This document shows, piece by piece, positions 1-64,000 of a stretch of 64,000 nucleotides of DNA. Every line of letters starts with the position of its first letter. The stretch's first letter is position 1. Location of the stretch: assembly GCF_000003815.2 (NCBI RefSeq), contig NC_049979.1, forward strand, positions 22,163,602 to 22,227,601, given 5' to 3'. Both the position numbers and the translations under genes were made by a program. Below the pieces are notes generated by a model that was not told the origin of the DNA, did no database searches, and saw only the letters and a program-made list of their open reading frames with translations. The stretch is from Branchiostoma floridae (Eukaryota > Chordata > Leptocardii > Amphioxiformes > Branchiostomatidae).

Positions 1-96
1 CCCGCAGGTACAAAAACACTGCCGATTACGGCCACGCGGACCGCTGATCTATGCTTCGGCACGCGTTCGGCCATGTACAGCGGCCGTATCGTCACC
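1..96 (-). CDS. Possible partial exon of an unidentified protein at the window edge
   Basis: The minus strand is open for 31 codons with G/C-rich third positions, after AG at 97-98. It reads VTIRPLYMAERVPKHRSAV and then VRVAVIGSVFVPAG. The ER-P-K-x-R-S pattern followed by a hydrophobic stretch is reminiscent of a major-facilitator transporter loop. The acceptor has no pyrimidine tract, so this may be chance. Confidence 0.25.
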
Positions 97-3000
97 CTAC
101 ACCGGATTTAAAACCTCTTTGATTTATTTTCAAAACAAAACTTCGTAAACTGGCGCTACCCATACCCGCTGACAAACGAGGTCATATAAGGTCAATAGAC
201 GACACCAATATTACGGAGGTAAATTGCGTTAAAGTTACGTTCTAATACACTATCGCTTAGGTTAATTTTCATCACAAAAACTTCCTAAATAAATTGTTAC
301 AAAGACAAAATGATATGAACTTCAGACTATGGTGGATTTTATTCTTACATTTATTAAGAGATAAGTCTAAAATGACGAGACTTTTCTTGTGAGTACCACA
401 TTAGCATAATGGGCGAATCTGACGTGTGAACGCGGGAGGGAACACACGGACGGCCAAGTATCAAAGGATACAAGACGAAAGATCAAAGAAATATGACGAT
501 ACCGGTCTATTCAGACAATATCAACTGTAGAACATTTAAAACTTTTTATAGCTTTTGTTTTCTTAATACATAGTGTAAAAATCATTGCAGTACATGTACA
601 GTACTGTATTATGTGAATAAAGATCAGTGGGTACTAAAACCATGTGTAACTTATTGTTTGTGGTCAATTAATTAGCATATTCTCTATAGGGGCCACCTCT
701 CTATAGTGGCCAATTTTGACCAGTCCCTTGAGTGGCCGCTATAGACAGGTTTGACTGTATTCGCAACCTATAGACCGCTTCCTGAGTGCGTGGATTATTC
801 TGTTTGCCTCAACGCAGAGATGTTAGCTAGAGCATATGGCGCCTATGGCATATTTCATACTTAATGTCAGGCATGGCCTATGGCATCTCCATATGGTTAA
901 AACCTTATGATTAATTAAGGGAACTCACAGCATGCCCTGCATGGGGTGCTTAAAACCATGAATAAGCATTGCCGGAAAATTATTATCGTTTGTCGAAGGC
1001 TGTGGTTGCAGGTGACGACCATTTCCGTGTCTTAATGTACTCATAATTTCTTAAAGGCCTGCCTTTTTCTTCAGGCGTTTGACGTCTTGGCGTGTTGAGA
1101 GTATCGTAAGGTCCAGGGAAATTAATGTTGTGTTTATGGTTACATCCTGAAAAAAACTAATTTATTTTAAATCTCAGGCGAAGTGATCCAAGAAATACAG
1201 TTAAACACAGTAAAACTGAAATATACCAGGTATTGTACTTTCAACGCAATATTCTAATCATAACCGTTACAGATATACGATTGTCAACAGAAAGGGACCA
1301 AGATTTGGCGGGTCTGTTTACATCGCTTTTTTTTCTATTGCACCAGAACTGCCTAGAGGGCATTCCGTCAAAAGTGATTTCCAAGCGTTTCTTGTTGAGC
1401 TAGTTTCGCTTCTTCATGTTGGCTACAGAGAGAACAAACATCTAAAAACACCGTTTTATCTCGCGCCATGGTAATCGATATGAAGAGAGACGGCATTGTT
1501 AAAATCGATAACATTGAAATTTAGCACTGCGACATGATCAAATACGGCTTTCTATCCGTCTGGTAACCAATCACCTGTTCCTCACAGACACCAGAGCACA
1601 TAAACCAGCTTTGCTGCGTCTTTTCATGCCTCACATCGTTATGTAAACTCAACATTTGAAGCATAAATATGAGACAAGAACAAGACTGCCCAGACGTGAC
1701 TAGAATCTATCTACACGTGTTTTTGTAATCCAAGACTGACCTTCGAGAGAATGATACTTTATGAGTTATTCGAACGTCCCTCAAGACAGACGGATCACAT
1801 CTTGTTCTACCCTTGGCATTTTACAGAAGATATGAGTAAAAGCTGCGTTCCTTTTCCATTAGATACTAGCAGTTAGGTAATTCCTCACATTTCTTACAGT
1901 ATCTTTATCCGGATCATGTCCTCAAAAATACGTTTTTTAGACTTCCTTCGCCCAGGGCTGTGTAACGAGGCATGTGTGGGAATTCCCACCTACACAGTAC
2001 CTCTACCAGACTAACTATTCTCTGGCTGTAGGGGGGGTGGGGGTGGGGGGGTGCCAAGAGAGTTTGGCCACAATAGTTAAATATTTTCCTGTGCAGTTAG
2101 TTTCTACGGGGGAAATGGTAAGCTCCAAGCAGATGACATGGTATATGGCAGTATCAAAACCGGAAGCAGTGTTCAACTGGACACTGCTTACTCTTTTGGC
2201 ACCGGCAAATCTGCTTGGAGATTAGGAAAATGGCATTGTTTACTCGGACTGACTCTCCTGGCTGATTCTTAAACCTGTTTGGACCGATACGCGAAACTAA
2301 GTACTACCCATATTACTACACGTACATACACCCTTTTGACGGCCTGGTGAAGGTCACCTACATAGCATACCAGTTCTGCATTAGTGCGAGATGATGACAT
2401 GAGCTACAGGTAGTGGGACGGGTCGGCTTTCCGCTATACATGATTATGGATCAAACTGTGGCCCGACATCGCCTCGGGACATGTTCTGTTTTCTTCCCAG
2501 GTGTTTGACCGTACGTGTGATGGATCGGCTCCAGACGGAAACCGGGCGAGGAAACCTGATTCTTGTCTAATCAGACTAATCATCATGGGGATGAAGAACC
2601 TTCGGATCTCCCGGAAACATGGTTTGTTGTGTGTGGTTGGCCTCTATTGATAATTCTCGCGTCACCTTTGGACCATGTATAATTTTACCATAATTGAGGA
2701 AACACGATACAAAATTTACTCATAGAAGTTTCCAAAACGTATCAAGTAACTCCTTTCCTGAATCTCTAACCTTCATCGACATAATTGAGGAAACGCTTGT
2801 CGTGAATGGAACCGGAGAAGGCAGGGTCACTTAGGTCGCATTGTAGTTTTTTTCCGAATCTCATTACAATTCTCTCTAATAGCAACAATAGAATGCAACT
2901 TCAGTGCTGTATTAAAAGACATTGGTCGACAAGTACTGAACTATAAAAAATGGCCGAACATAGTACACTATTTAATGAAGAGCTACTTATATCACAAGTG

Positions 3001-5711
3001 TGGGGGTTCAGACTTATGGAACTTGCTCTCTGTCCTAAGAGCCATCTACAACTTAAACAGCATAACCATAGCACGTCCAGAAAACGAGATACTCTCATAC
3101 AGTATCCAAACCGGAATTTTCTCTGACGTACCATACAAAGCCACTAAGAGGCTCATAATCGAACTTGACCTTCATTTCCCCACACCAAATATCATTAGGA
3201 TCCATCTACATGTTCTCAAGTCATGCTGGCCTCCTAAGAAAAAGTCAACCAACCAGTAATGTACGTGAAAACATAACGAGATCTATTTATTTGACTTTTG
3301 CCTTTTTACGTTACCGTATCTGAGTGTTCCCTAGCAATTAGCCTTCGGGCGTGAGTTAGCAAAATTAATATTAAAGATGATATATTTATAACGGTTCAGC
3401 ACATCCCTTACCCTGACAGGGGTACAAGAACATACTCAGTAAGTAACTTGTGGCCGTGTCGAAATGATTCAGTGCACGCCATGCGGATGAGTACGTTACA
3501 CACAGTCCGGTCCTTTAAGCCCAAACGCCTTCTTCTTTGACCCCTACAAATATGACAGATGACAACCCGATGATTCGTACACTCTGATATGACCAATACA
3601 CTAGGGAGACTTAATATCAGAAGCATGATCTAAGTCCGCGTTAAATTGCCAGAAAAATCTGTGGGTTAAGATAGCGATAAATGGTACATTAGGTGGTGCA
3701 AAAGGTCAATTCTGGGGCAGTGCGCCGAACTATTGGGCACTGGCGTTAGTGAGAAAACACCATCCACACAACTACTGTACGCGTTTGCTTTGATGCAAAA
3801 TGCATCTTTATACACAAGGTTTAGAGGATAAACATGAAACAACCGTTGATTACACAGCACACTTTAAAAAAACGCCTAATTTTTCTGCCCATTATGAGCC
3901 CGGGCGGTAAGGCTTTTTGGTGCTGATTTTACAGCTCCAAGGCCGGCCATACACTTTTATAGCAGTGTTGAAGTCTCCTCAAAACGTGAGTAGAAGGAAA
4001 CTGACGAAGAAATAATCTTACGCCTACATTGTAAGGGGTGTGGTGATTACGAGTTGCCGTGGGGGTGTCACTTCAGCACCAAGGGCAGTACCAGCACATA
4101 CCTACAGTATTTGTCCCATAACGTATAAACACTGATATCATAATCTTAAATGTGGAATAGTGCAACAGATTTCGTGACCTACTTTCCACCTTAACACTCA
4201 TAAAGTCGTTAATGCACAAGTAGGTCAATATCCCCAATATTACCTCCAAACGTAACGTCGCAACGATAAGCCCAAGTCAACTGTGTTGCTGCATCTCAGG
4301 GGAGCTGTATTATTTAATTGGTTTTACCACGTGAAAAATTACACCCATTGGACCGAATTAGGGCATCTCTTGCTTAAATCCTTGAACGTGTACACAAAAT
4401 CAATGAGCTGCACTACGTGATGACTTTGACTTCGGTGCAGCTTGTATCTAAAATCGTTGATCACTACATAACAACGCTTTACTTTAAGCAACAAGAAGAA
4501 CAACAAAGCCCTAAAGTCGTGAAGCACATACCTTATCTACAGGCATTGCCCTCCCTATTACACTACTACAAGACGTAATACTCACTGACACAGACATTTC
4601 CATGGGAAATAAATCCTTAGGCTATAAAAAAGTGCTTGCCCCAGTTGATGGCCCATGCACATTAAGGTAATGGCTGTGCATCTACAAGCGTGTTCCACAA
4701 CGTGTCGGATCATCAGCGACCCATCTACTGATCAACCGTTGAATTATGACGTTAGCAGATATTTTAAAATTGCAACAGTAAAAAATATCATATAATAGCT
4801 GTTTTTCCAGCAAAAACCATAAAGCTTTCATCCTTGGCAAAACCGACCCCTACAGTTAAAACAGCCGCTACGGGACCAAAAGCTACACTCCTACTACGTG
4901 TATGTCCAAAAAGCTCGCATTCGTATATCCATACTCGATGATTTTTTTATTTTTTTTTGGCTATGAAAGTTAACCACTCAGAAGGGTCACTCTATACTGG
5001 ATTCTGATATTGATGGATGTCTGTTCACCTTGAACTTTAAAAGTTTAAGGTTATACCCATCAGGGAGGCAATCGCGAGGAAGCTTGTTCCATAAAGATAT
5101 AGTTCTAAGAAGGACGCGTTCAGCATGGAACTTCCTCCAGTGAGTCATAATGCATGGCTACATTCTATAGAGGTTTATGTCTCATTCAATAAAACTCACC
5201 TGGGGACCACAAATTACTGTGATTTTTTTTCAGTACATCAAGACCCACCAACAAGTACGATTCCAGAGCAATCCATCAATGGGACACATAACACAGAATT
5301 AATTATGAAAACTTAGCCCTTATTTACTGAATTTGTATCTGTTAGTGTTCGAACTGCCATAGATTACCTGTTACATGTATTAGAATCATATCGTGGAAAA
5401 CAATATAATTATACAATTTCTTATCAATTACGCAAACTACTTCATAACTTACACCATCCTAGATGGAAGTTTTGCTGCAGTACCAAGAAAAAGCACGTGG
5501 CCCAAAATTTACCTTCTATTGTCCATCATGCCCCAATCACCTATACACACACAAATGCTGCCCAAAACTATACCTCACCTCCCATGAAGATGCCTGGATA
5601 TCCAGATGTATGGTTAGTGCCTTTATTAACACTTTCTTGTTGACAATGCTACAAAGGCAAGCGCTGTGCCACTAACATTACTGGTTTTACAAATCCCTTT
5701 CCTGTTCTAAT
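97..5711. other. Intergenic sequence, no gene recognised
   Basis: Only short random-looking frames. Two minor features: a G-rich run at about 2028-2053 (GGGGGGGTGGGGGTGG) and, at about 640-770, a remnant with GTGGCC repeats ending in GACAGGTTTGACTGTA, like the end of a Tc1/pogo-type element. Confidence 0.5.
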
Positions 5712-5714
5712 TTA

Positions 5715-6332
5715 GGCCATGTTGACTTGATTATATGGATGACATCCTCTGGGAACTCCAAAATTGATGCGAGCGAGCGAATAAAAAAAAAGTTTGGCCA
5801 AAAAAAAAAGTTGGCTTCAACATTAAATCAATGTGGCCAGGAAGGTTGAACATAGGACTACAAACACATATGGTATACCAACAGATAGATGTTGCGACCA
5901 GTACATCATACGGGTGCAAAACATTCTTTTTCTTCTTGGACCAATCTGAAATAAACAGACCTGAAAAAAATCAGACGAACGGGGTTCGCCAATTGCAAAA
6001 TGGACACACTATGTCGGCGGGTGTTTCTCTGGACCTGAACGGGACCTATCCTGAATTTACTGGTACATGTACAAACCCCTACCAAAAATACTTCTTTTTT
6101 TCTTTCTGTCCTTTCACATCTTATTCTTTGACTTTTGAGATTTATTTTGGCATTCTATGGCATCAGTTATTGATTTTCTGATACTTTTTTTTTCAATCTA
6201 CGGAATATTTGTGCTCATTTTACAGCTGCTTTGCACAATTTACTATGTGGTCCAAAACTTTTTTTTTTTTTGAAAATGGCCGAAAATTGGTGCGAGCGCG
6301 GATGTCATCCATATAATCAAATCAACATGGCC
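5715..6332. mobile_element. 618-bp MITE with 33-bp terminal inverted repeats, TTA target duplication
   Basis: Termini begin GGCCATGTTGA and run to ATGGATGACATCC, matching over 33 bases with one difference. It is flanked by TTA on both sides (5712-5714, 6333-6335). A 3-bp TWA-type duplication and GGCC ends suggest PIF/Harbinger. No transposase frame is present. Confidence 0.85.
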
Positions 6333-8694
6333 TTAGCTAATCACAAAAGGCCTTAAAACATGTCTGCACACTGTATCAAGCATGTTCTAGATACAAACCA
6401 TTTATGTTCACGTTTGAGCTCATAAACATGATTAAAACTATGAATTGGTTTCTGACTGGCGACAAATCTATAAAAACCATAGACAGGGTAACAGAGTATG
6501 TCAACAAAGTGATTTAATAAGTTGAATGAATGAAAACAAAGACCCACGCATGTCTCATTCCCTTCAACACCAGCTGTAATACACTGAGCATAAAAAAGCA
6601 CAGAAACTGACTTTCAACAATCATATCTCCTTTATTACCTTATCAATCGTATAGTATTACATACACATGTCGATGGAAAGCTTAACTACTACCCTTTAGA
6701 ATGATACCATACTTGTCATGATCCTACATTCAAATGTCAAACACCAGAGCTAACAGAGAACTTCACAAAACAGTTTCCCTACTAACACAATGTCTGGAAT
6801 TGGCAGGGGAATTTCAGCACTTGGGGGTACAACCCACTATGCAAACCATCATAGTATTCATTGCACAAAAGCCTGATCATAACAAACAAGGTATCCTTTT
6901 ACAGGGAAATATACAAGCTTTCCAATAATATATTATGCTAATAATTAAAAGATAACAGACATGGTAGAGTAAAATTCCAGCAATTTTTATTTGCAACCTT
7001 TAGCCCTGGTATTCAACCCAAGAATGTACAATGACAACAAATGGGGTACTATTGTAAAGGGTAATAAACATGCTTCCAATGACATACAATACAATACATC
7101 TGATAGCACTTATGGAGATATGATCAAATGAAATCAAATTCCTGAAGTCTTTGTGTTAGAATATTCAATGTTTTAATTGTCCATGCACAGCAACTCTTTT
7201 GTATTGGTAAATCTTATATTACAATCTATGCATAGCTTGATGGAAAACCTCTTACACAAGATTCACATGCATACACAGGTTAGTCCTTAGCATAAAGCTT
7301 CATCTATACATGATTATTTACATTTATGCATGAGCCAGCTGACAGCATAAGGGACTGTACATGACAAATGTTATGTTTTGTGTAAAATTAAACAAAAACA
7401 CATCTTTCCTACCATACATGTCAATATCATATCTTGCATTTGGGTTGGAAGGCATTAAAGTTCCATCCCTGTCTCTAAAGAGTTGCATTTAACATGTGCA
7501 TTCTATCCACCAAGAATCTACAAGCTCCAAACCCATTCCTCTTTTCTAAAATCATTCTTTCTTGTCTTTTCCTTGAGCCAGCAGTATCTTGTCTTGATAG
7601 GATAAGATTTTCTTTTACAATAACCTGCCTTGTAACTGGCCATGACAAATTTTATCCCAACTGGAAGCTGTTGACAATGCACATCTTCCTGAATAAATAA
7701 TTCATACATGAACACATTGTACACAGAGGTTACACATCGATACTCCTGCATCCTTCATCCACAGGGCATGTTTGGCCACACGGACATAATAGGTGTAACC
7801 TTCTCATGACATGAAGTCAGCCTTGTGCCATTGAGGAGTGACCCGATGTTTAGATGCCACTAGAATTACACTCAGTAATTAGTAAGGAAACATTAAACCC
7901 ATGGAATAGAATGTTTTGTGTACTGCTCACTCAAACCTCTAGAGAGGATACCTGACGCCTACAGGTAATGTCTCATTCTATATTTTTAGAGGAGAGACAA
8001 GGAGAACAAAAATTTAGGGCAGAGCCACAAGTAAGCAGAAATAATGAAATCGCCAAAATGAAAGAAAACAAAGCAAAGCTTTCACCTAAAATCACCAGAA
8101 TTCAAATTGCAATGACATTGACATCTACATAGTAGTGTGTATGTAGTGCAATCATAGGCATGAATCACTTTCCCTGGACAGAAATGAGAAAGTATGATGT
8201 CTTATAAAGCCAGCATCACCCAGTAGGAAAACAGCTTGCTCAACAAGTCTGCAAAAGGACATTTTTGGCCAGAAATGTGCAAAATAGGTTACTATTTGTA
8301 GCGACTGGCCTATGTTGCAGGTCAAGAAACCCTGTCAAATATAACAGAGTAGATTGTCAAGCAAAAGAAAACACTCAGCTCCCTGATGCTTGTGAAATTC
8401 AGTGACGTTCTGGGGATGAAAAAATGCGGTCGAAGGTCATGCCGGTGATGCCGGCTTAAAGTTGAAGACCCTGTCACGCAGATGACAAGATTCCGCCATA
8501 TTTGTAAATTGCCAAAATCTCGCCAAATTAAAAAAAATCATCAGACACTCCAGCATATTCTTTTACCTACACCATCACAGTGGATGGGGCTCTGTGACCT
8601 GCAAACATTGGTTGCAAAAAAGTGCAGACTCCGCTGATTTGATTTCCCTGCCATGTGACAGGGGCTTTACAAAGACTTGTGACAGAAGCTGGGA
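6333..8694 (-). other. 3' flank or 3' UTR of the UBR gene
   Basis: AT-rich sequence with no supported exon. Possible minus-strand AATAAA polyadenylation signals lie at 6986-6991 and 6631-6636, which would give a 3' UTR of 1.7-2.1 kb. At about 8652-8667 there is a copy of the AGCCCCTGTCACA terminus seen in the elements at 16900 and 23488. No other gene was recognised. Confidence 0.4.
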
Positions 8695-8836
8695 TCATAG
8701 ATGCTGCCACTCAATGGTAGCAAAGCTGGCGTTGGCCTCCATGAAGTGAACCACCTCCTCGGGGATGGAGTGGGACAGCCACAGCTTCTGCAGCTTCCTG
8801 TATCTCTCCTGGCACAGGTACAGGGGGTTCCCTCGT
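8695..8836 (-). CDS. UBR2: UBR exon 54 (last coding exon, stop at 8695-8697)
   Basis: Starts [19 protein letters not shown] and ends ATIEWQHL before TGA, matching the UBR2 C-terminus (RGNPLHLCKERFKKIQKLW, IDWQHL). The whole cap folds back on the UBR and RING domains in the family. Confidence 0.98.
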
Positions 8837-11800
8837 CTGCACAGGGGACAGGCAGTTTAGAAGAAAGCACTTACTACCACATTATTGAAGGAATTACAAG
8901 AATTACTATCCTATTCTAGCTCCTGTTAGCCTCTCTGATCGCATTCAAGAAGAATATCATTATCCAGACTTTAAACTTATAGACAGCTGGTAGAGCCTTT
9001 AAAGCTTAGTAGGCAACCAACTCCCAAACATCTGTTCACAACTATGGCCTGGGTAGGGTTGGGGCCAAGGCCATGGCCTGCTAAATGTGACAGGGACTTG
9101 ACATATGATTAGCTGGTAAACAAAAATGGATATCTGAGTGCATTGCATAACTCTCATTACTGCTAGTAATGGCCACATTCATAAATCACAGACAGTAATG
9201 TTAGATGAGACTAGATACCACCAGCTACATGCAGACAATATCTAAATGTGCTGATGCCTAGGAAATTGATGATGAGTTCTTGATTATGGTCCTAAAAAAT
9301 AATTTTTCTTTTCTCAGCTTTAGCTTACTTTACCTGTGACTTACCTACAATGATTATTTGGCACTCTCCCTTGGATAATTAATATTATGACCTTTGACAT
9401 TGCGATCAGTGCTTTAACTTGTCAAGTTGCTACTTAGACCTACCTTAGTCCCTGGTCATGCTCCCCATAGTCATCCAGATAAGGTGAAGGGTAGAAACAG
9501 CCTTTCGTCTTTCCAGTTAGTAGGAGGATTTGGCATTCCCTCACCCTGTCAATAACAAAAATTAATAATACTCCAAGTCAAATTCAAGACAACATTATCA
9601 GATGTAATATCAAAGTTTTTAAGACACTCTAGGAAGTCAACAGTGGCTGTGGCTTGTAACACACCCGATCCTTTGATCTCGGAAATTAAGCAACATGCAG
9701 TTGGGTCAGTACTTGGATGGGAGACCACCAAGGAAGACTGGATGCTGGGTCATGCCGAGTGGGAGAGTATAGAGGCTAAACACACTACACTACCAGTGGA
9801 CTAGCCCCCTTCTGTAGTGCTTAAGCTTAGCTAGGAAGTCAACCTAAACACACAAGTACAGGAGCTATCTACATGTACACCCACCTGAGGAATATCCCCA
9901 CCCCAGCCCCACATGTGTACCCACCCCAGCCCCACATGTGTACCCACCTGAGGAATATCCCCACCCCAGCCCCACATGTACACCCACCTGAGGAATATCC
10001 CCACCCCACATGTACACCCACCTGAGGAATATCCCCACCCCACATGTACACCCACCTGAGGAATATCCCCACCCCAGCCCCGCATGTGTACCCACCCCAG
10101 CCCCGCATGTGTACCCACCCCAGCCCCACATGTGTACCCACCCCAGCCCCACATGTGTACCCACCTGAGGAATATCCCCACCCCAGCCCCACATGTGTAC
10201 CCACCCCAGCCCCACATGTACACCCACCTGAGGAATATCCCCACCCCAGTCCCACATGTGTACCCACCTGAGGAATATCCCCACCCCTGCCCCACATGTG
10301 TACCCACCTGAGGATATATCCCCACCCCTGCCCCACATGTACACCCACCTGAGGAATATCCCCACCCCAGTCCCACATGTGTACCCACCTGAGGAATATC
10401 CCCACCCCAGCCCCACATGTGTACCCACCTGAGGAATATCCCCACCCCTGTCCCACATGTGTACCCACCCCAGCNNNNNNNNNNNNNNNNNNNNNNNNNN
10501 NNNNNNNNNNNNNNNNNNNNNNNNNNNNNNNNNNNNNNNNNNNNNNNNNNNNNNNNNNNNNNNNNNNNNNNNNNNNNNNNNNNNNNNNNNNNNNNNNNNN
10601 NNNNNNNNNNNNNNNNNNNNNNNNNNNNNNNNNNNTGAGGAATATCGCCACACGTGCGCCACAGGTGTAGAAGTGTGCGGTGCAGGCCCCCACAGGTCCC
10701 CTTCCAGGTCTGTCTGGCAGCAGTAGGACTGGGAACACAGCATCTGTTCGCACACCAGACACATGGTGGGGGCACGGCTGTCATCACCATCAGACATGGG
10801 GCAGCTGAGGAGGACACACAGGAAGTATACCGGTATGTACAGTAGATACATATTGCACTATGACTTCACTGAAGAAAGGAATTGGAGGTTTTCACGGTGT
10901 TTTAAGTCGGCCGTTGAAACAATTCTGTAATACATTAGTAATACTTCAGAGGCATCACATTGGAGAAGTCACCACAAAAATAAAACAACTGCTAACATTT
11001 TATGATTTACAGTATGTTACTGCAGCTGGAAGGAGGTCTTCTGGAGCTTAAATCTAATCTGAGCTTGTTGGCAGCCAGTATGGGTTCAGGGACCTTAATG
11101 ACATGTCTTGTAGAGTTAGGCTTAACCCTCATCTCCAGGTGAAGTGATAGGAAGACAGCCAAAAGGTGAAAAGAAGACTTCACACCTATTTAAATGAAGG
11201 CATAGCACATTAAATGCACATCAGTTCCTCAGCGACTATACATGACATGCAACAGGTCATTATCAGATCTATCTATTCTTTTCTTATATATCTCTACTTA
11301 ACAAGACATACGTGAAGACGGATCCTCTGTTGATGACATCACTGTAGTCGTGTGGCAGGGGAACCAGTCTGTTCACCTCAACAGGGTATCTGGTAACATA
11401 TAAAAGAAAATAAACCTTCCACACATAATTAAACCTTCTAAACTATTTTCTGGCAGTAATGTGCCCAGCATTCTCTCCATCATTATGTAATTTTTCAGAG
11501 ATTGCTCAAAGCTCGCAGGCCCTGATGGGGTAGATTTTCAGGTGAGAAATATGCTTGAGTCTCTGCCTTTTTTTCAATTCAGCATCCTTCCACAGATCAA
11601 CAAAAGGGCCAACTGTGTTTCAGGGGCTTAATAAAAAAATTTATCAATCAAAATTCTTCTTGTATTTGTATGGCTGAGTAAAAGTCTATTGTCGCCCTGT
11701 AATATTCTCATGCGTATGGACGGAATAGTATTCCTTTCAAAGAAGTGACATCTTGATGTGTCGATATAAAATAAAAATGATGGCGGTAACAGAACTTAGG

Positions 11801-14800
11801 GCACAGATACTTACTTGACCAGACTGGCAGGTCCTGAGGCAAGGCTCTCCTTGATACCAGGGTAGCGGCACCATTTACTGGGGAGAAAAGAAAATTTTAC
11901 TCATCAGCAAACAGCACCTCATCTTATAGAACCAGCCTGACTTCATTAAACAAATGACATCCACGTCACATCACTTTTCGTCGCTTTCCCCAAAAAAGTT
12001 GTGACCATACTGTTTACTGTAAATGCAGAAACTTCCGCGGCGGTTTAATGCTCGCGGTTTTCGCGGCGACCGCTTCACCATCTAAAACCAACGAAAATAT
12101 TTTTCCATGGCAGTGAGAGACTACAGTGCATATTTCTACCGCGAACTTAAAACCACTGCGAAAAGCCCATTTTCCCGCTACCGCAAAATTAAATCCCCGC
12201 GAAATTAAATGTATTTACAGTATCGTACAAAGAAGCTGCAAAATGATCAAATATATGACATAAATTGCAAGAAAAAAACATCAAAAAGTCAATACTAATC
12301 AGGGAAGTCTTCCAGAACAAAAGAAAATATGAAAGAATAAAAATATAGAATTTGTTGTTTAGCATACCATGTTCTGTGTGTTCTGTCAATTGTTCAACCT
12401 TCCTAACCACTTAGATCTTATAATCAAGGCATCTTTTTTTGCCCCATTTTTTTGCAACACTCCCATCAGTTTTAGCCAGAGCATGACTACCATATACATT
12501 GAAACCAAATCAGCATAGCCTAAGCTATTCCTTAAGTGTGTACAAATCATAGCTTATTGGATTAATTTGTAATCATGTCAACATGGCCATTTGCACATTA
12601 CACATATGCATAAATAGTAATAAGTCTTTATCAGAGGGGTGCACACTCTTAATCCCAAGTACAGCACAATATGGCATTATCATATACAAAAGCAGCTAAT
12701 TTGCATTCAAATTTGTCAATATAAATGTATAAGTGGATATAATTCTGTTTTACTCTATCAATAATTAATAATTCACTAGACATTTTGCAGGGTAACAGAA
12801 CCAAGGTATTTTACAACTTAACTCTATAGCTAACCAGAGTTTCTCAACACATCAAATTATAAATACACCAAAATGTGAAATTCCACTGCAGTAACTGATA
12901 GTGGCCAGATGGCTCAGAATCTAAATAAAAGCTATTATTGGTACAACCTACCAGCACATCAAATATAAAACCAATCCATTGAGCCGTTTTTGAGTTTTCT
13001 TGTTGAACAACAGACGCCCACAGTAACACAAAGGCAAAAACTGCCTAAAATATAACCTCCGCTTTTCATGGAGATAACAATGATTTTTCCCCTCAAAATT
13101 ACCAGCATGACTTTAACACATTGAGCCTACCCACCTGTGTATGGTATGTGGGACTGAATGGCCTACATCCGCACCACTGTTTTGTAGCAGTAGGCTGGAC
13201 AGGTCTGCAGGCAGGGCCAGGTACTGACACAAGGGCTCAAACTCTGATACTCCACTCTCTGTGAACAGCACAAACATACTACTCATCAGCACCTCCTAGC
13301 AGTTACTGACAGAACTGCACTTGATTTAAATTTGTGACTGTCAGGACCAAATAGGTCGGTAAAGTGTAGCAGGTTTCTTTCTCATTTTAGTTTTAAAATA
13401 GATTTGATTTATTGTAATGATACAGCACAGAACTATTCAAGGGGTATATGTTATAAGATTTAAAAATATGGTGTAATGGGTTAAAATGCTATTCAACTGA
13501 TAACACAACAATGAAGATCTATTTGTAGTGTTTATCTCCAATGACAGAAGAGTTGTTACCCTGTAGCTGTGCAGGACTCTGCACTCCTGTGTGACAGTGG
13601 AAGAACAGGGCACTGCAGCGCAGGAAGGGCAGAACAGACTCACGCACGTACGTCTGCAGCTGCCATCCAGATGGAACCACAGGCGTCTGTACCCTGAAAT
13701 GGCAAAACTGACAGTTAGAGAAAAGGACTTAATTCATGCATGCGACATCATTTTAGTCGGTGGAGCCCATTGACTACACTTACATACTTAAAGTGATAAC
13801 TGTCTAGCAATGAAATTGGTAGCTTCAACACAAGTGTCCAATGGGCAATGGCTATGAAGAATTTTGTCAGTACTAACCCTGCCTCCTTTCTGACAGCCAT
13901 GAAGAGCTTGACCCAGGCACTGCCTTCTGCTGTTTCCTCAGTGTCCATTGGTGTATCTAGACAAGAAGAGAACAGAGATAAAGTTTCTCATTAAATGGTC
14001 CTAAAGTTTGATCCTAGTGTTGGCCATGGCTCGAAGTGTTGTAAGGTGCTGTACTGTATTCATAATTGCGGATGGCGATGAAAAGCCAGTGGCCCCATAT
14101 ATGAGAGAGCTTCAGGCATAAGTCTCAAGCGTCAAACCTCTGCAAGTCAAAGAACCCAAAACACTTTGAGAAGAGTAAGGGTGGCCAAAAATGAGCCAAA
14201 GCAATCTCGCATTGAAAAAGCAATATACTTTAACTAAGATGACTGTCTTACCTTTACCTTAACATATGTAACTCAACTTCACAAATATCTGAGAACTCCA
14301 TATCAACTGAATCAGTACATCATTTTCACTCTGTGAAAACAGAGGTACTGTTTTTGGTCTGTGTAAATCTGTCAAATTTTTGTTTACAGATGGCACAGCT
14401 ACATGTACCTCACCTGCAGAGGTGAAATTTGCCGCCAGCAGGATCTGGACCAGGTGAGCAGCTGTGACCAGGTGCATCAGGTGTTTGTCGTTCAGAGCTA
14501 CCCCCCTGATGGTGCCACCTGCAGCAGTGTTCTCATCACAGTACAGGCTGGAGATGGTCACATGGAGAAACACCTGTGGCAACAAGTGGGTTAATTTGGT
14601 TGAGTCATCATCTATATTATGTGAAAAACTGAATGTACTTAATATTACTTGATATTGTTTGTCAACAAACTCTAAGTAATATTAACAGTATACTAGTAGC
14701 ACAAAAATGTAACTCGAATGACATAAAAAAAAATGTGAAAAAAAAGAAAGAAAATACTTATATACATGTCATGCAGATGGAAATGATATGCAAAGAAAAG

Positions 14801-17800
14801 GACAATAGAACAACCCCATAGCCCCAACTGAGTACCATCAAAACACAAAATAAATACAGAAGAATGCAAATATTTGAAAGGAGTACAGCCATTCTCTCAT
14901 TGGTTGAACAGGTAATTGCCTTGCTATCATTGGCTAAACTGCTAATTGTGTTGGACAGTTAGAATTGGTCTATCATGACTTTGCAGAGACTGACCAGAGT
15001 AAAGAACATGTCCAGGTCCAGGATACAGGGGATGTTCTTCATAGGCTCCTGGGGTAGTAATGCTGAAACATGTCATATGGAAGTATTTACTACATGTATT
15101 AGTAACCAGGACAGATTACAATAACTAAAAGGCAACAATCGGCACTTATACAAATAATTTAACTTATTAATCATTCTTAGAGTTTAAAAAAAGACATAAG
15201 TCTCATAGGGGCCATAGGGGCAGTGGATTGTTAATCCACTGTGTCTAGCCAATTCCTCTCCTTTCACTACCTTTTACCTCCTCTTAACCAAAGTCAGGTA
15301 CCTATTCTTCATCTAGGTGGAGTGAGGATATAGTCAAGTAAAATGCCTTTCCCAAAAAGCAAGGACATAAAACTTAGCCAGAAATGCCAAAAACTGGTCC
15401 TCTAACCTCATGTTTGTTAGTATAGTCGATCGTACATTCAATGCCACTAAATTCTATCAAATGATACAGGATCCTCTTATATACTCAACAAATTGTAATC
15501 AACAGTACATTGTAGTCTTTTTCATAAAAATGGTATTGTAAAATACCTGACAACAGCCTCAGGGCGCTCTTGCTGATAGTCTGTGGATCAGAGAGACTTC
15601 CACTGACAGTCACCACCCTGACTAGAGCTGTTATACAGTCAGCCTGTGCAATACAGAACATCACTGAGTACACAGAACATAACCAACATGCACAATACAA
15701 AAGACTGGTAAAACACACAAGTGAAGTTACATGTACTACTGCATCAAAACAAATATGACAGAGGAAAAATGCCTACAGTATGAATGATGTACAAAAAAAC
15801 TAACAAATAACTTGTGAATGTACCAACTACTGTCACATTTTGTGCTATTCATTTTGTGCTATTGGGTACTGTTAATTCATTCTTTTCATCACTTAATTGT
15901 GTGAATTTTTAGTGATAGAAGGAGAAAGGAGATTTTTTCAATGTACAGTAGAAGCCGCTTAATTGCACGGCCAATTTGCCAGTGAATTTTGTGCAATTAT
16001 CCGGCTGGTGCAATAATGCGAAGTTATCTTGCTGGACCGCACAGGTTTGGGATCTGGGCATTCCGTGCAGTTAACAGAAGTGTGCGTTAAACCGGTGTGC
16101 AAATAACTGGCTTCTACTGTATTGAGTTTGCAGTTGAAATAACTCTGTATGTAGTAGTACTAGTACAGTATTTTTACATTAGAAATGCACACTCAGGGAG
16201 TAAATTTGCTACCACAAACAAACAAGTAGATATATGTCACTTACCTGTCTGGAGGAAAGGGAACCAAACAGTGGTTTGCCTTGATCCCTAAGTAGCCATT
16301 CTGAAAAATATCCCAAAACATGTTGTTCATAACCAATCATTATCAGGATCCATCAAAAACAAAAATGACACCAATATTACTACAAACAGGTTGTACATCA
16401 CAACAGAGTAAGAAGCACATCACTTGTATAGAACACTGCCACTTCAAACATGAAGAAAAGTTTCTGACGTGTACCTAGTGTCCGTATTGTGTAGGCACAC
16501 GTTCCCCAGGCTGTGATGGGAACCCTGTCATCATCATCGTTGGGATCCAGCCCCAGTCCAAACTGTGGAACAGAAACAAGAAAACACTAAGAAACTAAGC
16601 TTCAAAACTGTTAGGTTAAGATACAATTGGTGGATTCAGCTGCCTTTTCCAGTTGTACCCACCATCACTTAAATTTTAACAGCAGTAAAATGAAGTACAG
16701 ACATTCTTTTTCTTTGAACAGTGAAGATATATGGATGGATACAAGTAAAGTAATAATAACAACAATTTGTCTCAAACATGATTTTTTTCCCAATACAATA
16801 TCAGCCAAGCAAGTCATTCTTGGTACAGTCCTTAATTGCATTATGGTGATTATTGCAGGGTAGAACTAGACAAGGCAGCTCCCGAGCAAAGCCTGTGTAA
16901 AGCCCCTCTCACACATTAAGGACCTTCCCACGATTTTGTTCCCAACGACTCCGTAACCAAGGTCAGCATTTGGATGGGAGTGGCCCGGAATCAATCCTAT
17001 TCTATCTCCAGATTACTCCTTAAACAACATCCAAGCAGAACGTAACTGAAGTCTTTGATTCTTTAAAATGTGCAATCGGATGGCACCGACCACTTTTTAC
17101 AACAACAGATGAAATTGGTCACAACTACAATGTTAATTCAAACTGGTCTTGAGAAGGTTAGGAGGCCATAGTTGGTTATATGTGACAGAGGCTTATGGCT
17201 TAACATGCTGCAGACCCAACAGATCTCAGCCTTTAGAGATGAAGCTAGCATTGATCAGGTAAGCAGAGTAGGTGGCAGCTGAATCACTTGCCTTGGTAGG
17301 AAGGGGCGGGTCATGCAGCATGTTCTGTTTTAGAGGAAGCACACAACAATGGCATGGTGAAACATCCGACAATCACTGGCATTGGTTGGTAAGTACAGAC
17401 ATCAATCAGTAGAGGAGTTCAAACTTCAGTGAACTACAAATACTGCTTGCATCAAAGTTATATTTGCCAACATTCGGATGGGCTCTAAGAAAAAAAATTG
17501 CATTAGCATGTACACATTCAGATGCACAAAATTTGTTCGAAATGACTTACTGCCCTGTGATGCAAGCAGTTTTTGTAGCTGGCAGAAGTGCAAGTCCATT
17601 AGGATTAGTGCAAATTTCACAGCCCATGTACTTTCCCAGGTGCAAACCATGGCTAAAAATGGAGTAAGAAATCAGTGCGAGAGAACCACAGACCAAAAAG
17701 AGAACATTCTGGAATTACGCAATTGACAATTCTTAATAGTAAATCAAAGAAGTTATCATGATTTTTAAAGCCAAACTGATGTTAGCTGTAGTTCCATATT

Positions 17801-20800
17801 GGGGCTGATTTGCTTTCAAACACAATACTTAGACAAGCAATGAGTGTTACCGTGTAGGTAGCTCTGGAAAACAGCTTCATCATTTCCTTCACACTGTCAG
17901 AGTAAGGGGCTCGAGCACTAAAAAGAACACCACAAAGTGTTCATGTCAAAAGACAATCAGTGTGTGATCTGCTAGTCAATACCTGATTGAAGTATCTTTT
18001 CCATTGCAAATGAAGCAAAATGCACATCATGTTTGGCGTGGCGTCCTTGTAACTTTGTCACAAAGTGACAAGTAGTCACATTGGAATATGTATCATTGTC
18101 GTGAATTTGATTGGTCATATTACGAAAACAATGTTGATCTGACTTATCAACTCGATGAAACTATTAAACTAAATGCAACACAGCAAAGGGGGACATGAAA
18201 AAAAAAGATATTAATCATTTGTTCACATATTGTATAAATTCATTCATATCTGCAGAGTCTGACATAATTTCATAGTAGAAATGGAGAGAAAGTATTTGGG
18301 AGTCTTTTAGGCTTTGCATTTGAAACAATTCTGTAGTATAGTAACAATGAAACAAAAAAAGCTAATGTGTGATATCAAAAACCCTGAAATGAAACTGTCA
18401 CAAAAATTCTGTAGATTTATAGTGTGATGAGACATGTGCTACCCACCCAGTTTCTGTCATGTACTCAAACAGCTGCTGGAAGCCCTGAGCAGCCATCTCT
18501 GCCATGTTCTTGGTGATGCTGGGTAGGGGGCAGGGGGACAGCACAGGCATGTCATCTGTGGGCAAAATCACACGTTATTAACATAAACAAGATGGCTAGG
18601 TGGTCGTGTGGTCATGGTTGTTGAATCATTCTTAGAATCTAAAGGTTCTGGGTTAAAAGCCCTAGCAGGTTCCAATGTATGTCCTTGGGAAAGGTGCCTA
18701 CATTGTATTTCCTCACTCAACTCAGGCGAGCATTAGCACCTTTGTACGAAAAGTAGTTTTGGTTACATGCAAGTCTGGGTATCGACAACAGCTTGGATTC
18801 AAACTTACAACCTCTTTGTCCCGTGAGGCAGAGTAGCTAACTACTAGACTTTGCACACTAAATGTGCAAAGTCTGCAACAAATAAATGACCATCACTCAT
18901 AACATGAGGATATACAGCTAGATAGGTTCCAACCTGAAGACTCCATTTTGTCCTCCTCTTCCTTCATCATGGCCTGTTGACTCGCTTCCACCGTCTTTTT
19001 CAGCCCGTCCAGCCAATCACTGAAGCTCAGACTGATGTCCGCAGACACACTAGGAAAATAAACAGGCATATTACTAAGTACTACTTTATATCATCCATAA
19101 ATACCCAAGAAAATACCTTACTCTCTGATTTTTCTCATCTGTCTTACCTGTTACATCAAGTTCATGAAGGAAACTACTGTAAATTCACTTAATTTCAAGG
19201 AGACTTGATTTCAAGAAGTGAGAAAAGTAGATTTTTTCGCTGCATATCAATGTTTTAAGATGTACTGTACATTATGCATGTTTTCCCATTTTTTGTATTC
19301 TCTAGTCATATTGACCATCTCCAGAGGGGAAGAAAATTTCCATCACACATAAATTTACTTTTTGTGGCTTTAACAACAAAAATACATTAAACATGCTAAA
19401 CTTGAAGAAGCCTACCTGTCAGGCTGTATGGTGGCAGACGGAGGAAGGATTGGGATGACGGTGTTGCTGAGGGTCTCGCAGAGTGGACACAGAAACTCCC
19501 CTCGGTCAACCTCATAGCTCAGGATGTGACGGAACCGCAGGGCTCTCCTCTGTTCCCTGGCAACTATAGCTTCATAAAATCTGCAGAAAAATAGTTGTAA
19601 GGAGGATGATTGGTAAAGCTCTTGGTTATCAAATTTAAGATGTAGGATCTGTTTGTTGAGGGCCGTCATGGCATCACTGCATACCAACCAAAAGCCTTAC
19701 AACCTGTCATCCTCTCGGAAATTAACAAGAAAGCCGGCATTTTGCCATCCTGCGTGTCTGGCTTATTGGAAATTTGAAATCATAGCGTTTGCAGAGTCAG
19801 AACCGGCCTAATAATTGTATATTTTTTGTACATGGGACAACTCTGCATGGTACAACTAGGTCTCACCTCTGCCAGCAGTCTGCATGCATGACATGTCCAC
19901 AGGTGCTGGTGTGGACACCATGGTACAGGTCCGGACTCACCAGCAAGGGGTCGTACTTATCTGCAGCAACATGGTTCATAAAATTAGTAATTCTGACTAC
20001 TCTGAATGTTACATCTTGTCACTCTCAAAAATCCAACCCTATTATCAGTGTGATAACATGCAGAGACAAGGTTGATAAATTACTAATTCTGCCAACTCTG
20101 AACTCCACTTCCTGTCACTTCTGCAACTCTGACCTTTTGTTCTTCACATGCCTTACAAATGAAAATAACTGTAGAAACAGACAGATAGACAAACATACCA
20201 AAATAATGGAGGTGAAAATGAACATACAGCCTTGTCAAAACAAGGCGGCAGGCGGCGATTTTAGCCGCCTACTTACATTTTTCCAGCCGGCTACTTTGGG
20301 GTAGAATTTCAAAAAATAAAAGTTTAAGTCCAGTGCTCCCCGTTACAAAATCCCTCAGCAATTTGTTTTGATAAACCTCTGGCAGTTTTCTGATAGTTGG
20401 CCCCCGGTTAGGGGTCATAGCAGGGAACCTATGCCGAATTTTTTTGAAATTCAGGATTTTTTTGTCAATAATTCAAAGTTTAAAGATAATAATAGTTACC
20501 CAAAATACACCCCCAAACCATATTTAGGGGTCTAAATTTAAAAATTTTCCCAGGGGAGGCCCCCCAGACCCCCCCTATGGGACGGGGGGACACCCCCCTC
20601 CCGTACCTACCCCCCGCTCGCCACTTCATGGCTCGCCGCAAGCCGCTACGCCTTGCCTGCTACTTTCACATATTAGCCCCCTACTCTAAAAGTTTGTGAC
20701 AAGGCTGACATAGGATAGCAGTCCACTAAACATGTGAGGGCAATTTTTATGAATTGTTATCTTGGAGTTAATGTCTATCATTCAGCATGAATACCCACAA

Positions 20801-23800
20801 TGGCTCCTTATTTCACATTAAACCAAATAAGTTGTACAATATTGCATTTACCAGCATCCCAACCACTATCTAAACAGTATATATTGTGAAACCCTGGTGT
20901 TGCTGAGTGTAAATCGAGATGAGTCAAAATTACAAAAGAAGAAAATATGACTATTACGAGAGTGAGATTTCTTTCTGTAGCTGGTCTATAATGTCACTCA
21001 CCTGGGTCCTCTAACACCTTGCCTCTGGATTTTGATAAGGCAGTAGACCTGGGGAAGAATAAGACAGTTCATTACAAACATATACATGGAAAAATGTACA
21101 TGTGAAAATAATTATTGTTTCTCCTCATACTTTGCCTAAACTATTACAACACAGTCAAAGCTGGTAAGGCTGCCACCTCCTCATGGCAACCACCCGCCTA
21201 AGATGAACACTTTTTGTACACTCTCTTGAAATTTCTCCTTAGACTTAAGCATTTTAGACAATCACCTGGCTAATGTGACCATGATGAGCACACAACATTT
21301 GACTGCCTAAAATAACCACACAATTAACAGCATGTGGAAACTGTAATTTTGGTGGGAAATCAGGCCCTAGGGTAAAATTTGGCAATTTGCATTAAGTTTG
21401 TGTTTGTTTTTCTTGTCATTTGCATTTTTTGCCCACCTAGAAGTTAGCAGAGTAAAGACATGCACTGTCAGCCATCCAGTCAAGTGCCTGGGTTCTCACA
21501 GGAACGGAGCCTTGCCCTTTCACCCCTGGTTTGGTTCTAACCTGTCTAAAGTGACCACTTTTTCTCAGTACCCTGAGCCTTACGCAGCATTGAATCTACA
21601 GTCAAACTGTCCAAGAAAACCACTAAGTTACCAATAAAATCAGGTCTATGGACATGTGGTCAATATTAACAAAATTCTTAATGCTTGTGTGAATAGGAAA
21701 ATAATCTAAGGCACTACCAAACAGCTTTTATATTGACCAGGCGGTCCATGTACCTGTACAGGTTTGGCTGTATCTTCAACCTTTCCAAACATATACAGTG
21801 AGATATGATAAGAGTTGACCGACCTCTGGACGTATGCTGCCAGCACCACACACTTGTTCCCCGCCGCCACTTCTTGGTCCTCCTGACACAGGATACAGGT
21901 GGACGTGGTCAGTGTCACATGGGTGGCCGGACTCCTGTCTGGACCCACCGCCACCGGGTACTGGCTTGGCACCACCATCGGACTGGAAATATCGCCAAGA
22001 AGTTGATTAGACAAACAAAATACAACAAGAGAAGTCTCTAAAAACACCTCAGCAATTTATCAATATATGTCCTAAGATATACAATTTCTGTATGCTGATA
22101 CAACCTCAAATGCCACCGAAGGATCATGATCATAGCACTAGACACCGTGGACTAGCAACTCACTGTCCCTTTGGCTTCAAAAAGGCTATGGGGCCTTTAC
22201 TTTTTTTTTAAATTCAAGAATGATTATAAAACAAAGTTAAGCTTTTACATGTAATCACATACAACCCAAGATACAACTCAACTACCTTGCCACCCAGCTT
22301 TACACCAAAACCATGGTATAATATTCTTGCTGCTTCTTCTACTAGCTAAAATAATTGAACCAATGGAACTTTCAACTTTCAAATGAAAGTCCTCCAATAT
22401 TGTGGTTTGTTCACACTGACCTTCCTTCTACCTCCATGGACGGACTTGATGACAGTTCAGTCCCGGTAGCCTCAAACAGCTCCAGGTTGTCTCTGATGAA
22501 GGACTTCTGCATGTCCGACATCTGGGCGAGAATCTTCTCTCTCCTCTTCCTGGCCGCCTCTGCTTTCTTCTTCCTCTCAGCATCTGTCTTACTCTTACTG
22601 GAGACCTTCTTGGCCTTCTGAGCGTCACTTGCTCCTTGTTTCTGATCTTTCAGATCCTTGACTTCATCAAATCTCTGTAAACAGACACAGCTGGTTTGCT
22701 TAATTCAAAACACAAAATCTCTAGTCCTGCACTATCACATGTGCCGACAAGACAAGGAGCTAGGCAATCATATTAGGAACCAAGAGCAAAGAAATTATAC
22801 TATTAGGCTAGCCCCTCAGGCATCGCCAAAATGTAAATGTTAACTCACATCAATCACCCATGTAAGAAGATCTGCATGGTTCTGGATTCTTGGCTTTCCC
22901 AACAAGTCATGAAGAGCTGAGTACAGGCTATTAGAGCCCCCTGTCACGTGTTAAGAGAAGTGCAGTCAAACAATTAAAATGACAAGCTCAGGTTGATATC
23001 AAACCATTAAAAAAAACGAGAAATTGTACATGTACAGTACTTGAATCAATTACTTTCCAATTCTTTAAAAAAAGAATAAGCTAATGCCATTATTTTGATA
23101 TGGACAATTTGATGATAGATTGAATTTAAATCCAGTTTACCTTCTGTAGCTTTCTTGACAAAGTTGAAGCGGATGTAGGGGCTGGTCTGGTAAAGTCTCT
23201 TCTCTTCATTCAGAGCCATGCCGACTAGATGAAGAGCCTTTACAATAAACATTGAAAATGTAAGTATAAAACATACCGTTCACCACAGGATAAGATCAAG
23301 GTCTCTTAAGTAATTTGGCACTGGGCAGCGGTTAGTCTACAGTCGTTTCAACAATCTAACAAAAATAGCATGATCCACACACAACTGTCATTGGTCAAGC
23401 TCAACATCAATTCCAGAGTCCACTACTTCCATATTCATTGACCTTAACTCTGAAAATGGAGTTCACAATAGCTTGTTTCACTAACATCCATGTCACACAT
23501 TAAAGACCTTCCCATAACGTTGCTCACTGTCCAGCAAGAGATTCCATTCTATTTGGTATGCTGGTTGCATTTAAGCAGAATATGACTTTGCTGACTTCAT
23601 TTTTTAGAATTTATAGTCATTAGCTGCAGGCAACTCTCAAAAATATCTGTCACAAACATCTGTGGACAACCTCACCTATCAACTCCCAAACACAGAATAA
23701 CCTGATCATGATTTATTCCCAGACATGGTCTGGAGAAGGCCATTAGGTCATGGTTGGCTTTGTGTGACAGGGGCTTAGAAGGCAAAGTAAAAAGTCCACC

Positions 23801-26800
23801 CACCCTGTGCACCATGGCTTCCGTCCATGACCTGGACCTGGAGGAGTTGACCCTTCGGAGGACCATCCGGATGGTGTGGACAAACACGTCACACTCCAGC
23901 ACATTGACCAGGCTGCTGAACTCCTTACTCAGGGCAGGCAGTTCAGGGGGAGGGCAGGCTGCAGGAACAGGACAAATCTTCATACAATATGCCTTTTCCA
24001 AGAGAACAACATTGGGGTCCCAAACCACAAGAACACCTTCATAACCACACATTCACAATATACAATGAATGTGTATTAGTGTATTAGACAAGATACCTTA
24101 CAGCAGTTGCTCTCTGGTTAGCATCTTTTTTAAATCTGTTACTCGAGGCTTTAGTAGTAACCAACTACACATCATTTCATGTACAACTAATTATGATTGT
24201 GATTAGATTGAAATTGTGAGAAATATTAAGTCCAGTATTTACCAGTACTCTCTCCTTCTTGCTTTTTCCTCTTCAACTGAGCTTCTTCTGACTGTAGGGA
24301 GATGTCAGAAACAGTCGAGAGTAAAATTACCACCACCTTTGTATTTTGCACACTGTACTACGACTAAATATACAGTATTAGCTAAAGATGAAATCAGGTA
24401 CAGTTACTGACACATACATTTAGGTACAGAAGGTTTGGACATGTACCTGTACCTCTTTTTGGTAGGAAAAAACACAACAATAATGGAATAAGTCAAAAAG
24501 TTAAACTTAGTCTAGAGTTATACTAGAGTTTAAGTCTATTCAGTCACAGTAAAAGTACATTAATGTTCCTATATTTTGGACCGTATCTAAATTGCTCCAT
24601 ATGGTACTGGTCTGAATATACTGATTCTTTCAAATACTGGATGTTTCAAAATATATTATAATGATTATACAATCCTTGCCTTGGACTGATCAGCCCTGGT
24701 GTAGTGGTAGAAGAATGGGTTGTAGTCCTTGTAGAATTCTGGTTTCAGCTCATACCGACCCATTCCTGTCACCCCTGGTTTCCTACAGAAATAGAGGGAT
24801 GGTACATCCCACGTCAGTCATGAGATTATGGTGACCCAAAAGTACACTATTTTCACCTCTAATTTTCAAATCCTGTTTTTATAAACATTATTATGAGCAT
24901 TATGAGACACCGTAGCAGACATCTTAGCATAGTACTGATTGAAATCATGTAGTTTCTTCCCAACATTGTAGGTAATTCCAATTTCCAACTCATTCATACA
25001 GCATAAAAATACATTGTACAAGTTGAGAAATCATACAATCATACAATGTGCTAATTCAGCTACCTCTACTTTCAAAGATTTCATAAATTCAGCAATCTTA
25101 TAATCAGGAACAACAAACATATACAATTAAGGCAAATGTACAGAACATTGTGACAACAGTCAGCATATAGAATATTGGCAAAATAATAATATGTGTAACA
25201 GAAACTACAAGAACTGGTTATGCAAAAGGTGTAGTAAGCATAAAAATGAATGGGACAAAAACAGGTTTCACAAAACTTTCAAAAGAAAGGTTTAATAAAT
25301 CATGCTGGACCAGGCATGATTAAACACAACACCAAATCAGAAACGTAAAAACAACAAACACTGTAATTTGAGGGTGTTTTCTTTACTTACTTGAAGGAAG
25401 CGACCGAGTGCACCACACCTTCCAAACCAGTTTCGTAATTATTCTGAAAAACAGTTCCCCAAAGCGACATGTTTACTTACTTGAAAGTGGACACATCAGC
25501 AATGACTGCTTCCATACCAGTCTCATGCTTATGCTGAAAGTCACAGGTATTCAAATCATGGAGAAACCTTACACCTATAAAACTGGTATCAAGATATATC
25601 AAAAATTCCTAACAGTTATCTGAACTAACTTTCATAGAAGTATGGGCAAAAGAACATTTTTCCAACTCAATGTAGTCCTATATTGCACTGGATCTGATAC
25701 TCCAAAAAGAAGTTACACATGACCATTTCAGCTATTATCAAAAAACATAGCAAAGCAAAATTACTGAAACAACTTTAGATAATTTAATACCAGCTGTGGC
25801 CATACATGTGCACTCATGTCAGTTAAGAAGAAAACCATTCATAGTCATACCCCTCATAAATGTGATACCTTTTTCTCAAGAACCAAATGAAGTACAGTGG
25901 AAGAACAAAACCAGTAAAATATATGAGTATATAATTTTGGATATGATATCAAGAGTGTTGCTTACGTTTTCCGGCAGGGCCTTGGAGAGTTCGCTGTGTG
26001 CCATGGGGCTGATACACAACTGGTGGATAACCTCCCTCCTCACCATGTCCTCCGAACTCACCTGTCCTATACCTGGGACATACCTCTCACCTGGACAGGG
26101 ATACATACAACACACCTGATTTACATGGGACATACAATTTCCTCCCATCAATCAATTCTTAAGGCGACAAGAATACATACAGTAAGGAGTAATAGAACAC
26201 AGTTTATTCCCTTCCATGGGTCAGGTTGGTACCTCAAGTGATACAGAATACACTGTGTTGTATTTTTTCTATCCTATGGTTCTTGACTGTAATGCTAGAC
26301 TCAAGTATCAACTGATGTAGCAAGATGCTAGTTTCTTCCCTGCTATTTCTATGTTGTCTGCCTGCTAAATATTTACTTGGAAATGCCCAAGGACCAAGGA
26401 ACTAAACTGGTGTGTCTTAAAGCAGCCTGACAGCACAGTCTTACATGCACTCACCAGTGATTATGATCAGGAAGGTGAGAAACTCTTCCACCAAACTATT
26501 GGTGAACCTCAGAAGATCCTAAAGGTAGGAAAGATAGTCAGTTTACTAAAAATAGGGTTGAATGTGACAAGCTGTTTTCTACACTTTACATTGCGTAGAC
26601 TGAAGAATATCACTCATGTTTACTAATAGTTTACATCAATGTTGATCTTAATTAATTTACATCTGATAAGATTTGGGTTAGAAGTTATCATGTAGCCAGT
26701 CCTCCATTTTCTATTTTCTTCTTTATACTGTGACTTCATTTACTTTACAGTGACTTAATTTTGCAGTAGAGGGGGAAAGAAGGTTCAGTAGTAACACATT

Positions 26801-29800
26801 GGAAAAGCATATTTTGGTGTGGGATTCAGAGGTCATGGTACTCAGACATAGCAAGATTTACAGTATGATGTACTAAGCAACGTCAGCATGACACACCCTA
26901 GTACTTTCTGCACTCACATCTGTCGCAGAGCTGCCTTTCTCCGTCACGTCCCTAAGAGGAAGGAAAATAATACCTTTGAAGACTGCTGTACTGTTCTGAT
27001 CAGAAAAGAACTCCCACAAAAAGCACAAACAGTATATCACGGCTGCAACATAACCTTAGAGTTGAGACATTTAGTTTGTGCATGCACACTAATGCCATAC
27101 CATTGCCAACATTTTTTGGCTATGTATGGGCAAACAGCATTATGAAACGAACACATTAAGTACAGGTAGCAACAACAATGACAACAACAAATAAAAAATC
27201 TGCTGGAAGCAGCATATTTTAGTATCAAAGGAGGGCACTTTGAACAGCAAATATAGTTCTTGACTAGTCAACGGTAGTTGTGACTGTCAAGCTTTAGATA
27301 CATAATATAAGACCATACGTGCATCTATAATAAGAAAATACATTATATGCAATACCAGTAGTTAGCCAATATTTCTATTTTCAGGAAATCTGGGAAATCA
27401 GGCCTTCAACTATATCATCTAAATGTCTATCACGTAGCGGCCGTGATATACTGATGAAGATTATGTTCTGTAACAACAGACAATACTTATGAGGAGAAAA
27501 TAAAGGCAGAAATGAACCAATGAGACAGGAAGTTGAAGTTGAGAGGTCTGGGGTTACCTCCTTCGACCATAAAAGAATAACCGAATAAAGTCATCAAAGT
27601 CTCCCCTAGACGGGACAGACAGAAGATACAGGGATATCAGCAAGCATCACATTTACTTTCTATAAAGAAATTCCCATTCAAAATGCAGCACAAATGACAA
27701 ACAAGACTCTGCCTCAACAAAATCACACAAAAAGATGGAAATTTGCAAACTGTGCCAATAACAACCTACACGTTCGCCACAAAATTATTTATATCCCACA
27801 ATCATTCATTCCCCTGGTAAATTTGGTAAATGTTTCTGAGGAATGAATGTAGTACAGGGGAATTTGAACCATATAAAAATGGTAGCTGTCAGTTGTTAGT
27901 TAAGAACAATCTGCAAACCTATGAGTGTGACATTAAACAAGAAAGGGTATGACCAGAGGATCCCCAACATGCTATATTTCAAAAAGCATATTATTATTAA
28001 ATAGAATCTAAAGTACCTCTGAACAATGAAATTTCCCAAATACACTTATCAATATTTATGAATTTGCACCAGTAATTCAGGAGTAAGAACAAAACCATGT
28101 TTTTCACAAATCAGTGAAAGATTGTGAGGTTATAAATAAATTTGTTGTCAACTGTGATAATACTGAGGAGAAAATAAGTTTTTTCATCATCACTTGACTA
28201 ACTCTTCCCATCCCATGTAAGGACACAAGTGATTACACAGACAAATTCCAACACAAAGAGACACAATGGAGATTTCACATACTCAATCCAGTTCATCAGC
28301 TCAAACTTGTTGAGAAGGGCTATGAGGAACTGGTTGGGATCCATCTGTGCACAAGCAACCTGTAAACAAGAACAAAAGGTCTCTATGTTACTCATACTTC
28401 CCACAATATACCTGTCCTGACTGTCAATCACAATTAGCACTTCATCCAATGATAGCGAGGTAATTAGCAGTTTGACCAATGAGAGAGTGGCTGCATGTCA
28501 TTCAAATATTTTCCTTTGTAGGCTTTAATCTTGGGCCTCTACATTTGGACAGAGGCTGATGTGGGATAACACTATATGCAGATGTCCTGACTGTGAATAT
28601 ATTTACTTCTCTTTTTGAATTATTGTATTGGTGTTAATAGTAAAGATAAATTGTTGCAGTGAATTTATTGTAGCAATCAAGAATTCAAGTTTGTGCCTTG
28701 AACATATATGGCAACTCAATGGTACTGAAGCGCCAACTAGTAATCCATTGTGGTACTGCAGCATGGATGGAAACGTGTACTTGCCTGCAGCATGATGATA
28801 TCCTTATCCTGCATCTCAGCCCGACATCTGACATTGTGGTAGTAGTACACCTGGGCAAGACATGAGAAGTGTTAAGTACCTGACAAAGCAGTGTAGAGGT
28901 AAATGTAGGGCATTCAAAATTGATACAAAGGTAACATACATTGGTATATGGCAGTTCTGATGTTTAAGTACCAGTAATTCTTGTCTTCCTCTGTGCCATC
29001 TTCCATATTGAAGAACCATCCCTTTCCTCAATATTAAATGACTATTCTTGACTCTAGCACCGAAAAACTATCCCATCCCTTAGTAATTCAGAAACATCCC
29101 TGTCCCTGGTGCTGGATAATCCATCTTGACTCTTGGTACTGAAGAGGTATTGCTGTCCTACTACTGAAGACCCATCCCCTACTGAAGAACCATCCCTGTC
29201 CATAGCACTAAAGAACTATCCCTGTCCCTGGTAATCTCCAAGCAGATCCTACGGTGCCATAAGATAGTATCAAAGCTGGCCAAGGAGTGTAGCCGGCCAA
29301 GGGAGTCAAACGGGCACCGGAGATCTGCCTTCACCCGAACAGGGAGGAGCATTTCTATTGAATAAAGGTGTCTCTGCCCCTCCTTGTGCGGTATTAACAG
29401 CTACTCGAATATCCGAGGTGCTAATGTTTTTATGAGCAGCTCACGTAATGTCCAGGACAAGCTCAGTGAGCCGCGCCGCCGGTCCCAGTGGGAGGTTCAC
29501 TCCAGACGGCGCCAAAATACAAAGCTGACAGCATCACAACGTAACAGAAGAAACGAACCGGTACATGAAATTTCCACTCAAGAAATCTAGTAAAAGTCCT
29601 ATTATCGTTTCAAAATTACTATACGCCTTCATTTATATATAAAAACATTAAACGGACGTTAGAATTTTGGCATTTTGAACATATAATCTGAAAGTAAGCA
29701 TCTCTCACTACGTTTGGAAGAAGGAATTTGAAAGCACAACACCATGCGCGATCAGCCATTTTTTGTTTCGAATCTAAAGTTTCTTGCAGTTTGTGTCCGC

Positions 29801-32800
29801 TTTTCGATCCGCTATTTCTTAATTTTTCTTGACAACGGCAAGACGACGACACCAAGTCGAGGTTCGCGGACCTAAAGTTATGGGATACACTGATAACATA
29901 TGGACTTTCGCCAAGCCAGTAGCAATGACCACAACTTGACTTGAGTTGACATCTTTGCCTTCCTGGGCCGCGACAGTGGCCCGCAACAGAGGTTCTCGCG
30001 GCTCAAATTCCCACAGACTTCTCGAAAGATACAACGAACTTTTTCGTCCATGGTTCAAACTGGCCAAACCAACGGTTCGCGCAGTGACTCATATCATGAC
30101 TTCCTGTGACGGTCACCCAGCTGACACGCTTGCCGGGGCTCGAGCCGGCAAGCCGGACGGCAATTTAGGCAATTGGCACCTCCTCGGCAAGCACGATTTG
30201 ATTAGATGTTAATAGCCTTTCTTGAAGCCGAATGAAGCCAGATCTACGGGAAGTTTGATACTATACATTACGCACCGTGGATCTGGTTCGAGATTATGTC
30301 CCTGGTACTGAAGAACCATCCCTGTCCCTGGTACTGATGGACCATTCCTGTCCCTAGTACTGAAGAACCATCCCTGTCCCTAGTACTGAAGAACCATCCC
30401 TGTCCCTAGTACTGAAGAACCATCCCTGTCCCTGGTACTGATGGGCCATTCCTGTCCCTAGTACTGAAGAACCATCCCTGTCCCTAGTACTGAAGAACCA
30501 TCCCTGTCCCTAGTACTGAAGGACCATCCCTGTCCCTGAAGGACTATTCCTGTCCCTGGTACTGAAGAACCATCCCTGTCCCTGGTATTGCAGAACTATC
30601 CCTGTCCCTGAAGAACCACCCATCCCTGGTACTGAAGGACCATTCCTGTCCCTGGTACTGAAGTACCATCCCTACCTGTGGTACTGAAGGACAATCCCTG
30701 TCCATGGTACTGAAGGACTATTCCTGTCCCTGGTACTGAAGAACCATGATTACATACAGAAAGATGTATTGTTACCACAGGAGCATGAGGATGTCTTCTC
30801 ACCTGGTGAAACAGTGAGTACCCATTCCTCTTCCACATCTCAGCATGAACCTGTGCTATCATGACTAGGGTCCTCAAGGGCTGCTCCAGCAGGTCCATAG
30901 CACTGGGGGGTTGCTGGCAATGGAAAGCACATAGTTATCACTAAAGATCTTTTGTTGACAATGGATGTTTCTAGTATGTTTAAGGAAGGAATAAATCAAA
31001 ACTAATTGAAAGTTCCTATTCGCTCTTGTCATTATCATTTTGACTTGGTCTTTGATTTTGAAGGTATTAATAAAGGCACAAAGAAAAACAAACAAACAGA
31101 ATTCAATATTCAACCAGGGTTGGACAGTTTTCTAAAATTCACTTGTCCTATTGGGCAAGTACATAAAAAATTTACTTACCGAACAAATTTTCACTTGCCA
31201 AAAATTTAAATGACTTTTTTCTACAAATCTTCACTTCCAACATAGAAATTCTTTTATTATTGGCTCTAATTTTCTGTGTTGACCAATGCTTGATGCAATG
31301 ACTGTGAAAAGTAACAAGTATATCAAAATCTCACTCATTGAAAAATCTTACTTACCGATCGGGCAAGCACTAGTGGGGTAGGACATGCGCTTGCCCGATG
31401 GGCTATTTCACTTGCCCGGGACAATCGGGCTTGAGGACTTGTCCAATCCTGTCAACACACATCAACAGTATTCCACACACAAACAAAACCACACACACAT
31501 GCACATCAGTAATGGCTATGAAGTGTTTGTAAGATCCCTAAGTAGCAAATGAGTATGATGTGCCTCTTGATAACATGTGGGTTGCAGGCTGGTCTTGTGT
31601 TTAGGGTTGTTAATTTATGAGTTGAATCTAAAAGTTCTGGGTGGGAATCCCTAGCAAGCCCCAATGTTCTGTCCTTGGGAAAGGTGCTTTACACCTATTT
31701 CCTCACTTTACTCAGGTGACACTGAGTTCCTAGTAGCTTTGCTTAGGGACATCCTTTCAGATGAAATGTAAACTTTAAGCCACTGGTCACGTGTTAAAGA
31801 TAACTACACTTATCAAAGAGTAGAAAAGTAGAAAAGAGTAGGTGTAATATCCAACTGTACAGTCTAGCTTTATGCAGCTTGTACCTATAGTACAAACCTG
31901 GTGTGTTATGTCTAAAGGCAGTTTATGGGCTATGTGAAACATACAAACAAGCATGAACACATGCACACATCAGCATTGTTGTATAGAATTTCTAAGATCC
32001 ATGTGTACAATGTAGCACATGCATGGCTTAAGTGTGTCTTATTAGACGTGTGGTTACCAGAGGTCCGTAGAGTTCTGGAGAGTTGAAGGTGAGGCCATGC
32101 TTCCCCAGCTGGAGGTACAACCCTGAGGGAACAAAATCAGGCAGAGATTGAGGCCAAGCCTGTCCATCACAATTCGCAGTTCAACCAATGAAAGCCTGAC
32201 AATTAGAGGTTTGACAAATAAGAGGTTTGGTCTATTCCCTTTTTCAACCTCCTTGGTCTATTGGGGCCCAAGCTGTCTTATTTGGAAGTACATAATTAGC
32301 ATGTTGAAAAATAAGACCAGAAATAGAAAGAAGCTAATGCATGGTTGCTTGGTCCTAACTCTAATGTTTGGTTAGAGCCTGCTGAATGCACTTCTGCATA
32401 AAGAGCTGTATCTAAGTATAAATGTAAGTAACATTTACCTCCTTTCAATGAGTTTCTGAGGCATGAACTAATGGCTAGCACTAGAAACCACACATTACTG
32501 TAAATTGATTTTACTTTACTTTCTCTAGAGAAAGATAAAGCAAATTCCCCAATATTTTAGGTTCACAGTTGGAGTAATTCTGCATCACAGTTGTTATACA
32601 TAATTGCAAATGCATCCTTGAAATGTCCACAGAGAATGACATCCATAAAATCTACTTCTGTGGCCTAAGGAACACCAGTAAAACAGACAGACTGGTGTAG
32701 AAGCCTACCTGCCAGAAGTCTACAGATGGGGAGATGGATGCTGACAGGCTCTCTGGACACAGTGTAGTCAACAACTATGGCTTCCTGGTCACAAACTGTG

Positions 32801-35800
32801 GAGAATCACGTGTAAGTTTAGGGACTAACACATGTACTTCAAACAACTCAACAACTTATGATAACTAACAACTAATAATCTGGTGGATGTACCAACTACA
32901 CAGTATTAAGTATCTACTGCCAGCTCAGAGAGTCAGTAGAAAACAAACCTCAGTGTAGTATGTGTAGTTATGCTGTTATGATTTTTGCAGTGTGGACCTA
33001 GGTGTTTGATATCCTTTCTATCAGGAATATTGATTTCTGTTTTTCATTTATCACCAGTTTTATCATAACATTAGGAAATAGCTAAGGCAGTGAAGCATTA
33101 TCTATGTGGTTATGGTTTCATGGTAAACTTTGATATGTAGCTGACAATGGGGAAATTCCAAATGTTTTTTTAATGTAATTTGCTATTAAAAGACTTTGTG
33201 GATAGGATATTTTCTCAGTAATGCTGCAAATGAGGCCTTTATCAGCTAAGTGTCTAATCTAGAACAGAACTGTGTTTTGATAATGTAAACATCAACCCTA
33301 GTGTTGGTAATGTTCTATAGAAATAGTTAGCTTCACAACTATATTCGGGACACTTCTTAATCTTAATGTTATCTTTATCAAAATGCAATGGGTCAGCCTG
33401 AAACACTTGAAACAACAAAAACATACACTACTTATCTTACTTCATGTAGCTTTCTTTCCTACAATCTTAATTTTGTCTTCTCTACAACCTTACCTCTCCT
33501 CTTGCACATCTTGACTGTGTCTGCAGACATCTGATTTCCAGCAGTGCCTTCACAACAATCCTGAAAGCATCTATCAGCACCATTTTCTGTAAGAAACATT
33601 CAGGCAAATAACTGTAACAACACTGAAAATGACTTGAGATGAAGAAAAAAATTAATGGTATCCTTTACATTCAGAGATCTTGGTTCTTTATTTTTTTTAT
33701 TTATTGGTTTGGCTGAACCGAACACACAGCCAGGGCTGCCCAACTAGCCTATGGCTATTACAAAGGGCTAGCCCTGCTGACAAACACATAAACAATACAA
33801 AAAAAAAGAACATTTGTATGTACATGGTGTAGGATAACTTACATATCATCTAAAATGGAGTATTATATATCTTGGTTCTTCACAAATAAAGAACCCTTGT
33901 CCCTGGTACTGAAAAACTATCCCTGTCCCTGGTACTGAAAAACTATCCCTGTCCCTGGTACTGAAAAACTATCCCTGTCCCTGGTACTGAAAAACTATCC
34001 CTGTCCCTGGTACAGAAGAACCATCCCTGTCCCTGAAAAACTATCCCTGTCCCTGAAAAACTATCCCTGTCCCTGAAAAACTATCCCTGTCCCTGAAAAA
34101 CTATCCCTGTCCCTGGTACTGAAAAACTATCCCTGTCCCTGGTACTAAAGAACCATCCCTGTCCCATGTATCAATCTCTTTCCTACATTGTATATGAATG
34201 TTTGTTGCTCAAATAAGGCAAAAGACATGCATATGCTACAAACTTGAAGACAAGAAATGAGATAACCTTTGATAAACTGTTCTGGGACATTTCTAGGACA
34301 TCTTCCCTAACTCCTTGTTGGCATGACAAGCATGTTGAATTAAGTAGACAAACACACACACAGACAAACTGACACCAAAAACAATTCCATTTCATGTAGG
34401 CAATAAGTGTAATGGAGGATGAGTGTGATAATAAGTGCTTACATCTGTGGCACACCAGCCGGCCATCATGGCTACAGCAGGGGCCAATTTGATCTGCAGG
34501 TTGAAGGCTGACTCCCACTCAGGCTCCATCTCTATGTGCTGCCCCACCTGCCGAGTCACAGAGTCCATGCCCTGGGACAAGAAAAACAACTCTTCTATGA
34601 GCTTCTCTGTAGTAAAACCTTGACTTAAGGGCTGACATAACAGTTGTATTGTGCAGAACACTGGCCAAAAGGGGATGGCATTATAGGGCATACTTAACAC
34701 CCTTGGGCACTTAATCCTGGTCGAGAGGACAGATCTGAGTTGTGCAGTCTGGTATTCACAGTATTCAGACGTTGGTTAGAACTACAAGAAACTTCAAGCT
34801 CTACCTGTTAACTACCCTTGTAATCAATGAAAAAGTTCCCACTATGATGACATGTGCCACAAAAAGCATGTAAAAGCACCTAAAGCACTTTCCCTGTTGC
34901 AAATAAAAAGGGTGGGTGGGTTGTTTTCTTTGCTCGCTCGCTTGCAAATTCAATTTGCACGCAGGAATCCTGCACGCAGGAATTTTCATCACGATCGCAC
35001 GATTTGTTCTAGTTCTGGAGATACATTCCTGGAAACGCCCCTTCCTCACGCTCACATGCTACTGAAAACTGTACCTGCATCGAGGTCAGCAGTTCCACCA
35101 TTATCTTGAAACCATTCAAGAACTTTCTCTTCAACTGGTCATTCCACTGGTCTGGTACCATGGACAGCACATACCTGAAAAACAAACAGACATGAAATAT
35201 ACAGCTAACAACAATATCATTCACATCTTCAGAACTTTTCATTGATTTTGTTATGCAAAAAGTAGTTTTCTTCTTCATTAGACTACTGGTACAAGTTAAA
35301 TACAAATACTTCAGTTTGAACAAATATATCCAGGGAAGTTGCTGTTTGACCAATGAGAGCATCTACATGTCTGTTTAGTAATATTTGAATTCCTATGCTT
35401 TCATTTTGCATTTCTACATTTTGACAAAGGTGGGTGGGGCTCTGCCAATGGGATCAATCCATTATGACTTCTGACTTTCCCCATAATTTTCTGAGTGCAC
35501 AAGTGTGTTAATGCTTCAGGCTTACTTGAGGTCCAACAGTGGGAACTGCAGCCTCCTGAAGTTCTTCTGTAGCTTCTCCCTGTCCAGCAGGTACCTGCCG
35601 TGTCTACAGCTGGCACACTGGTCCAGGAACGTACGGATCACTATGGCCAGTAAGTCATGCTCCATGATCAGGTATCGAGCCTGGGATAAAGATGGCAAGG
35701 TGGTTTTGTGGTTAGAATGTCTAAGACCTATATCGCATTTCCAAATTGGGCAGCTTTCGGGAACAAAAAGTATATATTGAACTTAACAAGACATAAGAGA

Positions 35801-38800
35801 ATAGTCGTAGGCATATTTGTGTGTGTTTTTACATATAGGCCACAGCAAGTAAATTTTATGGATGACATCCTCTGCAGACTGCAAAAATAGTGCGATAGGG
35901 CGGAAAAAAAACAAGATGTGTGAAAAAAAACAAGATGGCTACATTTTCAAAAATACAACATGTAGGTACCATAAAGTTGTGATGAATGTTGTAACAAGAA
36001 TTAAAGGGACAAAACATGGTATCAGAGCCAACAAGGCATTCAGTTCTGTATTCAAGACATGTACTGGTGTGGTAAAAGTGACACTAGTGTGGTAGACTGG
36101 CATCACCAACAAAGTTGGTAACCACATTAATGCGCGCGCTGATGTCATCCATAAAATTTACTTGCTGTGGCCATACATTACTATTATTGTTTCCACAAAC
36201 AGCCCGACCAGGCCTTAGTTTGGAAATGTGGCATTAGCCTGAATCAAGCTTCAAGCAATCTTTCCATTGGCTGCTTGAAGGTTCATATCAAACACTTATA
36301 AGTTTGAAGGAAAATTTTAGAACATCCTAATCTGTTGATTTTGTACAAATTTGTAAGCATGGGCTGTTACCATGGTGTTAGGAGGAGGCCCAATAATCCC
36401 AGACAGTAATACATTGTGTTTTGTAGATATGGCTGGTGTTCACAGTCAATTACTTAATGATTCTGTTATCAAATGCCAAGCAGGCCTCGTTGCAGGTCCA
36501 TTCTTACATTGATCATGCCATGATATCAAAGAACATTGTCACAATAGTTTCCTGAGGATCCTTTTGTATCTTAACCCTGAAAAAAAGTGGGTAAGTGACT
36601 TACAGAAGAGCAAGGGCAGCTTAAATGAACTGCACACCTCAGGACATAGCTCAATCATCCATGGTTTTCCCTGCTCTCTTACCTTACGTTTTCCAGAGGG
36701 GCATCGCCCCAACAGTAATGATCATAATTAGTTGAGTTTTGCTGGGCATTCATTAGAGTAGATCTCTACAGTCAGGTGGGGGCCATTCTGCTCCAGTTTG
36801 AGACACTCTTCTGTTTCAGTCGAATCCTTTATAACTATGTCCCAAAATTTAGTGCCTGGGCGCAGCTGAGAACTTTTTACACATCCTTGTAGTGACAAAG
36901 GAAGGTTCACCAGGAGAGTAAACCATTTCCATTCACGGGTTTGAGACTTACCAGAGTGGGGACAGTGAAGATCTGGACAGACAGGGATATGATGGACACA
37001 CCGTGGTCATGGTCATCAGCCATGAAGTCCTTCTGGACCTGGGGGTAGTTCTGTTTCAAAAAAAAAAGCCAACAATTAAAATCTATTGCAGTCTTTCACA
37101 AATATGATATGGAATAAAGTGAAAGTGGCACTGAATCAGTCTTAGCTCACAGAAGAGAATCCACTATCTTTCACTAGTGGCACTGACAAAAGGTAGTGAA
37201 TTCTACATGAAACGTCTGACTGTTTCCAAAATCATACCCAGTTGCTTGAGTAATTGCTACTTGGTGCATTTACAGGTTCATTGTACAGAAATTCTTAACT
37301 CTTTACAACAAAAACATTGAATCGTAGGCCATTGATAAATGCTCTGTCTAGGGACTAGAGCCCCTTCTAGTAGTGAGCATGTCAGGTGAGCAACAAGAGC
37401 CCCAGGATTCCAACTCCCAAACCTCTTTACCCAGAGGCAGGTAGCTAACCACTGGACTACACACATTACCTAACATAATCAAACATAATACATTGAAAAT
37501 AAACCAAAAAATCTCACCCTTGTGTACAGGACAGAAAACTGCTTCTTGCTCTCCTGATCCATAAGAAGACTACAGGAGAGAGAAATTGTCATCTAAATAT
37601 TGAACAACCATACACAGTACTCTTATTATAGCCTTAAACAACAAAACATGCTCAGCATTCTTTGGTAATTCATAACAGGTTATTGGTTTCTGCGTTACTA
37701 CATTCTTAATGTGCTCTCCTACAGTTATTTTCTAATGGAGAGGTTCTGAAACGGTAGTGCTGAAATGTACATGTAAAGGCAGGAAACATAAGAAACAAAG
37801 CTTACTAACTCTGGGTCTCAGAAATATTGTACACTTACTAAACTATTGGAAGGCAATGTTTGCATGCATTTAACACATGTCTCAATAACACACCATGTAC
37901 ATTGTATAAAGCACAGTATCTATAAGCTGGTCCACAGCGAGAACTGTGCATGCTCGAGATCAAAAGTGAAAGCCCCAAACTTGTAAACAGGTCCTGTCCA
38001 GACTCTCTCTGGGGCGTTCAACTTCAACTCAATATTATCCTCGATACAACATACTTCACATGCACAGCTAAAACCATGAAATACATGTAGCTTATTACTT
38101 AGGTCAACGTCAAACCATTGCCCTGCTCACCTGCCCATCATGATCTGGTGACACTGGACTCGAGCAGCTGGGAAGGGAAGCAACAAGACATTCAGTTAGT
38201 AACAGATGATTGTACAGCTGTGCAGTATATTTCTTTACATTATAACTATGCCACGACGATGTTCAATATGTGTGCTCCACAATGATATGTATTTTGTGGT
38301 ATCTCACAGGCTTCTACATATACTTGTATATTACAAGGGCTTCCACAGAATAATTTGAATGCCACAACGTTGCGTGCAACACTGTACAAGTGTGTTGAAC
38401 ATCTGAATACCAGATTCCGATGTGCACAATGAAATTTATGTTCTTACAACGTACAACTTTTGTATCAGGACAACAAATTAATCGGATAGTGCATTCCTCA
38501 TGACCTTGTTCCCAGACCTCTTTCTGATTGATTTGGCCACGGGGCAGTCAGACCCACATTTGGGCTGGTATCTTGGGTGATACAGAACATGTATTCTCTA
38601 TTTATCATAAATCCTTCTCTCTCAGTCTCTGTGAGTTTTCCGTATTTATAACTACAGAAGTGCAAGAGAATTCAGGGTAGTACTGAGGAGGTAATACAGA
38701 TGACATTAGACCAAAGTGATTGAGACTCACTCTTCCACAGTGCAGTGTCTGCCAACATGAGCCTCTCTACCACACAGGGGTCTCCTGTAGGGGGCTGCTG

Positions 38801-41800
38801 CAGCGCAGTGGTGCACAGGATATGTCTCAGGCCATCTGCAGCACAATGTACACATGTACAGTACAGTCAACAAGAAAATTATCTAGACCCCTCATCATTA
38901 CTTTTAATAGTTCTGTTATACTGAAAATGGCTTTGTTCTTAACTACAGGTGCAAGTTGGGAACATTCTGAACATAAGTAACAGAGTACCATAGCATGGTA
39001 GAATTCTTATATTATATAAGTTATAAGCATTTTAACACAATGTATAGAAGAACAAATAGAAGATCTCAAACACAACTTTTTGTGGGTTTCTTGTGTTATT
39101 CATTATTGTGAATTTCTGGCTGGGCATTTTTCAACTGGCTCAAATATTTAAAGGCAAAAGATATGCCTATAGTGGCCAAATGAAGACAGGAACCTATGGT
39201 TCTGAGACCTTTCTGGGACCATTGACATAACTTCCTGTCAGTGTCCCAGACTGAATAGCATATAAGTAAGTGTGGAAAAATTAATGCACAAACAGACTCA
39301 CTAAAACTTAGTAAAAGCAGAAGTAGTTATAAAAAACTCCACTAAAATCCATGTGGACTAATTTCCAGCATAGTTCCGAATCTTTGGAACCTTTTAGAAC
39401 CCTGACTCACTCCTCAAACTGAATTACATGTAGTACTACTCAATTTTAACAAGGAGGTTGAACCTCCTTGATTTTAATAAAAAGATCCATTGAAAAGGTG
39501 ATAGGCAACATTTGCTATAATGGTAAACATCCTTCTTCTTTCTGCCATTCAAATCACAAGGTTTACCATGACTCTTCTTATATTGGATGGGGAAATTTCA
39601 GAAAGCAGGACAACTTTTCAAAGTTTGATTAGTGCAGAATTACTCCTTCAGGCAAGTTGGAGAACCAATGCAAATCCAATTAAAAACAGGCCTGTGAAGA
39701 GGTCACATCCCTGAAGGGCCCTGATTACATTACCTTTGAGAAATTGGATTGGAGGTGTCAACTCTGCCTCTTCAGTGGTTCAGTCTCTCAAAGCCACAAT
39801 TAAAAAGAGTGCTGATGAGCCCTTGTTAAAAGTTCTAATAGGGATGGTGTCAGATTGCTATCCATCACTGACTGCAACACTACCTGTAATTTGTACATAC
39901 ATCACACTAGTCCTGTCAGCGTGTTTAAGGTCTTATTGCTGTATAATTCCAAGTGTATACAATACTTTAAAAGAGTTTGGTCTAAACTAAAAAAAAAGTA
40001 TGTGTTTATGTTGACAATGGATCCCCTTGATTAAAGCTTGTTTATTACAGACAGGATTAGGTGGGAAAGTTGGGGCACCTACGCCATTATCGGACGTGTA
40101 GGTTTTTTGTCCTGAGGGTCAGGCTCAGGTAGCAAGAGGGGTAGATTTGGGGGGACATCTTTTTATTGCCTTAAGAACGCTTGTGTGCTTGCATTAGAAA
40201 GCAATACATCTCCAGAAAACTCCTTGCTTATTGGATGTGTGGCCAAAGTGATGAGTGCGTATTTACTCATTAAAACCAAAGGTACAGCCTAATTGTTGGA
40301 AGGCCAGTCCTTCCTCATTTGCCACATTTCATCACCATTTCACACATCCTAACCAAGGTTGGGAACTCCCTAAGAGGTTTGACAAACCCAAACGCAATAA
40401 AGGACCCTTACAGCAATAGCTAACTGTTCATTCATCCATGGACTTTCTTTCACTCCTCATTGTGACTTCGTTGAATAGACAAATTACAATGCTATCTTAT
40501 TTTCGTGGTGATGCAGGCATTGCTGTGTTTGAAACTCCTGCGGGTCCGCACAAAATGAAAACAGATCAGGTAACTCGTAACTGCTCTCCGCTCACCCCAG
40601 CCCATCTCCAAAGTTTTAAACTTCAAATGCTGCCTATAGAGGTAAGGACACATAATTGGGAGTCTGTATGCCTTTTTACATGTTTAAGTGTTATCAGCCA
40701 TTTAAATTCCACGTAATTCTTAGCAGGACTCAAATTCAACATGCATAGTGTAGTAGATACATTCCACATACAGCGTAATCAGCATTTGAATTTAAGCATA
40801 AAGCAAAGCCGGCCTCACAAAGTTAACTTAAGATGTAGCCGCTGCTTTCTATATTTAGGGTAGACCATCAACAGTATACCCCATGCCCCCCTTATTGAAA
40901 ACCATAGAAATGAAAAATATGTAGGAAGTCAAATGTCAGCTGCCACAGATGATGACATTTTCTTCCTGTTAGCAAAAATCAACTTCACAAAACTTTGTTA
41001 TTCAAAATCTTGGACCTACTAACTGAGTACTGCATGTTTCATACTGAAAGAGATAAATGCTGCAAGAGCCTGTTTTGTATTAAAAACCTGCTAAACCCAC
41101 TCCCTACTGACTTATACTGGGAATCATAAAACATTAACGTACATTCAATGAAAACCAAGCATGCACAAAGTCAATTTTAACTGCCAAAGATGAGAAAGGT
41201 TTATCATTCATTTTGCAATTGCAAAATTTGACTTCCTGCTGTAACATCCGTTTAGTATGAACGTGTCTCTGCCATAGTCAAAACAACCATAATCAGTATA
41301 ATTTGACATTTGATAATTCCCGTACACTGAACTAAATTCTCAATTCTAAATTACAGTTAACTATATAGAATTTGGACTGCAAATTACTTGTACATAGATG
41401 TGACTGGCTGTTCAGTGTAATATAACCAACTGCTCCCCAGTTTGCTTGGGGAGTGGTTGTTACCAAAGTCCAGGGATGGTCCTAAAAGTGTGACATATAC
41501 TGTAGGCTTAAAGCAGCTATCAAAAGTTAGGCTTGGTACAAAGGAGGAGAGAAAGTTACTACCACCAGAAATATTCTGAAATATTGACCATAAAATCATC
41601 AAAAGCACGGAACATAGCAAAGAGAGAGACCTCCTTTTTTAATTACCTTTCTCAATTTGGGCTGCACACTATATAGGGCACATTTTGTAGGTGATTATCA
41701 AAGGACCAAATATTGAGAAAATAATGTACAACGTAACATGCCTAAGGTAGCTTTGATACAAAGAAATCTGTTAAATTATTACCACCCAGAAAAAGTCTGA

Positions 41801-44800
41801 AATACTACACAGAAAGTCATCAAAGTGTTCTTACTTAATCTATATTGACAGTTTGGGCAGCACAGTGGATGAGGTGCTTTCCTGTCATGATTATCAAAGT
41901 TAATATGTAGTGATAAGGTCATAAAAATCCCTAAAATAGTTAACTACTACCTCCACAAAATAGTCTCTGATATTATGAAGAAAGGCATTAAAAGTAGGCC
42001 AAAAGGGGCTTAAAAGTTACTTAATATTGATATGTAAATCCTGAAATGTTTGTTGTGGTTTTATTTTCGCATTTTTTGTTGTGACCACTCTACTGTGAAT
42101 CGGTGACACTACACTGTGAAAACCTCTCCTTCTACCACAAATTTAAGTCCCTGCAAAAATAGAATGAAAAATCCTTTGGTCCAGTCTGGTCTAGTTTGTC
42201 TGGTTTGGTCCATCCTATTTGGCCCATCTGGTCTGATCCTTTGTTAGGTTAATCAGGACATTTTTGGGCACATTTTTTTCCTGTCAGCAACATCATCATC
42301 GGTTGACGTGCTTACACGTGACGGAGTTATACCACCCCTTATGCCATGGGTGACATACCCTTTTGCTGCTGATCACAAGACGGGGATGCGCCAGGTCTAC
42401 TATCCAGGTGAATGGTGCAAATCACCGTATGGCTGATACATGCGAGAAGGAGGTTCACCAGGTCTCAGTCCAGGTGATTTGAAGTGAATCATCAACTCCA
42501 GACAGAAGGGATTTGCACCATTGCACACTGGGACATGCCCCTACTCTGTTTGACCATCTGACCACAATATGTACATGTACAAGGCCTTACCTGAATGGTT
42601 GACGACTTGCCCCAGCCAATTCAGCACTTTTTGTGCGAATGCCTGATGTGCACACACAGACGTGTGCATCACCTCCACCTTCAGGGGCTTGGAGCGCACT
42701 GATGATGTGCTCTTCTGGAGACCAATAAAACAGTTACAAAGTTATGATTATTCTATATTGTGGATTTTATTGCGCTCAACTTGTTGAAGTGCAATCGTAA
42801 CAACTAATGGGATATCATGTAAGGGCCACAAACAACCTTTCCACTTATATATAACACAAGGCAAGCAAGGCAGTAATAACACAGACATGATTGATCAAAT
42901 GTGTGGTTGTGTTGTATTTTACAGTGCCATCACAAAGGTAAGAAATTTTTTTAATTATTCAAATAAGAAAAAAGACACTATGCTGGAAGGACACAGGTCT
43001 ACTTGCAAAGTCACCATAAATGGCACGACAGCCTTTCCATACACTTGATCTCTACATGCAGCAGAGAAGAGATCTTCAGTAGATACATGTGATGAACATT
43101 CCCAATGGACTTTTGATTAAATCTCCATATTTTTGAGACAAGCTTTGCACAAAAAAAGCAGCCCAGATTAGTTACCATCGATCTGACAGATAGTGACTGA
43201 CAGTCCCTAATATAATTCATAGCCAACCAATCACAAAGTTCCAATAACTCATGCTGATTGTGGGGATACTGCATGTACATGTTGTAATTACAAGGTCAGG
43301 CTTAACCATGGAAAATTGCCCTCCGAAGTCTGTGAAATTAATTTTGACACAGAGGAAGTTCAAGCTTTGCTGGATAACCACACGTTACTGATACTGATAG
43401 TACAGAAATGTCCCATCATGTTATGGAAATCCAGTTACATGTAGTATGTTTATTCATGGACAAGACAAGATTTGGGGTTTCACAGGTTCTGGACTTGTAG
43501 ACCTCAAAGACAGTATGTACATGGTAAAGAACTTGGTATAAAGGCCTTTTAGAATGTTATTACAGTCAAAACTGCTCAAAGATGACCACCCAGGGACCAA
43601 TAAAATCTGCTCTATGTGTGCAAGATGTCACTATGACAGTTTTCTTATGTCAATGAGACAGTTTATCGAGGGGACCACTAGGAAGTGGTCACGTTTGCCA
43701 GGTGATCCTAATGTGGAAATGATAGCTTGTACAGGTTTGAGAAAATATGTATGGGGTTTCCTTTACAAATGAAGAAGTTAGGTATACAACTTAGTGATTG
43801 TCTTTGCAGTTCTTTAACATGGCAGTAAAGGCATAAGACAAGGCAAAGTTCTTTTTTTTTGTGTCATCTTAAGGTGAAGTATAATTTTTTTCCAAGTAGC
43901 AAATAGTGCAACATGGCTTTGCTATGTCTCATGTTTTTAAAATGTAGTTTAGCACATCAGGTCACCCCTATTCTTCTTGAAGTGTGTTGGGCTCTTTTAC
44001 ATGCAGGGGTTTGATGCTTTTAAGCTAGTATTCCTGAAACTCCCTCATACGCTGGGCTGCTGGCTGTACGTCACCATCCAAAATGACTAATGTCCAAGCT
44101 GGGGCCAACCCTGGGATCGAACCATCGCCCACGGATCCTTGGAATTTCAATTCATATTGCAAAGCAGTTGGAGTTCTTACCCCTTACACCACCAGGATAA
44201 AAAGAAATTTCAACAAACAATTTAAAAAAAAAACCCTTGCAGTCAGTCTTTAAAGAAAGATGCTTTTAACAAAGTACCAATGTCTACCTGAATGACAGTG
44301 CGGGCCTCGTCACAGCTTTTTCGGTTGCCATATCTGACGGAGCTTCTCCCCTGTAAAGAAATATCATCCATGAGTCGTTCATGATTTTTAGGGTAAACCC
44401 AGTTTAGCCAGCATTTACATGATGTTTTGTGTTCAAGATTAAACTAAAACAAAAAATCAAATACAATGTCTTTTGTAAAGAATATACACCCATAAGCCAT
44501 TTGAATTACACATGCACAGCAAAATACATTGTAGGTAATCTGTCAAAGTTGAAGACCCTTGTGACATAAAACAAAACTTATCTAGACATGCATTAATCAT
44601 GATCTAAACAAGAACTGGCCTACACCTTAACCATAATGCATATCGATGTGCATGGTTAATCAGTCATCAGACTTACATGATTGTGTATTTCTAAATGCTG
44701 GAAGAATGTTTTATGTTTTTCCCCCTACCTCTCTGTCCACCACAGTGGCAAACTCGACTGCTTCCTTCGACTCGCAATTTATGGCTTTTGTCAAGGCATT

Positions 44801-47800
44801 GATGACCTGTGGGGGGAGGAGGGGGGTATATCATTGCAAAAATATGTTTCTAATCTACAACTTAGCTACAGAATTGCTTCTATTGTGAACACTGTAAAAA
44901 CCTCCTTTTCCCTTCTACCATGAAACAAAGCCTTCATGGAATTAACAGTTACTGAATGTACCGCTACTGTAGCTTGCACTTTTCCTCCAACAAGATGAAT
45001 TTTCAAATGACAAAAGCTTATTAATAACTTTACTGACTCCTACCTGAAATAAAGTTGAACTGTAATCTCCAACAGAAGAATTTTGTGTGTCCAACTCCAA
45101 CTCTAGTCTTAGTCCAGGAATGAGAAGTGGAACATTTTGAATCCAATTTTTTGTGTGTTGGAAATGACAGTTCACCTTGCTTCCGAATGATTTCTACTAA
45201 CACAGATGAACTTTCAGGCTGACTTCCTACCTGTTCATAAGTGTGGATCTCATCATTGAACAGCATTGTCACGTATGTATTCTGGGAAACACTGCATGGG
45301 GAGAAAAACAGTTTTTAAAAGATACAGAAATGATAAAAATACCTCCTCGCCAAGATTTGACTGTAGTCAAATCTTAAGTGATAATGATATCATACCAGTC
45401 TAGCTGCTCAATGGACAAATGAGGTACTCGTTCACTTTTACATTATTAACAACTTCAATCTACCATGGAAATTCCCCTGGCTTTTTTTAACAAGTACAAT
45501 GAACAATGGACTAAGGCATAAAGTTCTGTCCTATGGCCTGTAACCCTTTCCAGTAGCATGCAAGTGAGTATGCTAATACTAAAAGTTAGTAGAAGGTCAG
45601 ATAATGTTCCCTTTGAATATACAACACTGCAAGACAATTTGACAAATCTTTGACAGTCTGCAACTTTTCTTGCATAGATCAATACTTTTTGCCTACTTGA
45701 ATCCATTTAAGTGACTCATCCTTGAAGAGTTGATGTCAGTATTAAAAACAACTCAAAACTAATTTAGGATTTTAAAGAAATGAGTCCGACCATAACTACC
45801 ACCTACCAACCAAGGCCGTCATCAGTGATAGTAGTTTTCCGGGAACTGAAATGTCCCATTTGGAGAGTCCAATAATACCATGAATTAGATACTAAGAGGG
45901 TGTCAGCTATTAGAGCAATTTGTGCACTTAAGTAAATGAGGACAACATTACAGGCTCACAAGTATTAAACCAGGAGTTAACTTCATCCTTCAGTCCTCTT
46001 GGTGCAAACACAAAATAGACACTTCTTTGATTTGTGGGATTTTTGAAATCTGTTAATCAATATTATCTTTATAGCTTCATCTTGTTCTTCCTCTCATCAT
46101 TCTCAATAAAGGTCTGGCATGATGTTAGTCCATGTACACTTGTAGCTTGTAAACAAGGCTGTGCTGCTGCTTATGTCTATAGCCAAACTCAAAGGGCCCC
46201 CTACTCTTCATAACAAGTATGTTGTTGTTGTGTGTTGGGCTCTCTAAGTCTAACATGCAGAAGTTTGATGCCTGAGGCTCCATACACAAAGGTTGATGGC
46301 TATACATCACCATCCGAAATGACAAATCCCTTACAATATCAAATTCCTTACAATGCATTAGGTGAAGTTAGTTACATGCTAGGTTAAGTGCTCCAGTGAA
46401 TCTATTCCTAAACATGTCTTCCAAGCCCTGAGTAGCCATCTTATAGAGATAACCTTCAGTGTCCAATATAAAAGTTCTCAACACCCTGTCCTCCATATCA
46501 GATGTCATATCACTTGTCTCATAAAGGCATCACTCATCATCTACAAGTCAGTGAGAAGGAACGGGCATGTCCCTGACACAGAAGTCCTTAATACAGTACC
46601 ATATCCCTGACCTCACCACAGCTGATATATCTTCCCACATTGTGTCCCTCCTACGCACACATCCCACAGTGCCTATAGAGATTTAATATGGCCGTGATGA
46701 CGGGGTTACTCCAGGCCATTGTGCTGCGGCACAAACTAATGGAGGAATACACACACATCGTACAAAGCTGTGCTAATGAACGGGTCGATCTTTAAAGGGG
46801 ATGGAGGCAGCGTATGGAAAGCCCTGCCCTGGATCAGTAGTAATTTTATCCATACTTAATTAATGATAAGGTGCTGCTCGGCCAAGCCTTGTCCTGTATC
46901 TGTGATAAGGTGGGGAAACCTTGGGAGATACTGCTGTGTTGGTGGGGCAACTATCTCTTAATGTGCTTAGTCTATCAACAGATCTGCAGACAACGTTATT
47001 GGAAATATCCTGTCTACAAAGACAAGATCTATGAAACAGGACACACTGATGAAGGAAATACTAGTCTTTGTATCAACTTTTTGTTGTAACAAAGACATAT
47101 TTTATCCCTAACCATGCAATTTTTAACATGGCTTGAAGTACTGGATACACAGGAAATACTGAATTTGAGCCCTGCTCTAGACTGTACAGACCTAGGTTCC
47201 AGGTCCTGGGGTAGTCCGCCCATCTGCTCCCACAGCAGCATGTCCACAGCATACTGCAGGGCAATCTTCAGTACCTCCCAGGCACGGGCAGCAACGTCTG
47301 GGGGAAGCTTTTCTATCGGGTTCTAAAAAACATGATATACATATATATATTTATGACAATAATTAGGTTTATTGCATAATCATGCCCAATTGATGCATTG
47401 AGATACATGAACAAAAGAATAATTAATAAAACTACATGTATGCTATGCTTTATCAATATCTATACTAAACATGCTTCTTCTTTTTTCTTACAATGCAGTA
47501 CAGTATGTGATTTGTTGGATTTCTGAGACACAGAATGGCTGAAAATTGAATGTCTTGTACAAGGCATTCAACATAAAGGTCAGATCTGTATTTCGTGTAA
47601 GCAGCTTTCTCTCTTCAGTTTCCTGGTCCTGTGTTACCAAAAATGACTGTCAGTATTCTCATCATGGGATTCGGGTGCCCTCGGGATTCGGGTGCCCTCC
47701 AAGCTGCTTTATCAGCCTTCAACAGCCAACTGACAAGAAAGTTAACTCAACATGGTACCTGATGGCTAAATCACACTTCTCGCAATCCTACCACTGATCA

Positions 47801-50800
47801 GCCTGACCGTAAGAGATTGTTTAACACACTACCTGGTTGCCATTTACCTGACTCTGTTGTCCAAGTCCCTGTTTGTGGATGTCACACCAGGGATCCTGCT
47901 TCCATGCCTCCACATCACCACAGTCACAGTACCCACCACCTCCAGACGTACTCATCTGTGGGAACATACAAATGTAGGACATTACATCAGCAACATCATA
48001 CGTCCTTTGTACTGTATGTTAATCATAACAAACTGGCACAGTTTCACCCCAGTTTTGTACAGTATGTATGAGCTATGTAAGACCAGACTAGATTTTATCC
48101 TAAATGTTAAGTATCTTTCCCAAGTCCCAAGTGTACAACATTGGAGCCTTCTAGAGATTTGTACTGAGAACTTTTAGATTTTAAGTCATAAACCATAACC
48201 ACAAGACCACCATCTTGTGTGTGTATCATTTTCTCCCTCACTTCCTGACACTCTAATGTATTATAATATCTACCAACCCTCAAGCACACAAACATTCAGA
48301 CACATGAAAAACAAAACCTCCATACACGTAGTACATGTACACAGGCAAGAAGCAGTGTGCATGATTGTGCCAGGCAAGAAACAACTAGAAGTCTACCTTG
48401 ATTAAGTTACCCCTCAGAGAACCGCACTTCTACCATCAATGATGCTCACTGCCACACTTTTGATCTATACTGATTTATTGAGAGACTGTCCCAGATGCTA
48501 CTTAATTGGACACACTTTTCCCATTGATATCACCTCTTGTGTGCCATTTAACAGCATGAACCAAATAGTGCTGATCCTCTATCTATACCCGCTCAAGGCT
48601 AAACATATCAATGTATCTGTCCACCCGGGGACTACCAGTTAAGTGCAGCGGATCAGAAGTTAAACAAGTAATCTGTTCTGGCAGTACAAAGCTCTGGTCA
48701 GCCATATTTCCTGCGCAGAGCTTTGCTGAGGGAGTTCTGAGCCTGATGAGTGGCTGTATGCAGGCTGGATGGCCACTGTCTCCAGAGGCAAGCTTTTTGC
48801 TATACAAGCTCCTCTTTCACTCCTACACTGTAGGTCCTCCTCGGGTCAATTTTCAACTCTATCCCCATTCCCTTGATGGCCGTATGGTGGTAATACTTCA
48901 GCAAACAAACTGTTTCACAAATTCAAAGGAATTGCCTATCTTTTATCTGTGACGCTGCAACAAATTCCAATAAATGCAAGATTCATCAGAGCTCCTAGTC
49001 AGAATACTGGCTTCATATGCACTTTTGTGCACCCAAAATTGCAGCTGTGTACCTCATTTTTGACTGAGGGCTCACTGGTGCACTTAGAATATTAGATAGT
49101 TAGATATATAATGTCAAATATCTAAGTATAGAGTTACGTAGCTCAAGGTACAGTTGTGTGCATATACATGTACTAGCGTGGAACATATTTTTGACACAAA
49201 TACAAGTGTCAGGAAAAAACTTTTGCGATACCAATTGCGTAAATTTTTAAGTTAGCCATACAACTGGGGGTCAGTGCCACATATTAAAGCTTGTAACTGG
49301 GTTGGCAGATTTTTTTCTGACATTCTTCTTAATTTCAAGTTATGCAAACTGTTTCTGATCACCTAAATTTTTAGGTTTGGCATACCAGTCCATGAGTCCA
49401 CCTATTCCTAAAAGGTGAATTTACAGCCCTGCACATGACGTAACAAAATATAGATATATTTAAAGACCTATAACACAATGCATGTAATGTATTAAAGATA
49501 ATTACTGTTGGCTTACAAATGTATGTAATAAGGTACACATATCGTTGATACATTGCTTCAGCCCTAATGGTGTCAGTACAAGGACTGAACAAGATTGGAC
49601 AAGATAAAGAAGATACACGTTCCCATCTGTACTGACTTCTTAGACTGTCATCTAACAACCAGCATTAAGACACCAAAGGGATTAACCAGTGTCTTCAACT
49701 CATCTCTTCTGATTTAAGAAACTGCATAAGATGCCATTCTCACGGCTTATAGATAAATAGGTGGGTGACATTTTATACAAGTATCTTTGACATGTTTGCT
49801 TGGATGTCAAAACTAGTGATGATATGACGAATATCGAGAGTTACCAAAGGCTGGCTGTTCATTTTTGGGAATACTTACATGTAGGCGCACTAGTGCACCC
49901 ATAAGTCAAACTTTTGCTACACAGAAAATATATTGGGAGTGCAACAAAATATAGCAGTAGAGTGTCAGCAAAACCTAATGAACCTTCTTCAAACCTAAAC
50001 CTGGACTAAATTGTTTGTGAAAACTTGTGGNNNNNNNNNNNNNNNNNNNNNNNNNNNNNNNNNNNNNNNNNNNNNNNNNNNNNNNNNNNNNNNNNNNNNN
50101 NNNNNNNNNNNNNNNNNNNNNNNNNNNNNNACAGCCTTGTCACAAACTTTTAGAGTAGGAGGCTAATATATGAAGGTAGCAGGCAAGGCACGTAGCGGCT
50201 TGCAGCGAGCCACGAAGTAGCGAGTGGGGGGGAGGTACGGGAGGGGGGTGTCCCCCGTCCCGTAGGGGGGGTTTGGGGGGCCTCCCCCTGGGAAAATTTT
50301 TTAATTTAGACCCCTAAATATGGTTTGGGGGTGTATTTTGGGTAACTTTTATTGTTATGTTTAAACTTTGAATTGACAAAAAAATCCTGAATTTCAAAAA
50401 AAAAATTGGCATAGGTTCCCCGCTATGACCCCTAACCGGGGGCCTGGCTATCAGAAAACTGCCAGAGGTTTATCAAAACAAATTGCTGGGGGGTTTTGTA
50501 ACGGGCAGCACTGGACTTAAACTTTTATTTTTTTAAATTCTACCCCAAAGTAGCCGGCTGGAAAAATGTAAGTAGGCGGCTAAAATCGCCGCCTGCCGCC
50601 TTGTTTTGACAAGGCTGCATCATGTAAATTCCTCAGTGCCAACATAGTCTTTGACATTTGCAAGAAAATTTTTGTTTTTTTTGTGATCCACCCATGATAT
50701 TAGTCATGAGGCATATTGCATAAAATTCTATCATAACAAATTAATTTTAAAGGAATCTTCACATGTACACGCTTCAACACATATTGCTTACCATGAAAAA

Positions 50801-53800
50801 AACAACAACAGACATATGACTATGAGTAAGGGAGGTTTGGCACCAAGTAGTGATGTGTGCAAGCCATGAAGATACACATACAATAAGAATGGAACATCAC
50901 TGTGAAGAAGGGCAATAGCAATAAAGTACAAAGCAATTCACCAATATGTGATCCACCAAAATAAAGTTTTCTAATGGACCACAAAAAGTGGTCATATTGA
51001 CCAGGTCAGGGTGGCTACTTGTACAGGTTTAACTGAGTTTGACACCACAGTTACATCCCTACCTGCAGGAGTATGTTGGCTCTCCCACTTTGAAGACCTT
51101 CCCACATAGCTGGGGAGGGTTGTTGAGGGACTGAAGCTGCTGAAACACTGCGGCTGGGTTCCCTCCACACAGGAACCACTCCAGCGGCTCAAACAGTACA
51201 TCCCTGCAGGGGAGAGGGGGAATTCACTGAAGAGACTTTATGGCAAGGTGGTTAAGGTGCTTGACTTAGAATCAAAAGGATATAGGTTTGAATCCCTAGC
51301 GGGTCCCAAATGTTGTGCAGAAATACGAAAAAACCTCCTCGTAAAATAGAAGGCTCTTTCATTAACCCTGAAATGTCTGTCAGTTTTCCCACAATTTTGA
51401 TAAATCACTTTTTCTGCCAACTCTGAACTCTACTTCCTATCAGTCTGGATGAGACTATTTTATACCCCATTTCATGTCACTCTGTGGTGAGATGTGCCTA
51501 GCATATTGAAATAACTGCTGAAACACAAACAGAAACACACAGTAAAAATACCTCTGTACACAATAACTCTGTAAACGGAGGTGAAAAAAGCGACTACCTT
51601 GAAAGTTTTTCCTCTGCCTGGACAGCATCAGGTGTCCTCTGTGTGCTGATGGCCACCTCTGCTGAAGTGAAGAATATTTTGGGCACCTGCTGTGCCCAGT
51701 ACTGGTACAGGGCATTCTTCAGCTGCCCTCGCTCATACGCCCCCTGCAGCTGCTGCTTGGAGGAATGAAAAAGGATCATTACTTGCAGTGCAACCTTTGA
51801 CAGGATGTAATTTGTTTGTTATATTTGATCAGGTGGGAGCCTCTTTCATAAAATTGATATGTACCCCTAGCTGTATTACTAAAAATCTTGAAAAGTTTGC
51901 GGTAGATTTATTTTCACCATGACGTCCCCACCACAAATCCCAACAATTGAAGGGACACAGCGAGTTTGTGTTTCCAATGCCAGTTGTACGGAATTGTTTC
52001 AACTGCAAACTTCGAACACTGCAAAAATTGCCTTTCTCCTAAATTGTGTTCCCACAAAAATAAATGAATTTACAGCAACAGTGCCAAGAGCAACCCCAAA
52101 AATCAAACCACTGAAAGTTTTTAAAGATCTACAGTAGTTCATATTTCCCTCCGTACATGTAGTTTCATAGTTCATGTTGGTCAATTCTTTACTTTTTTTG
52201 CTAGAAATTATACATCATTTATTACTAACTCTAGTCAGTATCTGTAACATAACCAGGATTTTATTTTAGTGCAATGGTAATGGCATGGTAGTGAAGCGAC
52301 CAATCAGGAGGTTGGTGTGGAAGGGGGGTCTTGGCCCTTCCACGGTGAGATTTGAAAAGGCACTCTCGGTACTATCACATGTAATTTGAGGGATTTGGGG
52401 GTCAGTTTTGAGTGGCATGTCATCATTTTTCATTGTTCAGACATTGGTTAGACATCGTTCAACAAGTAAATGATAGCAAGGTACGCCAGTTAAAAATAAG
52501 CGCGGCGGTCCTCATTTTAGCATGGTGGTTACAAATCATAGACAGAGTAGTGGCCCGATACGCTAAAATGCACTAGCTAGAACTCTAATAACTCGTCTTA
52601 TCATATACTAGTAGTACATGTATTGCCTAGGAGTAGCATGACCAGTTGTAGTAATGTGGTAACCAGAGCCAATTGTTTGAACAGGCCCACATTTCTTATC
52701 TATTTATATTAAACTCATCAATTATCACTTGAGGGCAAGTTGAGGCCATCAATTACGTTACAACACAATTATGTAAGATTTGATATCTGGCTGGAACTAG
52801 TGGTGTCATAACATACAAGAGCGGACAAGGATGTTATGAGCACAAACACAAAATAGATTAAAATTTTGGAATAACAAAAAAATCATTGCTACTGAAAACC
52901 CTGGAAAAAATTCACTTTCAGCAGTTTTTTACTTTAGTCAATACACTATACAGTGACATCTCCACATCTATCCATGGGACAATCCCACCCACGGAAAAAA
53001 ATCGCACTAGTCCAATCAGGCCAGTACAGTAGGACATGCTCTTCAATCGTAACTTTTACTGCCATGGGCAATCAGGCCATTGGACTCATCACATATGGAT
53101 ACAAGTTACGTTTTGTAGAAATCTCATTGTTTTAACTGAATCCAAAACCGCTGTAAAATGATTAGAAATGTATCCAAAATAGCTTTTCAGTAATAAAAGG
53201 ATGTTTACTTTTACGTTGATATTGACTTGATATTTTTTATATTTGGTGCAAAATAGGCTAAATATAACCTCGATACTGTCGAAGGCATGCTGGTGTCACT
53301 GTTGGGTCACTGTTGGGTCACTGTTGGGGCATCTTGCCACTTGCGTTATTTTCTAACTTAACAAAAAAAACCTCATGCTTGCAACCGTCACCTAGATAGG
53401 TTCGCTTGCGTCACCTCTAGGTTCCGTGGGGGTACGTCTGCATTATCAAACCCCGCAGCGACACAAGCACAGTGTGAGATACCACCTTAATACATCACAA
53501 TCTCTCCTTCAAACATGTGACTACTAGTATCATCAAATTGTCTTACGATAACTGCTGTCCTATAATATCTGTGCTATGCATTTGCCATCAATACTGCAAT
53601 AAAGCTCAACAAAATTAACGACAAACAAGAGCATGCTGTCTTTTCAAAGATAATGGTGAATGGACATTAATATATAAAAACATATGCAAGTGCTATTTAC
53701 TATTAATAATTTGCCTTTATCATCTGGCTCTAATTAGCTTGTTCACACATCCAACTGTGCTGCGCAGGTCAAAGGTGAAGGCCCCTGTAAACTGTTTTGT

Positions 53801-54763
53801 CTTAACTACGCTTCATTATACATGTTGGAAATACATATGGCATTGTTTGGTTGGTTTGCATAGGGGGACTACACAGTTACTTCAAACCATAAAAAATCAC
53901 CCCCATATGCTAACCTGTTCTGTCAAGTGCCATCAAACACCTTTAGAAGAAATTTTATACAACTAGTCTGCAAATAGACCCCCCTCTGAAAAGAGCCCTT
54001 GGATTGGTCCTGTAGCCTCAAAACAGCCATCTGGCAATGATTCATGTCCAGACCTACTTTATTGTCCCAGGGGCCTTCATCACTTTGACCTGCTCATGCG
54101 AGGTTGGATCCATGAACAGGCTTATCGATAGTGGGAGGAAGAGTAGTTTCCTCCTCTCTACAATCTTGTGAAACATCCCTAACTTGACCTGCCTTCTGGT
54201 ATCATACATAAGGTTTTGGCAAGGAAGTTGTGGGGACATCATTTACATAAAAAACAGCATTCAATATACAAATATAAGCAAATATAAGCAACAATAACTA
54301 TTGGATTTCTAATCAAATTTTGAAACAGGGCGAAATATACGGTATATTTTTAACGACGTGGTTATGCATAATAATTTGTTTACTACAACGCCATTTACTA
54401 CCAAGGGCTGTTACGATTACTCACCAGACTTCGCAAACATAGTTTACATCATAGAGAAATTGAATGTGATACCAGGGCATGCAAGAATTACTATTCTATA
54501 ACACAAACAACATGATATGACGTTAACGTTACGTATGTTTTTTCCTGACCAGAGTCTATGTCGCTTGAGGTATGCAATCGGGCCATTCGGCGTCGAAATT
54601 TTCACGTTTGGCCCTTTTTCGAAACATTCTAACAGTAACTTAAGAAGCGAAGCTCTTGAATTTAGTTGGATATGTCATCAAACAAGTAGATATATCCCAG
54701 ACTAACCTGAACGATTATGGAAACGTTGCAACCTTCCAGATTTCCTGCGATTTTGGCCGCCAT
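8695..54763 (-). CDS. UBR2: E3 ubiquitin-protein ligase, UBR1/UBR2 family (whole gene, about 54 exons)
   Basis: This N-recognin ligase binds destabilising N-terminal residues and adds ubiquitin in the Arg/N-degron pathway, mainly in the cytosol and nucleus (family knowledge). The spliced reading frame was traced through 53 exons with matching phases, apart from one missing exon and one phase problem. It gives about 1,760 residues. Domains in order: UBR box (about 105-175, with CGDVEAWK), ClpS-like N-domain (about 224-270, with [11 protein letters not shown]), helical region, basic helix (about 1000-1085), RING-H2 (about 1112-1217; CILC, CGHVMH, CPLC) and a cysteine-rich C-terminal cap (about 1650 to the end, finishing EWQHL). 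Wording such as [14 protein letters not shown] and CSQSYCCQT is closer to human UBR2 than UBR1 as I remember them, so this is probably the single pre-duplication orthologue. UBR3 and other UBR proteins fit less well. Oddities are the duplicated exon 28, two GC-AG introns, a one-base frameshift in exon 52 and a missing UBR-box exon. Confidence 0.95.
9444..9545 (-). CDS. UBR2: UBR exon 53
   Basis: Reads [20 protein letters not shown] and then [13 protein letters not shown], matching [33 protein letters not shown] in two blocks. Phase 2 in and out. Confidence 0.98.
9641..9755 (+). repeat. 5S rRNA-derived sequence (pseudogene or SINE head)
   Basis: Contains ACACCCGATC, TGATCTCGGAA-TTAAGCA and TCAGTACTTGGATGGGAGAC, in 5S rRNA order, including the internal promoter (A-box and C-box region). 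Changes at conserved positions and the lack of a clean 5S end suggest a decayed copy or 5S-derived SINE. Lies in UBR intron 52. Confidence 0.85.
9871..10474 (-). repeat. Minisatellite, 40-bp unit (34- and 23-bp variants), derived from UBR exon 52
   Basis: Read on the minus strand, full units contain TGTGGGGCTGGGGTGGGG followed by ATATTCCTCAGGTGGGT. Translated, a unit gives [12 protein letters not shown], the conserved end of exon 52, followed by its splice donor CAG/GTGGGT. At least 12 donor copies are visible. The 34- and 23-bp units lack inner blocks. The array continues into the gap at 10475-10635. Confidence 0.93.
10475..10635. other. Assembly gap (161 N) inside the minisatellite
   Basis: The array is on the left and its probable founder sequence (the end of UBR exon 52) on the right. 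The true array length is therefore unknown. Reading frames that seem to cross this region are artefacts of N. Confidence 0.95.
10636..10804 (-). CDS. UBR2: UBR exon 52 (C-terminal cap; frameshifted, runs into gap)
   Basis: Starts [20 protein letters not shown] and continues [14 protein letters not shown], very close to the UBR2 cap. After the GD codons, two bases (10694-10695) break the frame. The expected text [19 protein letters not shown] then continues in another frame up to the N gap. One missing base would restore family spacing, so I suspect a read error, not a dead gene. The exon end is continuous with the minisatellite, and its donor lies at the gap edge. Confidence 0.9.
10694..10695 (-). 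other. UBR2: Apparent one-base frameshift in UBR exon 52
   Basis: On the minus strand the bases GAC-CT-GTG lack one nucleotide relative to the G-x-x-V-G-A-C spacing of the family. All other exons are intact, which favours a sequence or assembly error close to the gap. Confidence 0.75.
11312..11389 (-). CDS. UBR2: UBR exon 51
   Basis: Reads [20 protein letters not shown], matching YPRESNKLINLPEDYSSLIN. Donor CAC/GTATGT, phase 2. Confidence 0.96.
11815..11877 (-). CDS. UBR2: UBR exon 50
   Basis: Twenty codons reading [20 protein letters not shown], at the SWCRNSEVKRYLEGE position. Donor CAA/GTAAGT, phase 2. Confidence 0.92.
12017..12220. mobile_element. 204-bp MITE with CTGTAAATRC termini and TA target site
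   Basis: Ends CTGTAAATGC and GTATTTACAG are inverted repeats flanked by TA. The interior is unusually CpG-rich for the intron (CCGCGGCGG, CGCGGTTTTCGCGGCG), suggesting a foreign origin. Lies between UBR exons 49 and 50. Confidence 0.75.
13135..13258 (-). CDS. UBR2: UBR exon 49
   Basis: Forty codons including [20 protein letters not shown], matching FEHLCSYLSLPNNLICLFQ. Donor CACAG/GTGGGT, phase 2. Confidence 0.96.
13560..13693 (-). CDS. UBR2: UBR exon 48
   Basis: Reads [20 protein letters not shown] then [15 protein letters not shown], matching [35 protein letters not shown] in two blocks. Donor ACAGG/GTAACA, phase 1. Confidence 0.97.
13878..13956 (-). CDS. UBR2: UBR exon 47
   Basis: Twenty-five codons reading [20 protein letters not shown]. 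Aligned by order with the acidic, variable stretch before the SGWHLW region. Donor GCAGG/GTTAGT, phase 2. Confidence 0.88.
14414..14573 (-). CDS. UBR2: UBR exon 46
   Basis: Starts [15 protein letters not shown] and includes [20 protein letters not shown], matching HIFHLVTMAHIIQILLTSC. Donor GCAG/GTGAGG, phase 1. Confidence 0.96.
14995..15062 (-). CDS. UBR2: UBR exon 45
   Basis: Reads [20 protein letters not shown], matching LPCILDIDMFHLL. Donor CTG/GTCAGT, phase 0. Confidence 0.95.
15205..15420 (-). repeat. SINE family A, body fragment
   Basis: Minus strand carries TTTTGGGAAAGGCATTTTAC, TATCCTCACTCCACCTAG and GGTACCTGACTTTGGTTAAG, the 3' body of the family seen at 31588. No head is recognised. 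Confidence 0.5.
15547..15643 (-). CDS. UBR2: UBR exon 44
   Basis: Reads [20 protein letters not shown] and ends ALRLLS, matching DDCLRSLTRFAAAHW. Donor TCAG/GTATTT, phase 1. Confidence 0.93.
15946..16119. mobile_element. 174-bp Tc1/mariner- or pogo-like MITE
   Basis: Ends CAGTAGAAGCCGCTTA and, inverted, CAGTAGAAGCCAGTTA, with TA on both sides. CAGT-x-GAA-x-C ends and TA target sites are typical of pogo/Tigger-type elements. Lies between UBR exons 43 and 44. Confidence 0.8.
16245..16300 (-). CDS. UBR2: UBR exon 43
   Basis: Eighteen codons reading [18 protein letters not shown], matching ILSDEDKPLFGPLPCR. Phase 1 in, 0 out. Confidence 0.95.
16475..16562 (-). CDS. UBR2: UBR exon 42
   Basis: Reads [20 protein letters not shown] followed by TCAYTIRTL, matching VGLKVHPNEEDPRVPIMCWG. 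Donor CTAG/GTACAC, phase 1. Confidence 0.96.
16900..17194. mobile_element. About 295-bp element with AGCCCCTSTCACA termini, copy 1
   Basis: Left end AGCCCCTCTCACACATTAAG; the right end is its inverse with a few changes (TGTGACAGAGGCT). The inner CATTAAGGACCTTCCCA recurs in the copy at 23488. Boundaries are good to a few bases. Lies between UBR exons 41 and 42. Confidence 0.65.
17851..17917 (-). CDS. UBR2: UBR exon 41
   Basis: Twenty-two codons reading [20 protein letters not shown], matching IPYSESIKEMLTTFGTAT. Donor ACG/GTAACA, phase 0. Confidence 0.95.
18447..18555 (-). CDS. UBR2: UBR exon 40
   Basis: Reads [16 protein letters not shown] and ends EYMTET. This linker varies in the family; phases (1 in, 2 out) and signals fit. 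Donor ACTGG/GTGGGT. Confidence 0.9.
18591..18765 (+). repeat. tRNA-derived SINE, family A
   Basis: The head reads GGTGGTCGTGTGGTCATGG and then GGTTCTGGGTTAAAAGCCCT, a tRNA-like A-box and B-box pair. The body CCTTGGGAAAGGTGCCTACA and TTTCCTCACTCAACTCAGGC is shared with the copy at 31588. Confidence 0.7.
18770..18860 (-). repeat. tRNA-derived SINE head, family B
   Basis: Minus strand reads AGTCTAGTAGTTAGCTACTC and GTAAGTTTGAATCCAAGC, tRNA-like A and B boxes. The related copy at 37320 has AGTCCAGTGGTTAGCTACC. It converges with the family A element next to it. Confidence 0.6.
18934..19049 (-). CDS. UBR2: UBR exon 39
   Basis: Thirty-eight codons including [20 protein letters not shown] and an acidic [10 protein letters not shown] tail. 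Corresponds to the LTQWIRTISQQI region after the RING. The donor TTCAG/GTTGGA is weak. Confidence 0.88.
19416..19580 (-). CDS. UBR2: UBR exon 38 (RING end)
   Basis: Starts [18 protein letters not shown] and contains [24 protein letters not shown] is the last zinc pair of the RING-H2. Donor ACAG/GTAGGC, phase 2. Confidence 0.98.
19867..19960 (-). CDS. UBR2: UBR exon 37 (RING middle)
   Basis: Reads [14 protein letters not shown] and [13 protein letters not shown]. The Cys-x-His-x2-His zinc ligands are intact (CGHVMH). Donor AGAG/GTGAGA, phase 2. Confidence 0.98.
20227..20707 (+). mobile_element. 481-bp non-autonomous element (CAGCCTTGTCA termini), copy 1
   Basis: Inverted termini CAGCCTTGTCAAAAC and GTTTGTGACAAGGCTG, flanked by a 5-bp duplication ACATA (20222-20226, 20708-20712). 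The interior has runs of C and a GCGGCGATTTTAGCCGCC hairpin near the left end. It lies in the intron between UBR exons 36 and 37. The superfamily is uncertain. Confidence 0.88.
21002..21048 (-). CDS. UBR2: UBR exon 36
   Basis: Fifteen codons reading [15 protein letters not shown], matching STVLSKNRSKFIQDP inside the RING insertion. Phase 2 in, 1 out. Confidence 0.95.
21824..21982 (-). CDS. UBR2: UBR exon 35 (RING start)
   Basis: Includes [20 protein letters not shown], the first CxxC of the RING-H2 domain, almost identical to TCILCQEEQEV of both human paralogues. Donor AGAG/GTCGGT, phase 2. Confidence 0.98.
22421..22674 (-). CDS. UBR2: UBR exon 34 (basic helix)
   Basis: The longest coding exon, 84 codons. 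Contains [20 protein letters not shown] then [10 protein letters not shown], matching KAERKRKAEIARLRREKIMAQMSEMQ. This long charged helix precedes the RING and helps hold the E2 enzyme in the family. Donor AAG/GTCAGT, phase 2. Confidence 0.97.
22849..22940 (-). CDS. UBR2: UBR exon 33
   Basis: Reads [20 protein letters not shown] and ends LLTWVID, matching the SPSILAMLETLQNAP and MIRWIL region. The acceptor (GTGACAG/GGGGCT) has no pyrimidine tract and resembles the terminus of an element found elsewhere in the gene. Confidence 0.92.
23141..23237 (-). CDS. UBR2: UBR exon 32
   Basis: Reads [17 protein letters not shown], matching VLHLIGMALQEEKQHLE. The acceptor is AAAG rather than the usual CAG. 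Donor GAAG/GTAAAC, phase 1. Confidence 0.95.
23488..23777. mobile_element. About 290-bp element with AGCCCCTSTCACA termini, copy 2
   Basis: Left end TGTCACACATTAAAGACC and right end TGTGTGACAGGGGCTTA. Same orientation and layout as the copy at 16900. It ends only 27 bases from the donor of UBR exon 31. Confidence 0.65.
23804..23958 (-). CDS. UBR2: UBR exon 31
   Basis: Starts [20 protein letters not shown], after the proline run typical of the family (LPPPVLPPF), and ends SWTEAMVHR. Donor AGG/GTGGGT, phase 0. An inverted-repeat element ends just downstream in the intron. Confidence 0.95.
24243..24291 (-). CDS. UBR2: UBR exon 30
   Basis: Sixteen codons reading [16 protein letters not shown], a basic linker like AEEAQRKLKRQNREDT. 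Acceptor CTACAG, donor ACTG/GTAAAT, phase 1. Confidence 0.92.
24680..24782 (-). CDS. UBR2: UBR exon 29 (GC donor)
   Basis: Thirty-four codons including [15 protein letters not shown] and [12 protein letters not shown]. The donor TCCAAG/GCAAGG is a GC site giving QSK-SEEAQ, the same spacing as QSKAEEAQ in UBR2. A weak GT site nine bases on (ATT/GTATAA) would add three residues in frame. Confidence 0.95.
25391..25443 (-). CDS. UBR2: UBR exon 28b (alternative version, downstream)
   Basis: A 53-bp exon reading [17 protein letters not shown] plus a split Lys. It aligns to the same protein segment as exon 28a and shares 7 of 17 whole residues with it. Acceptor TTTTTCAG, donor CAA/GTAAGTAAAG. It has kept an open frame and both splice sites, so it looks functional. 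Confidence 0.92.
25481..25533 (-). CDS. UBR2: UBR exon 28a (alternative version, upstream)
   Basis: A 53-bp exon reading [17 protein letters not shown] plus a split Lys, aligned to ENKETGMESVIEAVAHFK of human UBR2. Acceptor TTTCAG, donor CAA/GTAAGTAAAC. Exon 28b, 37 bases downstream, has the same length, phases and signals. Joining both would shift the frame. Confidence 0.95.
25966..26090 (-). CDS. UBR2: UBR exon 27
   Basis: Reads [14 protein letters not shown] and then [20 protein letters not shown], an excellent match to ERFSPGVGQV and IHQLSIKPMAHSELVKSLPE. Donor AAC/GTAAGC, phase 0. Confidence 0.98.
26455..26518 (-). CDS. UBR2: UBR exon 26
   Basis: Twenty-one codons reading [20 protein letters not shown], like NNTLIEEMLYLIIMLV. 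Donor ACTG/GTGAGT, phase 1. Confidence 0.95.
26918..26951 (-). CDS. UBR2: UBR exon 25 (34-bp exon)
   Basis: A tiny exon reading [11 protein letters not shown], with acceptor CTTAG and donor GAT/GTGAGT. The phases agree with exons 24 and 26. No family similarity supports it; the splice signals and phase do. Confidence 0.6.
27558..27605 (-). CDS. UBR2: UBR exon 24 (short, poorly conserved)
   Basis: Fifteen codons reading [15 protein letters not shown] between CTAG and AG/GTAACC. Phases fit both sides (2 in, 2 out). It corresponds to a loop that differs between UBR1 and UBR2, so similarity alone would not find it. Confidence 0.65.
28283..28359 (-). CDS. UBR2: UBR exon 23
   Basis: Contains [16 protein letters not shown], matching MDPNHFLMIMLSRFEL. 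I end it at ATTGA/GTATGT because this leaves phase 2, needed by exon 24. The alternative TAT/GTGAAA gives a stop in exon 24. Confidence 0.9.
28785..28850 (-). CDS. UBR2: UBR exon 22 (GC donor)
   Basis: Twenty-two codons reading [18 protein letters not shown] and ending MLQ, nearly the UBR2 text. The donor is CTGCAG/GCAAGT, a GC splice site with otherwise perfect consensus; no GT site nearby fits. Confidence 0.95.
29011..29231 (+). repeat. 26-bp minisatellite, degenerate left part
   Basis: Irregular copies of CCATCCCTGTCCCTGGTACTGAAGAA-type units (26 bp) with many changes. It adjoins the 1.07-kb element, with the cleaner part of the same array on the other side. Confidence 0.8.
29232..30296. 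mobile_element. About 1.07-kb element inserted in the 26-bp minisatellite
   Basis: It interrupts the tandem array in the intron between UBR exons 21 and 22. The ends are imperfect inverted repeats of about 45 bases (TAATCTCCAAGCAGATCC and, inverted, TAATCTCGAACCAGATCC, then ACGGTGC and ATAGTATCAAA). The interior is richer in GC and CpG than the intron. Its short reading frames resemble nothing I know. Confidence 0.7.
30297..30745 (+). repeat. 26-bp minisatellite, main array
   Basis: About 17 units of CCATCCCTGT + CCCTAGTACT + GAAGAA with small variations and a few short units. It ends 58 bases before the donor of UBR exon 21. Confidence 0.9.
30803..30913 (-). CDS. UBR2: UBR exon 21
   Basis: Thirty-seven codons including [20 protein letters not shown], matching EHPLRCLVLCAQVHAGMWRR. 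Acceptor GCCAG at 30914 gives phase 0. The 26-bp minisatellite starts just 58 bases beyond the donor. Confidence 0.96.
31115..31451. mobile_element. 337-bp inverted-repeat element, TCAAC target duplication
   Basis: Ends are CAGGGTTGGACA and, inverted, CAGGATTGGACA. Inside, both halves carry CACTTGCC and GGGCAAGT blocks. A 5-bp duplication TCAAC (31110-31114, 31452-31456) flanks it. It lies in the intron between UBR exons 20 and 21. Confidence 0.75.
31588..31800 (+). repeat. tRNA-derived SINE, family A
   Basis: Same head and body as at 18591: AGTTCTGGGTGGGAATCCCT, then TCCTTGGGAAAGGTGCTTTA and CCTCACTTTACTCAGGTGAC. Lies between UBR exons 20 and 21. Confidence 0.7.
32058..32122 (-). CDS. UBR2: UBR exon 20
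   Basis: Reads [20 protein letters not shown]. Placed by order and phase (1 in, 0 out) in the LLAGLHVLLSK region, which varies between family members. Confidence 0.85.
32709..32795 (-). CDS. UBR2: UBR exon 19
   Basis: Includes [17 protein letters not shown], matching VSQEKVSIHLPVSRLLA. Two bases complete a codon begun in the previous exon, which does not agree with the strong exon 18 donor. Donor GCAG/GTAGGC, phase 1. Confidence 0.92.
33494..33586 (-). CDS. UBR2: UBR exon 18
   Basis: Reads [17 protein letters not shown], like EKVLIEAYKKCLAVLMQ. The best donor is GAG/GTAAGG, phase 0. Exon 19 needs phase 1, so either a short exon is missing between them or a weaker donor upstream (AGAT/GTGCAA) is used. 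Confidence 0.8.
33895..34166 (+). repeat. 26-bp minisatellite, second locus
   Basis: The same unit family (CTATCCCTGTCCCTGGTACT + GAAAAA) in a different UBR intron, between exons 17 and 18. Four consecutive units are shortened to 16 bp (CTATCCCTGTCCCTGAAAAA-type). Confidence 0.9.
34443..34571 (-). CDS. UBR2: UBR exon 17
   Basis: Forty-three codons. Contains [17 protein letters not shown], one of the most conserved stretches of UBR1/UBR2, and ends GWCATD. Phase 0 at both ends. Confidence 0.98.
35075..35174 (-). CDS. UBR2: UBR exon 16
   Basis: Reads [19 protein letters not shown] and ends LLTSMQ, matching YVLISKPTEWSDELRQKFL and LLKCMQ. Phase 2 in, phase 0 out. Confidence 0.96.
35526..35680 (-). 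CDS. UBR2: UBR exon 15
   Basis: Starts [20 protein letters not shown] and ends at FPLLDL plus a split Lys codon. Matches the ARMLITEENLMSIIIKTFMD helix pair of UBR2. Donor CAA/GTAAGC, phase 2. Confidence 0.95.
35838..36172. mobile_element. 335-bp MITE related to the one at 5715
   Basis: Termini of 32 bases are perfect inverted copies starting GGCCACAGCAAG and ending ATGGATGACATC. Flanked by ATA on both sides (35835-35837, 36173-36175). It shares GGCC ends and the inner ATGGATGACATCC block with the 5715 element, but the middle of the terminal repeat differs. It lies in the intron between UBR exons 14 and 15. Confidence 0.85.
36952..37050 (-). CDS. UBR2: UBR exon 14
   Basis: Thirty-three codons, phase 0 at both ends. 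Includes [19 protein letters not shown], matching DFMEDDHERAVSVTALSVQ. Confidence 0.96.
37320..37467 (-). repeat. tRNA-derived SINE, family B
   Basis: Minus strand head AGTCCAGTGGTTAGCTACCT with GGGAGTTGGAATCCTGGGGC as B-box. Lies between UBR exons 13 and 14. Confidence 0.6.
37518..37569 (-). CDS. UBR2: UBR exon 13
   Basis: Seventeen codons plus one base, reading [17 protein letters not shown], like LLMDLKYKKLFAVRF. Donor AGG/GTGAGA, phase 0. Confidence 0.92.
38131..38167 (-). CDS. UBR2: UBR exon 12 (37-bp exon)
   Basis: A very short exon whose phases (1 in, 2 out) fit both neighbours. It reads [11 protein letters not shown], aligning to the ARSVYHQLFMSS region. Acceptor CCCAG, donor GGCAG/GTGAGC. 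Confidence 0.9.
38731..38835 (-). CDS. UBR2: UBR exon 11
   Basis: Reads [12 protein letters not shown] and later [14 protein letters not shown], matching GLRRILCQ and RLMLSDSKLWK. Acceptor CTGCAG, donor AAGA/GTGAGT, phase 1. Confidence 0.93.
39450..39470. repeat. 21-bp palindromic insert flanked by ATTTTAA
   Basis: A perfect palindrome with AAGGAGGTT and AACCTCCTT arms and one central base. The same 7 bases lie on both sides (39443-39449, 39471-39477). One of three such inserts in the window. Confidence 0.7.
42591..42714 (-). CDS. UBR2: UBR exon 10
   Basis: Contains [20 protein letters not shown] and then LNWLGQVV, matching KPLKVQVMHSSIVAHQNF in human UBR2. Donor TCAG/GTAAGG, phase 1. Confidence 0.95.
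43982..44196 (-). repeat. tRNA-derived SINE, family C
   Basis: Minus strand head CCTGGTGGTGTAAGGGGTAA (A-box) and GATGGTTCGATCCCAGGGTT (perfect B-box). The body (CATTTTGGATGGTGACGTAC, CATGTAAAAGAGCCCAACAC) recurs at 46196. Between UBR exons 9 and 10. Confidence 0.75.
44288..44350 (-). CDS. UBR2: UBR exon 9
   Basis: Twenty-one codons starting GRSSVRYGN, like the GRRSVRYGD stretch after the ClpS-like domain. Phase 0 at both ends. Confidence 0.93.
44729..44806 (-). CDS. UBR2: UBR exon 8 (ClpS-like N-domain, second half)
   Basis: Twenty-six codons, phase 0 at both ends. Reads [16 protein letters not shown]... and ends FATVVDRE, matching the second half of the ClpS-like domain. Confidence 0.95.
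45231..45291 (-). CDS. UBR2: UBR exon 7 (ClpS-like N-domain, first half)
   Basis: Reads [20 protein letters not shown]. The LFNDExHTYEQ motif is the signature of the ClpS-like domain that binds bulky hydrophobic N-terminal residues. The start at 45291 is chosen because only ATGCAG/T keeps the phase set by exon 6; a nearer CCCAG would not. Confidence 0.95.
45352..45375. repeat. 24-bp perfect palindrome
   Basis: AAGATTTGACT and AGTCAAATCTT arms around GT. No flanking direct repeat. Lies just upstream of UBR exon 7, in the intron. Confidence 0.5.
46196..46345 (-). repeat. SINE family C, body without head
   Basis: Shares TTGGGCTCTCTAAGTCTAAC, TGCAGAAGTTTGATGC and CATCACCATCCGAAATGAC (plus-strand text) with the 3' body of the element at 43982. 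The tRNA head is missing. Confidence 0.6.
47192..47322 (-). CDS. UBR2: UBR exon 6
   Basis: Codes for the helical linker after the UBR box ([13 protein letters not shown]... and [10 protein letters not shown]), like the YAVEILTWEKE region of UBR2. Acceptor TTTTAG, donor CCTAG/GTCTGT, phase 2. Confidence 0.93.
47848..47955 (-). CDS. UBR2: UBR exon 5 (end of the UBR box)
   Basis: Thirty-six codons, phase 0 at both ends. Reads [19 protein letters not shown] followed by a DPWCDIH segment. This is the glycine-rich, acidic pocket wall and last zinc ligands of the UBR box that binds basic N-terminal residues. Confidence 0.98.
48104..48217 (-). repeat. tRNA-derived SINE, family A, 5' part
   Basis: Read on the minus strand: AAGATGGTGGTCTTGTGGTT, AATCTAAAAGTTCTCAGTAC, then ACTTGGGAAAGATACTTAAC. 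Same order as the 18591 copy. It lies between UBR exons 3 and 5. Confidence 0.65.
50031..50130. other. Assembly gap (100 N), likely hiding UBR exon 4
   Basis: A round 100-N run usually marks a gap of unknown true size. The UBR-box middle exon, with four zinc-binding cysteines and a histidine, must lie between 47955 and 51063. I could not find it in the readable sequence. The right edge of the gap is one base from the end of a transposon copy. Confidence 0.9.
50132..50617 (-). mobile_element. 486-bp non-autonomous element, copy 2 (opposite orientation)
   Basis: The same element as at 20227, inverted, with few differences along its length, so both insertions are fairly recent. Its left end is one base from the N gap, so its target duplication cannot be read. 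It lies in the intron that should contain UBR exon 4. Confidence 0.88.
51063..51203 (-). CDS. UBR2: UBR exon 3 (start of the UBR box)
   Basis: Begins with one base completing an Arg codon, then reads [10 protein letters not shown]... and ends [15 protein letters not shown]. This holds the first zinc-binding cysteines of the UBR box. Donor CAG/GTAGGG, phase 2. The next family segment (the D-C-A-x-D-P-T-C region) is not found before exon 5. Confidence 0.97.
51238..51312 (+). repeat. tRNA-like SINE head
   Basis: Contains AAGGTGGTTAAGGTGCTTGA (A-box) and AGGTTTGAATCCCTAGCGGG (B-box), 42 bases apart, as in a tRNA. The acceptor-stem pairing is poor, so it is a SINE head, not a tRNA gene. Lies between UBR exons 2 and 3. 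Confidence 0.7.
51598..51755 (-). CDS. UBR2: UBR exon 2
   Basis: Reads [10 protein letters not shown]... and includes [11 protein letters not shown], like HLAHYVPKIY near the N-terminus of human UBR2. Donor AAG/GTAGTC, phase 2. The acceptor could be any of the consecutive AAG/CAG/CAG triplets near 51750-51756; all keep the frame. Confidence 0.85.
54707..54763 (-). CDS. UBR2: UBR exon 1 (initiator exon)
   Basis: Nineteen codons begin [11 protein letters not shown] in a strong start context (AAGATGGCGGCC) and end at CAG/GTTAGT, phase 0. The phase matches exon 2, and the length fits the poorly conserved N-terminus of the family. The 3-kb intron separating it from exon 2 makes the link slightly less certain than the others. 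Confidence 0.7.
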
Positions 54764-55010
54764 CTTGAATGGCGAACAAGGTATCCCAGCATGCAGCGCG
54801 ACGTCCGTACGTCCGTTCGTAGGTCCGCGGTGACGATGCTTTTTTTTACCTTCGTCAAAAGGTTGTGTTTTAGGGTGCGAACAGTTTGTTTGTTTGCCTG
54901 TCTGTTTGTGGACAGCATAGCTTGAAAAGTTGTGAATGGATCTTTTGGTATGTTGGAAGTTTTTTTGTGTGCAAAATAAACATGACCAATATAGGCGCCT
55001 TGGTGGTTTT
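54764..55010 (-). promoter_or_regulatory. UBR2: Probable promoter and 5' UTR of the UBR gene
   Basis: The 100 bases upstream of the start codon are locally CpG-rich (ACGTCCGTACGTCCG, GTCCGCGG) in an otherwise AT-rich setting, as for many housekeeping promoters. No TATA box was seen at a sensible distance. The transcription start is unknown. Confidence 0.4.
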
Positions 55011-57511
55011 CCATGGTACTGCAGCAGGGATGAATGAAGAGGCATCAAGAAGGGATGCATAAATTTTCATGATTTTTGACCTGAAGGTGACTTTGATGGT
55101 AACGTTATACCAATTATGCAATTATACGTGACATGCATAACCCATGAGGGTTGAGCTAAATGACATGAATTGCATTGTCAACTTGGTTCGAGAGGAACAT
55201 AAAAGATATGAATAATACAAATTATGGCATAATTTGCTTAACTAATGAGAAAATTGCTTCATGCGTAAATAATGGTAATAGCGTAACGTTATTCATACTA
55301 GTGACACATGTAGCTTTGATAAAGGCTGACATCATCAGATATTATCTTGATCTTGACAAAATTTGCATAATCAATGAAGAGATGCTTCAATCATGACCAC
55401 TTGCAGCAAACGTGACTTGATGTAAATCATGCGAATAAGAGACTTGTTTGCATATCATTTGCATCTTAATGAGACAACATATTTGGTGAAGGTATGGGTC
55501 CTGGCCGAATATAGCTGTGCGTGGCGATTGGAACAATGACATAGTATTTAGAAGTTGGAAGAGATATATAAAAGTTTTCATGGCTGTTTTGAGACGATTC
55601 AAACTTTTTTTCATGTGATTCATCTGATCTTCCTCTGGATGCAACGGAAAAGAGCGGCATGCTTAGAGAACTGTAGAACAAACGACCGTGTAGCGCGCTA
55701 GTGAGAGACAGCTGTTGGTCCGGGAATAGATTTTTATGTGCTTCATATAAGGATAACCCAACACAGTTTGTCTAACAAATTGAATTCTACAAGAGGGCGA
55801 AGTTTTCATTGGCTCATCCTATTCAAGCATTAAGTTTGCATGCCGAACATTAGGTAAATGAAATACATCATAGCCTGTTCGCTTAGGCAGTAACAGTGGG
55901 TATTTCTTTAATACAGTACCCAATACCGGTACAGAAAATGATGCCGACAACATCAATGATCATATGCCGGTACTGCGTACCTGAATTCTACTTACTCTGT
56001 TTAAAAAAAAAAGAAAAAAAGATGAAAATTAAGAGACGGAAAAGCATTAAAACATTATGTAGGCGATTAAATCAGTATTTTGATTTGACCCTAGCCCGGG
56101 TTCTCTGTTGAACTGTCTTTATATTTGCGTCATCGTTGAAGACCATTATGTCAAAACTTTCAGATACAGTGCACCTAGCCCTCTGTACCGGTACCTGTAC
56201 CTGATCTTGATGTTACGTTTAGATTCTAGCCGATGTACAGCGGTTGTTCCTGGTGACCACAGATGGCGCTATCCCAAGCCGTCAACAAGGGTCAGTGGCC
56301 GACAATGACTCTTGCTTGCCTCTGTCTCAGTGAATGGCAACATCACTGACCTTTTGCCATTTTTTCTCATCGGACAGCGCCAGAGAACGGGATCTGAGGC
56401 TTGCCTAAGAAATCTTCTTTTATAAACCCTGGTGTATAAACTGGTATCATATCTACTCGTTAGTTCTCTCGGTCTGAGTTATATAACACTTCATATGTCA
56501 TCATGTCATGGTGGTTGTTTGGTGCTGCCACGTGACCATCGTATCAAGGTATGCAAATCAATGCAGATCAAGAGAGGTGAATCGGGCCAATCTTATGTGT
56601 AGTGTCCGGTTGCTTGTGCTACGCGGAGGAACTTGGACGCCACTGGTGACGCACACTTGCGATCCGCCGGTACTGTCGTTCGGAGGCTCTCAGTGCTCTT
56701 GATTTCTGCTTTTATCAGATTTGAATTTATTGCGGTGTGTTCAAATATGTTCTGTCAGTTCTGAGGGAGTGGACAGTCATCTTCTTCTTTCCTTCGGCAG
56801 ACTAATCTTCAGTACAGTTTAGAGGCCGTCTAATGCAGTGTGGACTACCAATAGCACGTGGCTACTAGGTACGTGTATCTACTCATCAAAGTATTTACCT
56901 TGCTTGTTTTTCACAATCACGGCCATGACATTAGCAGTCAGCTACGCGGCCTCGCATGACCAGAGCATAGATGCTACAGTTGTTGAGCTATGTCCAACTT
57001 TATTTTCAAGCTTTAGTTATGGCTAAGCAAAAACCGATGTAAAACCTGAAAATATGTCTGAGAAGCGTGGGTAAAGCAAAAGGGTCGGAATACCAGCCTA
57101 CTGGATATTTCAACCTGATTTTCAATGTCGCTTCAGACAAGTTGGCCAGTGACGGAGGAACTGCTTAGAAATATTTTCATATAATATAGCAACGCGACAT
57201 TTATGTCAGTCTGTACATGGCCGGTAATAAGAAATATGAGACAAAAATTGAAAGTAATTCATTTGCTATACCACATGAAAAATTAAAACAGCCATGAGAT
57301 TCGAGTGTTATTAGTCTTTAAGAACAAGACAAAAGCATCCCGCATATCGCGATAATGACCCAAGCTCTGAGGGAAATAACATTAGAGTGGAATAACGCCC
57401 GGAGCTCGAGCATCTGCGATCTGCTATTGTTGCTGCCGCGTGTGAAGAGTTGAAGCTGATTATGATATCATTCGGGTACTACTTCAAACAGCGGTAGTCG
57501 AAAAGCCGTAG

Positions 57512-57599
57512 CCTGGAGTCCTGTCTTGTTAGCTTTGGCCCGCTCCCAACAAGTGGTTGGCAGGGGAACGGACCAAAGCTAATAATACTAGACTCCAGG
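57512..57599. repeat. 88-bp imperfect hairpin
   Basis: Arms of about 35 bases (CCTGGAGTCCTGTC and TTAGCTTTGGCCCGCTCC against their inverse with a few changes) around a short loop. Could be a minimal MITE. In the intergenic region. Confidence 0.6.
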
Positions 57600-58550
57600 A
57601 TAGAATAAACGCACGCGTAGCATCCGTACTGGGAGATCTGAAAAGAAATATGATTGTGAATTTTTCAACCAACTTGTTGTCGCTAAATGTGAACAGCAAA
57701 GGGATTCATTTATGCCACGTCACATGTAAATCTTTATTACCGTATGTTACAAACTTCATCATCATGAAAAATTACGTAAAGGTAGCCGAAACTGTGTTGC
57801 ACATGTAATGGATGAATTTTAATCTAGAGGTATGGACCATAAACAAAACTGTCAACTGCAAGTGACATATGCATATGCGTTTAGTGACAAAACGAAGACT
57901 GTGAACTCAATCTCATTGATGCGGTAGACAATTCACTGTTAGCACCCTGTGCTTCTCTGGATAGCGCGTTGCTATGTCGTCATCGTCGCCGGTTATCATG
58001 CCGATGAAGAATAAAGGTCTCCACTTCACTTCTTTATCTTTTTATAGTCTGATAAACAGCTGCACTGACAACTGAAGTAGTGTGCAGTAACTGAGACATT
58101 CAACATGCCCTCGGTTCCGTTTGGTTAGACGGGGCCCTCAACGGTGATCGTGGAAAAATTTAAAAAAATTAACACAAATTACATTTCGCACTCAGAGATG
58201 TGCGATCAAACACCTACTGAAGTTTGTTTACATGCTTGTTTGTTTGATTTAAAAAGAATACCACTGTCTTGAATCTGCTCAACATTTCAGTCCCCGACCT
58301 CAACTATTGTCTCCTTAAATTGAATTTCAACGAAAATTATTCAACAGCCGAATTCTATCGCTTCTTTATTTCCGTCATTGCTTCTGTCTGCTATATTGAG
58401 CAGATACGTTTTACTTAAGATTGGAGTATTCAACATTCAATGCATTTCAAAGTGATCAATATTATTTAAATGGATTGATAATTAGTCTTTATTTGGTCTA
58501 GATCCGAGAAGTCACGGCAAGCAGTGCTATGGGCGATGCAATGTTCTAAC

Positions 58551-58573
58551 CAAGGAGGTTGGACAACCTCCTT
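58551..58573. repeat. 23-bp palindromic insert flanked by GTTCTAAC
   Basis: Arms AAGGAGGTT and AACCTCCTT around GGAC, with a perfect 8-bp direct repeat on both sides (58543-58550, 58574-58581). An 8-bp duplication is typical of hAT insertion. Confidence 0.75.
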
Positions 58574-59839
58574 GTTCTAACTTTATTTGGTAACCCTAAA
58601 CATACGAAGACACAAATATCAACAATCATTCAAAGGGGGAACAATATCTCTGCTTCCTGAAGTTGTTACGTGTTTTTGGTATGTCACGGACTAACGGTTA
58701 TACAGTTACAGATGCAGAAGCAGGTATGTCACTACACGGAAGGACAATTATTCTGGCTATACTACAGATAAAGATGACTAGTTCCCTCGAAAAACGAACG
58801 ACTTTAATGCTTTGATTGTGTTAAATAAATGAACGACCTCATCGCCCAGATTTTGATTACACCGATACGGTGACAGGATAGACTGAGGGAAACGATTTTA
58901 TTTTGCATGTGGAATGCTACTACAGTACTGGACTGAAATGTCGGTACCGACACTCATTTACATACTGTGACATGGTGCGTATGTCGCTATTTGAAAAGTC
59001 AGGAAAATAATCATGGCTTTTTTTGTAAATCTTTCGAAAAGACAGCTTCAGATAACGATAAGGACATGTGAGTAGTTAGTCAAATGTATCGATGTTATCA
59101 ACTGATTAACAGCCCCCAAAACCTCTTCAAGTTTAGCTATGATAACTTAGTCCGTACCTTACTCATTTACATAACGTTATACTCGTAGAGAGCATACCAT
59201 CGCGCCGGTAACAGTGGTATGACAAGCAAGTATCAATCTTGTTGATATTTCTGCTGACAGTGTGTCAATCAAACTGGAGAATATCCCTCCCCTCAGAAGC
59301 TTCTCTTGAGGAAAATTAATTTGCTACTCGGGAATATCACCAAAAGGTAGGTCTTGACTGCCGAGCAAGGCGTTTGGCTGGAGTTTTATAGTTATACTTC
59401 GCAGTTTTGATGCCAAGCAGCTCCTAAAAGGCTAGAAATTTTTATGTTTATATTTATGCAGTCGTACTTTTTCCCATATCGACTGCTCCCTGTCGTTTGG
59501 CTGTGTCGATGTATGTACACATTCTCCCATGTCCGTCGCTCCTTGGTGGTGTAATAGATTTTGTGCCGTCTTCTTTATTTACGTTTAATTTTACTTGAAG
59601 TCAATGGTATATACATATATTCTTACACACGTGCACTTGTTGCCAGGCGGTGTGCAATGTTTATACTAAACGCTGCATGACGCGGAATATATCTGGACGT
59701 CGCCCTAATGCTGCGCTGGCCACCATCCAACGTCAGGTGCGCTGACGTACGCTTCAAAATACACCAGCTAGGCATCTGCGCGCGCACGAGCTGGTAGCAA
59801 TCAACGAGCCAGGCGTAAACATGGCGTGCTCTTCGGTAC

Positions 59840-60000
59840 GGGGCGGTAGCCATTATATATAACATAGGAATAAACCGGAGTGTTTACGTTTTTGCGGTAT
59901 AGTGAGCATTTGTGGGACATTGACACAGTGACTGTGGTTTTGGTTGGTGTACGTGACTTTCGCATTTCCAAACGTTGCGTCCCCGTATCTGGTTTTCTAG
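59840..60000 (+). promoter_or_regulatory. Possible nuclear receptor promoter
   Basis: A TATA-like run (TTATATATAAC, 59853-59863) lies in a region where GC and CpG content rise, before the candidate first exon. Transcription would start about 30 bases later. Only sequence appearance supports this. Confidence 0.3.
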
Positions 60001-60114
60001 GTCAGTGGGTCATGTGACACAGAACTGTCGCCGCTCAAAACGAAATGATTTGCATCGCGCGCCGTGGCTATGGCGGACAGCGAGACGTAGGGCTACAGCC
60101 ACCTACCCGCGAAG
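60000..60114 (+). other. Candidate non-coding first exon of the nuclear receptor gene
   Basis: A CpG-rich stretch ends in a perfect donor, GAAG/GTAAGC, at 60114. It would splice to the acceptor at 60763, removing a 649-base intron. It carries a seven-codon upstream reading frame (ATG at 60070, TAG at 60088-60090). The 5' boundary is arbitrary. Confidence 0.45.
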
Positions 60115-60763
60115 GTAAGCCTTGTTCTGCGCGATCGCGCCTCCTTGTCGGTCCGTAGGCACGCCAGAACGTCTCTGTAGTCTCTCTCCTGCATGCAGGA
60201 GTTGTCATGGGGTTAATGGGGGCTGTTGAGACGAGAAGAAGCCGTACGTCCGGCTGCGTGCGTAACTAGGTCAGACTGGCAGTAGAGAGAACCGTGTATG
60301 CATAGCCCGGTATCAACAGACGGGGGTTGGGTGAACAGGCGGGGTGAGAAATATGGCGTGAAACAGCCCCTCAGCTCTCCGAGGTGAATTTTTCCTATTT
60401 CAGGTACATGTTGATCAGTTATCACGTCAGTATGTGGTGACGTTGTTGGGTGTAACGCTGCTGTATGGATCAGAAATCCTGCTGTCCAGTGCGCTGGACA
60501 TACGCCTCCTCTCCGCGGCATGTCCCAGAGGGCCGAGCCCCTGACCGGACAGCCGCGGACGAGACGCGGTTTGTCCGCGTGCTGACCCCGAGACGCGCGA
60601 GTCCAGATGTAAAGAAACGACCCGGCAATGCCCGCTGGTAACCGCCATCCCATTTACCCAGCAGTACTACAACTGACGTACCGATAGTGTTTTTAAAACG
60701 ACTGTATACACGTGAATCTGAACATGGTATAAACACGCTGTGTTTCTCGGCTCTCCCGTGCAG

Positions 60764-61085
60764 GCTAGACCGTGAGCAGACAAGCGGCGCGTCGGTCCGA
60801 GCCATGGCCACGACCGCCGAGGGATGTAGCTCCACCGGCGACTCCAAACCGTCAACGACATCCCAATCCCTCGGACCAGGCACGCCATGTTCGCCCTCCA
60901 ACCTACCAGAGCAGGTGGGGCCTCTATCGGTACCTCGACCGAGCCAGTCGCAGGCGTCCCCGCCCGGGCTGGGCAGCACCATGACCAAGCGAGCGGTCCC
61001 GCCCGTCGCCCTGATCCCCTGCCAGGTGTGCGGCGATGTGTCGGTGGGCTTCCACTGCGGGGCCTGCGTCTGTGAAGCTTGCAAG
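60764..61085 (+). CDS. Nuclear receptor, first coding exon (first half of zinc finger 1)
   Basis: Nuclear receptors are ligand-regulated transcription factors. The start is ATG at 60804 (GAGCCATGGCC, good context), inside an exon with acceptor CCCGTGCAG. The 94-residue N-terminal part is Ser/Pro-rich, then the last 22 residues form zinc finger 1: C-x2-C-x13-C-x2-C, reading CQVCGDVSVGFHCGACVCEA plus CK. The exon stops at AAG/GTGGGT, phase 0, directly after the P-box lysine, so FF-R-R is in the next exon, outside the window or unrecognised. HCG replaces the usual HYG, and the P-box is CEACK, not CEGCK. From memory, CEACK occurs in ERR and in the first finger of two-DBD receptors; the second fits this text better, but I cannot place the subfamily. 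An alternative upstream ATG at 60687 would require reading through the likely acceptor. Confidence 0.85.
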
Positions 61086-64000
61086 GTGGGTTCCGACTTT
61101 TACTGGTGCGATATCATGGCAAAGAGTACAACAGCTGTCAATTGTTTTACTTCATTTGAATTACAGAAGACAATAGCACAGGTGTATAGGTATTCATGAG
61201 CAACACATACAGGTGTATCATATAGTATGAGCTCCAAGTTCAATGGCCTTACGTTACACAAGGTGACGACTTTATTTTGTCACTTATCGATACTTGTTTT
61301 GTATTGTGTGTGTTTACTAAAAATCATTAACAGTGTTAGATTCCTATTTACAAATTTTATGTGAATGGGGGGATGTTCATGCAAATATTCAGTAATTGCA
61401 TATTTCCTGATAGGTACTTTTTGTATACCTGAACAAATCTTCATTTTGTTTTATAGTGATATGTGAAATGTGGATATTTCACAATATATTTGCAATATAT
61501 TTGTTTGTGCTAAATTTAAAGATGGTTGCAGATTACATGGAAGAAATTATGAATCATTGATTTCAATGTTCAGGAATTATGTTACGCTTTGCAGAAAATG
61601 TTAATAATGTGCTGTAACTTATGTGTACAGATCACACTATACTTTAACCTATACATCTCACACTGTATAGGTTGCTAAAAGAGATGAACTTTTTTTTGCT
61701 CTATAGTTTTGACCATTGATTTACTAACAGTGCCAAGTTTTTAAAATTTTGGTGGAAAACTATGTTACTTAATTCATTTATTTAGTTTCCTTCAAAGAAA
61801 AAAAATACACAAACGCACAAGATATTTTCATTTTTCCACATTTGGGTGAACCAACTTGGATAGCGTTTTCTTGCACTCACAGCAAATACACATAGCAGTA
61901 TGTAGAAGCTTTAACTAGACAGTACTTACTTTGTAAGCACAAACCTTATAATAACTTCCAAGTTGAAGAGTTTTCCCCATATTTTTATCCTCATTCAACG
62001 TTCAACATTACTGTACGCACCCTTAACTGTCATAACGAAGATTTCATAAACGATACTCTGAGTTTAAAATATCCTGGATATAGAATTGGATGCAAGTCTT
62101 TCCGTAACTGCGTTAGCTTGACCTACTACTACTATTGTGATAAACTTCTATGTCCATGGTATATGTCGAAGCCTACTGTTGGATAAAAGGCCATTTGTAA
62201 CCAAGGAGGTTTCCTTGTTGTAACTATGTATGATTCCCTGTTTACAAAGCAACAAATACTAGTTCAAAGCATGCCCTCCTTAGCATATCTCACAATGCTA
62301 CCTGCTGTGTATTTTTATGACCAACATGTATTGTTACTTAAGAACACCAAGATTGAAAAAAATCTTTTATACTATAGCTGGCTCATAATTCATGATATCG
62401 CACATAGTTTTCCATTGCATATGATTGTTTGTTACAATTTGTATCTAAGTTTACAGATGACACACTGAGTGTGTGAGAACTTGATAGTGATTGTCGATAA
62501 TGTCTGCTTCTATTGATGCCAAAAGTTAGTGTTTATATCAATTGAAAAGGAAACGCTTTTCTACGAGTAGTTAACTTGTGATGACTGTTCAGTTACACCA
62601 TGAAGAGGTTTCTATCTACATGTAACGTTACCTCTGAGGATTCCATTATAATAGATATAATGTTATCTCCCTTCAGTTGTTGATCTACATTGTACACTGT
62701 AGCTATATAGAAGTTTCCTCTTCTTTTATCCTAGCCATTGGGAAAGTCATGAGGAGAGTCCTAAGAAAGTCTGTCAAGTAGCTTACAAAAAGCTTACTTT
62801 GGATGGCTGCCCCATATCAGTGCAAAAGCTACTTGTCATTTAATGCAACATATAAATGTATCTTCTGGGAATAGGAATTTACCCACTATTTTTACTCATG
62901 TTATTTTTCAAGAAAGAATATACTGTGCCTGGGCATGATAAAGTAATTCATGACAAACTCCCATTTTTGATTTTGATGTATACTGTTTTTGTGTGCTCTG
63001 AGTTATCAAGTAACTGTTGGTTACATCTTAAATTTGATACTATCATCGGAATCATTTTAGAAATGCCTTCTTCACAATTGATTATCTGAGTTGTACTTCT
63101 GGTCTATAGGTCTTCTGGAACTAGTTCTAGTAAGTTAAACCCTCATGCTATAGATCGCTTCATCTCAGTCATCTCTGTTATGGAACTCTTCAGAAGAGAC
63201 ATCACTGTAGAGAGATGTTTCATTCGATTTTACAGACTCAAATGTTTGGCAGCCAATACAAAGCTGAAAAGATAAAACAAAAACAGACGTAGAACTGCAT
63301 TTAAATCTCATATACAACTTACAAGAAATCATATCGTCTCCACTGCTATACTGAATAGATCTAGGTAAACCAGTGCACAGTTACTGCATGGAGGCAGTCT
63401 ACTCTCCAATGCACCCAAGCTGCCCTTTCTTTACATATTTACACAAATGGACTTTGGAATATTCCACATTGAAAGCTAATTTAGAAACTTAGTTACACTC
63501 GTGACTGACAGTATGGGGTGACTTTCTCACTCACTGTAACTTCTTAGTATTTTGTTATAGGAAATTAAACCAGACATGATCATGATCTTACCACTCCCTA
63601 GTTACTACAAAGATATTGAATTTCAAAGATGTTATTTGGAAAGAAAAGTTTCTGTTTTATCTTTTCTTATCACGTGCAGAAAGAAAGAAAGCACTATGGA
63701 ACAATGTTTTTGCATTGTGAGGTCTGTGTGTTTTCTGGCTCTGGGCTGTCTCCAGGATCTGTCCCTCTGTCTTGGGATGAAAAATTAATTCTTAAAATTT
63801 CAACCCCATCCATCGAAAAAAATCTGAATTTCATGACATCTAATTGATGAAAGTGTATTTTTGTAAGCTTGAAATGACAGGTTTATCGGCGAAAATTAAA
63901 AACACGGGCTACCAAACAATGAGTGGAACGGAAAAGAATTTAAGCAGAAGATAGCCCTGCATTTTGTGCAAAAAGTGGCCGTTAAACCCAATGAGTTGTT
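61086..64000 (+). other. Intron 1 of the coding part of the nuclear receptor (to window edge)
   Basis: Begins with the donor GTGGGT. AT-rich; I looked for the expected second exon (aromatic and basic residues after the P-box) and did not find it. A 16-bp palindromic insert lies at 62202-62217. Confidence 0.6.
62202..62217. repeat. 16-bp palindromic insert flanked by TTGTAAC
   Basis: Reads CAAGGAGG-TTTCCTTG, the same ends as the other two inserts with part of the centre lost. Seven matching bases flank it (62195-62201, 62218-62224). Confidence 0.65.

Follow-up and report, generated by a model that had tools for sequence, protein, structure and literature searches.

Two tandem, probably mutually exclusive exons in a UBR1/2-type ligase gene of Branchiostoma floridae

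Splicing switches built from mutually exclusive tandem exons are well described. In Branchiostoma floridae, a UBR1/2-family ligase gene carries two adjacent 53-nt exons on the minus strand, here called 28a and 28b, and the question raised by this locus is whether both are functional exons between which each transcript must choose, and what such a choice would do to the enzyme. The human mutually exclusive tandem-duplicated exons described in passages of PMC5740500 and PMC9741552 share with this pair their adjacency and homology, equal phase and length, the swapping of one segment and a frameshift if both are joined, whereas 28a and 28b are predicted from sequence only. Here, we analyse the pair within a window of 64,000 nucleotides, the whole stretch of DNA under study, and we consider it likely that the gene encodes a UBR1/2-type N-recognin in which an old tandem duplication would have been kept as a mutually exclusive pair that would fine-tune the ligase.

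The host gene and the position of the paired exons

Spliced alignment with a human UBR2 probe gave a minus-strand UBR1/2 model of 56 pieces running from about 51.8 to 8.7 kb, which took 28b of the two copies. The features on which the argument depends are the following:

8698-51203, minus strand: UBR1/2 gene, well-supported span (spliced alignment, tblastn, Pfam)
25966-26090, minus strand: upstream constitutive exon ("exon 27"), ends in phase 0 (spliced-alignment model; phmmer to human UBR1/UBR2)
25533-25481, minus strand: exon 28a, 53 nt, 17 codons plus 2 nt, phase 0 to 2 (PF22960, 124.9 bits in the spliced segment)
25444-25480, minus strand: spacer between 28a and 28b, 37 nt, from the 28a donor GTAAGTAA to the 28b acceptor TTTTTCAG
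25443-25391, minus strand: exon 28b, 53 nt, 17 codons plus 2 nt, phase 0 to 2 (PF22960, 124.4 bits in the spliced segment)
24680-24782, minus strand: downstream constitutive exon ("exon 29"), entered in phase 2, modelled GC donor (spliced-alignment model)

The initial annotation had assigned the gene to the UBR1/2 ligases, and this is borne out by the 306-residue piece bearing the exon, which matched the PDB entries 9wbv (2.1e-100), 9wbw (3.7e-93) and, for yeast Ubr1, 7mex (1e-13), and by the UBR1-like winged-helix domain (PF22960), which scored 124.9 bits with 28a and 124.4 with 28b. The ClpS-like N domain (PF02617, 65.3 bits) and the C-terminal PRT6_C/UBLC region (PF18995, 215.8 bits) are also present. 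The UBR box (PF02207) reached 27.7 bits against a cut-off of 25.2, over profile positions 43-69 of 69 only and in a search piece that left out a doubtful model exon; its first part was not found, a gap of 100 Ns (50031-50130) stands where it should be, and the missing part most likely lies in that gap. The Pfam scan of the piece given listed no RING family, and by tblastn the RING region keeps its Cys/His spacing, with 69% and 55% identity to the human UBR2 probe. Model exons 2, 4, 19, 25, 26, 40 and 41 are doubtful, exon 4 being filler that adjoins the N gap, and GC donors were modelled at two minus-strand exon ends, 28785 (gcaagt) and 24680 (gcaagg), the second belonging to the exon directly after 28a/28b.

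Several other elements were observed in the window. A minisatellite at 9871-10469 (minus reading; unit of about 40 bp, 13.7 copies by TRF) lies beside a 161-N gap (10475-10635); its unit resembles a UBR exon end with its donor, and in the exon just upstream the reading frame breaks near 10695, perhaps through an error in the sequence. On the opposite strand of a UBR intron, a full-length 5S rRNA-like match (9639-9751, plus; RF00001, 41.9 bits, gathering 38) is perhaps a 5S-derived SINE or a stray copy. Arrays of a near-identical 26-bp unit (TGTCCCTGGTACTGAAGAACCATCCC and a variant) occupy two different UBR introns, at 30297-30747 and 33898-34165. An open frame at 60642-61196 on the plus strand gave a sub-threshold match to the zf-C4 nuclear-receptor zinc finger (20.8 bits, cut-off 21.1) and may belong to a neighbouring gene as its first DNA-binding exon.

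The segment that the choice would swap

Exons 28a and 28b are identical at 31 of 53 nucleotides and differ at 22, and the 90-nt units that hold them are identical at 51 of 90. The differences fall 8, 3 and 11 times on codon positions 1, 2 and 3, fewest on position 2, both exons are free of stop codons in their reading phase, and the encoded peptides differ at 10 of 17 residues. Direct repeats, sought with a 20-bp minimum, were not reported at 28a/28b, an expected possibility at such divergence. Coordinates, length and similarity scores agree with the earlier description of two adjacent 53-nt minus-strand exons, 37 nt apart and coding for the same UBR1/2 segment, and each copy indeed runs from phase 0 to phase 2.

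The segment had been placed in a helical core of the protein; the estimate of about 17-18 swapped residues stands, and the location is corrected to the winged-helix domain (PF22960). It aligns to human UBR1 (9wbw), human UBR2 (9wbv) and yeast Ubr1 (7mex), all members of the same family, for each of which the deposited chain holds one version. In the alignment to yeast Ubr1 (E 1e-13, residue numbering verified), Asp952 is matched by the Glu of ETG[M/L]E and Lys965 comes just after the exon; the acidic residue aligned to Asp952 is kept in both 28a and 28b. A review (passages of PMC11668491) assigns Asp952 to a putative three-way zinc junction that also involves the UBR box and UBLC, and puts Lys965, whose alteration modestly affects chain elongation, near the donor ubiquitin. 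All six positions at which human UBR1 and UBR2 differ fall among the ten at which 28a and 28b differ (0.017 by counting), an overlap that may reflect only freely varying sites. Since the acidic residue is retained in both copies and the changes fall on other faces, we infer fine-tuning rather than an on/off switch: the swap would most likely adjust the coupling of the UBLC gate to substrate binding, or the rate of ubiquitin chain growth.

It had also been proposed that 28a is more like human UBR2 and 28b more like UBR1, which we reject on identity counts and BLOSUM sums. Over the 17 residues, 28a has 9 identities to UBR1 and 9 to UBR2, and 28b has 10 and 9; the BLOSUM sums (UBR1/UBR2) of 43/40 for 28a and 52/48 for 28b favour UBR1 for both. 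The M/L letter in ETG[M/L]E is the sole signal for such a split.

One alternative grants that both copies are used and sterically exclude each other, with the choice unregulated, the two proteins equivalent and selection merely keeping each functional. The conserved ETGxE, V, V and F positions are untouched by the 28a/28b changes, most of which are conservative, as this alternative would have it, but the divergence spans 10 of 17 residues and human tandem-exon pairs are mostly tissue-specific (abstract of PMC9741552); we give it a modest chance.

Probable use of both copies and the barrier to joining them

The pair was scored for similarity to human UBR1 (9wbw) and human UBR2 (9wbv). With scores of 58 and 55, 28a and 28b are the best two of 180 candidates, defined as stop-free, N-free AG-53nt-GT stretches in the whole window, 77 of them on the plus strand and 103 on the minus strand, and the next candidate scores 13; they are also the best two among 47,721 stop-free 54-mers, where the next score is 32. 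Simulations of neutral decay were run to the observed 28a/28b divergence under a simple substitution model, with the score taken from the two human proteins. The splice dinucleotides and an equal score were kept in 1 of 100,000 runs with 28b as source and in 0 of 100,000 with 28a as source; with mixed midpoint ancestors and 12 neutral changes, 209 of 100,000 runs were equally good, and this 0.2% is less extreme than both single-source results. Both copies look selected, and neither is degraded, as the Pfam wing scores of 124.9 bits for 28a and 124.4 for 28b indicate; together with the open frames and the top two family scores, this upholds the earlier statement that both are intact. When all 56 model exons were scanned for same-length in-frame duplicates, 28a/28b took second place by score ratio (0.49). 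Ahead of them stood model exon 2 (0.65), whose 11 residues are part of a 52-bp repeat with its other copy at 20066-20117; it is probably not an exon. This dispersed repeat (51391-51442 and 20066-20117, 86.5% identical) misled the spliced model into exon 2.

TTTCAG stands directly 5' of each exon and GTAAGTAA directly 3' of each. The splice sites had been called near-identical, which is true of the donors (8/8 of the first 8 intron bases and 9/10 of the first 10 alike) and only partly of the acceptors (8/10 of the last 10 bases, just 11/37 of the last 37). Donor scores are equal for the two copies, at the 51st percentile of the 53 other donors of the gene, and among its other acceptors that of 28a is weak (9th percentile) and that of 28b moderate (30th). 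The weaker 28a acceptor and the model's choice of 28b would fit a situation in which one copy alone is used, probably 28b with its better acceptor, the other being an exon-like duplicate that is rarely or never spliced. We think this improbable, given how rarely the simulations keep the score (1, 0 and 209 of 100,000), the few differences at codon position 2 (3 of 22), and a Pfam fit and donor scores that are equal for 28a and 28b.

Returning to the reading that both copies are retained as alternatives, their exclusion would follow from the spacer. The shortest of the other modelled introns, 55 in all, measures 67 nt and adjoins a model exon that is in doubt; the next is 101 nt and the median is 484 nt. 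A steric limit of about 50 nt between donor and branch point enforces the exclusion of OGDH exons 4a and 4b (passages of PMC7969005), and potential steric interference (<50 bp) was counted in 57 (9%) of 629 human clusters (passages of PMC5740500). A splice from 28a to 28b would be excluded because its branch point must lie inside 37 nt, below this limit, and with exons packed so closely one transcript can probably use only one of the two. That 37 bases are too few for an ordinary intron, as first supposed, thus agrees both with the published limit (passages of PMC7969005) and with the other modelled introns, which measure at least 67 nt. The expected frame shift is likewise confirmed, an early stop being computed for 28a joined to 28b; skipping both exons or retaining the spacer, which reads an in-frame TAA, also ends in an early stop. 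A barrier to joint inclusion, made up of the 37-nt spacer and the early stop, is hence present in the sequence.

No YTNAY motif lies within the 37-nt spacer. One candidate was found upstream of 28b:

25496, minus strand: YTRAY-type branch-point candidate for 28b, its A at -53 inside exon 28a, the only one within 120 nt upstream

This candidate was attractive at first, but it is doubtful because AGs at -38 and -34 intervene before the 28b acceptor; it was dropped for this reason, and the distance argument alone was kept. The YTRAY motifs upstream of 28a are also distant (-56 and -66), and an absent YTRAY means little, since only 30 of the 54 remaining modelled acceptors have one 15-60 nt upstream. 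A special RNA structure in 25376-25560 was unsupported (z 0.45, with 133 of 200 shuffled sequences equally or more stable).

The early stops that follow from joining 28a to 28b or from keeping the spacer could also be read as poison-exon regulation, in which double inclusion or spacer retention truncates the transcript and lowers the enzyme level; such regulation needs no family-like coding in both copies, yet 28a and 28b both fit the wing domain, and we judge it very improbable. Two alleles or misplaced reads assembled side by side are hardly credible even in a draft assembly with two N gaps (10475-10635 and 50031-50130), since these are not near 28a/28b and 22 of 53 nucleotides differ, far too many for alleles.

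Known systems and the meaning of a possible switch in this family

The mechanism proposed for the mutually exclusive pair would run as follows. Exon 28 would have been duplicated in tandem long ago and both copies retained; one spliceosome could not hold the 28a donor and the 28b branch point within 37 nt, and exon 27 would therefore join either 28a or 28b, each of which would then join exon 29, with frameshift and decay removing mis-spliced transcripts. The choice would swap 17-18 winged-helix residues, including the acidic residue aligned to Asp952 and ending just before the Lys965 equivalent, and would adjust the coupling between UBLC gate and substrate binding or the speed of chain growth, without turning the ligase on or off.

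Human UBR2 has full-length isoforms that share the same length. In OGDH, too, the exclusion of exons 4a and 4b is ascribed to a donor and a branch point lying less than about 50 nt apart, but there the intervening intron measures 118-131 nt in birds and mammals and distant branch points were mapped (passages of PMC7969005), whereas the whole spacer between 28a and 28b is 37 nt. Within the family, a human UBR2 splicing event (127390) in head and neck tumours is typed ME, for mutually exclusive, in a passage of PMC7227031 that names no exons, and it may or may not match the pair described here. The initial statement that no such switch is described in this family is weakened by this event. No description of the pair was found in the available main-text passages of the UBR1/UBR2 splicing literature, nor in the passages of PMC4465641, PMC9013439, PMC11668491, PMC7969005, PMC5740500 and PMC9741552, and the term 'UBR' does not occur in the main texts of the last two. 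Other passages report a 14-node UBR2 block absent from 20% of NK_cell pools (PMC11285346), name 'UBR2-202' within a passage on UBR4 (PMC12397408), place UBR2 among skipped-exon events (PMC13053314) or treat the splicing of Spo11, not Ubr2 (PMC5533463).

A bolder proposal, which we hold only tentatively and think unlikely as a whole, is that the choice between 28a and 28b would be regulated and act where UBR box, winged helix and UBLC come together, so that one gene would yield two N-recognins differing in autoinhibition or chain-building speed; the switch may also share its origin with the human UBR2 event. If that shared origin were true, this would be a splice switch of the N-degron pathway of bilaterian age, and if the human event concerned the same exon, the switch could be tested directly in cells of mouse and human. 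UBR1 and UBR2 decide the destruction of proteins with destabilising N-termini; a splice switch would let one gene make two versions of the ligase, and one located in the winged helix would amount to a natural experiment on the coupling between UBR box, UBLC gate and ubiquitin transfer.
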